In this document: piece after piece, positions 1-64,000 of the stretch | Position numbering within the stretch: the stretch's first letter is position 1 | How the letters are laid out: the number at the start of each line of letters is the position of its first letter | Origin: Caulobacter vibrioides OR37 | GTDB lineage: Bacteria; Pseudomonadota; Alphaproteobacteria; Caulobacterales; Caulobacteraceae | Assembly: GCF_000372645.1 (NCBI RefSeq) | Contig: NZ_APMP01000011.1 | Coordinates: forward strand, 1-64,000 | Direction of reading: 5' to 3' | DNA length: 64,000 bases | Program-made: the position numbers and the translations under genes | The notes under the pieces: model-generated | Databases searched by the model: none | What the model was told of the DNA's origin: nothing | Seen by the model: the letters and a program-made list of their open reading frames with translations, nothing else

Positions 1-117
1 CACCACCTCGACCACCACAAGCGCCATGACGATGACGACGATGATCGCTATCGCCGCTACGGACGCTACGGCCACCAAAAGAAGAAGCGCTTCGACCTTT
101 TCGACATCTTCGACTGA
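1..117 (+). CDS. C-terminal end of a probable TFIIB-type zinc-ribbon protein (partial)
   Basis: The frame is open from base 1 and ends in TGA at 115-117, so only the last 38 residues are visible. They are a His/Asp-rich stretch, then Arg/Tyr/Gly, then [12 protein letters not shown] at the very end. Alphaproteobacterial zf-TFIIB proteins have such a charged low-complexity tail ending in a short Phe/Asp peptide and often lie beside htpX, which starts 8 bases downstream here. The zinc-binding cysteines would be outside the window, so the family call is an inference from tail and neighbour. Confidence 0.45.
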
Positions 118-125
118 TCACGATC

Positions 126-1046
126 ATGAATCACTTCAAGACCTATATGTTGCTGGCGGGCCTGACGGCGCTCTTCATGGGCGCGGGCTATCTGATCGGC
201 GGACCGACCGGGATGCTGATCGCCCTGGCCATCGCCGTGGCGCTGAACGCCTTCTCGTACTGGAACGCCGACAAGATCGTGCTGCGGACCTATGGCGCGG
301 TCGAGGTCGACGAGCGCCATCCCGAGCCGCTGGTCCGCGCCTACGCCGCCGACGTGGTCGAGATGGCCGCCAAGGCCGGTCTGCCGCGTCCGCGCGTGAT
401 GATCATTGACAGCGACCAGCCCAACGCCTTCGCCACCGGCCGGGACCCCGACCACGCGGCGGTCGCGGCGACCACGGGCCTGCTCTCCCTGCTGACCCGC
501 GACGAGATCCGCGGCGTGATGGCCCACGAGCTGGCCCACGTGAAGAACCGCGACACCTTGACCATGACGGTGACGGCCACCATCGCCGGCGCGATCTCGG
601 CCTTGGCCAATTTCGCCTTCTTCCTGGGCGGCTCGCGCGACGAGGAGCGGCCGGGCGGCGTGGTGGGCGCGATCGCCGTCGCCCTGCTGGCCCCGATCGC
701 CGCCATGCTGGTGCAGATGGCCATCAGCCGCGCCCGCGAGTACGAGGCCGACCGCGTCGGCGCGGGGATCGGCGGCGACCCCGCCGCCCTGGCCCGCGCC
801 CTCGAGAAGATCGAGGCCTATGCCCGGGGAGGCTATGTGAACTACGAGGCCGAGCGCAATCCGGCCACGGCGCACATGTTCATCATCAACCCGCTGAACG
901 GGAAGGGCGCCGACAGCCTGTTCTCCACCCACCCGGCCACTCACAACCGCGTCGAGGCCCTGATGCGCCTGGGCGTGGGGCAGGGAACGACGGCGCGGCG
1001 ACCGACGCCGGTCACGACGTCCGCCGGCGCGGGCCCCTGGGGCTGA
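126..1046 (+). CDS. htpX: Membrane zinc metalloprotease HtpX (M48B)
   Basis: 306 residues, the usual HtpX length. HtpX is an inner-membrane protease that degrades misfolded membrane proteins alongside FtsH. Two hydrophobic segments fill residues 7-43; the zinc motif HELAH is at 134-138; two further hydrophobic segments follow (about 147-175 and 178-203); the downstream REYEADRVG supplies the third ligand glutamate. A 'NPLNG...[16 protein letters not shown]' block near the C-terminus is typical of the family. The ATG at 126 follows the upstream stop by 8 bases, suggesting co-transcription with the zinc-ribbon gene. Confidence 0.93.
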
Positions 1047-1050
1047 CAAT

Positions 1051-2190
1051 CTAGGGCGAGATCGGCAGGATCGGGTTGTATTCCCAACCCCAGGGCTGGC
1101 CGGTCTCGCCCAGCGCCGCCTTGACGATCGCCGGGATGATCCGCTGGCCGACGCCGCTGTTTGTCAGCACGACGACGCAACGCTTGCTCCGCTCGACGCA
1201 GACCATTTGGTTGTCGGTGATGTCGTTATGGCCGCCCTTGTAGAAGACGCGGCCCTGCGGACCGTCATGGACGACCACCCCGATCCCAGCGCCCAGGCCG
1301 ATCTTGGCGTTTTCCGGGTTCGCCTTCAGGCCGAATGTCGGGAACTGATGGGCGCTGGCGATCGGCAGGCTGACCTTGATCCATTCCGACGCGCTCTTGG
1401 CCGAGAGCCCCCAGCCGGAGACCATCGCCGCCGACAGCTTGCCAAGATCGGTGATCGTGGTGTCCAGCGAGCCCGCCGCCTTGACCGACGAACGGTCGTC
1501 GTGCGGTTCCCACTGACCGTCCTCCTTGATCCCGTCGGCTAGGTCGCCGGCGAAGTCCGCGCGCCAGACCAGGCTCGAGCGGCTCATGCCCAAGGGCTGG
1601 AAAATCCGGCGATCGATCTCTTCGCCGACCTTCAGGCCGAGACCCTCTTCCAGCACGAACTGCATCAGGTTGATGCCTTCGCCGGAGTAGGCGTAGGCGG
1701 TTCCCGGGTCGAACTTGATGTCGAGCTTTTCGTCGCGGTTCAGCCAGCGGAAGTTCGGAAAGCCGGCCGAATGGGTCATCAGCATGCGCGGGGTGATCTT
1801 CCGCCAGCGCGGGTCGCCCGCCAGATCCGCGTACCTCGGATAGTCGGGCAGGGGCTTGGGCAGATAGTCGGCGATCGGCGTGTCGAGGTTCAGCTTGCCA
1901 TCGTCGACCAGCATCATCAGGTAGTAGGCGAAGGTCGCCTTGGTGATCGAGGCGGCATACATGATCGTGTGGGGCGTCAGCGGATCGCCCTTGGCGTCGC
2001 GCGCGCCCTTCGTGACGACGTGAACGAGCTGGCCGTTCTCGACGACGGCGACAGCGACCCCCGGGATCTTGCCCGCCAGCCTCAGCCGCTCGATCTCGGC
2101 GTCCAGTTGCCGATAGTCGGGCGACGCTATCGCGGGCGCGGCGATGGCGCTAACGACGGCCGCGGCGAGGAACACGGAACGAAGACACAT
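1051..2190 (-). CDS. Exported serine hydrolase, beta-lactamase class C / DAP-peptidase family
   Basis: 379 residues with a signal peptide (cleavage likely after about residue 22). The class C/penicillin-binding fold is indicated by SITK at 81-84 (nucleophile Ser and general-base Lys), a Tyr-Ser-Gly at 168-170 in the place of the usual YxN, and YKGGHND near residue 316 in the place of the HxG/KTG motif. Known relatives are esterases, D-aminopeptidases or beta-lactamase-like enzymes in the periplasm; the substrate cannot be read from sequence. It converges on htpX with 4 bases between stops, and its start is divergent from the small lipoprotein gene at 2270. Confidence 0.85.
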   Translation of the reverse strand: MCLRSVFLAAAVVSAIAAPAIASPDYRQLDAEIERLRLAGKIPGVAVAVVENGQLVHVVTKGARDAKGDPLTPHTIMYAASITKATFAYYLMMLVDDGKLNLDTPIADYLPKPLPDYPRYADLAGDPRWRKITPRMLMTHSAGFPNFRWLNRDEKLDIKFDPGTAYAYSGEGINLMQFVLEEGLGLKVGEEIDRRIFQPLGMSRSSLVWRADFAGDLADGIKEDGQWEPHDDRSSVKAAGSLDTTITDLGKLSAAMVSGWGLSAKSASEWIKVSLPIASAHQFPTFGLKANPENAKIGLGAGIGVVVHDGPQGRVFYKGGHNDITDNQMVCVERSKRCVVVLTNSGVGQRIIPAIVKAALGETGQPWGWEYNPILPISP

Positions 2191-2269
2191 AACAAACCCC
2201 CCAGAGGCTGGTCAGCGCGCCAGCGCTGGGCGATCTTCATCCGAACTTGAGCGGTTCGTACAGAGGTCG

Positions 2270-2650
2270 ATGAGCGTCGGTGTCTCCCGCAGAGGTTTTG
2301 TGTTGTCTGGGGCGGCGATGTCCTTGGCCGGCTGCGCGGCCGCGCCTGTCCGCCTCGCCGGCGCGCCGGCCGAGCACTGGCCGGGGCTTGAACCCTTGCT
2401 GGCGGTCGACGCCGGGGCCAGCGGGCTGACGCTGCGTGTGAGGTCGAACGGCTGCGCGGCGAAGGCCGACTTCGTCTTCCGCGTCGATCGTCAGGCCGGC
2501 CAAGCGGTGGTCGCCTTCGCCCGACGGCGGCTGGAGACCTGCAAGGGGACGCCAAGCGCGGCGGATCTGGCTTTCAGCTACGAAGAGCTTGGGCTCACGC
2601 GCGCCGACCGGATCGTCATCGCCAATCCGGTGCTCAGGCCTTCGGCGTGA
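2270..2650 (+). CDS. Small putative lipoprotein, unknown function
   Basis: 126 residues. An upstream start at 2144 exists, but the ATG at 2270 gives a clean export signal: SRRGFVLSGAAMSLAGCAAA has a double-arginine n-region, a hydrophobic core and the lipobox LAGC. The lipidated Cys would be residue 22. The rest (two more Cys, short beta-like segments) matches no family I recognise. The 3' end overlaps the convergent thioesterase gene by 17 bases. Confidence 0.65.
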   Translation: MSVGVSRRGFVLSGAAMSLAGCAAAPVRLAGAPAEHWPGLEPLLAVDAGASGLTLRVRSNGCAAKADFVFRVDRQAGQAVVAFARRRLETCKGTPSAADLAFSYEELGLTRADRIVIANPVLRPSA

Positions 2651-3050
2651 ACCGTTCGACCATCCAGGGCAGCACCCGCGCGGGCCGCTTGGCGGCGATG
2701 TCGATCAGCACCCAGTCGGTGCGGCTCTGGGCGCACATCTCGCCGTCGGGGCCGTCGATCCGGGCGTAGCGCTCGAAGCGCGGGCCCTTCAGTTCGCCGA
2801 CCCAGGTGTAGCCGGTGGCGGTCTCGCCCGGCAGCAGCTCGCGGCGGTAATCGACCTCGTGGCGGCGGCAGACCCAGGTCCAGGGCGCGCGCTGTTCGTC
2901 GCTGGTCCAGGCTTCCCAATGGGCGATGGCCAGGTCCTGGATCCAGGATAGATAGACGACGTTGTTGACGTGCCCGTTGGCGTCGATGTCCGACGCCTTG
3001 GGCTGGAAGGTCAGGGAGAAGGCGTCGCGTGGCGGCTCGAAGAGCTTCAC
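2634..3050 (-). CDS. Acyl-CoA thioesterase, 4HBT hotdog family
   Basis: 138 residues, the length of a single hotdog domain. The segment [19 protein letters not shown] is the hallmark 4HBT loop and helix, with Asp/Asn-Gly-His-Val-Asn-Asn as in YbgC/FadM-like enzymes, which hydrolyse acyl-CoA thioesters in the cytoplasm. The GTG start at 3050 overlaps the grxD stop by 3 bases (the two stop/start codons interlock), so it is translated after grxD in the same transcript. The acyl substrate is unknown. Confidence 0.85.
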
Positions 3051-3388
3051 GCGGCCAGGACGCCCTGTTCGATCAGGAACGTCTTCAGCTCGCCGGACTG
3101 GAACATCTCGCGGACGATGTCGCTGCCGCCGACGAATTCGCCCTTCACATAGAGCTGCGGAATGGTCGGCCAGTCGGTGAAGGTCTTGATCCCCTGGCGC
3201 AGCTCGTCGTCCTGCAGCACGTCGACGCCGATGAACTCGACGCCCAGGTGGTCGAGGATCTGGACGACGACCGACGAGAAGCCGCAGCGCGGCTGGTCCG
3301 GCACGCCCTTCATGAACACCACGACCGGATGTTCGGCCACGGTCTTGGCGATGAAGTCGAGGGCGGGGGAGGAGGCGACGTCGGTCAT
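3047..3388 (-). CDS. grxD: Monothiol glutaredoxin Grx4/GrxD
   Basis: 113 residues. The CGFS active site sits in [34 protein letters not shown] carries the cis-Pro and glutathione-binding Gly-Gly-Ser-Asp. Grx4 proteins carry and transfer [2Fe-2S] clusters and work with BolA in iron sensing and Fe-S repair. bolA is two genes upstream on the same strand (starting at 4594), which supports that partnership. An aldo/keto-reductase-like gene lies between them. Confidence 0.93.
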
Positions 3389-3462
3389 GGAAATACGGAT
3401 CCCTGGCGGAAGCCTTCAGCTAGGCGCCAGAAACCCCGGGGTCAAGTGCGGCGCGGAGACGC

Positions 3463-4353
3463 TCAGTCGCGGCCGGCGGCCTTCTCGCGTTCCTGGGCGG
3501 AAAAGCGGGCCATCTCGATCTGGGCGCAGACGCCATTGGGCAGGTCGCGCTCGACCACGGCCGCCAGGCGTTCGACCTCGGCCGGCCGGTCGGCGGTGAT
3601 CCGCACGGTGGCCAGCGACGGCTCGGTCAGGGCGTAGCCGAGGCAGATTTCCTCGCCGCTCCAGCCGGGCGTGCCGTGCAGGAACTCGTAGCCGCCGACA
3701 TCGGCCAGCGGGTCGGTGCGGCGTCGCCACAGCGAGGGCTTGCGCGGGGCGCTCTCGCCGCCCTCGCGCAGGGCCTGTGGCCAGAAGTCCTCGCCGATGA
3801 CGGCGTAGTCGGCCTGGGCGGCGCTGCGGATGCGGTGGCGTTCGGCCCAGCCGGACGACAGGTTGAACGGCGAGGAGATCGCCGTGACCATGCCGTTCCG
3901 CATCAGGCTGGGGTCGATGTCGCCTCGGCTGGCTATGCCCAGGCCTCTGACGGCGCGGCTCTGGTGCAGCGAGCGCAAGCCCGCCTCGAACGCGGGGGCG
4001 AGGCGCGGGGCTCGCGGGTCGTTGATCAGCACCAAGTCGAGATAGTCCAACCCTAGGCCTTCGAACGCCCCGCCGACCAGGCGCTCGATGGTCTGGTGGT
4101 CCATGGCGGTCCCGTCGTCGCGCACGCGCCAGGTCAAAAACAGCAGTCGGCGCTCGACCGAGGCGAAGGCCTCGCCCAGGCCGGCGAGCATCGCGGGCGA
4201 CTCACCCTCGACCTGGAAACTGTTGATGCCGCATTCCAGCGCGGTGAAGACGAGGTCGCGCCAGTCGCTGGCGCGCGGGGATTCGCTATCGACCAGGCGC
4301 AGGGTCAGCGCCGAGACCGCCATGTCCGTGGTTCCGAAGGGACGATAGCGCAC
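3463..4353 (-). CDS. Aldo/keto reductase-fold protein lacking the catalytic tetrad
   Basis: 296 residues. The N-terminus [15 protein letters not shown], the segment [10 protein letters not shown] and [13 protein letters not shown] align with the beta1, beta2 and beta4 regions of aldo/keto reductases. In active enzymes these regions carry Asp and Tyr (FDTAxxYG), Lys and His (xLIHWP). Here they read [10 protein letters not shown] and LINDP, so Asp, Tyr and His are not conserved, and I find no clear Lys in LLFLTWRV. It is probably not a normal NADPH oxidoreductase. GTG start at 4353, 10 bases after the bolA stop; it lies between bolA and grxD on the same strand. Confidence 0.7.
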
Positions 4354-4363
4354 CCGTCGGCTC

Positions 4364-4594
4364 CTATTCGGCGGGGGCGGCGGTTTCGAGCGCCAGGGCG
4401 TGCAGCGTCCCCCCCAGCACGTCGGCCAGCGCCTTGTTGACTAGTTGATGCTGGCGCACGCGCGGCAGGCCCTTGAAGGCCGGCGAGACGATGCGCGCCT
4501 TCCAGTGGTCGTTGTCGCCGGCCAGATCGGTCAGCACGATCTCGGAGTCGGGAAAGGCCGCGGCGAGGCGGGCCTCGAGTTCGGCGTGTGACAT
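4364..4594 (-). CDS. bolA: BolA family protein
   Basis: 76 residues from the ATG at 4594; the longer reading frame to 4729 has a non-BolA N-terminus, so I take the internal start. [22 protein letters not shown] begins the fold, and [18 protein letters not shown] is the family's conserved helix, with the invariant His of the RxxHQxVxxxL motif that ligates the [2Fe-2S] cluster in Grx-BolA complexes. The length is typical. First gene of the bolA/AKR-like/grxD/thioesterase run. Confidence 0.9.
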
Positions 4595-4743
4595 GGGCAC
4601 GGGGGACGCTCCGATCCTTCGACGGCCAATTTGGCCTGGATTTCTTAAGAACAGACATATGCACGCTGTGCGCGAGCGACGTTCGTCGCGCGACGCCTCG
4701 GATTTAATTGAAATGTCCGTCCAACGCACGGCATGTAGGCGCC

Positions 4744-5676
4744 ATGACCCATAAATCTCGCGCCATCTTCCTGGCGGCCGCCCTCGTCGTGCTGGCGAGC
4801 GCCGCGTCCGCCTTCGCAGCGCCGGGCGACAAGGCTCTCGACGACGTCCGCGTCCTGTCGGCCGACGACATGCAAGGCCGGGCGCCCGGCACGCCGGGGT
4901 CGGAGAAGGCCCGGGCCTACATCCTGTCGCGCTTCGCCGAGATCGGCGTCGCGCCGATCGGCGCGAGCTTCGAGCAGCCGTTCGAGTTCGCCAAGCGCGA
5001 CGGGACTAATATCAGGGGCGTCAACCTGGTGGCGCGGATCAAGGGGACCGTCGGCGGCAAGGCGATGGTCGTCTCGGCCCATTACGACCATCTGGGCGTC
5101 CGCAACGGCGAGATCTACAACGGCGCCGACGACAACGCCTCGGGCGTGGCGGGCCTGCTGGCCGTGGCCGAGGCGTTCAAGGCCCATCCGCCCAAGCACG
5201 ACGTGATCCTGGCGGTGGTCGACGCCGAGGAAAGCGGCTTGCGCGGCGCGCGCGCCTTCGTCGCCGCGCCGCCGATCCCGCTGAGCGGCGTGGCGCTGGA
5301 CGTAAATTTCGACATGCTGAGCAAGAATCCGAAGAACGAGCTCTATGTCGCCGGGGCGACGCCGTTCCCGTTCCTCAAGCCGGTGCTGGACGCGGTCGCC
5401 GCCAAGGCCCCGGTCTCGCTGAAGCAGGGGCACGACACCGACGCGGCCGGCAAGCAGAACAACTGGACCAACCAGTCCGACCACTATGCCTTCGGTGAGA
5501 AGGGCGTGCCCTGGGTCTATTTCGGGGTCGAGGACCACCCCGAATACCACAAGCCCACCGACGATTTCGCCACCGTGCCGAAGGACTTCTTCAAACGCTC
5601 CGTGGCGACGGTGGTCGAGGCCAGCCTGGCGTTCGATCGCGACCTGGACCAGATCGCCAAGGCGTCAGGTCGCTAG
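4744..5676 (+). CDS. Exported M28 family zinc aminopeptidase
   Basis: 310 residues from the ATG at 4744, which opens a clear signal peptide ending near SAFAA (residue 26). Metal ligands are visible as SAHYDHLG (His113), NGADDNASG (Asp129/130), DAEESG (Glu162 catalytic, Glu163), VNFDML, and a late HPEYHKPTDD. M28 enzymes release N-terminal amino acids in the periplasm using two zinc ions. It is divergent from bolA and converges with purL. A second, larger M28 peptidase is at 32169, inside the division cluster. Confidence 0.88.
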   Translation: MTHKSRAIFLAAALVVLASAASAFAAPGDKALDDVRVLSADDMQGRAPGTPGSEKARAYILSRFAEIGVAPIGASFEQPFEFAKRDGTNIRGVNLVARIKGTVGGKAMVVSAHYDHLGVRNGEIYNGADDNASGVAGLLAVAEAFKAHPPKHDVILAVVDAEESGLRGARAFVAAPPIPLSGVALDVNFDMLSKNPKNELYVAGATPFPFLKPVLDAVAAKAPVSLKQGHDTDAAGKQNNWTNQSDHYAFGEKGVPWVYFGVEDHPEYHKPTDDFATVPKDFFKRSVATVVEASLAFDRDLDQIAKASGR

Positions 5677-5689
5677 AGCCCGGCGAAGG

Positions 5690-5711
5690 GGCCCGGCGAC
5701 GCCGCCGGGCC
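5690..5711. terminator. GC-rich hairpin between convergent M28 and purL genes
   Basis: GGCCCGGCG (5690-5698) pairs perfectly with CGCCGGGCC (5703-5711) over a 4-base loop. There is no T-run on either strand, so it could be a bidirectional Rho-independent-like barrier, but weakly supported. Confidence 0.35.
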
Positions 5712-5721
5712 AGCGCCGGGA

Positions 5722-7929
<2,208 letters not shown>

Positions 7930-7983
7930 GGGCGCGCCTTCTAACCCGGTCGGTCAGATTCCGCTACAGCCAGTCGGCGCCGG

Positions 7984-8253
7984 TCAGGACTTCTGGCTGG
8001 CGCGCGCCTGCTCCAGCGCTTTTGTGTACTCGACCTGGCCCTTGGCGATCCAGCGGTCGATGACGGCGCCGCCCTTGGTGACCGAGCCCACCCGCAGCGA
8101 AACGCCCAGCACCATGCCGCCAAACAGGGCCAGCAGGGCGATGACCACGCGCGACAGGGCGCTGGCCAGACCGCTCTGGCGCTTGCGGCGCCTGGCCCAG
8201 ACGGGCACGCCGCTGACATAGGTCTCTGGAAACCGAATTTCGGCGTCGGCCAT
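7984..8253 (-). CDS. Small single-pass membrane protein, unknown
   Basis: 89 residues from the ATG at 8253; the longer frame upstream is antisense to the cyclophilin and is discarded. A basic stretch (WARRRKRQ) precedes one membrane helix at about residues 33-53, then a soluble tail ending in a charged helix (KGQVEYTKALEQARASQKS). No family recognised. It precedes purL by about 54 bases on the same strand and is divergent from the cyclophilin gene. Confidence 0.6.
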   Translation of the reverse strand: MADAEIRFPETYVSGVPVWARRRKRQSGLASALSRVVIALLALFGGMVLGVSLRVGSVTKGGAVIDRWIAKGQVEYTKALEQARASQKS

Positions 8254-8451
8254 GACGTCGCAATTACGCGGCCTCGATGACCTCGACGGCCGCGCCCCCC
8301 ACCTTTTGCTTTGCAAGCACGTTAGAGCCGTGAAAGCCGCCTTCCAGCGCACTCCCCTGGGCCGCGATACGTCTTGCCGTTTCTCCCCTGCGCGGCGAAA
8401 GCTTTTTGCGCGCGGCGGCGCCATGCTGGCTGAATGTTTCGGGAGGATTCG

Positions 8452-9063
8452 ATGATCCAACGCCTTGATCGCCGCGCCCTGGTCGCCGGCCTGGCCGCCG
8501 TCCCGCTGGGCGCCGCCGGCCGAAAGCCGCGCGAGGTTCGCGTTCGGCTGGTCACCGAGAAGGGGACGATCGTCCTGGCGCTCTATCCCGACCAGGCCCC
8601 GATTACCGTCGCCAATTTCCTGGCCTATGCCGACCAGGGACTGATGAAGGGCGGGACCTTCTATCGGACGGTCTCGCCCAGGAACGACAACAACCCGGCC
8701 ACCATCAGCGTCATCCAGGGCGGACTCGGCGACGCCGGCGCGCATCTGCCGCCGATCGCCCACGAGACGACAAAAGCCACGGGCCTGCGCCATGTCGACG
8801 GAACGATCTCGATGGCGCGCGACAAGCCGGGCTCGGCCACCTCGGAGTTCTTCATCTGCCTGGGCGACAATCCCGCCCTCGACTACGGCGGCGCGCGCAA
8901 CAAGGACGGCCAGGGCTTCGCGGCCTTCGGGCGGGTGGTCGAGGGCATGGACGTGGTCCGCGCCATTCACGACGCGCCGACGATCAGCCAGGCCGACGAT
9001 CCCTACATGAAGGGGCAGATCATCGAGAAACCCGTGAAAATCCTTGAGCTTAGCCGGAAATAA
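8452..9063 (+). CDS. Exported cyclophilin-type peptidyl-prolyl isomerase
   Basis: 203 residues. The start at 8452 has a good ribosome site (GGGAGG ending 6 bases upstream). RRALVAGLAAVPLGAAG looks like an export signal, possibly twin-arginine (DRRAL). The cyclophilin fold is shown by TEKGTIVLALYPDQAPITVANF, GGTFYRTV, GTISMARDKPGSATSEFFIC and FGRVVEGMDVV. It would catalyse prolyl isomerisation in the periplasm. The stress-type promoter of the next small gene begins 15 bases after its stop. Confidence 0.88.
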   Translation: MIQRLDRRALVAGLAAVPLGAAGRKPREVRVRLVTEKGTIVLALYPDQAPITVANFLAYADQGLMKGGTFYRTVSPRNDNNPATISVIQGGLGDAGAHLPPIAHETTKATGLRHVDGTISMARDKPGSATSEFFICLGDNPALDYGGARNKDGQGFAAFGRVVEGMDVVRAIHDAPTISQADDPYMKGQIIEKPVKILELSRK

Positions 9064-9078
9064 GGCGGCTTGGCCGGA

Positions 9079-9103
9079 GGAACGGCGCGAGTCCGGGGCC
9101 GTT
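9079..9103 (+). promoter_or_regulatory. EcfG/SigT-type general stress promoter
   Basis: GGAAC at 9079-9083 and CGTT at 9100-9103 are separated by exactly 16 bases. This is the consensus for the alphaproteobacterial general stress sigma factor (SigT in Caulobacter). It lies between the cyclophilin stop and the Q-rich gene start at 9150, in the right orientation, predicting a start site near 9110. A GANTC sequence (GAGTC, 9089-9093) lies inside the spacer. Confidence 0.7.
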
Positions 9104-9149
9104 TTATCCCCGTGCGTCTCGAGCGCGCTGTGCAAAAGGAGTAGGCCCG

Positions 9150-9314
9150 ATGGCTGAGCAGAACCGTAATCCGCAACAGCAACCGCAAGACCAGCAGCGT
9201 CAAGCGCCCGGCCAGCAGCAACAGCAAGGCCAGCCCAAGCCGAACGAGCAAGGCCGCAACCCAGGCGGCCAGGCCAACCAGCAGGACGAAAACGTCAGGC
9301 GCGGCGACCGCTGA
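9150..9314 (+). CDS. 54-residue Q/N-rich, probably disordered protein
   Basis: ATG at 9150 with AAAAGGAG ending 7 bases upstream; TGA at 9312-9314. About one residue in three is Gln, the rest mainly Asn, Pro, Gly, Arg and Asp (runs such as QQQPQDQQRQ and GQQQQGQ), with no hydrophobic residues to form a core. It has no domain I recognise. Its gene is a self-contained unit: EcfG-type promoter, ribosome site, short frame and a strong intrinsic terminator. A role in stress survival is inferred from the promoter only. Confidence 0.75.
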   Translation: MAEQNRNPQQQPQDQQRQAPGQQQQQGQPKPNEQGRNPGGQANQQDENVRRGDR

Positions 9315-9340
9315 CCGTCAGACATTCTCTCCGTAGTGGA

Positions 9341-9369
9341 AGGGCCGGCGATCACCCGCCGGCCCTTTT
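9341..9369 (+). terminator. Intrinsic terminator of the Q-rich gene
   Basis: AGGGCCGGCG (9341-9350) pairs perfectly with CGCCGGCCCT (9357-9366) over a 6-base loop, followed by TTTT. It lies 27 bases after the Q-rich stop and 12 before the convergent CocE-like stop. Confidence 0.85.
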
Positions 9370-9380
9370 GTCGTTTGATC

Positions 9381-11300
9381 CTATTTCTCCACCACCGGCA
9401 GCTCGATGAAGCTGGCGTCGGCGCCGGCATGGAACACCCGCTGCGTCGCCTTCACATAGTCGCTCGGCTTGGCGAAGAAGATGTTCGGCACGAAGGTCTG
9501 CGGGTTGCGGTCGTACAGCGGGAACCAGCTGGACTGCACTTGCACCATGATCCGGTGGCCCGGCTGGAAGGTGTAGTTCGCGGTCGGCAGGATGAACTGG
9601 TACTTCAGCGGCGCGTTCGGCTTGATCGCCTTGGGATCGCTGAAGCTCTCGCGGTAGCGGCCGCGGAAGATGTCCATGCCCACGGCCAGCTGATAGCCGC
9701 CGAGCTCCGGCTGGCTGGGAACCTCGTCGGGATAGACGTCGATCAGCTTGACCACCCAGTCGCTGTCGGTCCCGCTGGTCGAGGCGACCAGATTGACCTT
9801 CGGCACGCCGGCGATCTTCAGCGGCTCCTTCAGCGGCTCGGTCATGTAGGTCACGACGTCGGGACGATCGACCACGCCGCGCTGGTCGCTGACCAGCCAG
9901 GTCGTCCAGCGGCCGCGATCGCTGAACTGCAGCGGGCGCGGGATGTACGGCACGGGCTTGGCCGGGTCGGAGACGTACTCGTCATAGGCCGCCGCGCCCT
10001 TGGCCGCCGCCGGCGGCGTGAAGCCGAGGCCGCCATTGGCTTCCAGATAGAGGTTCTTGGTCTTGCCCTGCGGCCAGGTCGCGTAGCGGTTCCACTTGTT
10101 CTGGCCCGGGTCGTAGATCAGCACCGGCGGGGTGTCGGCCTTGGGGCCGTCCTTCAGATACTGGTCGAAGAACGGGCGCAGCACGTCGCGGCGGAACTGG
10201 GTGGCGGTGTCGCCGTCCCACTTGAAGACCCCGAGGTTATAGGCGTCGTAATTGACCTGGCTGTGCCGCCAGGGGCCCAGCACGAGGTAATTCTTGTCGT
10301 TGTTGACGTCCTTGGGCTCGACGGCGGCGTAGCTGTGCACCGCGCCCCACATGTCCTCCTGATCCCACAGGCCCTGGATCCACATGGTCGGCACCTTCAG
10401 GGGCTGGGCGGCCATGGTCTTGTCGAGAGCCTGCTCGCTCCAGAACTTGTCGTAGGCCGGGTGCTCGCTGACCTTCTTCCAGAACGGCAGCTGATCGAGG
10501 CCGTGGTTCTTGGCGTAGTCGCCAGCCGAGCCTTCCTTCAGGAAGTTGCTGTAGTCGTCATAGCCCTGGCGCTGAACGCCCTCGCCGGGACCGTGCTGGC
10601 CCGTCTGGCCGGTGATGTAGTCGAAGTTCGGCTGACGGAACGCGCCGTGGTGGAACCAGTCGTCGCCCATCCAGCCGTCGACCATCGGGCTCATCGGCGC
10701 GGCGACCTTCAGGGCCGGGTGCGGGTTGACCAGGGCCATCACCACGGTGAAGCCCTCGTAAGAGCTGCCCAGCATCCCGACCTTGCCGTTGGTCTCCGGC
10801 ACGTTCTTCACCAGCCAGTCGATGGTGTCGTAGGCGTCGGTGGAGTGGTCGACCTCGGACGAATTCAGCGGGCCCTTCAGCGGCCGCGTCATCACATAGT
10901 CGCCTTCCGAACCGTACTTGCCGCGGATGTCCTGGAACACGCGGATATAGCCGCCGTCGGCCACGAACACCTCGTCGCCCTGGGGCAGGGCGCCGATCAT
11001 GCGCGGGCTGTCGGCGCGCGCGGCGCGCTTGGCGGCGTTATAGGGCGTGCGGGTCAGCAGGATCGGCAGGTTCTTGCCGCCCTTGGGGATGACTATGACG
11101 GTGTAGAGCTTGGTCCCATCGCGCATCGGGATCATCACGACGCGCTTTTCGTAGTCGTAATTGACCTGGGTCTGGACGAACTTGCTGGCGGTGACGTCCG
11201 GCGTCATGGGCGCGGTCTGGGCGTTGGCCAGCGTCGCGCCGAAGGCGGCGACGGCCACGGCGGTCAGCAGGCCCGCGCGCAGGGTGGAAACAAGACTCAT
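9381..11300 (-). CDS. Exported CocE/NonD-type (X-Pro dipeptidyl-peptidase family) hydrolase
   Basis: 639 residues with a signal peptide ending near ANAQ (residue 29). The alpha/beta-hydrolase nucleophile is in GMLGSSYEGF (Ser180), preceded by QDIRGKYGSEGD, which carries the oxyanion-hole tyrosine in this family. A C-terminal jelly-roll typical of CocE follows (from about residue 400). Relatives hydrolyse esters, amides or beta-lactams such as cocaine and glutaryl-cephalosporins; the natural substrate here is unknown. The length matches the family. Confidence 0.87.
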   Translation of the reverse strand: MSLVSTLRAGLLTAVAVAAFGATLANAQTAPMTPDVTASKFVQTQVNYDYEKRVVMIPMRDGTKLYTVIVIPKGGKNLPILLTRTPYNAAKRAARADSPRMIGALPQGDEVFVADGGYIRVFQDIRGKYGSEGDYVMTRPLKGPLNSSEVDHSTDAYDTIDWLVKNVPETNGKVGMLGSSYEGFTVVMALVNPHPALKVAAPMSPMVDGWMGDDWFHHGAFRQPNFDYITGQTGQHGPGEGVQRQGYDDYSNFLKEGSAGDYAKNHGLDQLPFWKKVSEHPAYDKFWSEQALDKTMAAQPLKVPTMWIQGLWDQEDMWGAVHSYAAVEPKDVNNDKNYLVLGPWRHSQVNYDAYNLGVFKWDGDTATQFRRDVLRPFFDQYLKDGPKADTPPVLIYDPGQNKWNRYATWPQGKTKNLYLEANGGLGFTPPAAAKGAAAYDEYVSDPAKPVPYIPRPLQFSDRGRWTTWLVSDQRGVVDRPDVVTYMTEPLKEPLKIAGVPKVNLVASTSGTDSDWVVKLIDVYPDEVPSQPELGGYQLAVGMDIFRGRYRESFSDPKAIKPNAPLKYQFILPTANYTFQPGHRIMVQVQSSWFPLYDRNPQTFVPNIFFAKPSDYVKATQRVFHAGADASFIELPVVEK

Positions 11301-11468
11301 GAAAGGCCCTCCTGGAAGGCGGGCACCTTAGGCCTGTGTTTTTCAGGCTGCTACACTGTAACAAGCCGGGTTCAGCCCACTTTTTCGTCCGTGGGCGGCG
11401 GACGCCGTCTCCATCATTCCGGATGTGTCCCGCAGCGCGGTGGCGACGGGGCGTGGCGTGTGATAATG

Positions 11469-11492
11469 TCTAGAAATCAGGAGTTTTCTAGA
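11469..11492. promoter_or_regulatory. Inverted repeat over the vapB ribosome site
   Basis: TCTAGAAA (11469-11476) and TTTCTAGA (11485-11492) form a perfect 8-base inverted repeat with 8 bases between. The spacer contains the GGAG ribosome site, and the right arm ends on the first base of the vapB ATG. Likely the autoregulatory operator of the toxin-antitoxin operon, or an mRNA hairpin hiding the ribosome site. Confidence 0.6.
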
Positions 11493-11755
11493 TGGCCTTC
11501 AGTATCAAGGATCCTGAAACCGACCGGATCGTGCGAGACTTGGCCAAGCGCGCGGGGCTGGGCCTGACCGATGCCGTGCGCATGGCGGCCGAGAACGAAT
11601 TGAAGCGTCGTGGCGCCTCGCCGACGGCCTCGCCGGAGGTCCAGGCGGCGGAATTTCTGGCCTGGATGAGGGCGCAAGACTATGGCCCCGACACGGGCCT
11701 CACGCGCGAAGAGATCGAGGCCGAGATGTATGACGAGTACGGCTTGCCGCGCTGA
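11492..11755 (+). CDS. vapB: VapB-type antitoxin (PSK/Rv0623-like family)
   Basis: 87 residues. The N-terminal SIKDPETDRIVRDLAKRAGLGLTDAV is the ribbon-helix-helix DNA-binding part seen in PSK_trans_fac antitoxins ('K.p..d.l.r.LA..tG.s.teav'). The acidic C-terminus (REEIEAEMYDEYGLPR) would wrap around the toxin. Its TGA shares one base with the ATG of the toxin gene, the coupling typical of these pairs. Confidence 0.85.
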   Translation: MAFSIKDPETDRIVRDLAKRAGLGLTDAVRMAAENELKRRGASPTASPEVQAAEFLAWMRAQDYGPDTGLTREEIEAEMYDEYGLPR

Positions 11756-12150
11756 TGGTCATTGATACGTCGGCGATGATCGCCATCCAATTCGCCGAAC
11801 CAGAAAGCAGCGCCTTGACCGTAGCGATACTGGCTTCGGAAACACGTTTGATGTCCGCCGCCACCTATGTGGAGTATGTCGCGGTGCTGGCGCGCAGGTT
11901 TCCCCGCTTCGCCGCGGCCGATTGGGCGGAACGCGTGGTCGCGGGGCTCGGGATCAAGGTTGTCGATGTCACGGCCGCCCACGCCTTGCTCGCCGCCGAC
12001 GCGCTGGAAACCTACGGCCGCGCGCGCCATCAGGCTGGCCTAAACTATGGCGACAGCTTCGCCTACGCCTTGGCCAAGGCCACGGGCGAACCGCTGCTGT
12101 TCAAGGGCGACGACTTCGCGAAGACCGACGTGGTCGCCGCAGCCTACTAG
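11755..12150 (+). CDS. vapC: VapC-type PIN-domain ribonuclease toxin
   Basis: 131 residues. PIN acidic residues are visible as VIDTSAMIAI (first Asp), the early YVEYVAVLAR (Glu), and NYGDSFAYALAKATGEPLLFKGDDFAKTDV (two Asp). PIN toxins cut tRNA or rRNA when the antitoxin is degraded. One-base overlap with the antitoxin gene. The TAG stop is the start of the downstream hairpin repeat. Confidence 0.9.
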   Translation: MVIDTSAMIAIQFAEPESSALTVAILASETRLMSAATYVEYVAVLARRFPRFAAADWAERVVAGLGIKVVDVTAAHALLAADALETYGRARHQAGLNYGDSFAYALAKATGEPLLFKGDDFAKTDVVAAAY

Positions 12151-12260
12151 AGCGTGAGGCTGAAAGTGGGAACCGGTTTCAGCTTATCTCACGCTCTAAA
12201 CATTTGATTTAGAGCCTTTTTGACGCCTGAAATCGATTCCGATTTCAGGCTAAAGGCTCA
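12149..12260. repeat. Double-hairpin intergenic repeat between vapC and purQ
   Basis: First hairpin: AGAGCGTGAG (12149-12158) with CTCACGCTCT (12188-12197), and inner GCTGAAA (12159-12165) with TTTCAGC (12177-12183). Second hairpin: outer GAGCCTTT (12212-12219) with AAAGGCTC (12252-12259), inner GCCTGAAATC (12225-12234) with GATTTCAGGC (12241-12250). The element covers the vapC stop codon and reaches the purQ stop codon. It is built like a REP-type intergenic repeat and may terminate both convergent genes. Confidence 0.65.
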
Positions 12261-12920
12261 AGCGCTCTGGAAGATGCTGCGGAACAGCACCGCGCCGTCC
12301 TCGGAGCCCAGGTCCGGATCGAAGGCGCGGTCGGGGTGGGGCATCAGGCCCAGGACATTGCCGCCCTTGTTGACGATGCCGGCGATGGCGCGGGCCGAGC
12401 CGTTCGGATTTTCCTGATAGCGGAACACCACCTGGCCCTCGCCCTCCAGGCGGTCCAGCGTCTCCTCGTCGGCGAAGTAGTTGCCCTCGCCGTTGCCGAC
12501 GGTCATCACCGCCTCGCGCTGCTCGCCATAGCCGGCGGTGAAGCGCGTCTGGCCGTTGACGATATCCAGGCCGACGGGCTTGCAGACGTACTTGAGGCCG
12601 GCGTTGCGCAGCAGGGCGCCGGGCAGCAGGCCGACCTCGGTCAGCACCTGGAAGCCGTTGCAGATGCCGACGACCGCCACGCCCTTGTCGGCGGCGGCGA
12701 CGACCTCCTTCATGACCGGGCTCTGGGCCGCCATGGCGCCGCAGCGCAGGTAGTCGCCGTAGGAGAAGCCGCCGGGCAGGACGATCAGGTCCAGGTCGTC
12801 CGGCAAGGCCGTTTCCTGGTGCCAGACCATCTCGACGCGGGCGCCCGCGGAGCGCTCGATGGCGACCTTGCAGTCGCGGTCACAGTTCGAACCGGGGAAT
12901 ACGACGACGGCGGCTTTCAT
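12258..12920 (-). CDS. purQ: Phosphoribosylformylglycinamidine synthase, glutaminase subunit
   Basis: 220 residues from the ATG at 12920. Class I glutamine amidotransferase: catalytic Cys88 in [23 protein letters not shown] as oxyanion region, and GLMPHPDRA with the catalytic His near the C-terminus. It supplies ammonia to PurL in FGAM synthesis. Confidence 0.96.
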
Positions 12921-12985
12921 GGCGCGGGCCTGTAGCACCGTTCGCACGGAATGTCAGTCCCGCCCGCCTTGAAACTCGTTCCCGG

Positions 12986-13165
12986 CTACAGCTCGATCAT
13001 GTCGAAGTCCGACTTCGGCGTGCCGCAGAGCGGGCAGACCCAGCCGGCCGGGATGTCGGCCCAGCGCGTTCCGGGCGCCAGGCCCTCGCCCGGGTCGCCC
13101 TGTTCCTCGTCATAGATGTAGCCGCAGGTGCGGCACTGCCAGACCTTGAAGGGTTCCGCGCTCAT
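12986..13165 (-). CDS. Rubredoxin
   Basis: 59 residues, ATG at 13165, TAG at 12986-12988. Two iron-binding knuckles are complete: CRTCGYIYD (residues 11-19) and CPLCG (44-48), with the aromatic residues usual in rubredoxins (Tyr16, Trp35, Trp42). It carries one electron per iron. The gene starts 9 bases after the P450 stop on the same strand, so it may serve as that enzyme's electron donor, though ferredoxins are the more usual partner. Confidence 0.92.
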   Translation of the reverse strand: MSAEPFKVWQCRTCGYIYDEEQGDPGEGLAPGTRWADIPAGWVCPLCGTPKSDFDMIEL

Positions 13166-13174
13166 CGCCGCGCC

Positions 13175-14449
13175 TCAGTGCATCTTGAAGCGGATCGGCA
13201 CCGACTTCGGGCCGCAGACGAAGTTGGCGGTCATGCGGGTGGGCGTTCCGTCCAGCTCGACGCTGTCCAGGCGGGCGAACAGCTCCTCCCACAGCACTCG
13301 CATCTCCATCCGCGCCAGGTGCTGGCCCAGGCAGATGTGCGCGCCATAGCCGAAGGCCACGTGCTTGTTGGGCGTCCGGTCGACCTTGAAGCTGAACGGG
13401 TCGTCGAACACCGCCTCGTCGCGATTGCCCGAGGGATAGGAGAGCATCATCCAGTCGCCCTTGGCGATCTTCTTGCCGGCCAGCTCGGCGTCGGCGGTGG
13501 CGGTGCGCATGAAGTGCTTCACCGGCGTGACCCAGCGGATCGACTCCTCGATCAGGCCGGGGATCAGCGACGGGTCGGCCTTGACCCGAGCGAACTGGTC
13601 GGGGTTCTCGGCCAGGGCCCACAACGCGCCGGCGGTGGTCGAGGAGGTGGTGTCGTGGCCCGCCGTGGCGGCGATGATGTAGTAGCTCATCGCCTCCAGG
13701 TGCCCCATCGGCTCGCCGTTGATCTTGCCGTTGGCGATCAGGCTGGCCAGGTCGTCGCGCGGCTTGGCGCGGCGGTCCTCGGTGATGGCGTTGAAGTACA
13801 TCATGAAGTCCATGACCACGGACTGGATGCTGTCGACGCCCTCGCCGGCGTCGGTGATCGACTTGCCGGTGCGGTTCAGATCGGGATCGGCGTTGCCGAA
13901 CAGCTCCTGGGTCAGTTTCAGCATCCGGGGCTCGTCGCTTTCGGGAACGCCCAGCACCTCCATGATCACGTGCAGCGGATAGAGAAAGGCGACGTCGCGG
14001 GCGAAGTCGCAGCGGTCGCCGTGCTCGGCCATGCGGTCGATGAAGCCGCGCGCGATCTCGCGGATGCGGGCCTCCAGCGCCTTCAGGTTCTGCGGCAGCA
14101 GCGAGCCCTGCGTGATCTTGCGGTAGGCGAAGTGGTCGGGGTTATCCATCTGCACCAGGGAGCGGACCAAGTGGGGCGACCCGCCCATCATCTCGCGCAC
14201 CTTCTTGTCGGCCTCGATCGTCGTGATGACGGTGGCGCGGTCGCCGTTGTGGAACAGCTCGTTCTGGCGCTCGACCTCCAGGATGTCGGCGTGGCGCGTG
14301 ACCACCCAGAACGGATCGAAGCCGTCCGGCTGGGCCACCTCCAGCGGCGCTTCGCGGCGCAGCTGGGCGAAGGCTTGGTCGACGCGGTCGCCATCGGCAT
14401 AGGCGGTCGGGTCGACGATGGTGTTGGCGATTTCGGTCGAGATCGTCAT
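13175..14449 (-). CDS. Cytochrome P450
   Basis: 424 residues from the ATG at 14449. The I-helix oxygen-binding motif is AGHDTTS, the K-helix ExxR is EESIRW, and the heme ligand Cys373 is in FGYGAHICLGQ. It is soluble, with no N-terminal anchor, like bacterial class I P450s that oxidise terpenoids, steroids or fatty acids; the substrate is unknown. The rubredoxin gene follows and a TetR regulator is divergent with an inverted repeat between them. Confidence 0.95.
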   Translation of the reverse strand: MTISTEIANTIVDPTAYADGDRVDQAFAQLRREAPLEVAQPDGFDPFWVVTRHADILEVERQNELFHNGDRATVITTIEADKKVREMMGGSPHLVRSLVQMDNPDHFAYRKITQGSLLPQNLKALEARIREIARGFIDRMAEHGDRCDFARDVAFLYPLHVIMEVLGVPESDEPRMLKLTQELFGNADPDLNRTGKSITDAGEGVDSIQSVVMDFMMYFNAITEDRRAKPRDDLASLIANGKINGEPMGHLEAMSYYIIAATAGHDTTSSTTAGALWALAENPDQFARVKADPSLIPGLIEESIRWVTPVKHFMRTATADAELAGKKIAKGDWMMLSYPSGNRDEAVFDDPFSFKVDRTPNKHVAFGYGAHICLGQHLARMEMRVLWEELFARLDSVELDGTPTRMTANFVCGPKSVPIRFKMH

Positions 14450-14494
14450 GGCGCGTCCTGGCTCCTCCCGGGGATGGCTTCGCGGCCACCTCAA

Positions 14495-14520
14495 TTATTT
14501 GCTTGTTGTCCAACAAATAA
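14495..14520. promoter_or_regulatory. Inverted repeat between P450 and TetR genes
   Basis: TTATTTG (14495-14501) and CAAATAA (14514-14520) are perfect arms, with a second nested pair TTGTT (14503-14507) and AACAA (14512-14516). The AT-rich palindrome is 45 bases before the P450 start and 15 before the regulator start, where a TetR dimer would bind to control both. Confidence 0.6.
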
Positions 14521-14534
14521 CTAAGTTCGGCAAG

Positions 14535-15158
14535 ATGACATCGTCCCTTAAGGTCCCCGAACGGCGCACCCAGTCTGATCGCCGCCAGCAATCCGAGGCC
14601 GAGCTGCTGCGCGCGGCCGCCGAACTGATCGCCGAGCAGGGGGTGGCCGCGGCCACGTTCGAGAATATCGGTTTGAGGGCGGGTTACAGCCGAGGGCTCG
14701 TCACGCAGCGCTTCGGTTCGAAGCAGGGCTTGATCGAGGCGCTGATCGCGAGGCTTCAGGCGCGGCTGGAAGCGCTGATGGACGACCGGCGGCTGGACCA
14801 GCTGGACGGCCTGGAGTCGGTGCTTGGCTTCATCGACACGTTCCTGACGAACCTGTCGCGCGACGGCGAGATGCGCGCCTATTTCGTGCTGCTGGCCGGC
14901 GCGGTCGCCGACGTGTCCGAGCTGCGCGCGCCCTTCGCCCAGGCCCACAAGGGCGCCGAGGAGCGGCTGGAGGCCATGGTCCTGCGCGGCCAAGCCGAAG
15001 GCGTCGTCCGCGCCGAGCTCAACGCCGACGCGGCCGCGCTGATGGTGGGGTCTTTGCTGCTGGGGCTATCCACCCAGTTGCTGATCGATCCCGGCATGGA
15101 CCTCGAGCCGATCCGGGAGACCAGTTTGACGTTGTTGCGAACCAGCTTGGCGGCCTGA
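14535..15158 (+). CDS. TetR/AcrR family transcriptional regulator
   Basis: 207 residues from the ATG at 14535. The helix-turn-helix lies at about residues 25-70 (AELIAEQGVAAATFENIGLRAGYSRGLVTQRFGSK region), followed by an all-helical ligand domain. Divergent from the P450 gene across a palindrome, so it probably represses the P450/rubredoxin operon and itself. The effector is unknown. Confidence 0.9.
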   Translation: MTSSLKVPERRTQSDRRQQSEAELLRAAAELIAEQGVAAATFENIGLRAGYSRGLVTQRFGSKQGLIEALIARLQARLEALMDDRRLDQLDGLESVLGFIDTFLTNLSRDGEMRAYFVLLAGAVADVSELRAPFAQAHKGAEERLEAMVLRGQAEGVVRAELNADAAALMVGSLLLGLSTQLLIDPGMDLEPIRETSLTLLRTSLAA

Positions 15159-15239
15159 GCCCCAATCCTGTCCTGGATTTCATTTGAATAGCACTGGTCG
15201 CGGCTGTCAGGTCCACGCTCCGAAAAAGAGGGTGTGACC

Positions 15240-15842
15240 ATGACTCGTCTGCTGCTGGCCTCCGTCCTGTGCCTGACCTTCGCGGTCGCCGAGCCGGCGT
15301 TTGCGCGGGACGCCGCGCCGGACAACGCGACCATGGCGGAGATCTTCAACGCCGACCAAGCCGTCCGCAAAGGCATTTCCCTGGGGCAAAAGCCCGACCG
15401 CGCTTTCGTCGAACGGATGAACGCCGATGACGCCGCGCGCCGCGTCCAAACGAGGGCCCTGTTGGAGTCGGGCGCGCTGAAGACCGGCGAGGACTTCCGC
15501 AAGGCGGCCTTCGTGTTCCAGCACGGGCAGCGGCCCGAAGATTTTCTCCTAGCCCACAGCCTGGCGGTGGCGGCCGCGGCGCGCGGATCGACCGAGGCGA
15601 CCTGGATCGCCGCCGCCAGCCTGGATCGCTATCTGCAAATGACCGGCGGGTCTCAGATCTACGGTACCCAGACCATAGCCCGTAAGGGCGAGGCGCCCAC
15701 GCTGGACCCTTATAATCGCGACCTTGTTCCGGACGTCCTGCGCACGGCCTTGGGCGTCCCCACCCTGGCGGAGCAGCAGGCAAAGCTGGAAGCGGTGCAA
15801 AAGGCCGTCAAGGCCGCGCAGCCGACCCCGCCAAAGCCCTGA
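15240..15842 (+). CDS. Exported protein of unknown function
   Basis: 200 residues. The ATG at 15240 has GAGGG 7 bases upstream, better than the in-frame GTG at 15234. Signal peptide to about FA (residue 22). The mature part is mostly helical, with low-complexity ends, and the segment FQHGQRPEDFLLAHSLAVAAAARG resembles a conserved HGxxxxDYxxAHxLA motif seen in uncharacterised bacterial proteins. It converges with purS. Confidence 0.7.
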   Translation: MTRLLLASVLCLTFAVAEPAFARDAAPDNATMAEIFNADQAVRKGISLGQKPDRAFVERMNADDAARRVQTRALLESGALKTGEDFRKAAFVFQHGQRPEDFLLAHSLAVAAAARGSTEATWIAAASLDRYLQMTGGSQIYGTQTIARKGEAPTLDPYNRDLVPDVLRTALGVPTLAEQQAKLEAVQKAVKAAQPTPPKP

Positions 15843-15852
15843 GGCGGCAGGC

Positions 15853-16092
15853 TCAGGCCACGTCGATGCGGTAGCTTTCGATGACCGTATTGGCCAGCAG
15901 CTTCTCGCACATGGCCTTGACCTCGGCCTTGGCGGCTTCGGCGTCGGCGGCGTCGAGATCGAACTCGATGACTCGGCCCACGCGGGCGTCCTTCACCGAC
16001 GGCCAACCCAGGCCGTGCAGGGCGTTCTCGACGGCCTTGCCCTGAACGTCGAGCACGCCGGGCTTCAGGAACACGTGGACGGTGGCTTTCAC
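15853..16092 (-). CDS. purS: Phosphoribosylformylglycinamidine synthase, PurS subunit
   Basis: 79 residues from a GTG at 16092; the ATG at 16107 would add a non-family pentapeptide. KATVHVFLKPGVLDVQGKAV and GRVIEFDLDAAD are diagnostic. PurS dimers bridge PurL and PurQ and carry the ammonia. An intergenic repeat separates it from purC upstream. Confidence 0.92.
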   Translation of the reverse strand: MKATVHVFLKPGVLDVQGKAVENALHGLGWPSVKDARVGRVIEFDLDAADAEAAKAEVKAMCEKLLANTVIESYRIDVA

Positions 16093-16098
16093 TCTAAA

Positions 16099-16240
16099 TC
16101 TCCTCACCCGTGGAACGGGGGAGGGGGACCGCGAAGCGGTGGAGGGGGCGTCGGCCGGCCATCCATCGCATCGGGCTTCAGCGCCCCCTCCGTCGCGGCG
16201 CCGCGCGCCGCGCCACCTCCCCCGCGGGCGGGGGAGGAGA
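16099..16240. repeat. GC-rich inverted intergenic repeat between purC and purS
   Basis: Outer parts are CTCCTC...GGGGGAGGGGG near 16099-16127 and CTCCCCC...GGGGGAGGAG near 16213-16240. Inner arms GGAGGGGGCG (16141-16150) and CGCCCCCTCC lie either side of a short spacer. It belongs to the same CCTCCCCCGC-type family as the elements at 22425 and 32056. Confidence 0.55.
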
Positions 16241-16248
16241 ACCCAAGC

Positions 16249-17007
16249 TTAATGCATCCCGCCTTGGATGACGGTCGGCATTTCCTTCATGATCCCCAGG
16301 CGGCGGGCCACCTCGGTATAGCTCTCGATGACGTTGCCGAGGTCGCGGCGGAAGCGGTCCTTGTCCAGCTTCTCGTTGGTGGCGGCGTCCCACAGACGGC
16401 AGCTGTCGGGGCTGATCTCGTCGGCCAGGATGATGCGCGAGAAGTCGCCCTCGTAGACGCGGCCGAACTCGATCTTGAAATCGACCAGCGTGATGCCGAC
16501 GCCGCTGAACAGGCCCGACAGATAGTCGTTCACCCGCAGGGCCATGGCCATCATGTCGTCGATCTCCTGGGTCGCGGCCCAGTTGAACGCGGTGATGTGC
16601 TCCTCGGAGACCATCGGGTCGCCGAGCTTGTCGTCCTTGTAGTAGAACTCGATGATCGAGCGGGGCAGGGGCTGGCCCTCGGTCAGACCCAGGCGCGTGG
16701 CGATCGAGCCGGCGGCGATGTTGCGCACCACGACTTCGAGCGGAACGATCTCGACTTCCTTGATGAGCTGCTCGCGCAGGTTCAGGCGGCGAATGAAGTG
16801 GTTCTGGACGCCGATCGAATTCAGGCGAGTCATGATGTACTCGCTGATCCGGTTGTTGATGACGCCCTTGCCTTCCAGCACGGCCTTCTTCTGGGCGTTG
16901 AAGGCGGTGGCGTCGTCCTTGAAGTACTGGATAAGCGTGCCGGGCTCGGGGCCCTCGTACAGAATCTTGGCCTTGCCTTCGTAGATTTTCTTGCGACGGG
17001 TCGTCAT
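16249..17007 (-). CDS. purC: SAICAR synthase (PurC)
   Basis: 252 residues from the ATG at 17007. [41 protein letters not shown] and the ATP/CAIR site [10 protein letters not shown] are diagnostic. It joins aspartate to CAIR in purine synthesis. The longer upstream extension contains no family sequence. purS follows after an intergenic repeat. Confidence 0.96.
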
Positions 17008-17288
17008 GGCTCTCGTCGAGGCCCTTCTGAAAACGCGCGCGTCGCCTTGGTCCGGAGGCTTCCGGAGAAACGAAAAGCGCGCGCGGCGGATAGCTGCGCG
17101 CGGCGTTCGACTCAAGGCCGCTCACTGAAAAAATCCCGTGGAACCTACCTGAATGAGCGGTTCGGCGCAAACACGCGACGGTGGTTTGGTCTATGCTATG
17201 GTGGGAAACGTGGCCTGCGGCTTATCCACCGATTGCGGCGGCGACCGGCACGGGATATGCAGCCGGCTTGGACGACTTTGGGGCCTTC

Positions 17289-17606
17289 ATGACCACTTTC
17301 GACGAACGCGAGCAGGGTTTCGAACGTAAGTTCGCGCTGGACCAGGAACTGGAATTCAAGGCGACCGCGCGCCGCAACCGCCTGCTGGGCGAGTGGGCGG
17401 CCGGTCTGATGGGCCTCGCCACGGTCGAGGAATACGCGCGCGCGGTGGTCAAGTCCGACTTCGAACAGCCGGGCGACGAGGACGTTTTCCGCAAGGTCTT
17501 CGAGGACCTGAAGGGTTCGGGCGTTTCGGCGACCGAAGGCGAGGTCCGCATGAAGATGGCTGAGCTGCTGGCCCAGGCCCGCGAGCAGATCAAGGCTGGC
17601 GAGTAA
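17289..17606 (+). CDS. DUF1476 protein, F1-ATPase inhibitor zeta-subunit family
   Basis: 105 residues from the ATG at 17289. MTTFDEREQGFERKFALDQE and the ARRNRLLGEWAAGLMGL segment identify DUF1476. In Paracoccus the homologue is the zeta subunit that inhibits the F1 ATPase; whether this one does so cannot be read here. Divergent from purC across 281 bases that contain a GANTC site (GACTC near 17110). Confidence 0.9.
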   Translation: MTTFDEREQGFERKFALDQELEFKATARRNRLLGEWAAGLMGLATVEEYARAVVKSDFEQPGDEDVFRKVFEDLKGSGVSATEGEVRMKMAELLAQAREQIKAGE

Positions 17607-17650
17607 GTCCAGTCGCGGCGCCGATTCGATTTATTCCAGACACGCCCTTC

Positions 17651-17687
17651 AAGCCCGGCGCGGAAAGCCCTCCGCGTCGGGCTTTGT
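17651..17687 (+). terminator. Terminator-like hairpin after DUF1476 gene
   Basis: AAGCCCGGCGCGG (17651-17663) pairs with CCGCGTCGGGCTT (17672-17684) with one mismatch, followed by a weak T-tract. It is 44 bases after the stop. Confidence 0.6.
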
Positions 17688-17732
17688 CGTTCAGGGCGTC
17701 TGGCGCTGGCAGGGCGTCCGGCGCTGGAAAGC

Positions 17733-17765
17733 GCCCGCGCCATCCTGGATGGCGCGGGGCATTTT
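17733..17765 (+). terminator. Second hairpin with T-tract before M13 peptidase stop
   Basis: GCCCGCGCCAT (17733-17743) pairs with ATGGCGCGGGGC (17749-17760), one bulge, followed by ATTTT. It lies between the convergent DUF1476 and M13 genes. Confidence 0.5.
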
Positions 17766-17778
17766 CATCGGCGGTCGC

Positions 17779-19773
17779 TTACCAGATGCGCGAGCGCTTC
17801 TCCGGCGGCAGGTAGAACTTGTCGCCCGGCTTGACGCCGAAGGCCGCGTACCAGGCGTCGACATTGCGCGTCGGGCCGATGACCCGGAAGTTGGACGGCG
17901 AGTGTGGGTCGGACGCCATCTGCTGCTTCAGCGAATCGTCGCGCGACTTGTCCTGCCAAGCCTGGGCGAAGGCCAGGAAGAAGCGCTGGTCGCCGGTCAT
18001 GCCGTCGATCACGGGGGCGGGCTTGCCCTTCAGCGCCGCGTGATAGGCGTCGTAGGCGACTTGCAGGCCGGCCAGGTCGGCGATGTTCTCGCCCATGGTC
18101 AGTTGCCCGTTGATGTGCATCCCGGGCACGGCTTCGTAGGAGTCGTACTGCGCGCCCAGCACGCTGGACTGGGCCTCGAAGCGCTTGGCGTCCTCGGCCG
18201 TCCACCAGTCGCGCAGCTTGCCGGTGTCGTCGATCTTGCGGCCCTGGTCGTCGAAGCCGTGGCTGATCTCGTGGCCGATCACCGCGCCGATCGCGCCGTA
18301 GTTCACCGCCGGGTCGGCGGCCGGATCGAAGAACGGCGCTTGCAGGATCCCCGCCGGGAACACGATCTTGTTCTCCAGGCCGCCGTTATAGGCGTTCACC
18401 GTCTGCGGGGTCATGCCCCACTTGCCGTGGTCGACCGGCTTGCCCAGGTCGGACAGCTGATAGGCCCATTCGAAAGCGCCGCTGCGGCGGACGTTGCCAT
18501 AGAGGTCGCCGGCGTCGATCTTGAGGCCCGAATAGTCGCGCCACTTGTCGGGATAGCCGACCATGACCCGCATCTTCGACAGCTTGGTCAGCGCCGCCTG
18601 CTTGGTGGCCGGGGCCATCCACGGCGCCTTTTCGATGCGGGCGGCCATGGCGACCTTCAGATTGCCGATCAGCTCGACCATCTGGGCCTTGGACGAGGGC
18701 GGGAAATACTTGGCGACATAGGCCTGGCCGACCAGTTCGCCCAGGCTGCCGTCCACCAGGGTGACGCCGCGTTTCCAACGGGGGCGCAGCTGGGTCTGGC
18801 CCGACAGCACCTTCACGAACTCGAAGCGACTGTCGACGAAGCGCTTGGAGAGGTAGGGGGACATTTCCTGCACGCCCTGCACGGTCTGCCAGGCCTTCAG
18901 GGTTTCCAGCGGCGTGGCGGCGAACAGCTTGGCGATGTCGCGCACGGCGGTCTTCTCGCCCAGCACCACCGACTTGAGACTCGGCGCGCCGGCGGCGGCC
19001 AGGTAATCCGACCACGGAATTTCCGGCGCGGAGGCCTGAAGCTCCGCGATCGTCATCGGGTTGTAGGTCTTCTCGACGTCGCGACGCTCGGCGACCGGCC
19101 AGCTGACCTTGGCGATGGCGGTCTCGAAGGCGATCACATCGGCCGCCGACTTGGCGGGATCCGGGGCGCCGGCCATCTTCAAGGCCCGCTCGGCGAAGGC
19201 GCGATAGGCCTCCAGCTGGGGCTTGAAGCCGTCGGTCAGGTAGTAGTCGCGGTCGGGCAGTCCCAGGCCCGATTGGCCAATATAGAGGACGTTCAGCTCG
19301 GGGGTCTTGGCGTCCGGATAGATGTCCAGCGAGAAGAGATCGGAGCCGAAACCGCCGTGGGCCGCGCCCAGGGCCTTGGCCATGTCGGCCTTGGTCGCGA
19401 TGGCGGCGATCCTGGCCAGATCGGCCTTCAGCGGCGCGTCGTCGACCTGCTCGACCTTGGCCTCGTCGGTGAAGCTCTTGTAGAGCCCGCCGATCTGGGT
19501 GTTGGCCGGCGCGGTCTCGATCAGGGTCCGCAACTGGTCCTGCGAGCGGTTGAAGACGTCGTATCCGACGCCGGCCGAGGGCTGGTCGGCGGGGATGGTC
19601 GTCCGCTTCTCCCACGACCCGTTGGCGAACTTGTTGAAGTCGTCGCCGGGCTTCACGGCGGTGTCGCGAGCCGTCAGATCGACGCCCCAGGCCCCGTACA
19701 TCGGCTTGTCGGCGGCCAGGGCCGCGCCGGAGATCGCGACCGCCGAAACGGCGGCCAGCAGGAAGATGCGCAT
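17779..19773 (-). CDS. Exported M13 (neprilysin-type) zinc metallopeptidase
   Basis: 664 residues with a signal peptide ending near ALA (residue 20). The zinc motif HEISH is at 501-505 and the third ligand is in GENIADLAG (Glu562). NAYNGGLENKIVFPAGILQAP is the substrate-binding NAYY-like region of M13. Ends in RIW, resembling the family's CxVW tail. M13 enzymes cleave small peptides outside the cytoplasm. Confidence 0.93.
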   Translation of the reverse strand: MRIFLLAAVSAVAISGAALAADKPMYGAWGVDLTARDTAVKPGDDFNKFANGSWEKRTTIPADQPSAGVGYDVFNRSQDQLRTLIETAPANTQIGGLYKSFTDEAKVEQVDDAPLKADLARIAAIATKADMAKALGAAHGGFGSDLFSLDIYPDAKTPELNVLYIGQSGLGLPDRDYYLTDGFKPQLEAYRAFAERALKMAGAPDPAKSAADVIAFETAIAKVSWPVAERRDVEKTYNPMTIAELQASAPEIPWSDYLAAAGAPSLKSVVLGEKTAVRDIAKLFAATPLETLKAWQTVQGVQEMSPYLSKRFVDSRFEFVKVLSGQTQLRPRWKRGVTLVDGSLGELVGQAYVAKYFPPSSKAQMVELIGNLKVAMAARIEKAPWMAPATKQAALTKLSKMRVMVGYPDKWRDYSGLKIDAGDLYGNVRRSGAFEWAYQLSDLGKPVDHGKWGMTPQTVNAYNGGLENKIVFPAGILQAPFFDPAADPAVNYGAIGAVIGHEISHGFDDQGRKIDDTGKLRDWWTAEDAKRFEAQSSVLGAQYDSYEAVPGMHINGQLTMGENIADLAGLQVAYDAYHAALKGKPAPVIDGMTGDQRFFLAFAQAWQDKSRDDSLKQQMASDPHSPSNFRVIGPTRNVDAWYAAFGVKPGDKFYLPPEKRSRIW

Positions 19774-19876
19774 GTGTGTCAGGATCCCAATGCCCCTAGG
19801 AAGGGCGGATGCTGCCCTATGCGCGGCCCGGATGCAGATAAAATTCGCGTAATGTTGGCTGCGCCGGGAAGGCGTG

Positions 19877-19886
19877 CTTAGCTAAG
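19877..19886. promoter_or_regulatory. Palindrome upstream of the phd/vapC pair
   Basis: CTTAGCTAAG is a perfect 10-base palindrome 28 bases before the antitoxin ATG, a plausible autoregulatory operator. Short, so it could be chance. Confidence 0.35.
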
Positions 19887-19913
19887 GCGTCCCGACAACC
19901 CTGGGAGACGGCC

Positions 19914-20177
19914 ATGACCGTCGTCACCGTCCACTACGCCAAGACCAACCTCTCGCGCCTGCTGGCCGAGGTCGAGGCTGGCGGCGAGGTGATTATCGCC
20001 CGCGGCGACAAGCCGGTGGCGCGCCTGGTGGCCGAACCGCCCACGCACCCGGAAACGCCGCGACCCAAACGGGTGTTCGGATCGATGAAAGGGCGGATTG
20101 CCATGGACGACAGTTTCTTCGATCCCTTGCCCGAGGAAGAGCTGACCCTCTGGGAGGGCGGCCCGGACGATCAGTGA
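19914..20177 (+). CDS. Phd/YefM-type antitoxin
   Basis: 87 residues. VTVHYAKTNLSRLLAEVEAGGEVIIARGDKPVARLV is the Phd/YefM DNA-binding N-domain; the acidic C-terminus (FFDPLPEEELTLWEGG) is the toxin-binding part. Overlaps the toxin start by 4 bases. Confidence 0.9.
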   Translation: MTVVTVHYAKTNLSRLLAEVEAGGEVIIARGDKPVARLVAEPPTHPETPRPKRVFGSMKGRIAMDDSFFDPLPEEELTLWEGGPDDQ

Positions 20178-20560
20178 GGCTGTTGCTCGACACCCACGCG
20201 TTGCTTTGGTTCCTGGAGGGCTCGGACAAGCTGCGTCGCGCCGCCCGTCAGGTGATCGAGGATGAGGCCAACACCGTCTTCGTCAGCGCGGTCTCGGCGA
20301 TGGAAGTCACGACCAAGGTGCGGCTTGGCAAGCTAGCCTCGGCCGAGGCCCTGGCGTTGAATTTCGAGGTCGAGATCCTGGTGAGGGGCTTCCTGCCTTT
20401 GCCGATAACCCTGGCGCATGCGGAACGGGCGGGCGGCATGCCGGGAGAACATCGGGACCCCTTCGACCGGCTGCTCATCGCCCAGGCTCTGGTCGAGGAC
20501 CTGACACTGGTCTCCAACGAGGCGATCTTCGACGGCTTCGGCGTCAAGCGTCTCTGGTAG
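20174..20560 (+). CDS. PIN-domain toxin (VapC-like) paired with Phd-type antitoxin
   Basis: 128 residues from the GTG at 20174 (GTGA overlap with the antitoxin stop). LLLDTHALLWFLEG holds the first catalytic Asp, AVSAMEVTTKVRLGK the Glu, HRDPFDRLLIAQAL the second pair of Asp and LVSNE the last acidic site; this is the 'DTHallW' PIN subgroup usually joined to Phd antitoxins. Predicted RNase. It is a different subtype from the vapC at 11755. Its 3' end overlaps the glycosylase gene by 17 bases. Confidence 0.9.
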   Translation: MRLLLDTHALLWFLEGSDKLRRAARQVIEDEANTVFVSAVSAMEVTTKVRLGKLASAEALALNFEVEILVRGFLPLPITLAHAERAGGMPGEHRDPFDRLLIAQALVEDLTLVSNEAIFDGFGVKRLW

Positions 20561-21041
20561 CCAGCGCCGCGCGCAGGGCGCTCCAGGCGATCGCCTTCTG
20601 CTCGAAGCTCTTGGCCGCGTGGGCCGGGCTGGAGGAGGGCAGGGCCAGGGTCGGGACGCGGTCGCCGATCAGCTTGCCGCCCAGCTTCGCCGCCGTCCCG
20701 CCATTGAAGGCCACAAGCCGCAGGGCGGGCAGGGCGTCGATCAGCGCGAGCAGATCATTGGCGGCCGGGTCGCGGATCGCCGCGTCCAGACTGCCGGGGC
20801 GCTCGGCCTCGGCGATGACGTCCCACAGGCCGACGCGGCGGGCCAGCAGGGCCGCGAGGCGGTCCTCGTAGGCCAACGCGACCAGGGCCGTGTCCAGCAC
20901 GCCCTCCATCAGTCGCCAGAACGCGTTGCGCGGGTGGCCATAGTACTGGCGCGCGGCCAGCGAGGCCTCGCCCGGCAGGCTGCCCAGGATCAGGACGCGG
21001 GTGGCCGCGTCGACGACCGGGGGGAAGCCCGCCTTGCGCAC
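20544..21041 (-). CDS. Hypoxanthine/uracil DNA glycosylase (UDG family 6-like)
   Basis: 165 residues, GTG start. LILGSLPGEASLAARQYYGHPRNAFWRLM is the signature of the hypoxanthine-DNA glycosylase branch, and ALPSSSPAHA replaces the usual C-terminal SPA loop. Members remove deaminated adenine from DNA. The gene is on the purB strand, 13 bases after the purB start-side neighbours, i.e. just downstream of purB in genome order but it precedes nothing further. Confidence 0.8.
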   Translation of the reverse strand: MRKAGFPPVVDAATRVLILGSLPGEASLAARQYYGHPRNAFWRLMEGVLDTALVALAYEDRLAALLARRVGLWDVIAEAERPGSLDAAIRDPAANDLLALIDALPALRLVAFNGGTAAKLGGKLIGDRVPTLALPSSSPAHAAKSFEQKAIAWSALRAALATRDA

Positions 21042-21054
21042 GCCGGGCGCGGCC

Positions 21055-22365
<1,311 letters not shown>

Positions 22366-22424
22366 GGGCGCGCGTTTCGGCCCGCCCGCCCCGCGAGTCA
22401 AGGGAAGAGGCTTATTACTTGGTC

Positions 22425-22555
22425 GGCGAAGATCCTCCCCCGCGACGTGGGGGAGGTGGCTAGGAGGGCCGGAGGGGGCGAGCTGGGCCTATGCCGTGAC
22501 GGCCCCTCAGCCGCGCCGCGGCAGCTCCCCCGCATCACGGAGGAGCATCTTAAAC
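22425..22555. repeat. CCTCCCCCGC-type intergenic repeat between MFS gene and purB
   Basis: AAGATCCTCCCCCGC...GTGGGGGAGG near 22430 forms one hairpin, and GCAGCTCCCCC...GGAGGAGCATCTT near 22520-22553 mirrors the left end. The unit is about 130 bases and ends at the MFS stop codon. Same family as the elements at 16099 and 32056. Confidence 0.6.
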
Positions 22556-24055
22556 TCAAGCCCCCGCGCGTTCCTTCATGTGCTTCACCAACCCGATGGC
22601 GGCCAGGGCGTAGTGCAGCCCAGCCCAGGCGTAGAAGCACAGCGAGACGATGATGCCCTGCTGGGTCGCGCGGGCCATGGCGCCGGCGCAGGCCTTGGCC
22701 AGCTCGGGCGCGGACCCCTTGGGCGCGAGGCCGCCCGGGCAGGTCGTGGCGAAGCTCTGGGCGCCGGGGTCGTGGAAGGCGCTGGAGACCGACTGGATCA
22801 CGCCGACAGGGCCCGGATGGTTCAGGTGGAACTGGGCCAGATGGTCGATCAGCCAGCCGGTGAAGACCGGTCCGCCGCCCAGGGCGATCAGGTTCAGCAC
22901 GAAGAACAGCAGGGCCGTGGCCGTGGCCCGCCGACGCGGCTCGACCGAGTTCTGGACGACGCCGAAGGTCGGCGCCAGGTAGGTGTAGTGGAAGATGCCC
23001 GGGACCAGCAGGATCAGGGCCGTCATCTTCCAGTCGGTCTGCAGATAGGCGGCGATATAGATCGGCGTGGCGATCACCAGGCCGATCGCGGGCGTGAGGG
23101 CGTACCACCGGGGGCTCTTCTTTCCGGCCCAATCGGTCAGGAAGCCGCCCACCAGCGTGCCGACGCCGGCCGAGAAGCCGCCGATCAGGCCGGTGATCAG
23201 GCCCACCTGCGCCAGGCCCAGGTGGAAGGCGCGGACGAAGTAGGGCGGCACGAACGCGCCCGAGCCATAGGAGCCGAACGAGGCGATGGTCACGCCCAGC
23301 ATCATGTGCAGCACGGGCCACTTGCCGAACAGCACCTTGGTCACGGCCCAGATCTCGGCGAACTCGGTGGCCAGCGAGAACGGCGGCTTGGCCGGCTCGA
23401 CCACGACGTCCTCGGCCTCCAGGGGGCGCTCGACGATTTCGGAGTGGCCGCGCGGGGGCTCCTTGACCACCAGCTTGACGATCAGGGCCAGCAGCAGGCC
23501 GGGCAGGCCGACGATGACGAAGGCCACGCGCCAGCTGAACTCCTGGGCCAGCCAGCCGCCGGCCACCGCGCCGAACATGGTGCCCAGCGGGATGCCGAAC
23601 GAGTAGATCGACAGGGCCGAGGCGCGCTTCTTGGGCTCGTAATAGTCGCTGATCAGCGAGTGGCTGGGCGGCGAGCAGCCGGCCTCGCCGACCCCGACGC
23701 CGAAGCGGAACAGGGCCAGCTGGGTGAAGCTGGTCGCGGCCCCGCATAGGGCCGTGAACCCTGACCAGACCACCAGCGACAGCGAGATGATCGTCACGCG
23801 GTTCTTGCGCTCGGCCAGGCGGGCGATCGGGATGCCCAGCACCGTGTAGAGCAGGGCGAAATAGAGCCCGCCCAGCAGGCCCAGCTGGGTGTCGGTCAGC
23901 TTCAGGTCGACCTTGATGGCTTGGCCGATGGTGGCGATGATCGTCCGGTCAATGAAGTTGAAGGTGTAGGCGGCGAGCAGAAGCCCCAGCACCGCGGCCT
24001 TGTAGCCATTCGAGTAAAGCGGCCGAACGCCGCCGGACGCACGCGCGTCGGCCAT
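22556..24055 (-). CDS. MFS transporter, spinster-like
   Basis: 499 residues with about 12 hydrophobic segments. LAAYTFNFIDRTIIATIGQ in TM1, RLAERKNR in the first cytoplasmic loop and GVGEAGCSPPSHSLISDYY in TM4-5 are typical of bacterial spinster-type MFS proteins. The cytoplasmic loop after TM6 is long and charged (EPPRGHSEIVERPLEAED). Substrate unknown; homologues near aromatic or sphingoid-like degradation genes are common. Confidence 0.88.
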   Translation of the reverse strand: MADARASGGVRPLYSNGYKAAVLGLLLAAYTFNFIDRTIIATIGQAIKVDLKLTDTQLGLLGGLYFALLYTVLGIPIARLAERKNRVTIISLSLVVWSGFTALCGAATSFTQLALFRFGVGVGEAGCSPPSHSLISDYYEPKKRASALSIYSFGIPLGTMFGAVAGGWLAQEFSWRVAFVIVGLPGLLLALIVKLVVKEPPRGHSEIVERPLEAEDVVVEPAKPPFSLATEFAEIWAVTKVLFGKWPVLHMMLGVTIASFGSYGSGAFVPPYFVRAFHLGLAQVGLITGLIGGFSAGVGTLVGGFLTDWAGKKSPRWYALTPAIGLVIATPIYIAAYLQTDWKMTALILLVPGIFHYTYLAPTFGVVQNSVEPRRRATATALLFFVLNLIALGGGPVFTGWLIDHLAQFHLNHPGPVGVIQSVSSAFHDPGAQSFATTCPGGLAPKGSAPELAKACAGAMARATQQGIIVSLCFYAWAGLHYALAAIGLVKHMKERAGA

Positions 24056-24199
24056 CCTGACTCTCTCCCTTCAAACATTTGTTCTATTTATTCTGGGGAC
24101 TGTAGACGTAGCGGAAGCCAAAGCGCCAGAGGCTAATTTCCAGGCGGCGATCGGAACGCTAAAGCGTTGCTTCGAACGGTGTTTAGCGAGAGGCGCGTC

Positions 24200-24841
24200 A
24201 TGCGGATCGTGATCGGCGACAAACAGTGGTCCAGCTGGTCGCTGCGGCCTTGGCTGGCGCTTCGGCGCACCGGCGCGGCGTTCGAGGAAATTCCCGTGGC
24301 GCTGCGTCAGGGCGAGGCGACGACCGCGGCGATCGGCCGGTATTCGCCCAGTAAGCTGGCCCCGGCCCTGATCGACGGCGATCTGGTGATCTGGGACTCC
24401 CTGGCCATCTGCGAGTATCTGGCCGAGACGTTCCCCGCCGCGAAACTATGGCCGGACGACGCGGCGCTTCGCGCGATCGGCCGCTCGGCGGCTTGCGAGA
24501 TGCACTCGGGCTTCCAGTCCCTGCGCGGCGAATGTCCGATGGCGCTGGAGGTCGAGCCTCGGTCGGTCGACATCTCCGAAGCCACCCAGAAGGACGTGCG
24601 CAAGATCGTCGAGCGCTGGAGCCAATTGCTGGCGCGCTCGGGCGGGCCCTTCCTGCTGGGCGAATGGTCGATCGCCGACGCCTTCTACACGCCGGTGGCG
24701 ACCCGTTTTCGCACCTACGGGATCAAGCTGTCCGACCATGGCGACGCCGGCCCGGCCGGAGCCTACGGCGAGCGCCTGCTGGAGACGCCCGAGTTCCTGG
24801 AGTGGGAGCGCGCCGCGAAGACTCGGTCAAACGAGCTTTAG
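24200..24841 (+). CDS. Glutathione S-transferase family protein
   Basis: 213 residues from the ATG at 24200. The thioredoxin-like N-domain begins IVIGDKQWSSWSLRPWLALR, with the Ser of SSWSLRP at the position of the catalytic residue, and LAPALIDGDLVIWDSLAICEYL holds the cis-Pro and Asp-Ser glutathione site. An alpha-helical C-domain follows from about residue 85. It is not recognisably the maleylacetoacetate isomerase needed by the homogentisate pathway further on. Confidence 0.87.
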   Translation: MRIVIGDKQWSSWSLRPWLALRRTGAAFEEIPVALRQGEATTAAIGRYSPSKLAPALIDGDLVIWDSLAICEYLAETFPAAKLWPDDAALRAIGRSAACEMHSGFQSLRGECPMALEVEPRSVDISEATQKDVRKIVERWSQLLARSGGPFLLGEWSIADAFYTPVATRFRTYGIKLSDHGDAGPAGAYGERLLETPEFLEWERAAKTRSNEL

Positions 24842-25158
24842 GACAGCACCACGGCGGTGCCGGCGACCGAGACCATCATCATCTGGCCGTTGGGGCCGAC
24901 GGTGTTGTAGTCGAGGTCGACGGCCAGGATGGCGTTGGCGCCAAGCTTCTCGGCTTCCTTGATCAGGTTCTTCATGGCGTCCTCGCGGGCGCGGGCCAGC
25001 ACGCGCTCGTAGGACTTGGAGTGACCGCCGATGAAGTCGCGGATCGCGGCCAGCAGGTCCAGCACGACATTGGCGCCCAGGATCGACTGGGCATAGATCG
25101 CGCCCTTGTACTCGCGAACCGGCCGGCCCTCGATGAATGGCGTGGTCGTGATCAGCAT
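24838..25158 (-). CDS. YbjQ family (DUF74) protein
   Basis: 106 residues, the full family length. ITTTPFIEGRPVREYKGAIY at the start and ANAILAVDLDYNTVG near the C-terminus identify the fold, a pentameric beta-barrel once called heavy-metal-binding domain. Function unknown. Its end overlaps the GST gene by 4 bases (convergent). Confidence 0.88.
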   Translation of the reverse strand: MLITTTPFIEGRPVREYKGAIYAQSILGANVVLDLLAAIRDFIGGHSKSYERVLARAREDAMKNLIKEAEKLGANAILAVDLDYNTVGPNGQMMMVSVAGTAVVLS

Positions 25159-25350
25159 CCCGGAATCCTGAGCCTTCGATAGGGTTAACTTAGGCGCAAA
25201 CCACGCCGTTCGCGAGGGGCTCCCCCGACGCGGGACGCATTCGACGACGATGTTCTCCCAACGCGGGAATCTGGACGGGCGGGCCTTTCGGCATGGCGAG
25301 GCTTCGGGCAGATTGCCCGCCGTTTACCATATCCGACCCGGAGCCGGCCG

Positions 25351-25812
25351 GTGATCTTCGCCAAGTCGCATATCGACCTGCACAACATCCGCAACAACGT
25401 CGAGCGGGTGAAGAAGCTGTCGGACAACATCGTCGGCGTGGGTCCGCTCGGCATCGGCCTGGACGGGCTGCTGACCTGGATTCCGGGGGCGGGCGAGCTC
25501 TACAGCCTGGGCGCCGGCGGCCTGATCGTCTGGGACGCGGTGCGGGCGCGCGCCGCGCCGATGATCGTCGTCCAGATCATCGCCATCATCGTCATCGACA
25601 CCGTCTCGGGCGCGCTGCCGGGCGCGGGCAAGATCGTCGACGTGCTGTTCACCGGCCACAAATGGTCGGCCGACATGCTGACGAAGCACATGGACGACAC
25701 CATCTATTTCGAAGGGGCCCGCAAGGACATGCAGGGTTCTCAGGAATATCGCGAGCTCCTGTCGCGCATCCAGGCGGGCAAGGAGAAGCGGCGGGTCGTC
25801 TTTTTGGGTTAG
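25351..25812 (+). CDS. DUF4112 membrane protein, first copy
   Basis: 153 residues from a GTG at 25351 with GGAG 7-8 bases upstream. The DUF4112 signature is GVGPLGIGLDGLLTWIPGAGELYSLG, then two membrane segments, then IDTVSGALPGAGKIVDVLF, a second Pro-Gly-x-Gly repeat. Function unknown. It is followed 40 bases later by a homologue in the same orientation. Confidence 0.85.
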   Translation: MIFAKSHIDLHNIRNNVERVKKLSDNIVGVGPLGIGLDGLLTWIPGAGELYSLGAGGLIVWDAVRARAAPMIVVQIIAIIVIDTVSGALPGAGKIVDVLFTGHKWSADMLTKHMDDTIYFEGARKDMQGSQEYRELLSRIQAGKEKRRVVFLG

Positions 25813-25852
25813 GTCGCGACAACCTTCGGCGGAGCGAGGCGTTCAGATCAGC

Positions 25853-26308
25853 ATGACCGACGACATCTCGCTGTCCGGCGACTATGCCAGCGATCGCCGC
25901 GCCAAGGCCCACCGGGCCTGGAAGTCGGCGGAGACGATCAAGCGCCTGTCGGATCGCCTGATCGGCATCGGCCCCTTCGGGCTCGGCGTCGACGGCGTTC
26001 TGGCCTGGGTGCCGGGCGCGGGTCTGGTCTATGGGATCGGGGCGGGCGCGCTGCTGGTCGCGCACGGCTTTCTGGCCGGCGCCTCGGCCGCGACCCTGGC
26101 GCGAATGACCGCCTATCTGGTCGTCGACAACCTGTCGGACACGATCCCGGTGGCCGGCTGGGCTTTCGACACCCTGTTCCCCGCCCACCTGATGGCGGCC
26201 AAGGCCCTCCAGAAGGACATCGAGGCCCGCCACGGCCTTCCCGAAGACGTGGCGGCCGAGCGGGCGCGCAAGAAGCGCGGTCTGTTCGGGCGGGGGAAGG
26301 GGCGTTAG
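25853..26308 (+). CDS. DUF4112 membrane protein, second copy
   Basis: 151 residues. It has the same plan as the preceding gene: RLIGIGPFGLGVDGVLAWVPGAG, two membrane segments, then DNLSDTIPVAGWAFDTLF, so the two arose by tandem duplication. The C-terminus is basic (ARKKRGLFGRGKGR). It ends 102 bases before ftsW. Function unknown. Confidence 0.85.
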   Translation: MTDDISLSGDYASDRRAKAHRAWKSAETIKRLSDRLIGIGPFGLGVDGVLAWVPGAGLVYGIGAGALLVAHGFLAGASAATLARMTAYLVVDNLSDTIPVAGWAFDTLFPAHLMAAKALQKDIEARHGLPEDVAAERARKKRGLFGRGKGR

Positions 26309-26410
26309 CCACGCGGCTCGTCCCTGTCTGTCCGCGCTTTTCGTCGCGCGTCCACGAGCTTGGGCGGGTCTGGCAAGACTTGATTAACCCTGGGCCCCGA
26401 GTCTGAGGTC

Positions 26411-27583
26411 ATGGCTTCCAACGCGACACATGCCTTCGCCCGCACGGACCGCACGCGTCTGGGCCTTTGGTGGTGGACGACCGATCGCTGGCTGCTGGGC
26501 GCGACGGCCCTGCTGGTGACGCTGGGCATGTTGCTGTCCTTCGCCTCCAGCCCCGCGGCGGCCCAGCGGATCGGCATCGACGACCAGTTCCACTTCGCCG
26601 TCCGCATGTGCCTGTTCGCTACCGGCGCGGCGATCATCCTGCTGTCGGTGTCGATGCTGTCGCCCAGGGGAATCCGGCGGGCGGCGTTCTTCATCTATCT
26701 GGCGGCGATCGCCGTCATGGTCGCCCTGCCGTTCATCGGCCACAATGCCAAGGGCGCGACGCGCTGGCTTCAGTTCGGCGGCTTCACCCTGCAGCCGTCC
26801 GAGTTCATGAAGCCGGCCCTGATCGTGCTGGTCTCGTGGATGTTCGCCGAGGGCCAGAAGGGCGAGGGCGTGCCGGGCGTGTCCATCGCCTTCCTGCTCT
26901 ATTTCATCGCCGTGGGCCTTCTGCTGGTGCAGCCCGACGTCGGCCAGACCGTGCTGATCACCATCGCCTTCGGGGCGGCCTTCTGGATGGCCGGCGTGCC
27001 GATCTCGTGGATCATGGGCCTGGGCGGCGTGGCCCTGGCCGGCCTGGGGTCGACCTACTTCCTGTTCGACCACGTGCACGCCCGGGTGCAGAAGTTCCTC
27101 AGCCCCGACCAGGCCGACACCCACCAGGTGACCCGCGCCGCCGAGGCCATCCGCGCCGGCGGCCTGTTCGGCCGGGGGCCGGGCGAGGGCGTCATGAAGC
27201 GCCACGTGCCCGACCTGCACACCGACTTCATCTATTCTGTCGCCGCCGAGGAGTACGGCCTGGTCTTTTCCCTGGCCCTGATCGCGCTGTTCACCTTCGT
27301 GGTGGTGCGCGGGCTGTACAAGGCCATGAAGCTGAACGACCCCTTCGAGCAGGTCGCCGCCGCCGGTTTGTTCGTCCTGGTGGGCCAACAAGCGATCATC
27401 AATATCGCCGTGAACTTGAACATGATCCCGACCAAGGGCATGACGCTTCCGTTCATCAGTTACGGGGGCTCCTCGATGCTCGCGATGGGATTGACGCTGG
27501 GCATGGCCCTGGCCTTGGTGCGCAAGCGCCCCGGCGCCTATGGCGCGCCGGGCGAGTTCGGCCTCGGCGAAGCTTTCGCCTGA
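26411..27583 (+). CDS. ftsW: Septal peptidoglycan polymerase FtsW
   Basis: 390 residues, about ten membrane helices. SEDS signatures are GHNAKGATRWLQFGGFTLQPSEFMKP, with the catalytic-Asp loop after HVPDLHTDFIYSVAAEEYG, and NLNMIPTKGMTLPFISYGGSS near the end. It makes septal glycan with FtsI. murG begins 1 base after its stop. A TTAACC half-site and a GANTC (GAGTC, 26399-26403) lie just upstream. Confidence 0.96.
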   Translation: MASNATHAFARTDRTRLGLWWWTTDRWLLGATALLVTLGMLLSFASSPAAAQRIGIDDQFHFAVRMCLFATGAAIILLSVSMLSPRGIRRAAFFIYLAAIAVMVALPFIGHNAKGATRWLQFGGFTLQPSEFMKPALIVLVSWMFAEGQKGEGVPGVSIAFLLYFIAVGLLLVQPDVGQTVLITIAFGAAFWMAGVPISWIMGLGGVALAGLGSTYFLFDHVHARVQKFLSPDQADTHQVTRAAEAIRAGGLFGRGPGEGVMKRHVPDLHTDFIYSVAAEEYGLVFSLALIALFTFVVVRGLYKAMKLNDPFEQVAAAGLFVLVGQQAIINIAVNLNMIPTKGMTLPFISYGGSSMLAMGLTLGMALALVRKRPGAYGAPGEFGLGEAFA

Positions 27584-27584
27584 C

Positions 27585-28673
27585 ATGAGCAAGCTGGCCG
27601 TCGTCGCCGCCGGGGGAACCGGCGGACATCTGTTCCCCGCCCAGGCCCTGGCCGAGGCCCTGGCCGCGCGCGGCTGGCGCATCGTGCTGGCCACCGACGA
27701 GCGCGGCGCGCTCTATGCCGACAAGTTCCCGGCCGAGGAGCGCCTGGCCCTGTCGGCCGCCACCGCCAAGGCCGGCGATCCGATCGGCATGGTCCGGGCC
27801 GGCGTCGTGGTCATGCAGGGCGTGCTCCAGGCCCGCAAGGCGTTCAAGCGTCTGGACCCGGCCGTCGTGGTCGGCTTCGGCGGCTATCCGGCCCTGCCGG
27901 CCCTGTTGGCCGCCCTGGCCCAGAAGCGCCCCACGGTGATCCACGAGCAGAACGCGGTGCTGGGCCGCGTGAACCGCTTCCTGGCCCCCAAGGTCGACGA
28001 GGTCGCCTGCGCCTTCCCGACCTTGCAGATGGCCAAGCCGGCCGTGAAGGCCCGCGCCCATGTGGTCGGCAATCCGGTGCGCCCGCCGGTGCGCGCGCTC
28101 TATGATGTACCCTATCTGCCGCCGGAGGTGCAGCTGCGGGTGCTGGTCACGGGCGGCAGCCAAGGCGCGCGCCTGCTGTCTGAGCTGATCCCCGAGGCGA
28201 TCGCCAAGCTGCCCGAGGAGATGCGCTCGCGCCTGAAGGTGTTCCAGCAGGCCCGCGCCGAGAGCATGGAAGGCGCGCGCAAGATCTACCGCAACGCCAT
28301 GGTCGACTGCGAGGTCGCGCCGTTCTTCCGCGACATGGCCGGCTATCTGCGCCAGTCGCACCTGGTGATTGGCCGTTCTGGCGCCTCGACCTGCACCGAG
28401 CTGGCGGTGGCCGGCCGCCCCTCGATCCTGGTGCCGCTGAAGATCGCCGCCGACGACCACCAGCGCTTCAACGCCAAGCTCCTGGAAGAGGCGGGCGGCG
28501 CGGCCGTGTGCCTGGAGGACGAGCTGACCGTCGACGCGATGGCCGGCGCCCTGAACGCCCTGCTCAAGAACCCCGAACGCCTGGCTCGCATGGCCGCCGG
28601 CGCGCGCTCGGTCGCCAAGCCGAACGCGGCGGAAGAGCTGGCGGACCTAGTGGAGAGGACGGCGGGGGCCTGA
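27585..28673 (+). CDS. murG: UDP-GlcNAc: lipid I transferase MurG
   Basis: 362 residues from the ATG at 27585. GGTGGH at 10-15 is the N-terminal glycine loop for lipid I, HEQNAVLGRVNR and VTGGSQGARLLSE line the cleft, and RSGASTCTELAVAGRPSILVP binds UDP-GlcNAc. It makes lipid II on the inner membrane. Translationally tied to ftsW by a 1-base gap. Confidence 0.97.
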   Translation: MSKLAVVAAGGTGGHLFPAQALAEALAARGWRIVLATDERGALYADKFPAEERLALSAATAKAGDPIGMVRAGVVVMQGVLQARKAFKRLDPAVVVGFGGYPALPALLAALAQKRPTVIHEQNAVLGRVNRFLAPKVDEVACAFPTLQMAKPAVKARAHVVGNPVRPPVRALYDVPYLPPEVQLRVLVTGGSQGARLLSELIPEAIAKLPEEMRSRLKVFQQARAESMEGARKIYRNAMVDCEVAPFFRDMAGYLRQSHLVIGRSGASTCTELAVAGRPSILVPLKIAADDHQRFNAKLLEEAGGAAVCLEDELTVDAMAGALNALLKNPERLARMAAGARSVAKPNAAEELADLVERTAGA

Positions 28674-28776
28674 GCCGACGCGCGAACTTGCGCTCGCGCA
28701 ATGCCGAGGCCCTTTCGAGCGCCTACCCGCGCCCAGGGCGCTCGGCGTGGACCGCGCGCGAAACCAGGGTGATCGT

Positions 28777-29220
28777 ATGTTCAAATCGGTTTTCATCGCC
28801 GGTCTCGTCGGCCTGACCATGATCGGCGGGGCCGCCTCGGCCACCGAGCTTCAGGTCAAGATGCGCAACCAAGGCGCGGAGGGGCCGATGGTGTTCGAGC
28901 CGTCGACGGCCAAGCTGAAGGTCGGCGACACCATCCGCTTCACGCCGGCCGATCCGGGCCACAATGTCGAGAGCATTCCAGGACTGGCGCCGGCGGGCGT
29001 CGCCCCGGTCAAGGGCGTTATCGGCAAGGAAGTGGTCGTCAAGGTCGCCAAGCCGGGCGTCTATGGCTTCAAGTGCTTCCCGCACTGGAGCATGGGCATG
29101 GTCTTCGTCGCCAAGGTCGGCGACGCCAAGCTGGACCCGGCCGTCGCCAACGCCACGCTGGCCTCGGCGCCGCCGCTGACCAAGCGCCGCCTGACCGCGG
29201 CCTTCAACGCGATCAAATAG
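28777..29220 (+). CDS. Pseudoazurin-like type 1 copper protein
   Basis: 147 residues with a signal peptide ending at about Ala22. Copper ligands are all present: His62 (DPGHNVE) and Cys100, His103 and Met108 in [10 protein letters not shown], the spacing of pseudoazurin. It is a periplasmic electron carrier. Its position between murG and murC breaks the cell-wall cluster, and 103 bases separate it from murG. The redox partner is not nearby. Confidence 0.9.
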
Positions 29221-29730
29221 TCAGGGCTCGGCGCCCGTCTCGATCAACGGGCGTCCGAGTGTTACCGCCTCGGCGAGGCTCCCGGCCACGGGGACCTTCG
29301 CGAACGGCGTCCAGCCGTCGCAGACGACCCTGGCCACCGCCGCATCCGCGCCGCCCGGCGCGATCGGCGCGGCGGGGCGCTGGTCGCCCGTCACCGGACC
29401 TTCGCGGCCGCCGGCGCGGATGCTGGAAAAGCCCGCGTGGGCGATCGTCCGCGCCTCGCAGTCGATGACCTCGTGGCGCCAGCCGCCCCAGAATTCCTCG
29501 GCGCCGGCCTTGAAGCCGCCCTCGGTGACCTGCAGCGCGCGCAGCCTGGCGACGCGGCCGGTCCACTGGACGCCGCCCATGTCGACGAAGGTCGCGAAAC
29601 GGCCGACGTCGGCGAGGCGCAGGGTCAGCGGCGCGGCGGGAGAGGGCGCCTGGGCCAGCGCCGGGGTCGTCCACAAAGCGAAGGCGATGAGGGCGTTTCG
29701 CGCCGCGCGGAATTGGTCTAATCGGCTCAT
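29221..29730 (-). CDS. Exported protein of unknown function inside the cell-wall cluster
   Basis: 169 residues from the Met codon at 29730 (one more Met codon at 29733). Signal peptide [18 protein letters not shown]. The mature part has [35 protein letters not shown] and [12 protein letters not shown], with two Cys that could pair; no family recognised. It is opposite in strand to every neighbour: its start is 1 base from the murC ATG and its stop abuts the cupredoxin stop. Confidence 0.7.
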
Positions 29731-29731
29731 C

Positions 29732-31150
29732 ATGATCCAGCGTAGACGCCCCGTCCCCTTCGAACTCGGCCCCGTGCACTTCATCGGCATCGGCGGCATT
29801 GGCATGTCCGGCATCGCCGAGATCATGATCCGCATCGGCTACACCGTTCAGGGCAGCGACGCCAAGGCCAGCGCCAATACCGAGCGGCTGGAAAAACTGG
29901 GCGCGCGGATCTTCATCGGTCACGACGCGGCCCATGTCGAGGGCGCCTCGGCCATCGTCTATTCGACGGCGGTGAAGGCCGATAATCCGGAAATGGTCGC
30001 CGGCCGCGACAAGCGCCTGCCGCTGGTCCGCCGCGCCGAGATGCTGGCCGAGCTGATGCGGCTGCAGTTCTCCGTGGCCGTGGGCGGCACGCACGGCAAG
30101 ACCACCACGACCTCGATGGTCGCCACCCTGCTGGACGCGGGCGGCATGGATCCGACCGTGGTCAATGGCGGCATCATCAACGCCTACGGCACCAACGCCA
30201 AGGTCGGCGAGGGCGACTGGATCGTCGTCGAGGCCGACGAGAGCGATGGCTCGTTCCTGAAGCTGAAATCGACCGTGGCGATCGTCACCAATATCGACGC
30301 CGAGCACCTGGACCACTGGGGCGACTTCGAGGCGGTCAAGAAGGGCTTCCGCGACTTCATCGAGAACATCCCGTTCTACGGCTTCGCGGCCGTCTGCACC
30401 GACCATCCGGAAGTCCAGGCCCTGACCGCCCGGATCGAGAACCGCCGGCTCGTCACCTACGGGACCAACCCGCAGGCCGAGGTGCGGGTGCGCAACATCG
30501 AGATGGGCCCGGACGGCGCCAGCTTCGACATCGTGGTCTCGCCCCGCGACGGCGAGCCGGTCCGCTATGACGGCCTGAAGATGCCGATGGCCGGCCACCA
30601 CAACGTGCTGAACGCCACCGCCGCCGTCGCCGTCGCCCGCGAGCTGGGCGTCGACGCCGAGGCGATCCGCAAGGGCCTGGCGGGCTTTGGCGGGGTCAAG
30701 CGCCGCTTCACCACCACCGGCGTGGCGAACGGCATCCGCGTGGTCGACGACTACGGCCACCACCCGGTCGAGATCGCCGCCGTGCTGAAGGCCGCCCGCG
30801 CGGTGACGCAGGGCAAGGTCATCGCCGTGGTCCAGCCGCACCGCTTCACGCGCCTGCGCGACCTGATGACCGAGTTCTCCAGCTGCTTCAACGACGCCGA
30901 CACGGTGATCGTCGCCGACGTCTATACGGCCGGCGAGCAGCCGATCGAGGGCGTCAATCGCGACGCCCTGGTCGAGGGTCTCAAGAAGTTCGGCCACCGC
31001 CGGGCGCTGGCCCTGGAAAGCCCGACCGCCCTGCCGCGCCTGATCGCCGCCGAGGCCCAGAGCGGCGACCTCGTGGTGCTGCTGGGCGCCGGCGACATCA
31101 CCACCTGGGCCTATGCGCTGCCGGGCCAGCTGGAAGCGCTGGCGAAGTGA
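29732..31150 (+). CDS. murC: UDP-N-acetylmuramate--L-alanine ligase
   Basis: 472 residues from the ATG at 29732. [14 protein letters not shown] opens the UDP-binding domain, [12 protein letters not shown] (118-129) is the ATP P-loop, [10 protein letters not shown] and [11 protein letters not shown] mark the catalytic core. It adds the first amino acid of the peptidoglycan stem. The promoter must lie within the divergent exported-protein gene. The TGA interlocks with the murB GTG. Confidence 0.97.
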
Positions 31151-32052
31151 GCTGGAAGACCCAACTCCCGACCGTCCGCGGCAAGCTGCTGATCGACGAG
31201 CCGCTGGCGCCGTTCACCTGGTTCCGGGTCGGGGGACCGGCCGACGTGGTGTTCCTGCCGGCCGACGAGCAGGACCTGGCGGACTTCTTGAAGGCGCTGG
31301 ATCCGAGCGTGCCGGTCATGGCGATCGGCGTAGGCAGCAACCTGCTGGTCCGCGACGGCGGCGTCGACGGGGTGATCATCCGCCTGGGCAAGGGCTTCAA
31401 CACGGTCGAGGCCCTGGGCGACAACCGTATCAAGGCCGGCAGCGCCGTTCCCGACGCCATCCTGGCCCGCAAGGCGGCCGAGGCGGGGGTCGCGGGGTTG
31501 GAATTCTATGCCGGCATCCCCGGCACGATCGGCGGCGCGGTGATCATGAACGCCGGCTGCTACGGCTCGGAGACCGTCAATGTGGTCAAGTCGGTGCGGG
31601 TGATGGATCGCGCCGGCGTGGTGCGCGAGCTGTCGGTCGAGGAGCTGCACTACACCTACCGTCACAGCGCCCTGCAGGACGGCGAGACCGTCATCGTACT
31701 GGACGCGATCTTCGAGGGGGCCGCCGACGAGCCCGAGGCGATCAAGGCCCGCATGGCCGAGATCACCGCGCGGCGCGAGACCACCCAGCCGATCCGCGAA
31801 AAGACCGGCGGCTCGACCTTCAAGAACCCGCCGGGCCACTCTTCGTGGAAGCTGGTCGACGAGGCCGGCTGGCGGGGCAAGCCCTATGGCGGGGCGATGT
31901 TCAGTCCTCTGCACAGCAACTTCCTGATCAACACCGGCGAAGCCACGGCCGCCGACCTGGAAGGCCTGGGCGAGGCGGTCCGCGCGGACGTTCTCGAGAA
32001 GAGCGGCGTCCAGCTGGACTGGGAGATCAAGCGGATCGGGCGGTCGGCTTAG
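31147..32052 (+). CDS. murB: UDP-N-acetylenolpyruvoylglucosamine reductase
   Basis: 301 residues from a GTG that overlaps the murC stop (GTGA). FAD-binding signatures [21 protein letters not shown] and [34 protein letters not shown] carries the catalytic Ser; final [19 protein letters not shown]. It completes UDP-MurNAc. Type I MurB length. Confidence 0.97.
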
Positions 32053-32055
32053 AGT

Positions 32056-32086
32056 AGATCCTCCCCCGCAACGCGGGGGAGGATCT
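32056..32086. repeat. Perfect hairpin of the CCTCCCCCGC repeat family after murB
   Basis: AGATCCTCCCCCGC (32056-32069) pairs with all 14 bases of GCGGGGGAGGATCT (32073-32086) over the loop AAC. It starts 4 bases after murB. No T-run follows, so it may act as an mRNA 3' stabiliser or insertion-type REP rather than a true terminator. Confidence 0.65.
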
Positions 32087-32168
32087 CGCCACACTTCACG
32101 CGGATGCTGACTCCCCCTGGCCAAGCGCGGTGCTATGACTCCCGCGCCATTGGGGAGAATCCTTGCTC

Positions 32169-33575
32169 ATGTACCGTCGCTTACTGGCCGCCTCGGCCGT
32201 TTTCGCCCTCCTGTCGGGCGTCGCCCACGCCCAGGACGTCAAGACCGCCGAAACCCTGCGCGACAAGGCGCTGCTGGATCGCACGGCCTGGGACGTCGCC
32301 GAGGATCTGACCACCACGATCGGCCCGCGCATCGTCGGCTCGCCCGCCATGGCCCGCGCCAAGGACTGGGGCGCGGCCAAGCTGAAGGCGCTCGGTTTCA
32401 CCAACGTCAAGGTCGAGCAGTACGCCAAGTCGTCGTGGACGCGCGGCGAGGAGAGCGCCGAGCTGACGGCGCCCTATCCGATGAAGCTGACGATCGTCGG
32501 CCTGGGCCGCACGCCGGCCACGCCGCCCGAGGGGATCGAGGCCGAGGTGGCGCTGTTTCACACCTACGCCGAGCTGGTCGCCGCGCCGGAAGGCTCGCTT
32601 AAGGGCAAGATCGCCGTCATCACCCAGCCGATGGTCAAGGCCCAGGACGGCTATGGCTACGGCGTGGCCGGGATCTCGCGCCGCGCCGGCCCGGTCGAGG
32701 CCGCCAAGCGCGGCGCCGTGGCCTTGCTGATCCGCTCGGTCTCGACCTCGGACTCGACCGTGCCGCACACCGGCGTCACCGCCTTCGGCGACGGCGTGAC
32801 CACGATCCCCTCGGCCGCCCTGGGCGTGCCGGAGGCCGAGCAGCTGGAGCGCCTGGCCAAGAAGGGCCCGCTGCGCATCCGCCTGAAGCTGGCCTCGACC
32901 GTCAATCCCAACAACGTCGCCTGGAACATCTCGGGCGAGATCAAGGGCTCGGAGAAGCCGGACGAGGTGATCGTCATCGGCGGCCACCTGGACAGCTGGG
33001 ACGTCGGCACCGGCGCCCTGGACGACGCCACCGGCGTGGCCATCACCACGGCCGCCGCCAAGCTGATCGGCGAGTTGCCCAAGCATCCCAAGCGCACGAT
33101 CCGCGTGGTGATGTGGGGCTCGGAGGAGAGCGGCGGCGCCTCGGAAGCCTATCTGGCCGCGCACAAGGACGAGGTCCCCAAGATCGTCCTGGCCGGCGAG
33201 AGCGACGAGGGCGCGGACCGGATCTACGGCCTGAAGCTGCCGGCGGGAACGCAGAAGACTCCGTTCGCCACGACCGTCGCCAACGTGCTGGCCCCGCTGA
33301 AGATCTATGTCGCGCGCGACGCCGCCGAGAACGGCGGTTCGGACATCGAGGGGCTGGAGGAAGCGGGCGTGCCGTCGATCGAGCTGCGCCAGGACGTCAC
33401 CCGCTATTTCGACTACCACCACACGATGGACGACACGCTGAACAAGGTCGATCCGGCCCAGCTGGCCCAGAACGTCGCCGCCTGGACCAGCCTGATCTAC
33501 CTCGTCGCCGACAGCGACATCGACTTCCGGGCGCTGAGGCCGGCGGGCGCGGAAGCCGGCAAGCGTCGGTACTAA
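32169..33575 (+). CDS. Exported M28 zinc carboxy/aminopeptidase with PA domain
   Basis: 468 residues from the ATG at 32169, signal peptide ending HAQ (residue 20). A protease-associated insert covers about residues 110-245; then the M28 metal site: IVIGGHLDSWDVGTGALDDATG (His and Asp ligands), MWGSEESGGAS (catalytic Glu pair), LAGESDEGAD and the late DYHHTMDDTLN with the last His. It resembles plasma glutamate carboxypeptidase-type M28 members. It sits between murB and ddl on the same strand; a role in trimming wall peptides is only a guess from position. Confidence 0.9.
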   Translation: MYRRLLAASAVFALLSGVAHAQDVKTAETLRDKALLDRTAWDVAEDLTTTIGPRIVGSPAMARAKDWGAAKLKALGFTNVKVEQYAKSSWTRGEESAELTAPYPMKLTIVGLGRTPATPPEGIEAEVALFHTYAELVAAPEGSLKGKIAVITQPMVKAQDGYGYGVAGISRRAGPVEAAKRGAVALLIRSVSTSDSTVPHTGVTAFGDGVTTIPSAALGVPEAEQLERLAKKGPLRIRLKLASTVNPNNVAWNISGEIKGSEKPDEVIVIGGHLDSWDVGTGALDDATGVAITTAAAKLIGELPKHPKRTIRVVMWGSEESGGASEAYLAAHKDEVPKIVLAGESDEGADRIYGLKLPAGTQKTPFATTVANVLAPLKIYVARDAAENGGSDIEGLEEAGVPSIELRQDVTRYFDYHHTMDDTLNKVDPAQLAQNVAAWTSLIYLVADSDIDFRALRPAGAEAGKRRY

Positions 33576-33584
33576 GGACGGCCG

Positions 33585-33623
33585 AGCGTCCCCCTTCGCG
33601 ACGAGACGGAGGGGGCGCTTTCT
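33585..33623 (+). terminator. Terminator-like hairpin after M28 peptidase
   Basis: GCGTCCCCCTTCG (about 33586-33598) pairs imperfectly with CGGAGGGGGCGC (33607-33618), followed by TTTCT. It would partly insulate ddl-ftsQ-ftsA from upstream transcription. Confidence 0.5.
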
Positions 33624-33675
33624 CGTCTAGCCTGCTAGGAAGGGTTGAGCCCAACCCTCAACGCCCGAGACCCGC

Positions 33676-34632
33676 ATGACCCTCCCGCTCGCCGGCCGCC
33701 ACGTCGCCGTTCTGTCCGGGGGGCCGTCGGCGGAGCGCGAGGTCAGCCTCGTGACGGGCGACTTCTACGCCGGCGCCCTGGAGCGCCTGGGCGCCCGGGT
33801 GAGCCGCGTCGATCCGGGCCGGGACGTCGCCGAGGTGCTGGCGCGGCTGGAGCCCGACCTGGTGGTCAATGGCCTGCACGGCGTCTGGGGCGAGGACGGC
33901 CGGGTCCAGGGCGTGCTGGACACGCTGAAGCTGCCCTACACCCACTCCGGCGTCCTGGCCTCGGCCCTGGCGATGGACAAGGCCAAGGCCAAGGCCGTGT
34001 TGGCGGCGGCGGGCGTCACCGTGCCCGGCGGCGGCCTTTTCAATCGCCATCTCGCCGCGCGCGACCACGTGATGCAGCGACCTTATGTCGTCAAACCCAA
34101 CGCCGAGGGCTCCTCGGTCGGGGTGTTCATCGTCCGCGAAGGGGCCAACCAGCCGCCGGCCGAACTGGCCTCGGACGCCTGGACCTTCGGGGAAGAGGTG
34201 TTGATCGAGCCTTACATTCCCGGCCTGGAACTGGCCGTCGCGGTCATGGGTGAGTCAAATGGTCCCAAGGCCCTGGCGGTCACCGAAATCCGTGCATCCA
34301 CAGGTTTCTATGACTACGACGCCAAGTACGCCGAAGGGGGTTCGACGCATGTCATTCCGGCGAAAATCCCCGACGGCGTAAGGGATCGGGCCATGCGCAT
34401 GGCCGAGGTCGCCCATGCCGCTCTTGGTTGCCGGGGTGTAACCCGATCCGACCTTCGTTATGACGACATTAACGACCTTCTGGTCCTTCTAGAGGTCAAC
34501 ACGCAGCCCGGCATGACCCCGACCTCGCTCGTCCCCGAGCAGGCCGCCCATATCGGGCTCTCCGTTGACCGTTTAGTTTTATGGATCGTGGAGGACGCTT
34601 ATGCCCGCTGTAGTGCGGGGGGGACCGCCTAA
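33676..34632 (+). CDS. ddl: D-alanine--D-alanine ligase
   Basis: 318 residues. [19 protein letters not shown] opens the N-domain, [17 protein letters not shown] and [16 protein letters not shown] are ATP-grasp elements, and [24 protein letters not shown] holds the metal ligands. It makes the D-Ala-D-Ala end of the peptide stem. Its last 32 bases overlap the ftsQ start. Confidence 0.97.
34458..34473 (+). promoter_or_regulatory. Near-consensus CtrA box inside ddl, upstream of ftsQ
   Basis: TTAT-GACGACA-TTAAC matches the CtrA consensus TTAA-N7-TTAA(C) in 8 of 9 defined bases. It is about 130 bases before the ftsQ ATG. In Caulobacter crescentus the ftsQA promoter is CtrA-controlled. Caution: these bases also encode the conserved Ddl segment RYDDIND. 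Confidence 0.5.
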
Positions 34633-35509
34633 GCCTAGGCGACCCCGGGCCGAAGCGCCCGCAAGTCCGAGCAAAGGCAAGCCGGCGCCCCGGGGGGCGC
34701 AGCCGGCCGCGAAGCTGCACGCCGCCAAGGGCGTGGGTCTGTCGCCCACGGTCGCCCTCGGCGTCGCGGGCGCGGCGCTGGGCCTCGGACTGGTGGTGAT
34801 GCTGCTGACCGGCCACCGGGCCGAGCGCATCGGCGCGTCCATGGTCCATGGCGTCGACAACAGCTTCGCTGCGGCCGGCTTCAAGCTGAAGACCGTCCAT
34901 ATCCGCGGCGCCTCGGCGACCGCTCAGGCCGACATCCTGAAGGCCTCGGGCCTCTATCTGAACCAGCCGACCCTGGGCATGGATCTGGCCGACGTGCGCG
35001 ACAAGGTGCAGGGCGTCGGCTGGGTGAAGGACGCCAAGGTGGTGCGGATGCTGCCCGACACGGTGATGATCTCGGTCGAGGAGCGTCCGGCCCTGGCGGT
35101 CTGGCAGAACCAGGGTCGAATGAAGGTGATCGACGGCGAAGGTCGCGTGATCAGCGAGGCCGATCCGGCCCGCTTCCCGCAGCTGCCGCTGGTGGTGGGG
35201 CAGGGCGCCGACCAGGCCGCCGGCCTGATCCTGCCGGCCGTGGCCTCGCGGCCTCGCCTGCGCGATCGGCTCGAGGCGCTGGTGCGCGTCGACGATCGCC
35301 GCTGGGACCTGCGACTGAAGGACGGCTCGCTGATCCAGCTTCCGGCCATTGACGAAGAATCCGCGCTGATTCAATTGGATCAGCTCGACCAACGACAGCG
35401 AATCCTCGACATGGGTTTCGCGCGGATCGATCTGCGCGACCCCGAAATGGTGGCTGTCAGACCTCGCGACGCCGGACTGCCTGGGCAGCCCGCGGCCGGC
35501 GGGGCGTAG
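34601..35509 (+). CDS. ftsQ: Cell division protein FtsQ
   Basis: 302 residues; GGAGG ends 7 bases before the ATG. A basic proline-rich cytoplasmic tail (1-45), one membrane helix (about 47-66), then a POTRA domain starting [20 protein letters not shown] and the FtsQ/DivIB beta domain with [20 protein letters not shown]. It recruits FtsB/FtsL to the divisome. Overlaps ddl by 32 bases. Confidence 0.94.
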
Positions 35510-35539
35510 ACGAAGAGTGACGGTGAGGTGGCAATAGCG

Positions 35540-36865
35540 ATGTCGCGATTGGAGGAACGGAAACAGGCCCGCGAGGGTCTGAAGGCCACGCTCGTGCGCC
35601 AGCCCGCCATCGCGGCCGTCGACCTTGGCGCGTCCAAGGTGACGTGCTTCATCATGAAGGCCGACGGCGTCCATCGCGACAACCGCACCCTGACGACGGC
35701 CGGCGTGGGCTATGTCCAGTCGCGCGGCGTGCGCGGCGGCGCGATCGTCAATCTGGACGAGGCCGCCCAGGCGATCGCCCAGGCCGTGGAGCGCGCCGAG
35801 ACCGTCGCCGGCGTCAATGTCCAGGGCGTGAGCGTCTGCACGGCCGGCGGCCAGCTGGCCTCCAACCGCGTCCACACCCAGGTCTCGCTGGGCGCCCGTC
35901 CGATCAGCGACGGCGACCTGTCGCGCGCCATCGCCTCGGCCCTGGCCCAGGTCCGCATTCCCGGCCGCAAGCCGATCCACCTGCTGCCGATCGCTTGGTC
36001 GGTCGACGGCCAGCGCGGCATCCGCGATCCGCGCGCCATGTTCGGCCGCTCGCTGGGGCTGGAGCTGCTGGTCGTCTCGGTCAACGAGAACATCTTCCAC
36101 ACCCTGGCCCACTGCGTCGAACGCGCCCATCTCAGCTTCGAGGGCGTTGTCGCCGCGCCGTTCGCCTCGGCCCTGGCGGCCCTGGAGGAGGACGAGATGG
36201 ACCTGGGCGCGGTCTGCATCGACATGGGCGGCGGCTCGACCTCCGTGGCCGTGTTCAACAACGGCGCGCTCTGCCACGTCGACAGCCTGGCCGTCGGCGG
36301 CGGTCACGTGACCCAGGACATCGCGCGGGGCCTGCAGACCTCGGTGGTGGGCGCCGAGCGCATCAAGACCCTGCACGGCAGCGCCATCGCCTCTGCCAAC
36401 GAGGACCGCGAGATGATCGAGGCGCCGCCGCGCGGCGACGATCCGGGCGCCGGTCCGGTGATCGCGCCTCGCTCCCTGCTAAAGGGCATCATCCAGCCGC
36501 GCGTCGAAGAGACTCTGGAACTGCTGCGCGAGCGTCTGAAGGCCTCGGGCGCGCCGGTCGAGCCGGGCGCGGGCATCGTCCTGACGGGCGGCGCCAGCCA
36601 GCTGGCCGGCGTTCGCGAAGTGGCCGTCCGCGTGTTCGACCGTCCCGTGCGCCTGGGCCGTCCGCGCCGGGTGCCGCACCTGGCCGACGCCGCCTCGGGT
36701 CCCGCCTTCTGCGCCGCCGCCGGCACCCTGCACCGCACCGCCTTCGGCCCGCGAGAGGCGGTGTCCAGCAAGGCGCTGGCCGGCAACGTGTCGCGCAAGC
36801 GTCCGCTCGATCCGAACGCCAGTCCGATGGCCAAGGCGGCCGCCTGGCTGCGGGACAATCTTTAA
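35540..36865 (+). CDS. ftsA: Cell division protein FtsA
   Basis: 441 residues from the ATG at 35540, which has GAGGTGG about 9 bases upstream; the GTG at 35528 is weaker. Actin-fold motifs: AAVDLGASKVTCFI (phosphate 1), CIDMGGGSTSVAVF (phosphate 2), VLTGGASQLAGV (adenosine). The C-terminal AKAAAWLRDNL is the short amphipathic membrane-targeting helix. FtsA anchors FtsZ filaments. Confidence 0.97.
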   Translation: MSRLEERKQAREGLKATLVRQPAIAAVDLGASKVTCFIMKADGVHRDNRTLTTAGVGYVQSRGVRGGAIVNLDEAAQAIAQAVERAETVAGVNVQGVSVCTAGGQLASNRVHTQVSLGARPISDGDLSRAIASALAQVRIPGRKPIHLLPIAWSVDGQRGIRDPRAMFGRSLGLELLVVSVNENIFHTLAHCVERAHLSFEGVVAAPFASALAALEEDEMDLGAVCIDMGGGSTSVAVFNNGALCHVDSLAVGGGHVTQDIARGLQTSVVGAERIKTLHGSAIASANEDREMIEAPPRGDDPGAGPVIAPRSLLKGIIQPRVEETLELLRERLKASGAPVEPGAGIVLTGGASQLAGVREVAVRVFDRPVRLGRPRRVPHLADAASGPAFCAAAGTLHRTAFGPREAVSSKALAGNVSRKRPLDPNASPMAKAAAWLRDNL

Positions 36866-36926
36866 CGGCGCCAATGTCCCGGCGCTGGAATGTTCAAGCG
36901 TGAGTAACTCTACAGTTTAACCTTTG

Positions 36927-36957
36927 GGCCCGGTCGAGTATCTCGACCGGGCCTTTT
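36927..36957 (+). terminator. Strong intrinsic terminator after ftsA
   Basis: GGCCCGGTCGAG (36927-36938) pairs perfectly with CTCGACCGGGCC (36942-36953) over a TAT loop, followed by TTTT. It ends the ftsQA transcript and leaves ftsZ to its own promoter. Confidence 0.9.
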
Positions 36958-37236
36958 GCTGTCTCGCGCAACGCTCGATCAGCGGAATTGTGCTCAGCGG
37001 CGTTCGGTCGCACGCGCCTGTGAATCCCCGCTGGAACCGTTGGTTCGCCGGGAGATTCTGTTGATAGACCACAATTTATCCCACGGTCGCGCTCGACCCG
37101 GCCACGACTCAGATTATGCAGTTAACTGCCGATTAACGATGGTGGTTGTTCTGTTAACACGATCGTCGAGGCATCACGGCGATTGGGTGTCGCCGAGGTT
37201 TATCTGACGATTTCGGCGTAAGGACGCGAGGGTCCC
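36958..37236 (+). promoter_or_regulatory. ftsZ control region with CtrA box and two GANTC sites
   Basis: Between the ftsA terminator and ftsZ there is no gene. A full CtrA box TTAA-CTGCCGA-TTAAC is at 37122-37137, another TTAAC at 37154. CcrM methylation sites GAATC (37022-37026) and GACTC (37106-37110) are present. In C. crescentus CtrA represses ftsZ and CcrM/GcrA activate it through GANTC sites, so this layout fits cell-cycle control. Confidence 0.75.
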
Positions 37237-38781
37237 ATGGCTATTTCACTTTCCGCGCCGCGTACCACCGAGCTGAAGCCGCGCATCGTGGTGTTCGGGG
37301 TTGGCGGCGCCGGCGGCAACGCCGTGAACAACATGATCGAGGCGGGTCTCGAAGGTGTTGAGTTCGTGGTCGCCAACACAGACGCGCAGCAGCTTCAGTT
37401 CGCCAAGACGGACCGTCGCATCCAGCTCGGCGTCCAGATCACCCAAGGCCTGGGCGCCGGCGCGCATCCGGAAGTGGGCATGAGCGCCGCCGAGGAGAGC
37501 TTCCCCGAGATCGGCGAGCACCTGGACGGCGCGCACATGGTGTTCATCACCGCCGGCATGGGCGGCGGCACCGGCACCGGCGCCGCGCCGATCATCGCCA
37601 AGTGCGCGCGCGAGCGCGGCATCCTGACCGTCGGCGTCGTGACCAAGCCATTCCACTTCGAAGGCCGTCACCGGATGCGCCTGGCCGACAGCGGCATCCA
37701 GGAGCTGCAGCGTTACGTCGACACCCTGATCGTCATCCCGAACCAGAACCTGTTCCGCGTCGCCAACGAACGCACGACCTTCGCCGAGGCCTTCGGCATG
37801 GCCGACCAGGTGCTGCACTCGGGCGTCCGCTCGATCACCGACCTGATGGTGCTGCCCGGCCTGATCAACCTCGACTTCGCCGACGTCCGCACGGTCATGA
37901 CCGAGATGGGCAAGGCGATGATGGGCACCGGTGAGGGCACCGGCGAGGATCGCGCCCTGATGGCCGCTCAGAACGCCATCGCCAACCCGCTGCTGGACGA
38001 AGTCTCTCTGAAGGGCGCCAAGGCCGTGCTGGTCAACGTGACCGGCGGCATGGACATGACCCTGCTGGAAGTCGACGAGGCCGCCAACGCGATCTCGGAC
38101 CAGGTCGATCCGGAAGCCAACATCATCTTCGGCGCGGCCTTCGATCCGTCGCTGGAAGGCGTGATCCGCGTGTCGGTGGTCGCCACCGGCATGGACGGTG
38201 CCTCGATCGCCCAGATCGAGCCCAAGCCCGTTTCGCGCAACACCTCGGCCGCGCCGCTGATCGCCGAGACGACCCGTCCGGCGCCGCAGCCGGAACCGGC
38301 TCGCCCGACCTCGCGCTACGAAGCCGCTCGCCCGGTCGAACGTCCGTCGGCCTACGCTCCCGCCCCGCAGCCCGAGCCGGCCCCGGCGCCCGAGCCCGAG
38401 ATCGTCATGGCCGCGCCCCAGCCGCAGCCCGAGGCCGAGCTCTATTACGACGAGCCGCCCGTAGCTGAAGAACCGCGTATTTCCCAGCCGGCGTCCCGGC
38501 AGGTGACGCGGATCGTCGACCCCATGGTCGACGAAGCCGGCGACGAGCCGCTGTTCGGCGAGAACCACTATTACGAAGAGCGTCGTCCGCAGAAGCAAGG
38601 CGGCTGGCTCTCAATGTTCGGCGGCGGTCGCCAGCGTTACGACCAGCAGGCCTCGGCGCCGCAACCGCAGGCCCGCTCGACCCAGAGCGCTCGCCCGCAG
38701 CTCGCGCCGATCGAGACGCCGAAAACCGACGACGGCGAGGACCTGGAAATCCCCTCGTTCCTGCGCCGCCTGGCCAACTGA
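37237..38781 (+). CDS. ftsZ: Tubulin-like cell division protein FtsZ
   Basis: 514 residues. GTP-binding GGGTGTG at 109-115, the N-terminal [18 protein letters not shown] and the T7 loop [11 protein letters not shown] are intact. After about residue 335 comes a long Pro/Ala/Glu-rich linker, then the conserved C-terminal peptide [13 protein letters not shown] that binds FtsA. The long linker is characteristic of Caulobacter-type FtsZ. Confidence 0.98.
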
Positions 38782-38821
38782 AAGGCGGACCCCGACGGGG
38801 GAAGCCGCAAGTGATCCGAAG

Positions 38822-38849
38822 CGCCCTGGAGGAAACTCCAGGGCGTTTT
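38822..38849 (+). terminator. Intrinsic terminator of ftsZ
   Basis: CGCCCTGGAG (38822-38831) pairs perfectly with CTCCAGGGCG (38836-38845) over GAAA, then TTTT. 40 bases after the ftsZ stop. Confidence 0.92.
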
Positions 38850-38951
38850 GCTTTGCGGGGAAGCTTGCGGCCCTAGCGACGTCCAGCCAAGTTGTGATGC
38901 GCGCGTTCCCGGGCGCCCTGAACTCGCCATGCCGCTAAAGAGAGATTTCGC

Positions 38952-39557
38952 GTGTTCGCCACCCTCGCCTTGGTCGCCGTTCTCGCCCAAGCCGCGCCGA
39001 CCGCCGCCCCATCGTCTCCGGATCCCTGCGCCTATGACCGCGCGGCGATGCTGACCTTGACGCCGGACGCCTTCGATCAGGACGTTGAAGGCGGCTGGCG
39101 CGCACTGTCTTCCAGGCCTGGATGCCGGGCGGCGGCGGCCGACCTGCTCGAAACCTATCGGAAGGCGCACTGGGGGACGCTGACGCCAGCCGAGCTTCAT
39201 TTGAACTACTGGCACGAGGGGCAAGAGCGGGCCTCGCTGGATCAGCGCGCTCGCGCCAAGCCGCTTCTGCTGGCCGGCGTCAATCCGAGCGCCCCCGACG
39301 CGTATGCGAATGCCTTCGCGGAATACGCGATTGGCTCGGTGGCGTTCCTGGACAACGACCGGGCCGCGCTCCAGGCCGCGCGGGATCGTCTGGCGGCCGT
39401 CCCGGCGCCGAAAGATTGGCCCCAGCTGGCGGCTGACTTTCGCAAGAAGTTCGGCGCCGAGATGAAGTGGCCGATGAACCTCAATGTCCTGGACCACATG
39501 CTCGCGTGCTTCGGTCGGAGCTACGACGAGGCCTATGAGGGCTGCAAAAAGAAATAG
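38952..39557 (+). CDS. Putative exported protein of unknown function
   Basis: 201 residues from a GTG at 38952 with AGAGAG upstream. A short hydrophobic start (FATLALVAVLAQAAPTAAP) suggests export. Mostly helical, with four Cys (CAY, RPGCRA, MLACF, EGCKKK) that could make two disulfides. It contains ELHLNYWHEGQ, as in unnamed small helical repeat proteins. Function not recognised. Confidence 0.7.
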   Translation: MFATLALVAVLAQAAPTAAPSSPDPCAYDRAAMLTLTPDAFDQDVEGGWRALSSRPGCRAAAADLLETYRKAHWGTLTPAELHLNYWHEGQERASLDQRARAKPLLLAGVNPSAPDAYANAFAEYAIGSVAFLDNDRAALQAARDRLAAVPAPKDWPQLAADFRKKFGAEMKWPMNLNVLDHMLACFGRSYDEAYEGCKKK

Positions 39558-39639
39558 CCGCGTTCTGACTTAATGGCCGCGCGTTTGGGCCACCCATGCT
39601 AGATCCGCGACGGCCCCGGTCACGTCTGAAGCAACGCCA

Positions 39640-40107
39640 ATGAAACTCACCCGCGCCGATCGGAAGATCCTCCAGATCCTGCAGGAGGACGGGAAGATCT
39701 CGAACGTCGATCTGGCCGAGCGGGTGGGGCTATCGCCCAGCCCGTGCCTGCGGCGCGTCAAGCAGCTGGAGGCCTCGGGCCTGATCAGCGGCTATGTCGC
39801 CTTGCTGGATCGGCGCAAGGCCAAGCTGGACGTCCTGGCCTATGTCGAGGTGCAGGTGAACCACGTCGAGGGCGCGGCCGAGGCCTTTCAGCAGGCGGTG
39901 ATGCGTCAGCCCGAGGTGGTCAGCTGCCACGTGATGACGGGCAGCTTCGACTATCTGCTGAAGGTGGCCGTGCCCAATCTCGACGCCTATGCCGACTTCA
40001 CGATGAAGCGGCTGTTGAAGATGCCGTCGGTCAAGGACATCCGTTCGTCCTTCGTGCTGGACACGATCAAGGATTCCACAGCCCTGCCGCTCGACTATCT
40101 GAGCTGA
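39640..40107 (+). CDS. Lrp/AsnC family transcriptional regulator
   Basis: 155 residues. Helix-turn-helix in the first 50 residues (ILQILQEDGKISNVDLAERVGLSPSPCLRRV), then the ligand-binding RAM domain (VSCHVMTGSFDYLLKVAVPNLDAY). Located just upstream of the aminotransferase and homogentisate genes, so it probably senses an aromatic amino acid and controls them. Confidence 0.92.
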   Translation: MKLTRADRKILQILQEDGKISNVDLAERVGLSPSPCLRRVKQLEASGLISGYVALLDRRKAKLDVLAYVEVQVNHVEGAAEAFQQAVMRQPEVVSCHVMTGSFDYLLKVAVPNLDAYADFTMKRLLKMPSVKDIRSSFVLDTIKDSTALPLDYLS

Positions 40108-40212
40108 TCACAATTGGCCAGGTTTGATCCATATCATTGGCACGATGTGACCAAAATGGCTTGATCATCGGTCATCATCGCAAAGTTCTGACCCTCGGGG
40201 CGCGATAAGCTG

Positions 40213-40234
40213 CTTTCCGCTCGCACTCGGAAAG
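40213..40234 (+). promoter_or_regulatory. Leader hairpin covering the aminotransferase ribosome site
   Basis: CTTTCCG (40213-40219) pairs perfectly with CGGAAAG (40228-40234); the right arm is the purine-rich ribosome site, 5 bases before the ATG at 40240. It could be an operator, an mRNA switch or chance. Confidence 0.4.
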
Positions 40235-40239
40235 TCGCC

Positions 40240-41430
40240 ATGACCCATGCCTCCGTCTTCGCCGGCCTGACGCCCAAGGCGCCGGACTCGCTGCTGTCGC
40301 TGATCGGCGCCTATCGCCGCGACCCGCGCGCCGAGAAGATCGATCTGGGCGTGGGCGTGTTTCGCGACGACGCGGGCGCGACCCCGGTTCTGGATTGCGT
40401 GAAGGCCGCCGAACAGCTCCTGCTGAACAGCCAGTCGACCAAGGCCTATCTGGGTCCCGAGGGCGACTTCGGCTTTCTGGACCTGCTGAAGCCGATCATC
40501 TTCGGCGACCTGGTCAGCCACGAGGTCTTCGCCGTGCAGACGCCGGGCGGGACCGGCGCGGTGCGCCTGGCCTGCGAGCTGCTGCAGGCCGCCAAGCCCG
40601 ACCTCCGCGTCTTCATCGGCGCGCCGACTTGGCCCAACCACACCCAGATCCTGGACCAGCTGGGCCTGGAGACCGTGACCTTCCGTCACTACGACCAGCG
40701 CGCCCAGCGCCTGTGCTTCGACGAGATGATGGCGACGCTCGAGACCGCCGGGGCGGGCGACGTCGTTCTGCTGCACGGCTGCTGTCACAACCCGTCGGGC
40801 GCCGACTACAGCCTCGAGCAATGGGCGGCGATCGCCGAGCTGGTCGGCCGCAAGGGCCTCGTGCCCCTGATCGACCTGGCCTATCAGGGCCTGGGGCTGG
40901 GCCTCGACGAGGACGCCGCCGGGGCGCGCCTTGTCCTGGCGGCGGCCCAGGACGGCCTGCTGGCCTATTCCTGCGACAAGAATTTCGGCCTTTATCGCGA
41001 ACGGGTCGGCGCGCTCTACACCCTGACGCGCGACGCGGCGGCCCTGGACGTCGCCGCCAGCAATATCCGCGCCCTGGCGCGCACCAACTGGTCGATGCCG
41101 CCGGACCACGGCGCGGCCGTGGTTCGCGTCGTCCTGGAGTCCGAGGCCCTGACCGCGCTGTGGCGGTCCGAGCTGGAGGCCATGCGCGCGCGGGTCGCCG
41201 ACTTGCGCCAGCGGCTGGCCGCCGCCGTTCCGCTGCTGGCCCCGCTGGGCGGGCAGCACGGGCTGTTTGGCCTGCTGCCGCTGTCGCCGGCCCAGGTCGC
41301 CCAGCTGCGCGAAGACCATGGGATCTACATGGCGGGCTCTGGCCGCATCAATCTGGCCGGCCTGACCGCTAGCAACATCGACACGTTCGCGCGGGCGCTG
41401 AACGCCTGCCTGCAGGGAGAACCGGCATGA
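40240..41430 (+). CDS. Aromatic amino acid aminotransferase
   Basis: 396 residues. Class I/II aminotransferase of the aspartate/tyrosine type: EKIDLGVGVFRDDAG, HGCCHNPSGADYS, IDLAYQGLG and the PLP-binding Lys247 in SCDKNFGLYRERVG. It would turn tyrosine and phenylalanine into the phenylpyruvates used by hppD, which overlaps it by 4 bases (ATGA). Confidence 0.93.
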   Translation: MTHASVFAGLTPKAPDSLLSLIGAYRRDPRAEKIDLGVGVFRDDAGATPVLDCVKAAEQLLLNSQSTKAYLGPEGDFGFLDLLKPIIFGDLVSHEVFAVQTPGGTGAVRLACELLQAAKPDLRVFIGAPTWPNHTQILDQLGLETVTFRHYDQRAQRLCFDEMMATLETAGAGDVVLLHGCCHNPSGADYSLEQWAAIAELVGRKGLVPLIDLAYQGLGLGLDEDAAGARLVLAAAQDGLLAYSCDKNFGLYRERVGALYTLTRDAAALDVAASNIRALARTNWSMPPDHGAAVVRVVLESEALTALWRSELEAMRARVADLRQRLAAAVPLLAPLGGQHGLFGLLPLSPAQVAQLREDHGIYMAGSGRINLAGLTASNIDTFARALNACLQGEPA

Positions 41431-42500
41431 GCCTCGTCACGGAACAGAACCCCTTGGGTCTCGACGGCTTCGAGTTCGTCGAGTTCACCAGCCCCGATCC
41501 GGCGGCCATGAAGGCCCTGATCGAGCAGATGGGCTTCGTCGCGGCCAGCAGGCACCCGACCAAGCCGGCGACCCGCTACAAGCAGGGCCGCATCAATCTG
41601 ATCGTCAACGAGGATACGAGCGGCCAGGTCGCCGATTTCCGCGCCGCGCACGGCCCGTCGGCCAACGGCATGGCCTTCCGCGTCGAGAACGCCGAGACCG
41701 CCTTCGCCGAGGCCCTGAAGCGCGGCGCCAAGGCGGCGGACGCCTCCGGTTCGCTGCTGGGCCCGGACGCCAAGGTGCTGGAGGGCATCGGCGGGTCCTT
41801 GCTCTATCTGGTGGACCGCTATGGCGACGCCGGCGCGATCTATGACGGCTGGGAGCAGGTTTCCGGCGCGGCCCTTGAAGAGGCCAAGAACAATGTCGGT
41901 CTCGACCTTCTGGACCACCTGACCCACAACGTCCGCCGGGGCCAGATGCGCACCTGGTCGACCTTCTACAATCAGGTCTTCGGCTTCGAGGAGCAGAAGT
42001 ACTTCGACATCAAGGGCCAGGCGACGGGCCTGTTCAGCCAGGCGATGATCGCGCCCGACAAGGCCATCCGCATCCCGCTGAACGAGAGCCAGGACGACAA
42101 GAGCCAGATCGAGGAGTTCATCCGCGAATACAAGGGCGAGGGCATCCAGCACCTGGCCCTGACGACGGACAATATCTACGACACCGTCGAGAAGCTGCGC
42201 GCCCGGGGCGTCAAGCTGCAGGACACCATCGAGACCTATTACGAGCTGGTCGACAAGCGCGTGCCCGGCCACGGCGAGGATCTGGAGCGCCTGCGTAAGA
42301 ACCGCATCCTGATCGACGGCGCCGTCGGCGAGGAAGGCTTGCTGCTGCAGATCTTCACCGAGAACCTGTTTGGCCCGATCTTCTTCGAGATCATCCAGCG
42401 CAAGGGCAATCAGGGCTTCGGCAACGGCAACTTCCAGGCCCTGTTCGAGAGCATCGAGCTCGATCAGATCCGCCGCGGGGTGATCACGGTAGACGCCTAG
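41427..42500 (+). CDS. hppD: 4-hydroxyphenylpyruvate dioxygenase
   Basis: 357 residues, two vicinal-oxygen-chelate halves. GLDLLDHLTHNVRRGQM carries the first iron His, EGIQHLALTTDNIYDTV the second, and LLQIFTENLFGPIFFEIIQR the Glu. It makes homogentisate. Translation coupled to the aminotransferase. Confidence 0.97.
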   Translation: MSLVTEQNPLGLDGFEFVEFTSPDPAAMKALIEQMGFVAASRHPTKPATRYKQGRINLIVNEDTSGQVADFRAAHGPSANGMAFRVENAETAFAEALKRGAKAADASGSLLGPDAKVLEGIGGSLLYLVDRYGDAGAIYDGWEQVSGAALEEAKNNVGLDLLDHLTHNVRRGQMRTWSTFYNQVFGFEEQKYFDIKGQATGLFSQAMIAPDKAIRIPLNESQDDKSQIEEFIREYKGEGIQHLALTTDNIYDTVEKLRARGVKLQDTIETYYELVDKRVPGHGEDLERLRKNRILIDGAVGEEGLLLQIFTENLFGPIFFEIIQRKGNQGFGNGNFQALFESIELDQIRRGVITVDA

Positions 42501-42548
42501 ATACGGGCCAATGGACGGGGCTCGCGCCCCGTCCCACAATCTCCGTCT

Positions 42549-42621
42549 CCCGGCGAAGGCCGGGGCCCAGATGAAGCCCACGAACCGCCCCGGATGAATC
42601 TGGGTCCCGGCGTTCGCCGGG
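42549..42621. repeat. Inverted repeat between hppD and hmgA
   Basis: A 24-base arm at 42549-42572 and its near-complement at 42598-42621 match at 22 positions around a 25-base loop. The core CCCGGCGAA...CTGGG pattern is a common alphaproteobacterial intergenic repeat. It lies within the putative hppD-hmgA transcript. Confidence 0.65.
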
Positions 42622-42646
42622 AAAGTCGGGGTGGGGGAGGACGCAC

Positions 42647-43936
42647 GTGACCAGCATCGACGCGCTCAAGTACCAAACCGGCTTCGGCTCGTATTTCGAG
42701 ACCGAAGCCCATCCCGGCGCCCTGCCAGTGGGGCAGAACTCGCCGCAGAAGGTTCCGTTCGGCCTCTATGCCGAACAGCTGTCGGGCGCGGCCTTCACCG
42801 CGCCGCGTCACGAGAACCGTCGCAGCTGGCTCTACCGCCTGCGGCCCAGCCCCGAGCACGGCCCTTACGCGCCCTACGCCCAGGACAAGCTCGTCTCGGC
42901 GTTCGGCGGTCCGGTGACGCCCAACCGCCTGCGCTGGAGCCCGCTGGACATCCCGGCCGCCCCGACCGACTTCGTCGACGGCCTTGTCACCCTGGCCGGC
43001 AACGCCGACGCCGCCACGCTGAGCGGAATCGGCGTCCACGTCTATCTGGCCAACGCCTCGATGAAGAACCGCGTCTTCTACGACGCCGACGGCGAGCTGC
43101 TGATCGTCCCGCAGCAGGGCGTGCTGACCCTGGTGACCGAGTTCGGGGTTCTGACCGCCGGTCCCGGCCATATCGCGGTGATCCCGCGCGGCGTGCGGTT
43201 CCGGGTCGAGGTCGACGGCCCCTCGCGCGGCTATGTCTGCGAGAACCACGGCGCGCCCTTCCGCCTGCCGGAGCTCGGGCCGATCGGCGCCAACGGCCTG
43301 GCCAATCCCCGCGACTTCGAGACCCCCGTCGCCGCCTTCGAGGACGTCGATGAACCGACCTTGGTGATCCAGAAATTCCAAGGCGCTCTCTGGGCCGCCG
43401 AATGGGATCACAGCCCGCTGGACGTCGTGGCCTGGCACGGCAATCTCGCGCCGTACCGCTATGACCTATCGCGGTTCAACACGATCAACACCGTCAGCTA
43501 CGACCATCCGGATCCGTCGATCTTCACGGTCCTGACCTCGCCTAGCGACACGCCGGGGACGGCCAACTGCGACTTCGTGATCTTCCCGCCGCGCTGGATG
43601 GTGGCCGAGCACACGTTCCGCCCGCCGTGGTTCCACCGCAACGTGATGAGCGAGTTCATGGGCCTGATCCACGGCGCCTATGACGCCAAGGCGGGCGGCT
43701 TCGTCCCCGGCGGCGCCAGCTTGCACAACTGCATGAGCGACCACGGCCCCGACGTCGCCAGCCACAAGAAGGCCACCGAGGCCGCGCTGGCGCCGCACAA
43801 GATCGACGGGACCATGGCCTTCATGTTCGAGAGCCGCTGGGTCATTCGGCCGACGAAGTTCGCGCTGGAGACTCCGGCGCTTCAGGACGACTATGACGCC
43901 TGCTGGACGGGCTTTCCCAAGGCGCGTCTCAGCTAA
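42647..43936 (+). CDS. hmgA: Homogentisate 1,2-dioxygenase
   Basis: 429 residues from a GTG with GGGGGAGG upstream. [19 protein letters not shown] opens the family, [14 protein letters not shown] follows, and iron ligands lie in [19 protein letters not shown] and the late [11 protein letters not shown]. It opens the ring of homogentisate to maleylacetoacetate. Confidence 0.97.
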
Positions 43937-43960
43937 CCAAGAACAGAAAAGGAAGCGCTG

Positions 43961-44968
43961 ATGAAGCTCGCGTCTCTCAAGGGCGGCCGCGACGGCCGGC
44001 TGGTGGTGGTCTCCAACGACCTGGCCTGGTTCACCGACGCCGGGACCATCGCGCCGACGCTGCAGGCCGCGCTGGACGATTGGGAGCGTTGCGGACCGAT
44101 GCTGGCGGGCCTCGCGGAGAGTCTCGAGCACGGCGCGGCGCCCAAGGCGCGCTTCCACGAGCACGACGCGCTCAGCCCGCTGCCGCGCGCGTTCCAGTGG
44201 GTCGACGGCTCGGCCTATGTCAATCACGTGCAACTGGTCCGCCAGGCGCGCGGCGCCGAGATGCCCGAAAGCTTCTGGACCGACCCGCTGATGTACCAGG
44301 GGGCGTCGGACGGCTTCCTGGCCCCGCGCGATCCGATTCCGCTGGCCGACGCCGGCTGGGGCTGCGACCTGGAGGGCGAGGTCGCGGTGATCACCGGCGA
44401 CGTGCCGCTGGGCGCGAGCCGCGAGGAGGCCCTGGCCGCCATCCGCCTGGTCATGCTGTGCAACGACGTCAGCTTGCGCAACCTGATCCCGGCCGAACTG
44501 GCCAAGGGCTTCGGCTTCGTGCAGTCCAAGCCGGCCAGCGCCTTCTCGCCGGTGGCGGTGTCGCCGGACGCCCTGGGCGAGGCCTGGAAGGACGGCAAGC
44601 TGCACGGCGCCCTGCTGGTCGAGCTGGACGGTAAGGACTTCGGCCGCGCCGACGCCGGCGTCGACATGACCTTCGACTTCGGGACCTTGGTGGCCCACGC
44701 GGCCAAGACCCGTCCGCTTTGCGCCGGCACCATCGTCGGCTCGGGCACGGTCAGCAATCGCGGCGCCGACGGCGGTCCCGGCAAGCCGATCTCGGAAGGG
44801 GGCGTGGGCTATTCGTGCCTGGCCGAGCTGCGCACGGTCGAGACCATCCTGACCGGCGCGCCCAAGACGCCGTTCCTGCTGGGCGGCGACACCGTCCGCA
44901 TCGAGATGAAGGACGCCAAGGGCCACTCGATCTTCGGGGCCATCGAACAGACGGTCGAGCGGATTTGA
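43961..44968 (+). CDS. fahA: Fumarylacetoacetate hydrolase
   Basis: 335 residues. Family segments: EGEVAVITGDVPLGAS, VMLCNDVSLRNLIP, GFGFVQSKPASAFSP and GTIVGSGTVSNRG. It splits fumarylacetoacetate to fumarate and acetoacetate, the last step of tyrosine breakdown. The isomerase (MaiA) that should make its substrate is not in this cluster. Confidence 0.94.
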   Translation: MKLASLKGGRDGRLVVVSNDLAWFTDAGTIAPTLQAALDDWERCGPMLAGLAESLEHGAAPKARFHEHDALSPLPRAFQWVDGSAYVNHVQLVRQARGAEMPESFWTDPLMYQGASDGFLAPRDPIPLADAGWGCDLEGEVAVITGDVPLGASREEALAAIRLVMLCNDVSLRNLIPAELAKGFGFVQSKPASAFSPVAVSPDALGEAWKDGKLHGALLVELDGKDFGRADAGVDMTFDFGTLVAHAAKTRPLCAGTIVGSGTVSNRGADGGPGKPISEGGVGYSCLAELRTVETILTGAPKTPFLLGGDTVRIEMKDAKGHSIFGAIEQTVERI

Positions 44969-45342
44969 CGGACGGCGGCGCCGCGTCGGTTGGGCGTGTC
45001 TGGTCGACGCCCGCCGGGGTGAACCTCGGCCCGCTGGACCTGATTCAGGACGGCGGCGCGCGGAACTACGTCCTCCAGATCGGCGACAAGCGGTTCCACG
45101 GCTTCGTGGTCCGGAAGGGCGAGGCGGTGTTCGGTTATGTCGACCGCTGCCCGCACGCCGGCCTGCCGCTGGCCCAGACCTTGGACCAGTACCTGACGCC
45201 GGACGGCGCCCTGATCGCCTGCTCTTGGCACGGCGCGGTGTTCACGGTGGAGGAGGGCGCCTGCGTCGGCGGTCCGTGCGTCGGGGCGCGGCTGACGCCT
45301 TGGGCGGTCGAGGCGCGCGAGGGGCGGGTGTTCACCGCCTGA
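44965..45342 (+). CDS. Rieske [2Fe-2S] protein
   Basis: 125 residues from a TTG at 44965 that interlocks with the fahA stop (TTGA); no better start is in frame before the domain. The cluster motifs are CPHAG and CSWHG, giving two Cys and two His ligands. It is soluble, like a ferredoxin component. Its position at the end of the homogentisate operon suggests a linked oxygenase or reductive step, but no partner reductase is visible. Confidence 0.82.
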   Translation: MTDGGAASVGRVWSTPAGVNLGPLDLIQDGGARNYVLQIGDKRFHGFVVRKGEAVFGYVDRCPHAGLPLAQTLDQYLTPDGALIACSWHGAVFTVEEGACVGGPCVGARLTPWAVEAREGRVFTA

Positions 45343-45461
45343 GCCCTTTGCCAGATACCGAAGCACTAGGACCAGCAGCCCTTGATGTCGCCACTGGCGT
45401 CGGTTGCCGCTGTCACGCCAAGCTGTAGCTTAGACGCGATCACCGTACACGGACGCGAGCG

Positions 45462-46742
45462 ATGACAGCAAGAATGGAAGCGGCGGCAACCGAACTCGGC
45501 GCTCCGGCGCCGGGAGCGGCGACGGTCCATCCATGGATCTTCCTCCCGCTGATGACGCCCTTCGGGGTTTCCAACGGCTATGCGACGGTGACGCTGGCCT
45601 TTCTTCTGGGACGCGCGGGCGTCAGCACGGTCCAAGTCACGGCGATCATGGCCGTGTGGTTTTGGGTTCAAACCTGGAAGGTCGCCTGGGCCCCGCTCAT
45701 CGACACGGTGGGCGACCCCCGACGCTGGTACGGACTGGGCGCGCTGCTGGTGGGCCTGTCGATCATCGCCATGAGCCTTGTCCGGCCGACGCCGGGGGCC
45801 GCCACGCTGCTGACCGGCCTCGTTGCGCTGTCCAGCGCCGCCGCGACCCTGGTGGCCATGTCGAGCGACGTCTTCCTGACCCATTTCGCGCCGCCGACCA
45901 TGCGCGGCCGCGCCAGCGGCTGGGCTCAGGCGGGGAATGTCGGTGGTTCGGGCGCGGGTGGCGGACTGGCTCTCCTGCTCGTCCAGCATGCCGGGCCGCC
46001 GCCCGTCGCCGCGCTGGCGCTCGCCGCGATCTGCGCGGCCTGCGCCCTCGTCGCCTGGCGCCTGCCGGCCTTGGCTATCGCGCGCGAAGCGCTGCACTAT
46101 CTGCGCCGATTGCACGCCGTTGTGGTCGATGTCTGGACCGTCGCGCGCTCCCGCACGGGCTATCTCGCCTTGGTCACCATGTTGCTGCCGATCGCGTCGG
46201 GCGCCGCGCCCTGGCCGGCCATCGCCGGCGAATGGCGTGCCGACGCCGACCTCGTCGCGCTGAGTAATGGGGTGATCGGCGGTCTTTGCGCCGCCGTGGG
46301 GTCGCTGCTCGGCGGACGTATTTGCGATCGGCTCACGCCCAAAAGCGCCTATGCGACCTTCGGACTCGCCAGCGGCGTCGTGGCCGTGGTCATGGCCTTT
46401 TCCCCGCGCACACAGACCGCTTTCCTGGTTTTTACGCTTGCCTATAGCACGATGATCGGCGCGGGTTTCGCGGCCTACTCAGCCACCGTTCTCGAGGCGA
46501 TCGGGAGGCGCTCGGCGGCGACCAACTTCAACCTTATGGGGGCGATCTCGAACGTGCCAATCGCGATGATGACCACCTTCGACGGGTGGATGCATGATCG
46601 CTTCGGAACCCGCGCCATGCTGTTCGGCGAGCTTTGGGTTCAGGTCCTGGCGGTTCTGTTCATCGCGGGTCTGTCGTTCGCGACCGCCTCGCGAGCGTCG
46701 TTCAAGCGCGGTATCGACTTGGCGGACACGACGTCGCCCTAG
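45462..46742 (+). CDS. MFS transporter
   Basis: 426 residues, about 12 hydrophobic helices. FGVSNGYATVTLAFLLGRAG in TM1-2, WKVAWAPLIDTV and the later ATNFNLMGAISNVPIAMMTTFDG resemble AmpG/acetyl-CoA-type MFS importers. Substrate unknown. It is separated from the homogentisate operon by 119 bases and converges on the candidate small RNA. Confidence 0.85.
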   Translation: MTARMEAAATELGAPAPGAATVHPWIFLPLMTPFGVSNGYATVTLAFLLGRAGVSTVQVTAIMAVWFWVQTWKVAWAPLIDTVGDPRRWYGLGALLVGLSIIAMSLVRPTPGAATLLTGLVALSSAAATLVAMSSDVFLTHFAPPTMRGRASGWAQAGNVGGSGAGGGLALLLVQHAGPPPVAALALAAICAACALVAWRLPALAIAREALHYLRRLHAVVVDVWTVARSRTGYLALVTMLLPIASGAAPWPAIAGEWRADADLVALSNGVIGGLCAAVGSLLGGRICDRLTPKSAYATFGLASGVVAVVMAFSPRTQTAFLVFTLAYSTMIGAGFAAYSATVLEAIGRRSAATNFNLMGAISNVPIAMMTTFDGWMHDRFGTRAMLFGELWVQVLAVLFIAGLSFATASRASFKRGIDLADTTSP

Positions 46743-46764
46743 CGCTCACCGGCGTCACGCGCAC

Positions 46765-46832
46765 AAAAGAACGGCCGCCCTCCAGGAGAAGAAGGCGGCC
46801 GAGTCATTGGGAGGAAACGCCCGAAAGGGCTG
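46765..46832 (-). ncRNA. Candidate small RNA, suhB/mmgR-like
   Basis: On the minus strand, CTATAT (46844-46839) is a good alphaproteobacterial -10, with GTTGTC 17 bases upstream as a -35. The predicted RNA starts near 46832. It has a small hairpin GCCC-TTTC-GGGC (46830-46819), then a single-stranded GTTTCCTCCC (46818-46809), then a terminator hairpin GGCCGCC/GGCGGCC (46800-46773) and GTTCTTTTG. A C-rich UUUCCUCCC between two stem-loops is the hallmark of the suhB/mmgR (alpha-r8) family as I recall it. Confidence 0.6.
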
Positions 46833-46860
46833 AATTCCATATAGCTGTTTGAATTTCGCT

Positions 46861-46874
46861 TGACAACGTTGTCA
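46861..46874. promoter_or_regulatory. Perfect 14-base palindrome TGACAACGTTGTCA
   Basis: Fully symmetric with a central CG, like LacI-family operators. It overlaps the -35 of the candidate small-RNA promoter on the minus strand. No LacI-type gene is in the window. Confidence 0.5.
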
Positions 46875-46918
46875 CGAAAATAATTTCGCGAAACGGTGAA
46901 ATCCGAAGCTGGGTCCGG

Positions 46919-47407
46919 CTATTTGACCTTCTTGGCGGCCTGGACCTCGATCTCGACCAACATGCCCGGCTGGACCAGTGAGGCGACCTGGCTGGTGATG
47001 CGCGCCGGCTTGTTGGGCTGTTCGGCCGTGCCGAAGAAGGTCTTGTAGGCCTCCATCATGCCGGCGAAGTCCATCTTGCCGTCCTTGGCCGGGTCGCCGA
47101 CCAGGAGGACGCGCATCATCACGACGTCGGCCATGGTCGCGCCTTGGCTCTTCAGCGTGTCCTGGATGCGGGTCAGGACGCTCATCGTCTGGGTCTTGGT
47201 GTCGCCGCCGAACATGGCCGGACCCGTCGCGTCCTTGTTGACGACCGCCGGGGTGAGGCCGCTGACATAGATGGTCTCGTAGCCGGGCGGCACGGTGACG
47301 ACGCTGGCGATCGGCGACTTGGGATCGCCGCCGCGGACGATCTCCTGAGAATGGGCGGCGCCCGCGAGCGCGCAGAGGCCGACGGCGAGGGCGGCGAGGC
47401 GTTTCAT
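46919..47407 (-). CDS. Exported RidA family protein
   Basis: 162 residues with a signal peptide ending AHSQ (residue 21). The YjgF/RidA fold: VTVPPGYETIYVSG, IQDTLKSQGATMADVVMMRVLLVGD and PARITSQVASLVQPGMLVEIEV, with the Arg that holds the substrate carboxylate in cytosolic members at PAR. RidA proteins hydrolyse reactive imines. Last gene of an amine oxidase/cytochrome c/RidA run, all exported. Confidence 0.88.
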   Translation of the reverse strand: MKRLAALAVGLCALAGAAHSQEIVRGGDPKSPIASVVTVPPGYETIYVSGLTPAVVNKDATGPAMFGGDTKTQTMSVLTRIQDTLKSQGATMADVVMMRVLLVGDPAKDGKMDFAGMMEAYKTFFGTAEQPNKPARITSQVASLVQPGMLVEIEVQAAKKVK

Positions 47408-47430
47408 GATGGTCTCCCCTTTGGAATGGA

Positions 47431-47832
47431 TCAGTGGGCTTGCAGGCCGCGGGCCTTGGCGGCCGCGTTGGCGGCGGCGCGGGCGGCAGCGACGTCGGCG
47501 GGCTTGATGGGCGAGGCCTTGTTGCCCCAGGCCGAGCGGACATAGGTCAGGATGGCCGCCAGGTCGGGATCGGTCAGGTCATCCTTGAACGACGGCATCC
47601 CGGCGCGACCGTTCAGCACCGTCGTCATGACGATCTTGGGATCGCCCTGCACGAAGGGCGAGCCGGCCAGGGCCGGGAAGGCGCCCTTGACGCCCTTGCC
47701 GGTCGGCTGGTGACAGGCCGAGCAGTTGTCCATGAACAGCTGTTCCCCGCTGGCGGCGAAGGCCAGGGCGGGGGCGGCGATCCCGACGGCGAGGGGAAGC
47801 GCCAGGGCGGCGAGACGACGAGCGGTGATCAC
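47431..47832 (-). CDS. Exported class I cytochrome c
   Basis: 133 residues from a GTG at 47832, signal peptide ending FAA (residue 27). Heme motif CSACH (NCSACHQPTG) and the distal Met in GRAGMPSFKDDLTD. It is 11 bases after the amine oxidase stop and 23 before ridA. It is the likely electron acceptor of the oxidase. Confidence 0.92.
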   Translation of the reverse strand: MITARRLAALALPLAVGIAAPALAFAASGEQLFMDNCSACHQPTGKGVKGAFPALAGSPFVQGDPKIVMTTVLNGRAGMPSFKDDLTDPDLAAILTYVRSAWGNKASPIKPADVAAARAAANAAAKARGLQAH

Positions 47833-47843
47833 GTATTTCCCCC

Positions 47844-49445
47844 TCAGGCCTGTTGAACGCGGGCGTGGATCTTGCCGATCTGCTGCCAGGCCGACTCGAT
47901 GGCGCCGGCCTGCCAGCCGCCAAGGTAGCTGAGATGTTCGCCGGCCAGATAGAGGCGCCCGTCGGGTTGGCAAAGGATCGGATAGGCGTTCTTGCGGCCG
48001 GCCTCGCTCCATTCGGCCCAACCGCCCAGATTGTACTCAGCCAGGTGCCAGCTGAACGAAAAGGCGCTTTCGAAGTTGTCGGCGTATTCGGGGAAGATCT
48101 TCTGGCCCGCCGCCACGGCGAAGGCCGCGCGGTCGGCCGGGCTCTTGGCGCTGATCTTGGCCGCCTCGCCGCCGAAGGCGTAGTAGCCCAGCAGCACGCC
48201 CTTTTGCCCTTGCCAGCCGGTGGAGGGCAGGGAGATCGAGTTGATCCCCGGCAGGTCGGTATAGATGTGGCCGCCGTAGATGTGGTGCTTCTCTTCCCAG
48301 AAGCGGGTTTTCATCTGCAGGCCGATCTTGTTGACCGGCGCGTAGGAGACCCCCTCCATCGCCGCCTTGAACGGGGCCGAGGCGTCGAGGTCGATCTGCT
48401 TGAGCACGCTGAGCGGGATGGTGCAGAGGCAGTAGTCGGCCGTGACCTCGCCGGGCTTGCCGTCGGCGCCCTTGTACGAGACCGTCACACCGGTCGGCGA
48501 CTGCTTGATCTTCTCGACGACGGCGCCGTAGCGGATCATCGGTCCGACCCGCTTTTCGAAGGCCTTGGCGATCTGGTCCATGCCGCCGACGGGCTGCAGC
48601 ATGGTGCGCTGCTGCTCGAAGCCGGTGACCGAGCTCAGGACCCGCCAGGCGTTGCTGTCCAGCACGTCCTTGAAGGCGAACGGCGGCAGCTCCTTGCCGG
48701 GACCAGGATCGACGCCGGCGCCAGGGCTGATCGAAAAGCCGCGACCTTCCGTGCCCTTGTAGGCCAGGTCCTTGGTCAGGCGGCCCTCGTTGACCAGGTA
48801 GGCGATGAACTTCTCGCGATCCAGGCCGGTCAGCGGGGCGTCCAGCGCGCCCTGGCTAGCGGCCTTGGCGACCAGCTCGGCAGTGTAGCCGCGGATGTCG
48901 GCGGCGATCTCGCCCTTGCGCACCGGCTTGCCGGCCAGCGGACCCGAGCCCTTCTCGAAATAGACGTAGGAGGCGTCGTTGTCGTTGACGAAGCTTTCCA
49001 GCGGTACGCCGAAAGCCTTGGTGTAGTGCAAGGTCGAGCGGTGGTGGTACGGGATCCGCCAGGGGCCGACATTGATGTAAAGGCCGTCGTCGAACTCGCA
49101 GGTCTGTTCGTGGCCGATCAGGTCGGTGTGCTTGAAGCCCTTGCGCGCGGTCTGGCAGCGGCCGCCGGCGAAGGACCGCGCCTCCAGGATCTGCACCTGA
49201 TAGCCGGCCTTGCTCAGCTCGTAGGCGGCGGTCATGCCAGCCAGGCCCGCGCCCAGGATGATGACCTTGGTCCCCTTGGCTCCGCCCGTCAGCTCCGGCG
49301 GCAGTTCGGTCGCCGAGGCCATCGAATAGCCCAGGGCCTCCATGCCCGACAGCACCAGCGACATGCCGCCCACCGCGGCCAGGCTTTCGAAGAACCGGCG
49401 GCGCGTGAGCACGCCTCCCGCCACGCCGGCATCCAATCCGCTCAT
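47844..49445 (-). CDS. Tat-exported flavin monoamine oxidase family protein
   Basis: 533 residues from the ATG at 49445. TRRRFFESLAAVGGMSLVLSG (13-33) is a twin-arginine signal. The FAD dinucleotide fold is VIILGAGLAGMTAAYELSKAG (61-81), followed by EARSFAGGRCQT. The C-terminal FAD motif is PDGRLYLAGEHLSYLGGWQAGAIESA. Similar to L-amino acid/monoamine oxidases that make imines. Followed by cytochrome c and RidA genes. Confidence 0.93.
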   Translation of the reverse strand: MSGLDAGVAGGVLTRRRFFESLAAVGGMSLVLSGMEALGYSMASATELPPELTGGAKGTKVIILGAGLAGMTAAYELSKAGYQVQILEARSFAGGRCQTARKGFKHTDLIGHEQTCEFDDGLYINVGPWRIPYHHRSTLHYTKAFGVPLESFVNDNDASYVYFEKGSGPLAGKPVRKGEIAADIRGYTAELVAKAASQGALDAPLTGLDREKFIAYLVNEGRLTKDLAYKGTEGRGFSISPGAGVDPGPGKELPPFAFKDVLDSNAWRVLSSVTGFEQQRTMLQPVGGMDQIAKAFEKRVGPMIRYGAVVEKIKQSPTGVTVSYKGADGKPGEVTADYCLCTIPLSVLKQIDLDASAPFKAAMEGVSYAPVNKIGLQMKTRFWEEKHHIYGGHIYTDLPGINSISLPSTGWQGQKGVLLGYYAFGGEAAKISAKSPADRAAFAVAAGQKIFPEYADNFESAFSFSWHLAEYNLGGWAEWSEAGRKNAYPILCQPDGRLYLAGEHLSYLGGWQAGAIESAWQQIGKIHARVQQA

Positions 49446-49710
49446 GATACCCCCGACCCTTGCTTGCCCGCCGGACTCGTCGTCCAGCGCGGGTCCAGCG
49501 ACTTGACTCCGCGCTGGACGGTGACATCTCGAAAGTCCGCACACGGCGATGCAATCCGTTTTCGGTCGAGGTCCGGGCCGACCGGCCGGACGCCTCGCCA
49601 TTGGGCGCCCGGAGCGGCCGATGTGCGATCGATGGGCGCGGGCGGGTCATCGCGCTTTGTCGGACGGAATCCCTATTTCGCGCGGGCGCGCCGCCTCGCG
49701 ATGGAGTGAA

Positions 49711-50268
49711 ATGATGTCAAATCCGCCCGCCTCGAGCCCAGCGCCGCGCCTTCGCTTGGCGCGCCCCGAGGACATGCCGACGCTATCGGCCTTGATGGGC
49801 CGCGCCATCGCCGAGCTGCTGCCGGCCTTTCTGCCGCCCGAGGGCGTGCGGGCCTCGTTCGAGGTCATGGGGCTGGACACCCAGCTGATCGCCGACGGCA
49901 CCTATTTCGTCGTCGAGGCGGGCGAGGCGATCGCCGGCTGCGGCGGCTGGAGCCGGCGCGCCACGCTGTTCGGCGGCGACCATTCGGCGGGGCGCGACGC
50001 GGCTCTGCTCGATCCCAAGGTTGACGCCGCGCGGGTGCGGGCGATGTACACCCACCCCGATCACACGCGAAAGGGCGTCGGGCGGTTGATCCTCGACGCC
50101 TGCGAGGCGGCCGCGCGGGCCGAGGGCTTCACCCGCGTGGAGATGGCCGCCACGATGGGCGGCGTTCCGCTGTACCGGGCGTGCGGCTACCACGAGATCG
50201 AGCCGTTCGAGGCCGAGACCTCCACCGGCTATCGCGTGCCGCTGATCCGGATGGGCAAGGGGTTGTAG
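49711..50268 (+). CDS. GNAT family acetyltransferase
   Basis: 185 residues; Met codons at 49711 and 49714, with GGAG upstream fitting the second slightly better. RLARPEDMPTLSALMGRAIAELLP opens a GNAT domain, and RAMYTHPDHTRKGVGRLILDACE holds the acetyl-CoA loop (RxxGxG). Substrate unknown. It stands between the amine oxidase operon and the arsenic genes, converging on arsC. Confidence 0.88.
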   Translation: MMSNPPASSPAPRLRLARPEDMPTLSALMGRAIAELLPAFLPPEGVRASFEVMGLDTQLIADGTYFVVEAGEAIAGCGGWSRRATLFGGDHSAGRDAALLDPKVDAARVRAMYTHPDHTRKGVGRLILDACEAAARAEGFTRVEMAATMGGVPLYRACGYHEIEPFEAETSTGYRVPLIRMGKGL

Positions 50269-50302
50269 GGCCGGCGCGACCAAGCGCCCGGGCGGGAGGT
50301 CG

Positions 50303-50716
50303 TCAGAGCTTGACGACCTCGCCATCCTCCTTGGTGAAGCGCTCGGGCCTCCGCTCCAGAAGGTCGAGCACGACTTCAGACGGCCTACAGAGCTTCACGC
50401 CCTTTGGCGTGACGACGATGGGGCGGTTCACGAGGATCGGATGCTCGACCATGGCGTCCAGGATGCGGTCCTCGCTGACATCGTCGGCCAGAAGGCCCAG
50501 CGCTTCGGCGGGCGTTCCCTTTTCGCGCATCAGCGCGCGGAAGGTCAGGCCGGCTTCGCGCGCCAGGTCTCGCAACTGGTCGTGGGTCCAACCGGCCCGC
50601 AGATACTCGACGATCTTGGGCTCATAGCCGGCCGCCTCGATCATGGCGACGGCGTTGCGCGACGTGCCGCAGGCCGGATTGTGGAACACGGTGATTGGAA
50701 AGTCGTCGTCGCTCAT
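50303..50716 (-). CDS. arsC: Glutaredoxin-linked arsenate reductase
   Basis: 137 residues. Active Cys16 in FHNPACGTSRNAV; NRPIVVTPKGVKLCRPSE supplies the conserved Arg residues. It reduces arsenate to arsenite with glutathione/glutaredoxin. The ATG overlaps the aquaglyceroporin stop by 4 bases. Confidence 0.95.
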   Translation of the reverse strand: MSDDDFPITVFHNPACGTSRNAVAMIEAAGYEPKIVEYLRAGWTHDQLRDLAREAGLTFRALMREKGTPAEALGLLADDVSEDRILDAMVEHPILVNRPIVVTPKGVKLCRPSEVVLDLLERRPERFTKEDGEVVKL

Positions 50717-51387
50717 GAAGTCTTTTCCGCTTTGAGCAGCCAGCCCAGAACGCTCGCCGCGAGCAGCGCGCCGATGAGCTGGGCCGCGATGAACGCCGGC
50801 GCGCTGGACGGGGCTATGCCGGCGAAGGTGTTGGAAAAGCAGCGCGCGATCGTCACCGCGGGATTGGCGAACGCGGTCGAGGCGGTGAACCAATAGGCGG
50901 CGACGATGTAGAGGCCGACGGCCTTCGCCGTAGTCTCCGGCCGGAAACGCGCCGTTCCCAGGATCGTCACGATCAGACCGAAGGTCGCGACGACCTCCGA
51001 CAAGGCGAGCGCGCCGCCGGCCCTTGAGTGGGTCGAGATCTGGAGGATCGGCGCGCCGAACATGGCGTGCGCGACCCAGACGCCGACAATGGCGCCGACG
51101 ATCTGGGCGACGGGATAAGCCAGGGCCAGCCGCCAGGGGATCTCGCGTCGCAGCGCCGTGATCAGGGTCACGACCGGGTTGAAGTGGGCGCCGGAGATCG
51201 GTCCGAACACTCCGATCAGCACGACCAGGGCCGCGCCGGTCGCCAGCGCGTTGGCGAGCAGGGCGATAGCGGTGTTTCCACCCGCCAGACGCTCGCCCAT
51301 GATTCCAGAGCCGATCACCACGGCCAGCAAAAGGGCCGCGCCCAGGCTTTCGGCCGTCAGGCGTCGGAGGGCGTCGAAGCCTCCCAT
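50713..51387 (-). CDS. aqpS: Aquaglyceroporin (MIP family), AqpS-like arsenite channel
   Basis: 224 residues, six membrane helices. The two pore motifs are SGAHFNPVVTL (NPV) and TAFANPAVTIAR (NPA). Located between arsR and arsC, as in the Sinorhizobium meliloti operon where AqpS lets arsenite out of the cell. No arsB/acr3 pump is near. Confidence 0.9.
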   Translation of the reverse strand: MGGFDALRRLTAESLGAALLLAVVIGSGIMGERLAGGNTAIALLANALATGAALVVLIGVFGPISGAHFNPVVTLITALRREIPWRLALAYPVAQIVGAIVGVWVAHAMFGAPILQISTHSRAGGALALSEVVATFGLIVTILGTARFRPETTAKAVGLYIVAAYWFTASTAFANPAVTIARCFSNTFAGIAPSSAPAFIAAQLIGALLAASVLGWLLKAEKTS

Positions 51388-51388
51388 G

Positions 51389-51745
51389 TCAGCAGGCCGA
51401 GCCGGGCGCGCAGGCCTTCGCGCGGGCGAGGATCGCGTCCAGGGGCGTGCAAATTTCCGGCGCGCCGCCGCAGCAGTCTTCCATCAGGAAGGCCAGCAAT
51501 CGGCTCATCGCGCCATAGTCCGCCGAGTAGATGATCGACCGTCCTTCTCGTCGCGAAGCGATCAAGCCGGCGTGGGACAGAATGTTGAGATTGGCCGAGA
51601 GGCTGTTTGGCGGCACGGCGAGCCCGCGCGCGATCTCGCCCGCCGCGATCCCCTGCGGGCCGGCCTTCACCAGCAGACGAAAGACCGCCAGACGGCCCTC
51701 GTGACCAAGGGCGGAGAGCATGTTGACCGCGGGCTTTGATTCCAT
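51389..51745 (-). CDS. arsR: ArsR family metalloregulator
   Basis: 118 residues. Winged helix: MLSALGHEGRLAVFRLLV, GEIARGLAVPPNSLSANLNILSHAGLI. Cys-rich parts EDCCGGAPEIC and KACAPGSAC at the C-terminus could bind arsenite. It ends 1 base before aqpS. An inverted repeat covers its start codon. Confidence 0.93.
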   Translation of the reverse strand: MESKPAVNMLSALGHEGRLAVFRLLVKAGPQGIAAGEIARGLAVPPNSLSANLNILSHAGLIASRREGRSIIYSADYGAMSRLLAFLMEDCCGGAPEICTPLDAILARAKACAPGSAC

Positions 51746-51765
51746 ATTTCCAATATTATGGAAAT
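51740..51765. promoter_or_regulatory. Inverted repeat at the arsR start
   Basis: TTCCATA (51740-51746) and TATGGAA (51757-51763) are perfect arms, with ATTTCC (51746-51751) and GGAAAT (51760-51765) as a second register. It overlaps the arsR ATG, so a bound ArsR would block its own operon. Confidence 0.6.
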
Positions 51766-51795
51766 GAAGGCCCCTGGCAACGTCGTCCTCGAAGC

Positions 51796-51825
51796 AAAAG
51801 GGGCGGACCTCTCGGCCCGCCCCTT
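51796..51825 (-). terminator. Terminator of the TonB receptor gene
   Basis: AAGGGGCGG (51798-51806) pairs with CCGCCCCTT (51817-51825). On the minus strand the hairpin is followed by TTTTGC, so it ends minus-strand transcription 25 bases after the receptor stop. Confidence 0.7.
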
Positions 51826-51849
51826 CGCGTTTCAGTCCGTCGCTCCGCC

Positions 51850-54378
51850 TCAGAAGGCGAAGGTCAGGCGCCCGTAGTAGTAGCCGCCGTTGATGCCGTA
51901 GGGCGAGAACGAGGGATACTGGGTTACGCAGCCCGAGCCGGAGGCGACGCAGGCGGCCTGGAAGGCGGCCGAGAACTTGTCCGGATACTTGTTGAACAGG
52001 TTGTTGGCCCCGATCGCGGCGGTGACGCCCATCGGGAACTTGTAGGACAGCTCGGCGTCGGTGATCGCCGTGGCGCTGGCCACGGTGTTCAGCAGCGGGC
52101 CGGTGCCGGGGTCGGACAGGGCCTCGGCCTTGCCGTAGAAGGTCTCGGTCACGGTCAGCGACACCTTGTGGAAGGTGTAGAGGCCGTTCAGCCCGACCTT
52201 GTACTTCGGCGCGGCCTTTTCCAGCAGGTCGGCGGCGTTGCCGGCGAACAGGATCTGGCCGGTCGGGAAGGCGGCGCTGGTCGTGCCCAGGGCGGTCGGC
52301 GCGGCCTTCACCTTGGTGATCTTGGTCTGGTTGTAGTTGCCGCTCAGCGTCCAGTCGATGTGACCATAGTCGCCAAGGTCCGTCGGGTACGACATCACCA
52401 CGTCGATGCCGCGAGTGCGGGTGTCCAGGCCGTTGGAGAAGATGTTGATGCCGGTGCTGGTCACGGTGCTGTCCAGCACGTTGCCGTTGGCGGCGATGGC
52501 GGCGTTGACGTTCGAGTTGACGATCACGCCGTTGCGCATCCCGTAGATCGAGCTGGAGCCGAAGATCCGGTTGGACAGCTTGATCTGGTAGGCGTCGACC
52601 GTCGCCGTCAGCTTGGGCAGCGGGTGGGCCACGAAGCCAATGCTGAAGTTCTTGGACTTTTCGGGCTTGAGCTTGTCGATGCCCAAGAGGCGCGCGGCGT
52701 TGGAGTTCGGCGCCAACTGCACGAAGGCGCTGGTCGGCGAGACGTTGGTGGCCGAGTAGAACGACTCCGCCAGGGTCGGGGCGCGGAAGCCGGTCGACAC
52801 CGTGCCGCGCAGGGCGAACTTGTCGCTGAAGTCATAGCGGCTGGTCAGCTTGGCGACGGTGGTGTCGCCAAAGTCGCTGAAGTGCTCGAAGCGCAGGGCC
52901 GCGTCGATCTTCCATTCGGTGATCGGATTGGCCGCGAGGTCGGTATAGGCCGCCCAGCTGGTGCGAGCGTGGCCGCCGGCGTCGGTCTTGGAGAAGCCCG
53001 GATAGGACTGCGAGCCTTCCTTGTAGGTCGAAGCGGTGTCGCCGGCGCCGATCTTGTAGGTGTCGCGACGCTGTTCGACGCCGAAGGCGACGTCCAGCGG
53101 CGCGGCCAGGCCCACGTCGAAGCCGCGCCGCAGGTCCAGGTTGTTGGTCCATTGGGTGGTCATCCACCGCCCGGCGTGGAACGACGTCGGGGTGAAGCCC
53201 TTGGTCGTCAGCGTCGAGGTGTCGGCGTAGAGGCTGGCGTTGGCCGAGTTCTCGACGCGCACCTCGATGTCGTCCTTGCCGTAGGTGGCCGAGAGGTCCG
53301 CGTCCCAGCCCGCGACCTTGCCGGACAGGCCCCAGGTCATGGCGTAGTCGTCCTCGATGATCCGCTCGCGGGGGCTGAAGCCCAGCGGGAAGGGACGGTC
53401 GGCCGCGCCCTGCTTGCCCGAGATGCGGTTGAAACGACGATAGTTTTCGTAGGCCGAGGCGTCCTTGTGGCCATAGGTGCCGAACGAATAGAGCTCGAAG
53501 TCGCCCGGTAGGTCGACGCCGCCGTTATAGGCGAAGTTGCTGAGGCGGTATTCGGCGTCGCCCGAGATCAGGTTCAGGTTCGGATAGCCCGGGATCTGGC
53601 TCTCGATGGCGTTGTTGGTCGCCGAATAGCTGGGGCTGGCGGGGTTGGAAATCCGCTGGTCCGGCAGGCCGCGGTTCGAGAAGCCGTGGTACTTGGTCTC
53701 GACCGTGAGGTTCAGGTAGCTCTTTTCGGTCGGGGCCATGCCGATATTGACCGAGGCGCCGGCCGTCTTGCCGCCGCCATCGAAATATTCGCCGCCGGTG
53801 GCCGAGATGGTCCCGCCCGAGGCGTTCTTCTTCAGGATGATGTTGACGACGCCGGCGATGGCGTCGGTGCCGTATTGGGCGGCGGCGCCGTCGGTCAGCA
53901 CTTCGATCCGACCGATGCCGGCCATTGGAATGAAGCCGAGGTCGGCGGCGGCGGCGCCTTGGTAGACGCCGGACAGAACGGCGAGGTTGCCCGTGGTGTG
54001 GCGGCGCTTGCCGTTGACCAGCACCAGGGCCTGGTTGGGCGAGAGGCCGCGCAGGCGGGCCGAAAGGGTCAGGTTGGCGGTGTCGCCGCCGAAGGCCTGG
54101 GCGTTGAAGGACGGCACCAGATTGGCGAGGCCCAGGCGCAGGTCCACCTGGCCGGTGCGTTCAAGCGTGCTGGTGTCGACCACCTGAACGGGGGCCGGGC
54201 TGTCGACGACGCGCAAGCCCGTCTGGCGCGTGCCGGTGACAATGACGGTGTCGACTTCGGTCCCCGGTGTCGGGGCCGCGGCTGGCGCGGCGGCGGCCAG
54301 AGCGCTCGCCGAGTATCCGAGAGTAATGGATAGAACGGAAATACCCGCCAACAGCGCGGGTTTAAAGCCTTGAGTCAT
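51850..54378 (-). CDS. TonB-dependent outer-membrane receptor
   Basis: 842 residues from the ATG at 54378. Signal peptide ending LAAAAP (about residue 30), TonB-box-like VDTVIVTGTR (about 41-50), plug domain (LRGLSPNQALVLVNGKRRH), a large beta-barrel, and a C-terminal YYYGRLTFAF with the final Phe. It imports a large or scarce nutrient. Its ligand is not shown by sequence. The 293 bases upstream carry no gene. Confidence 0.93.
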   Translation of the reverse strand: MTQGFKPALLAGISVLSITLGYSASALAAAAPAAAPTPGTEVDTVIVTGTRQTGLRVVDSPAPVQVVDTSTLERTGQVDLRLGLANLVPSFNAQAFGGDTANLTLSARLRGLSPNQALVLVNGKRRHTTGNLAVLSGVYQGAAAADLGFIPMAGIGRIEVLTDGAAAQYGTDAIAGVVNIILKKNASGGTISATGGEYFDGGGKTAGASVNIGMAPTEKSYLNLTVETKYHGFSNRGLPDQRISNPASPSYSATNNAIESQIPGYPNLNLISGDAEYRLSNFAYNGGVDLPGDFELYSFGTYGHKDASAYENYRRFNRISGKQGAADRPFPLGFSPRERIIEDDYAMTWGLSGKVAGWDADLSATYGKDDIEVRVENSANASLYADTSTLTTKGFTPTSFHAGRWMTTQWTNNLDLRRGFDVGLAAPLDVAFGVEQRRDTYKIGAGDTASTYKEGSQSYPGFSKTDAGGHARTSWAAYTDLAANPITEWKIDAALRFEHFSDFGDTTVAKLTSRYDFSDKFALRGTVSTGFRAPTLAESFYSATNVSPTSAFVQLAPNSNAARLLGIDKLKPEKSKNFSIGFVAHPLPKLTATVDAYQIKLSNRIFGSSSIYGMRNGVIVNSNVNAAIAANGNVLDSTVTSTGINIFSNGLDTRTRGIDVVMSYPTDLGDYGHIDWTLSGNYNQTKITKVKAAPTALGTTSAAFPTGQILFAGNAADLLEKAAPKYKVGLNGLYTFHKVSLTVTETFYGKAEALSDPGTGPLLNTVASATAITDAELSYKFPMGVTAAIGANNLFNKYPDKFSAAFQAACVASGSGCVTQYPSFSPYGINGGYYYGRLTFAF

Positions 54379-54671
54379 TAATAGCCCCCTCATTGTGTTT
54401 ATTGGCGCATGCCGGATTCCTTCTCCATGACGTTTTTCTCCCCGAGTTTATCGTTTTTAACGCGGGCACTAAAAATACATCGGGTACTGTCCGATCTATT
54501 CATGGGATCAGAGTTTCGGCGTTCGGCAATGGCGGGCTGTCAGAAAAGCGCCACAGCCGCGCGAGCGCCCAATGGGCGCCCCTTTGCGCGGCGATCGGTC
54601 TCGGATTTTAGGCAGAAGCGTGGCCTTGGCCGCGCGCTGAGGTGGCGAAGGCGGAGGCCGCGACGTCCGCG

Positions 54672-55067
54672 TCAGGCGACCAGGCGCATCGGTTCGGCCG
54701 CTTCGTCGGTCTCTTCGGTCTCGAACAGGTCGAAAGCCTCTTCCCAGGCCGTCAGGCGCGACTCGCGCAGTTCGGCGTCGTCGATGACGCGGACGATCTG
54801 ATCCTCGCGGTCGTTCCAGACGAGACCGATATCGGTGACCCGTTCCACGTCGCGACCCAGCAGCAGGAACATGTCGGCCTTGGCGGCCCGCTCGTGGCTG
54901 ATCCGGCGAAGGGTGCGGCCGCCACCGAGTTCGCGATGGATGTCGGCGAAGTCCATCACGGCCGAGATCAAGGCCTGGCTGACCGGCGCGACCGCCCAGG
55001 CGGGGCAGGCCCAAGAGGGGCTGGCGAAAGAGGAGCGGGCCAAAGCGGAGCGGATTTCGCGGGACAT
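54672..55067 (-). CDS. Conserved-looking protein of unknown function
   Basis: 131 residues from the ATG at 55067. The N-terminus is Ala/Ser-rich, followed by VMDFADIHRELGGGRTLRRISHERAAKADMFLLLGRDV and an acidic C-terminal part (AFDLFETEETDEAAEP). No domain recognised. Divergent from the WYL regulator 72 bases away. The 293 bases between this gene and the TonB receptor hold the receptor promoter region and nothing else I can identify. Confidence 0.6.
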   Translation of the reverse strand: MSREIRSALARSSFASPSWACPAWAVAPVSQALISAVMDFADIHRELGGGRTLRRISHERAAKADMFLLLGRDVERVTDIGLVWNDREDQIVRVIDDAELRESRLTAWEEAFDLFETEETDEAAEPMRLVA

Positions 55068-55139
55068 CGGGTTCTCCAGTGTCGATGCCTGAAGAATGTG
55101 CGGGTCTTGCGACAGAAACGGTCGTATAGAGTGCCGCTC

Positions 55140-56123
55140 ATGAGACACGAGAAAGCAACCCGCCTGCTGGACCTGGCCCGTATGCTGGCTGGCTCGGCCG
55201 AGGGCATGACCCTGGACGAGATGGCGCGCGCCCTGGACGTCGGCCGCCGCACCGCCGAGCGGATGCGCGACGCGGTCTGGGCGGCCTTCCCGCAGATGGA
55301 GGCGATCGACGACCCGCCGACCAAGCGTTTCCGCATTCCCTCGGGTCTGGACGGCGTGTTCCAGACCCCGACCGCCGAGGAGCTGGCCGCCCTGCGCACC
55401 GCCGCCGACGGCTACAAGGCCTCCGGCGCCGAGGCCCGCGCCGCCTCGCTGTACGCCCTGGAGGGCAAGCTGTTGTCGGCCTTGCGCGGCGCGGCGCGTC
55501 GGCGCGTCGCCCCCGATGTCGAGGCCCTGGTCCAGGCCGAGACCATCGCCGTCCACGCGGGTCCGCGTCCGTTCGAGGACCAGCAAGTGCTCAGCGCCAT
55601 TCGCGCGGCGATCAAGGGCCTCTCGGGGCTGTCTTTCCGCTACGAGGGCGGCAGCACGCCGGGACGCCGGCGCGAGGTTACGCCGCTGGGCGTCTTGTTC
55701 GGGCGCAGCAACTATCTGGTCGCGCTGGAGGGCGCGGGCGGCAAGCCGCGCTCTTGGCGCCTGGACCGGATGAGCGACTTGAAGGTGCTGGACACCCCCG
55801 CGCCGCCGCCCGAGGACTTCTCGCTGCAGGCCTTCGCCGACGAGAGCTTCGGCATCTATCACGACGAGATCCAGGACGTGGTCCTGCGCATCAAGCCCAG
55901 CCGGGCCGAGGACGCGCTGCGCTGGCGCTTCCACGCGACCCAGAAGGTGACCCAGGATCCGGACGGCTCGGTCACGGTGACCTTTCGGGCCGGCGGGATG
56001 CGGGAGCTGGCCTGGCATCTCTTCACCTGGGGCGGCGACATCGAGATCGTGGCGCCCCAGACCCTGAAGGACACGATGATCGCCGAACTGCGCGAGGCTG
56101 GCCGCGCGCACGGGGCGTGGTAG
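55140..56123 (+). CDS. WYL-domain transcriptional regulator
   Basis: 327 residues from the ATG at 55140. An N-terminal helix-turn-helix of the DeoR/HTH_11 kind (GMTLDEMARALDVGRRTAERM), a helical linker, then the WYL domain (about 150-225; GVLFGRSNYLVALEGAG replaces the classical W-Y-L) and a C-terminal WCX part. WYL proteins often sense nucleic-acid ligands or DNA damage. Followed 10 bases later by rlmJ. Confidence 0.87.
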   Translation: MRHEKATRLLDLARMLAGSAEGMTLDEMARALDVGRRTAERMRDAVWAAFPQMEAIDDPPTKRFRIPSGLDGVFQTPTAEELAALRTAADGYKASGAEARAASLYALEGKLLSALRGAARRRVAPDVEALVQAETIAVHAGPRPFEDQQVLSAIRAAIKGLSGLSFRYEGGSTPGRRREVTPLGVLFGRSNYLVALEGAGGKPRSWRLDRMSDLKVLDTPAPPPEDFSLQAFADESFGIYHDEIQDVVLRIKPSRAEDALRWRFHATQKVTQDPDGSVTVTFRAGGMRELAWHLFTWGGDIEIVAPQTLKDTMIAELREAGRAHGAW

Positions 56124-56133
56124 GGAGCGGGCC

Positions 56134-56952
56134 ATGAACTACCGCCACGCCTTCCACGCCGGCAATTTCGCGGACCTGCACAAGCACGCGATCCTTCTGG
56201 CCCTGCTGTCGGCGCTGCAGGCCGAGAGCGAGGCGCTGGCGGTGATCGACACTCACGCCGGCGCGGGCGCCTACGACCTGGCCGGCGAGATGGCGCGGCG
56301 ATCGGGCGAGGCGCAAGCGGGGATCTCGCGCCTGCGGCGGGCGACCGACGCGCCGGCGGTGTTCGCGCCGCTCCTGGCGGCGGTCGCGACGATCAGCCGA
56401 TCGGACGCCGACCTCTATCCCGGCTCGCCGTTACTGCTCGGGGGGCATCTACGCAAGAGCGATCGCTACACCGGCTGCGAGCTGCGTGCGGACGACGTCG
56501 CGCTGCTGCGGCGGACCTTGGCGACCCTGCCGACCTGCGCGGTCGCGCAAGCTGATGGCTTCGAGACCGCCGCGCGCCAAGCGGGCAAGGGCGGCCGCGC
56601 CTTCGTGGTCATCGACCCGCCGTTCGAGCGGCCAGACGACTATGACCGCATCGTCGCCACGACCCGCGAGGTTCTGAGGCGCGCCCCGGACGCGGCCCTG
56701 GCCATCTGGCTGCCGATCAAGGATCTGGAGACGTTCGACGCCTTCCTGCGAGACATGGAGACCGTCACCGGAGACCTGCTCGTCGCGGAACTGCGCCTTC
56801 GGCCCCTGATCGATCCCATGAAGATGAACGGCTGCGCGATGGTGATGATCGGCGCGCCGGCCGCCGTCGACCTAGCGGCGGGCGAGGCGGGAGACTGGAT
56901 CGCCGCGCGCCTGGGCGAGCCCGGCGGCCGATCGTGCGTCTGGCGGACGTAG
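56134..56952 (+). CDS. rlmJ: 23S rRNA (adenine-2030-N6)-methyltransferase
   Basis: 272 residues. NYRHAFHAGNFADLHKHAIL at the start and DPPFERPDDY as the catalytic N6-adenine motif are diagnostic. The SAM-binding VIDTHAGAGAYDL is at about 34-46. It methylates one adenine of 23S rRNA. The next gene begins 4 bases later. Confidence 0.95.
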   Translation: MNYRHAFHAGNFADLHKHAILLALLSALQAESEALAVIDTHAGAGAYDLAGEMARRSGEAQAGISRLRRATDAPAVFAPLLAAVATISRSDADLYPGSPLLLGGHLRKSDRYTGCELRADDVALLRRTLATLPTCAVAQADGFETAARQAGKGGRAFVVIDPPFERPDDYDRIVATTREVLRRAPDAALAIWLPIKDLETFDAFLRDMETVTGDLLVAELRLRPLIDPMKMNGCAMVMIGAPAAVDLAAGEAGDWIAARLGEPGGRSCVWRT

Positions 56953-56956
56953 GGCC

Positions 56957-58243
56957 GTGCGCGAGCGTTCGCCGCCCGCCTTCGGTGAAGCCCTGCGGGT
57001 CTGGCTGAAGATCGGCCTGCTCGGCTTTGGCGGGCCGGCGGGCCAGATCGCCCTGCTGCATCGCGAGACCGTCGAGACCCGCGCCTGGATCGACGAGGAC
57101 GCCTTCGCCCGCGCCTTGAGCTTCTGCATGTTGCTGCCGGGTCCGGAGGCTCAGCAACTGGCCACGTGGATCGGCTGGCGGCTGCACGGGATCCGGGGCG
57201 GCGTCGCGGCGGGCCTGCTATTCGTGCTGCCGGGCCTTGGGGTGATGCTGGGCCTCTCGGCGCTGTACGTCGTTCACGGCCGGTCGAGCTGGGTCGGGCC
57301 GGTGCTGCTGGGCCTGAAGGCGGCGGTGGTCGCCCTGGTGCTCCAGGCGCTGCTGCGCATGGGCAAGCGCGCGTTGAAGGACCGGATGGCCGTCCTCGTC
57401 TGCGCCGCCGCCTTCGTGTTGCTGGCCTTCAGCGGCGTTCCGTTTCCGCTGGTGGTGCTCGGCGCGGGCCTGCTGGGCTGGCTGACCGCGCGAGGCGGCG
57501 AGGGCGAGGCGCCCGCGTCCGATGGCGCGCCGGTCGCCGGACGTCGCCGCACGGCGCTGGTCTGCCTGGCGTTGTGGCTGGCGCCGATCGCCTTGGCCTG
57601 GGTCCTGGCGCCGGGCTCGCCGCTGGCCTGGATGGGCCTGACCTTCGGCGGACTGGCGGCGGTCAGCTTCGGCGGCGCCTATGCGGCGCTGGCCTATCTG
57701 GGGCAGGCGGCTTCGGTGTTCGGCTGGCTTACGGCGAGCCAGATGCTGGATGGCCTGGGCCTGGCCGAGACGACGCCGGGACCGCTGATCCTGGTCTTCG
57801 TCTTCGTCGGCTTCGTCGGCGCGTATCAGACCGCCGCGCCCGAATGGGCGTGGACGCTGGGATTGCTGGGTGGGCTGATGGCGGCCTGGACGACCTTCGC
57901 GCCATCGTTTCTGTGGATCTTCGGCGGCGGGCCGCTGTTCGAGCGCTGGGGCCGCCGGCCGCGACCGGCCCGGGCCTTGGCCCTGATCTCCGCCGCGTCC
58001 GTGGGAGTGATCGGCCAGCTGGCCTTCTGGTTCGCCGTCCACCTGTTGTTCCGCAGCGGTCGGACGGTGACGCTGGGACCGCTGCGCGCGCTGGCGCCGG
58101 ACTTCTCCAGTCTGGACCCCGCGGCGGCGGGTCTGACGATCCTGGCCCTGATGCTGACCTTCGCCACGCGGCTGCCGATGCTGGGTCTCGTCGCCGCGCT
58201 GGTGGCGGCGGGCGTCGCCCTGAAGGCCGTCGGACTGGCTTGA
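56957..58243 (+). CDS. chrA: Chromate transporter ChrA
   Basis: 428 residues from a GTG at 56957; two homologous halves, as in long-chain CHR proteins. The signature FGGPAGQIALLH and LPGPEAQQLATWIGW are in the first half, and SFGGAYAALAYLGQ and TPGPLILVFVFVGF mirror them in the second. It expels chromate or sulphate-like anions. Translation is likely coupled to rlmJ. Confidence 0.93.
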   Translation: MRERSPPAFGEALRVWLKIGLLGFGGPAGQIALLHRETVETRAWIDEDAFARALSFCMLLPGPEAQQLATWIGWRLHGIRGGVAAGLLFVLPGLGVMLGLSALYVVHGRSSWVGPVLLGLKAAVVALVLQALLRMGKRALKDRMAVLVCAAAFVLLAFSGVPFPLVVLGAGLLGWLTARGGEGEAPASDGAPVAGRRRTALVCLALWLAPIALAWVLAPGSPLAWMGLTFGGLAAVSFGGAYAALAYLGQAASVFGWLTASQMLDGLGLAETTPGPLILVFVFVGFVGAYQTAAPEWAWTLGLLGGLMAAWTTFAPSFLWIFGGGPLFERWGRRPRPARALALISAASVGVIGQLAFWFAVHLLFRSGRTVTLGPLRALAPDFSSLDPAAAGLTILALMLTFATRLPMLGLVAALVAAGVALKAVGLA

Positions 58244-58351
58244 GGTCGCGAGTTGCCCTTACGGCAATATTTTTGCACTCGCGAACGTATTTTCCGTGTT
58301 ATGCTGCACCGCAATAGATCGGGGTTTCACCTATCGCCTGCGGAGCGCGCC

Positions 58352-59023
58352 ATGGTTTCGATCTTCAGCTTTCTTCCTGAGTATTCCAGCGACAAGGTCC
58401 AGCCCGAGACCGCGCCGCGCGTGGCGGTCGGGGCGATCTCGCCCCTGTGGGCGATGTTCGGCGGCGCGGCGGCGGCCGGCGCGGCCTATTGGTGGTGGGC
58501 GTCCCGCTGGCGCGAGGCGGTGAACCTCGAGGCGCTGATGGCCGTGGCCCCCGAACCCGTGGCGCCGCCGGTCGAGGCTATGCCGCTCGCCGAGCCCGAG
58601 CCGGTGATCGAGGCGGCCGCCGCGATCCCCGAAGCGGTTCACGAGACTGTCGAGCCGGTCGCGGAGCAGGCCGTGGAAGCCATCGCCGCCGCCAATGAAG
58701 ATGTCGCCGAGGCGGTGGTCGAAGCCGCCGAGACGGTGGAAACGGTCGCGGTCGAGCCGGTCGAACCGGCCGTGGAAGCCGCCGCCGAAGCGGTTCAGGC
58801 CGCCGTGACCCAGGTCGGCGACGACCTTACGCGCCTGGTCGGCGTCGGCCCCAAGCTGGCCGCTTCGCTGGGCGAGCTTGGCGTGACGACCTTCAGCCAG
58901 ATCGCCGCCTGGACTCCCGACGAGTTGGCCTCGTTCGACCAGTTGCTGAACCTCAAGGGCCGCGCCGAGCGCGACGCCTGGATCGCCCAGGCTAAGCGCT
59001 TCGTCGAGGGCGTTGAAGCCTAG
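58352..59023 (+). CDS. Membrane-anchored helix-hairpin-helix protein
   Basis: 223 residues from the ATG at 58352 (CGGAG upstream). One membrane helix at about 33-50, then a 110-residue Ala/Glu/Val/Pro stalk with repeats of EPV and VEA, then a C-terminal helix-hairpin-helix domain (about 160-222; LTRLVGVGPKLAASLGELGV, LKGRAERDAWIAQAKRF), as found in NuoE-like and RpL21-like fusions. It may bind DNA at the membrane. The upstream 108 bases have a possible TTGCAC-N18-TGTTAT promoter. Confidence 0.8.
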   Translation: MVSIFSFLPEYSSDKVQPETAPRVAVGAISPLWAMFGGAAAAGAAYWWWASRWREAVNLEALMAVAPEPVAPPVEAMPLAEPEPVIEAAAAIPEAVHETVEPVAEQAVEAIAAANEDVAEAVVEAAETVETVAVEPVEPAVEAAAEAVQAAVTQVGDDLTRLVGVGPKLAASLGELGVTTFSQIAAWTPDELASFDQLLNLKGRAERDAWIAQAKRFVEGVEA

Positions 59024-59026
59024 CCG

Positions 59027-59482
59027 TTAAAGGCCGGCCGGAACGCCGTTGCTGACCGGCGGCGGCTTGCAGCGGCCGGCGCGGGCCTCGACCACATAGA
59101 GCAGGGCGCGGCCCTGGGCGAAGGCGTTGTGCTCGGCCAGCGGGTTGGTCGGCTGGCCGGTGGTCAGGCTGAGAGCCTGCTCGGCCCCCGGCGCGGTCTG
59201 GCCCAGCGAGGCCTGGTTCCATTTGCCGAGCGCCGGCGCGCACGCGGCGACCACGGCGTCGGCCACCACCTCGGCGCTGTCCTTCGAGCCGGCCAGGCTA
59301 TAGGCCCAGCGGCGCGCGCATTCCTCGACCGGGGTCGAGGGATCGGCCGCCGCCGACGCGCCGGGATTGGTCTTGAAGTCGGCGCAGATCTTGGGATTGG
59401 CCATGGCTTCGTGGCGGTCCTCGCAGGCGGCGAGTCCTAGGGCGGCGATAGCCAGGGCGGCCATCACGGGCTTGCGGATCAT
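59027..59482 (-). CDS. Putative lipoprotein of unknown function
   Basis: 151 residues from the ATG at 59482. Lipobox LAAC (AIAALGLAACEDRH) puts the lipid Cys at 20. The mature part has three more Cys (KICAD, EECARR, VAACAP) and a late GRCKPP. Family not recognised. It lies 25 bases after the glycine-zipper gene on the same strand. Confidence 0.7.
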   Translation of the reverse strand: MIRKPVMAALAIAALGLAACEDRHEAMANPKICADFKTNPGASAAADPSTPVEECARRWAYSLAGSKDSAEVVADAVVAACAPALGKWNQASLGQTAPGAEQALSLTTGQPTNPLAEHNAFAQGRALLYVVEARAGRCKPPPVSNGVPAGL

Positions 59483-59507
59483 CTGGGTTTTCCGTGGCGG
59501 TTGAAGG

Positions 59508-59978
59508 TCAGCGGGGGCAGATCTGGACGTCGCGATGGTCCAGGCGACCACGATCGTCGTAATAGGAGATCGTCGCGTTGCGGCAGGCGCCGCCCGGCGG
59601 GCTGGTCGAGACCGTCTGATAGGTCCCGCCGTCGGCGGCGACCGGATTACCCCGGGCGTCATAGTAGACTTGGCGCACGGGCCGAGGCTCGACGGACCTC
59701 GCGGCCGGGCGCGGCGCGGGCGCGTAGTAAGCCGTGCGAGTACGGCAGCCGCTCTTGCCGATCTCGCGACCGACCAGCGCGCCGCCGACGCCGCCGATGA
59801 TCAGGCCGCCGCCGCCCTTGGAGACGGCGTTTCCGAGCAGAGCGCCGCCCAGGCCGCCCAGCACCGTGCCGGTGGCCTTGCGTTCTCGGCACGAGGCGGC
59901 GTCGGCCGCGGTGGGCGCCATGACGGCGGGCAAGGCCATGGCCGCGACGGTCAGGCCGACGATGATGAGACGGGGCAT
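59508..59978 (-). CDS. Glycine-zipper 2TM outer-membrane-type protein
   Basis: 156 residues. Signal peptide to about ADA (residue 27), then GTVLGGLGGALLGNAV and GLIIGGVGGALVGREIG, two glycine-zipper membrane stretches, then a Cys pair and a tail with YYDARGNPV and ISYYDDRG repeats. Similar to 17-kDa antigen/SlyB-like proteins. First gene of a pair with the lipoprotein at 59027. Confidence 0.8.
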   Translation of the reverse strand: MPRLIIVGLTVAAMALPAVMAPTAADAASCRERKATGTVLGGLGGALLGNAVSKGGGGLIIGGVGGALVGREIGKSGCRTRTAYYAPAPRPAARSVEPRPVRQVYYDARGNPVAADGGTYQTVSTSPPGGACRNATISYYDDRGRLDHRDVQICPR

Positions 59979-60058
59979 GTTGTCCTCACCGGTTAAGGTC
60001 CCTCGAGCGACACAACGCCGTTGTGTCGGGAAGGATGCTTAAGCGGCCACGGATGTGA

Positions 60059-60094
60059 TCTGGAGCAAGCCGCGGGGGCTTGCTCCAGACTTTT
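60059..60094 (+). terminator. Strong hairpin with T-run and no gene upstream on the same strand
   Basis: TCTGGAGCAAGCC (60059-60071) pairs perfectly with GGCTTGCTCCAGA (60077-60089) over GCGGG, followed by CTTTTG. A second hairpin CGACACAAC/GTTGTGTCG is at 60008-60028. The two neighbouring genes are on the minus strand, so either a plus-strand small RNA ends here or this is a leftover. Confidence 0.6.
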
Positions 60095-60148
60095 GTTTTC
60101 GCATCGCTTTGGCTGAAAGCCGGCGGCCGCGCGTTTCCGCGCGTTGTT

Positions 60149-60784
60149 TCAGCCGCCCCGCTTCAGGCTTTCTTGCACCAGGGCGTGGATGTCGATGCCA
60201 AAGATCGTCAGGCCCTCGATATTGGCGTTGTCGATGGTCACGCCCGAGAGGTTGACGTTCTCCAGTCGCGCGCCGGCCAGGTTGACGTCGGAAAAGCGCG
60301 CGCCGCCAAGATTGACGTCCTCAAACACGGTGTCCGCCAGTCCGACATTGCGGAAGGTCGAGCCCGGCGCCCGGCGGCGCTCGACATGGAGGGCGGCCTC
60401 GGCGACCGGAGCCATGGGCTGGCCGACGTCGATACGGTTGCCGTCGGGATCGGCGAAGACGAAGGCGCGCAGGCCGTAGTCCTTGTCGGCCAGAGACTTG
60501 ATGATCCTCACGCCGGCGGCGACCAGCACATCGTGCAGGGCGTCGACGTCGTCGACGATCAGATGGGCGATGTTGGCGGTCGAGGGCTTGTGGTCCCTGA
60601 GCAGGCTGAGATGCAGCTCGGCCTGGTCCTTCACCAGGATCATGAAGCCGACGGGGTCGCCGTTCTGGAACACTGTCTGGAAGCCCAGCACGTCGCGATA
60701 GAAGGCGAAGGACGCCTGGATGTCGCGCGTGAAGGCGGACGCGGCCAGACGGCCGAACCGAATGGTCGAGGTCGATGAGGTCAT
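60149..60784 (-). CDS. VOC (glyoxalase-type) domain fused to pentapeptide repeats
   Basis: 211 residues. The VOC domain runs about 8-125 (SFAFYRDVLGFQTVFQNGD, IAHLIVDDVDALHDVL, FADPDGNRIDV). Then about 138-195 is a pentapeptide-repeat helix with units such as STFRN, TVFED, ARFSD, ARLEN and VTIDN. I know no standard family with this order. Single-standing gene between the glycine-zipper gene and the flavoprotein. Confidence 0.8.
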   Translation of the reverse strand: MTSSTSTIRFGRLAASAFTRDIQASFAFYRDVLGFQTVFQNGDPVGFMILVKDQAELHLSLLRDHKPSTANIAHLIVDDVDALHDVLVAAGVRIIKSLADKDYGLRAFVFADPDGNRIDVGQPMAPVAEAALHVERRRAPGSTFRNVGLADTVFEDVNLGGARFSDVNLAGARLENVNLSGVTIDNANIEGLTIFGIDIHALVQESLKRGG

Positions 60785-61022
60785 CGCTCTGTCTCTCTAA
60801 CGGGATGGGGCGGGAGCGGCGGTGCGCGCGCCCTGTGCGGAGCGGTGTCCGCCGTCACCGTGCCATGGCGGCGCTCGCGTTCCAAGACCGCGATGCGGCG
60901 CGAACAGCCGTCATTCACAATTAACGCGGATTCACCAAGCCTGGGGACATCGCCTTAACCAAGCGGCCCCATCCTGTGTGTCGAAACGGGATTTGCCCAG
61001 AAGCGGCATTTGGAGGGGGGCC

Positions 61023-62525
61023 ATGGCCCAGCACGTTGAAACCCTGGTGATCGGCGCCGGTCCGGCCGGCCTGACCACCGCCTACACCCTGGCCAAGGCC
61101 GGGCGCGGCGTGACCGTGCTGGAAATGGACCCGGTCTATGTGGGCGGCATCAGCCGCACCGTGGACTACAAGGGCTTCAAGTTCGACATCGGCGGCCACC
61201 GCTTCTTCTCGAAGAGCAAGGAGATCGTCGACCTGTGGAACGAGATCCTGCCCGACGACTTCATCGACCGGCCGCGCCTGTCGCGCATCTATTATCGCGA
61301 GAAGTTCTACGCCTATCCGCTGAAGGCCTTCGAGGCCCTGGCCAATCTGGGCGTCTGGACGGCGACCAAGTGCATGGCCTCGTTCGGCTGGGCCAAGCTG
61401 AACCCGATCGAGAACCCGACCACCTTCCACCAGTGGGTCCGCAATCAGTTCGGCGAGAAGCTGTTCTCGATCTTCTTCAAGACCTACACCGAGAAGGTGT
61501 GGGGCATGAGCTGCGACGAGATCTCGGCCGACTGGGCCAGCCAGCGCATCAAGGGCCTGGACCTGGGCGCGGCGATCATCGACGGTCTGAAGCGCTCGCT
61601 GGGCGTCAAGGCCAAGGCGACCGGGGAGGGCTCGCCCAAGACCCTGATCGAGAGCTTCCGCTACCCCCGCAAGGGCCCCGGCATGATGTGGGAGGCCTGC
61701 GCCGAGAAGATCACCGCCCTGGGCGGCGAGGTCCGCATGGGGCGCAAGGTCGACGGCCTGCATTATGACAAGCTGGCCGGGATCTGGACGGTCTCTGTCA
61801 CCAGCCACGACGGCAAGACGGAAATCTACACCGCCGACGACGTCGTCTCCTCGGCTCCGATCCGCGAGCTGATGAGCGCCATCAGCCCGACCCCGATCAG
61901 CCTGTTCCACGCCGGTGAGCTGATGTACCGCGACTTCCTGACGGTCGTGCTGATCGGCAAGCCGCAGAAGGAACTGCCGGACAACTGGATCTATATCCAC
62001 GATCCGTCGGTGAAGGTCGGCCGGGTGCAGAACTTCCGTTCGTGGTCGCCGGAAATGATCCCGGACGGCGTCTCGACCTGCCTGGGCCTCGAATATTTCT
62101 GCTTCGAGGGCGACGGGCTGTGGACCGCTTCGGACGAGGAACTGGTCGCTCAGGCCAAGCGCGAGATCGGCAAGATCGGCCTGATGGACCCGGCCGACGT
62201 CTACGACGCCTGCGTGGTGCGTCAGCACAAGGCCTATCCGGTCTATGACGACGCCTATGCCGAGCACATCAAGATGATCCGCCTGGATCTGAAGATGCAC
62301 TTCCCGGGCTTGCACCTGGTCGGCCGCAACGGGATGCACAAGTACAACAATCAGGACCACGCCATGATGACCGGCGTCCTGACCGCCGAGAACATCATCG
62401 CCGGCGAGCTGATCCACGACGTCTGGGAGGTCAACGAGGACGCCGAGTACGGCGAAGCCGGCGTCTCGGGCGCGCGCGAGGCCCTGCGCAGCGAACGCGC
62501 GGTCCCCAAGAAGGTCGCCGCCTGA
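61023..62525 (+). CDS. FAD-dependent oxidoreductase, UDP-galactopyranose-mutase/protoporphyrinogen-oxidase-like
   Basis: 500 residues from the ATG at 61023 with TGGAGGGG 8 bases upstream. FAD fold VIGAGPAGLTTAYTLAKAG then GGISRTVDYKGFKFDIGGHRFFS, which places it near UDP-galactopyranose mutase and related flavoproteins. It precedes GtrA and a large membrane protein, so a role in cell-surface sugar or lipid chemistry is likely. The exact substrate is open. Confidence 0.82.
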   Translation: MAQHVETLVIGAGPAGLTTAYTLAKAGRGVTVLEMDPVYVGGISRTVDYKGFKFDIGGHRFFSKSKEIVDLWNEILPDDFIDRPRLSRIYYREKFYAYPLKAFEALANLGVWTATKCMASFGWAKLNPIENPTTFHQWVRNQFGEKLFSIFFKTYTEKVWGMSCDEISADWASQRIKGLDLGAAIIDGLKRSLGVKAKATGEGSPKTLIESFRYPRKGPGMMWEACAEKITALGGEVRMGRKVDGLHYDKLAGIWTVSVTSHDGKTEIYTADDVVSSAPIRELMSAISPTPISLFHAGELMYRDFLTVVLIGKPQKELPDNWIYIHDPSVKVGRVQNFRSWSPEMIPDGVSTCLGLEYFCFEGDGLWTASDEELVAQAKREIGKIGLMDPADVYDACVVRQHKAYPVYDDAYAEHIKMIRLDLKMHFPGLHLVGRNGMHKYNNQDHAMMTGVLTAENIIAGELIHDVWEVNEDAEYGEAGVSGAREALRSERAVPKKVAA

Positions 62526-62527
62526 TC

Positions 62528-62965
62528 ATGGACGAGCTGACGCGGCTCTGGAGGCGTCTGCCCGAAGGGCTGCGCGAGCTCGTTCTCTACGGCTTCGCCA
62601 GCGCCCTGGCGCTGGGGCTGGACTGGGGCCTGCTGTTGCTGCTGACACGCCTCGGCGTGAACTACCTGGTCGCGTCGGCGACGGGCTTCCTGAGCGGGAT
62701 GGCCGTCACCTACGTCCTGTCGGTCTCCGTGGTCTTCCGTCATCGCGCGGTCGCCGACCGCCGGAGCGAGTTCGCCGGCTTTCTGGCCGTGGGCTTGGCC
62801 GGTCTGGTCCTGACCCAGGGGCTGATGGCGCTGTGGGTCGGGGGACTGCATATGGGGCCGGGGCTGGCCAAGATCCCGACGGCCGGGATCGTCTTCGTCT
62901 TCAATTTCGTCGTCCGCAAGGCGCTGCTGTTCCGCGCCGAGCGCTCGCCCGCCATCCAGCCGTGA
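62528..62965 (+). CDS. GtrA family membrane protein
   Basis: 145 residues, four membrane helices. FASALALGLDWGLLLLLTRLGV and FVFNFVVRKALLF are the GtrA signature. GtrA proteins are thought to move polyprenyl-linked sugars across the inner membrane. Two bases after the flavoprotein stop and overlapping the next gene start (GTGA). Confidence 0.92.
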   Translation: MDELTRLWRRLPEGLRELVLYGFASALALGLDWGLLLLLTRLGVNYLVASATGFLSGMAVTYVLSVSVVFRHRAVADRRSEFAGFLAVGLAGLVLTQGLMALWVGGLHMGPGLAKIPTAGIVFVFNFVVRKALLFRAERSPAIQP

Positions 62966-64000
62966 TCGCGTCGCGCCAACGTCTCCAGGGTCTGATCAAG
63001 GGGCCGTGGCTTGGGATTCTGGCCGCGTTCGGCCTCTTCCTGCTCAGCCGGCCCTATCAGGGCGTGCGCCATGACGCGCGGCTGTACGTCGCCGACGCCA
63101 TGGCCAAGGCGGGCTGGGGCGACATCGGCAAGGACCTGATGTTCGTCAACGACGGCCAGTTCGGGTTCAGCCTCTACACGCCGATGCTGTCCAAGCTGAT
63201 CCAGGGCCTGGGCTTGCAGGCCGGGACCCTCGCCATCGTCGTCGTCACCCTGCTGCTGTGGTTCGCGGCCGCGACCTTCCTGGTCCGGCGACTGCTGGCC
63301 GATCGTCCGCCAGCCGTGCGCTGGGCCGCCCTGGTCTTCCTGGTCGCGCTGCCGCCGCTGTACGGCCCGATGGACGTGATCAGCTTCGGCGAGCCGCTGG
63401 CGACGCCGCGCGGCCTGGCCGAAGCTGCGGGCCTGGCGGGCATGGGCGTCTATCTCTCCGGCCGGCGGTTCTTGGCCCTGGCGGTCTGCGGCCTTGGCAT
63501 GGTGTTCCATCCGATCATGGGGCTGTGCTCGGCCGCCGCCATCGCCATGGCCATGTCTGTCGAGGACCGCCGCTGGCTTTGGGCCGGTCTGGCCGGCCTG
63601 GCGCTGCTGACCGTCGCGGGCCTGCTGCATCTGCCGGTCGCCGAGCGGATCGTCACCGTCATGGATCCGGACTGGCGCGCGGTGGTCGAGGCGCGCAGCC
63701 CCGTCCTCTTCCCGACGTTCTGGAAGCCCGAGGCCTGGAGCCGCATGGCCGCTCAGGCCTGCACGGTCGGGGCGGGCGCCCTGCTGCTGAGCGGCGCGCC
63801 GCGTCGCCTGGCGCTGGGCGCGCTGATCGCCGGCCTCGTGGGCGTCGCCGCCGTGGAGATCCTGGCTGATCGCCTCTCGCTGCTGCTGTTTCTGCAAGTC
63901 CAGACCTGGCGGATGCTACAGCCGATGGCGGTGCTTTCGACGATCTGCCTGGCGCTGCTGGCGATCGAGCTGCCCCGGCGCGGTCCCGCCGGCTGGCTGA
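62962..64000 (+). CDS. Large multi-spanning membrane protein, partial (3' end outside)
   Basis: GTG at 62962 overlapping the GtrA stop; the frame stays open for 346 residues to the window end. About eight hydrophobic helices are visible, with a conserved-looking SRPYQGVRHDARLYVADAM after the first and FGEPLATPRGLAEAAGL later. The layout resembles membrane glycosyltransferases or polysaccharide-export proteins, but I see no catalytic motif that proves it. Confidence 0.8.
   Translation, partial: MIASRQRLQGLIKGPWLGILAAFGLFLLSRPYQGVRHDARLYVADAMAKAGWGDIGKDLMFVNDGQFGFSLYTPMLSKLIQGLGLQAGTLAIVVVTLLLWFAAATFLVRRLLADRPPAVRWAALVFLVALPPLYGPMDVISFGEPLATPRGLAEAAGLAGMGVYLSGRRFLALAVCGLGMVFHPIMGLCSAAAIAMAMSVEDRRWLWAGLAGLALLTVAGLLHLPVAERIVTVMDPDWRAVVEARSPVLFPTFWKPEAWSRMAAQACTVGAGALLLSGAPRRLALGALIAGLVGVAAVEILADRLSLLLFLQVQTWRMLQPMAVLSTICLALLAIELPRRGPAGWL

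Follow-up and report, generated by a model that had tools for sequence, protein, structure and literature searches.

A predicted GluR operator at the promoter of an alpha-r8 family small RNA in Caulobacter

The closest described relatives of the locus analysed here are SisA-D of Caulobacter crescentus (CCNA_R0014, R0133, R0143 and R0157), Hfq-bound small RNAs of the alpha-R8 family; by means of an anti-Shine-Dalgarno (anti-SD) 10-mer, SisA pairs with the ribosome sites of TonB-receptor and other mRNAs and represses them, and the starvation-induced CrfA sponges SisA and its family (PMC12559287). Members of the family in this species are expressed, bound by Hfq and engaged in pairing with mRNA ribosome sites (PMC12559287; PMC11005374). 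The siblings show distinct expression and have no promoter motif in common, and in the sections covered, this 2025 work leaves open the switch of each of the four near-equivalent sRNAs and names no sibling regulator; its main text contains none of the terms 'LacI', 'operator' and 'CC2053' (PMC12559287). MmgR of Sinorhizobium meliloti belongs to the same Rfam family, RF00519, also carries the anti-SD motif, depends on Hfq and is tied to carbon status (PMC7143759); it is a sole copy under positive control by NtrC and negative control by AniA (PMC12559287; PMC7143759), whereas a LacI-type sugar regulator is predicted for the small RNA considered here.

That regulator, GluR (CC2053), is encoded just downstream of zwf-pgl-edd-glk in Caulobacter and has been predicted to govern central sugar metabolism, with zwf-pgl-edd-glk and ppdK among its predicted targets; its release from DNA by glucose has been proposed, effector and mode of action both being predictions, and its paralogues are BglR1-3 (PMC4052901).

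Within the window, the whole 64-kb stretch of DNA analysed, a single gathering-level Rfam match was obtained with cmscan: RF00519 (suhB/mmgR) at 46758-46837 on the minus strand, scoring 46.5 bits against a gathering cut-off of 41 (E 2.1e-6 for the 64-kb window), with an alignment spanning the full model (positions 1-77 of 77). A suhB/mmgR-like, C-rich small RNA had been suggested here by an earlier sequence-only reading, which had named this covariance search as a check, and by its tested sequence and structure features the window sRNA is a member of the RF00519/alpha-r8 family. The minus-strand palindrome, promoter boxes, hairpin, unpaired C-rich segment and terminator hairpin with U-tract that the same reading had described could all be located in the sequence, and its placement between two convergent genes, an MFS gene (plus) and a Rid-family gene (minus), is confirmed. 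The sRNA it proposed stands, and the length of about 68 nt that it gave is replaced by 70-75 nt (about 46836-46764). The features of the locus are as follows.

45462-46742, plus strand: MFS gene, flanking the sRNA in convergent orientation.
46764-46836 (approximate), minus strand: predicted sRNA (alpha-r8/RF00519) of about 70-75 nt, its ends predicted, based on the RF00519 match and a fold z of -4.36.
46772-46801, minus strand: Rho-independent terminator hairpin of 12 bp, followed by UUCUUUUGU, conserved in 29 distinct aligned rows.
46783-46788, minus strand: CUCCUG in the terminator loop, a candidate second anti-SD motif, present in 41 of 41 orthologues.
46809-46817, minus strand: single-stranded anti-SD seed UUUCCUCCC, with UUUCCUCC invariant in 29 rows; the seed is unpaired with a mean probability above 0.8 in each of the 41 orthologues.
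46819-46830, minus strand: 5' hairpin GCCC-UUUC-GGGC, from the RF00519 alignment and the fold, with little variation in 29 rows.
46839-46845, minus strand: -10 box GCTATAT; in all 41 loci, the start of CTA(T/C)A follows that of GACA at a distance of 29 nt.
46861-46866, minus strand: -35 box TTGTCA, the right half of the operator, assigned from the sequence, with constant spacing to the -10 box in 41 of 41 loci.
46861-46874, no strand: 14-bp perfect palindrome TGACAACGTTGTCA, the predicted operator of GluR (LacI family), overlapping the -35 box.
46919-47407, minus strand: Rid-family gene (ridA), flanking the sRNA, which lies on the ridA strand.

The predicted fold of the sRNA has an energy of -33.4 kcal/mol (z -4.36), a stability equalled by 0 of 200 shuffles, and a terminator scan returned one terminator-like site against a shuffle mean of 0.4. 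Across 29 aligned rows, hand-picked from 34 distinct sequences after near-identical ones had been dropped, 94.9% of cells are paired. Four terminator pairs are altered on both sides, a number that 5 of 500 shuffles also attain, and 0 of 500 attain the whole-structure covariation score; in 12 of the 29 rows the outermost terminator pair is open. Covariation of both stems had been named as a check: it is seen in the terminator stem, while the 5' stem adds little because it scarcely varies and seven rows are one column out of register there. The C-rich loop, whose conservation had likewise been put forward, is upheld, its core being invariant in the 29 rows and unpaired in all 41 orthologues. The alpha-r8 10-mer UUUCCUCCCU is represented by UUUCCUCCC between the weak hairpin and the terminator, with A and not U as its last base, and some orthologues have UUUCCUCCUA at this position. 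In the terminator loop, CUCCU has a mean unpaired probability above 0.5 in 41 of 41 orthologues and is absent from the terminator region of all 47 other-class copies in 17 genomes that carry GluR; being complementary to AGGAG, it may be read as a class-specific second anti-SD motif.

The genome studied here (4.43 Mb) contains five RF00519 matches, four of them over the cut-off, and 59 of 61 surveyed genomes of the genus have between one and eight each, which sort by eye into promoter classes. With SisA-D, the window sRNA has in common the family, the UUUCCUCCC core after a weak hairpin, the terminator plan and the occurrence of several copies per genome; it differs in the CUCCUG of the terminator loop and the GluR-type operator of its class, and sisA-type copies have a 5' GUGAGGCG stretch with its own hairpin, both absent from the window class (by eye). 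The published neighbour of sisA is an N-formylglutamate amidohydrolase (FGase) gene (PMC12559287). In the present genome, the copy that adjoins such a gene (PF05013, E 3.6e-76) is L002 on contig C3, which is the sisA counterpart. Orthology of the window sRNA with sisA was accordingly rejected: the window copy lies between ridA and the MFS gene and belongs to another class, and it is probably an orthologue of SisB, SisC or SisD.

Other siblings were also recorded. The sub-threshold match L005 (G000:C6:122294-122371; 32.9 bits) is altered in its core, UUUCUUCCCC, and may represent a copy that has decayed or diverged. A third class (L133, L134, L151, L156, L214 and L215, also L004) has a common GGGAAGTTTTT upstream together with CTTGAA, followed mostly by CATAACT, by CATAGAT in L214 and by a deviating sequence in L004; these motifs possibly reflect another sigma factor or regulator.

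The palindrome, which the sequence-only reading left uninterpreted, is the most informative part of the locus. Within the window, TGACAACGTTGTCA has one exact match, and two matches with up to three mismatches against 0.88 expected. A generic sigma-70 scan called no promoter at the sRNA promoter region. The two boxes resemble the housekeeping type of Caulobacter (GCTANAWC) more closely than the E. coli consensus. Among 41 orthologues, of which 21 were obtained through fixed operator arms, five through a mostly fixed operator in the scan of the family and 15 through RF00519, the distance from operator to -10 box is identical in all, and in the 15-position linker that follows the operator, 11 positions hold less than 0.5 bit. 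A conserved operator and -10 box joined by a drifting linker resemble a regulated promoter, and the overlap of the operator with the -35 box at a fixed distance from the -10 box argues for steric repression. The invariance of the operator in this set is partly one of choice, since most of the orthologues were found, and all were cut out, by the operator core; the fairer conservation tests are retrieval by RF00519 only and a free-centre pattern run over 61 genomes.

Both of these tests return the operator, and its distribution follows that of GluR. Orthologues of GluR (at least 75% identity) occur in 38 of the 61 genus genomes, and these include all 21 of the 61 that matched a first, stricter pattern of operator plus sRNA core (control 0). 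The relaxed pattern GACA-N4-TGTC-N30-60-GTTTCCTCC matches 37 of the 61 genomes (reversed control 0 of 61), and 36 of these 37 matches consist of GACAACGTTGTC followed by the -10 box and the sRNA, though four central bases were left free. The match in G037 (GACATGGGTGTC) has neither the -10 box nor the sRNA, and was taken as chance. Operator and sRNA are present in 36 of the 38 genomes with a GluR orthologue against 0 of the 23 without, a contrast whose Fisher p of 8e-15 is too strong because the genomes are related. Furthermore, RF00519 copies were fetched from the 17 GluR genomes missed earlier, without use of the operator in the search; of 64 loci, 62 were used (L164 and L165 have no readable core), 15 of the 62 have CUCCU in the terminator loop, and all 15 carry TGACAACGTTGTC at the same place. 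Two GluR genomes depart from this pattern: in G057 (100% complete) no such sRNA copy is seen, and the similar copy of G016 (76% complete) lacks the operator (L142, by eye). Where the GluR homologue is only 66-68% identical (G009, G013, G024 and G050), the operator-sRNA unit is absent.

Wider scans located the unit mainly in the genus. Among 199 genomes of the family, 30 had a match (control 0), 29 of them in the own genus and one outside (G194), and a scan of named species gave 33 matching stretches: 18 in which the operator is exact and the match spans 66-67 nt (15 from Caulobacter and three from metagenome-assembled genomes assigned to Caulobacterales, Proteobacteria and Alphaproteobacteria), L080, and 14 from other taxa that were judged by eye to be chance. 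A distant-mode search of a plasmid collection gave no match. The copy outside the genus is alpha-r8-like, the same sequence being found at L080:5801-5879 (Phenylobacterium deserti) and at G194:C3:1829802-1829878; it has GACAACGCTGTC / TGACAACGCTGTCA upstream at a spacing different from that of the window class, and may be a parallel case or chance.

The operator also connects the sRNA with the glucose genes of its own genome, in which 12 sites have at most one mismatch to TGACAACGTTGTCA (reversed control 0). The surroundings of ten of the 12 were inspected, and the three exact sites lie before zwf, before a GluP-type glucose/galactose transporter gene (TIGR01272 match over the cut-off) and before the window sRNA, so that the operators of the sRNA and of zwf are identical in every letter. 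The order zwf-pgl-edd-glk is followed by a LacI-family gene with an operator site of its own; zwf, glk, the LacI-family gene and the transporter are supported by profiles, while pgl, edd and ppdK were assigned by eye. Twenty relatives were selected from the 38 GluR genomes, and all 20 have zwf, glk and gluR in that order, an unaltered TGACAACGTTGTCA preceding zwf and TGACA-N4-TGTCA where gluR begins. The regulon described for Caulobacter agrees in having the regulator gene after zwf-pgl-edd-glk, sites at both zwf and gluR, and a site at a ppdK-like gene; its listed members are protein genes only, whereas the window sRNA would be an RNA member (PMC4052901). Taken as sequence evidence, these sites support the assignment of the window sRNA to the predicted GluR regulon.

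Additional sites were noted around this regulon. The ppdK-like gene, identified by eye, also has an operator site, and one-mismatch sites adjoin other LacI genes, TonB receptors and a beta-glucosidase-like gene (names by eye). GACA-N4-TGTC also occurs farther upstream of seven copies of another class (L123, L124, L125, L127, L130, L131 and L132), judged by eye to be sisA-like in promoter and stem; these sisA-like promoters may also be acted on by GluR or one of its relatives.

The promoter site resembles that of a regulator of glucose breakdown, and the window copy is therefore probably made when glucose is available. We regard it as probable that the window sRNA is a GluR-repressed, glucose-induced alpha-r8 sibling that silences other uptake systems, and for this copy we infer GluR binding, repression, induction by glucose, use of Hfq and targets along the following lines. 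Without glucose, GluR would sit on the operator at the -35 box and block RNA polymerase; with glucose, it would leave, and the sRNA would be made alongside Zwf, Edd, Glk and the GluP-type transporter. Together with Hfq, the sRNA would then pair through UUUCCUCCC, and perhaps through the CUCCUG loop, with the ribosome-binding sites of other mRNAs and repress them, and so would give a 'glucose is here' decision its post-transcriptional arm. The starvation-induced sponge CrfA would oppose it, so that repression of uptake would last until CrfA appears. The lack of a common promoter motif among the published siblings is compatible with such an operator, because the operator would belong to one sibling. 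In the present genome, exact complements of the 9-nt seed lie 2-13 nt before an ATG at seven places, of which none is obviously a TonB receptor and which suggest no convincing theme; statements on targets consequently rest on the SisA literature.

Two other readings keep the regulated promoter and change what is done at the operator. The RNA could be a true alpha-r8 sibling with an operator that serves a BglR-type GluR paralogue responding to beta-glucosides, or several LacI proteins, the inducer being something other than glucose itself. With GluR as query, the genome yields nine matches, the regulator's own among them, at E 1e-40 or better; BglR1-3 may read near-identical sites, and the one-mismatch sites next to LacI, TonB-receptor and beta-glucosidase-like genes would suit such a reader. 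The identity of the sRNA operator with that of zwf, itself exact in 20 of 20 relatives, and the co-occurrence of the unit with GluR orthologues (36 of 38 genomes with one, 0 of 23 without) both speak for GluR, and we consider a paralogue unlikely to be the reader; the comparison of GluR with BglR considered the operator core alone, apart from its flanks. More improbable still is activation of the promoter by GluR, with synthesis of the sRNA in the absence of glucose. A dual role is predicted for PckR, which regulates central metabolism in Rhizobiales and is likewise of the LacI type (PMC4052901), and the site at the gluconeogenic ppdK-like gene could be read in the same way, but an operator that covers the -35 box at a constant distance from the -10 box occupies the position of steric repression.

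A further proposal would deny the sRNA a promoter of its own, taking the element for a terminator of ridA (or of the MFS gene) with at most a 3'-UTR product. It does follow ridA on their common strand, and the fetched flanks of 21 out of 36 distinct genomes contain ridA. The sRNA, promoter and operator are kept without ridA in the fetched flank in the other 15 of these 36, and the MFS gene is nearby in two of the 36, the present genome included (37 loci out of the 41 orthologues were counted as 36 genomes, L175 being a duplicate of L050, and some flanks end at contig ends). Since sRNA and promoter persist where ridA or the MFS gene is absent, the element is more than a ridA terminator, and the conservation of operator and -10 box across a mostly drifting linker, together with an RF00519 match over the cut-off, points the same way, so that we give this proposal hardly any credence. 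A GluR-repressed, glucose-induced sibling remains the reading that we prefer.

The RNA itself is a member of a known family, while its GluR wiring and terminator-loop motif are not described in the literature covered. A link between GluR and an alpha-r8 sRNA was not found in searches of the open-licence PMC literature, in which the key paper was covered by its text. If the link holds, the sRNA family would be a direct output of sugar repressors in alphaproteobacteria, a group that is not known to have catabolite repression of the E. coli type.

A second sibling class suggests how this wiring might extend. In the class of the C20 copy (L001, G000:C20:47867-47978; L016-L040), 25 of 29 loci have the 14-bp motif TG(T/G/A)TAGCG(C/G/T)TA(A/T/C)CA over the -10 box, at 53-55 nt ahead of the core; three of the remaining loci are one base off and one is of another class (30 loci were entered, L035 gave no core, and L041, though of another class, was kept among the 29). 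This motif is XylR-like and may be an operator of XylR. In C. crescentus, XylR is a repressor of the LacI family, and the xylX promoter contains its operator of 14 bp, the letters of which are not given there (PMC7198004).

Within the genome studied here, the XylR-like motif occurs at six places against two in the reversed control, so that the link of the C20 copy to XylR is weak from this genome alone. One of these sites lies between a LacI gene and a gene for an FAH-family protein (PDB match 9kkt, E 3e-235), which we take to be XylX-like, and another precedes an aldehyde dehydrogenase gene. Should the C20 motif be an XylR site, two siblings would answer to two sugars. A GluR-type operator on one sibling and an XylR-like motif on another would offer an answer to the question of the separate switches, namely that the copies differ in their activating sugar.

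More tentatively, and as a possibility on which we would not yet rely, the Sis siblings may be sugar-addressed: duplicated anti-SD RNA copies would have come under different LacI-type repressors (GluR and glucose here, an XylR-type protein and xylose for C20), each sugar muting the uptake of others at the RNA level, with the terminator-loop anti-SD motif widening or shifting the targets of the GluR copy. Sugar-addressed siblings of this kind would constitute an RNA route to catabolite choice. As a separate observation, the locus L012/L243 (G000:C9:11566-11628) has a one-mismatch GluR-like site and an XylR-like motif about 50 bp apart, measured from start to start.
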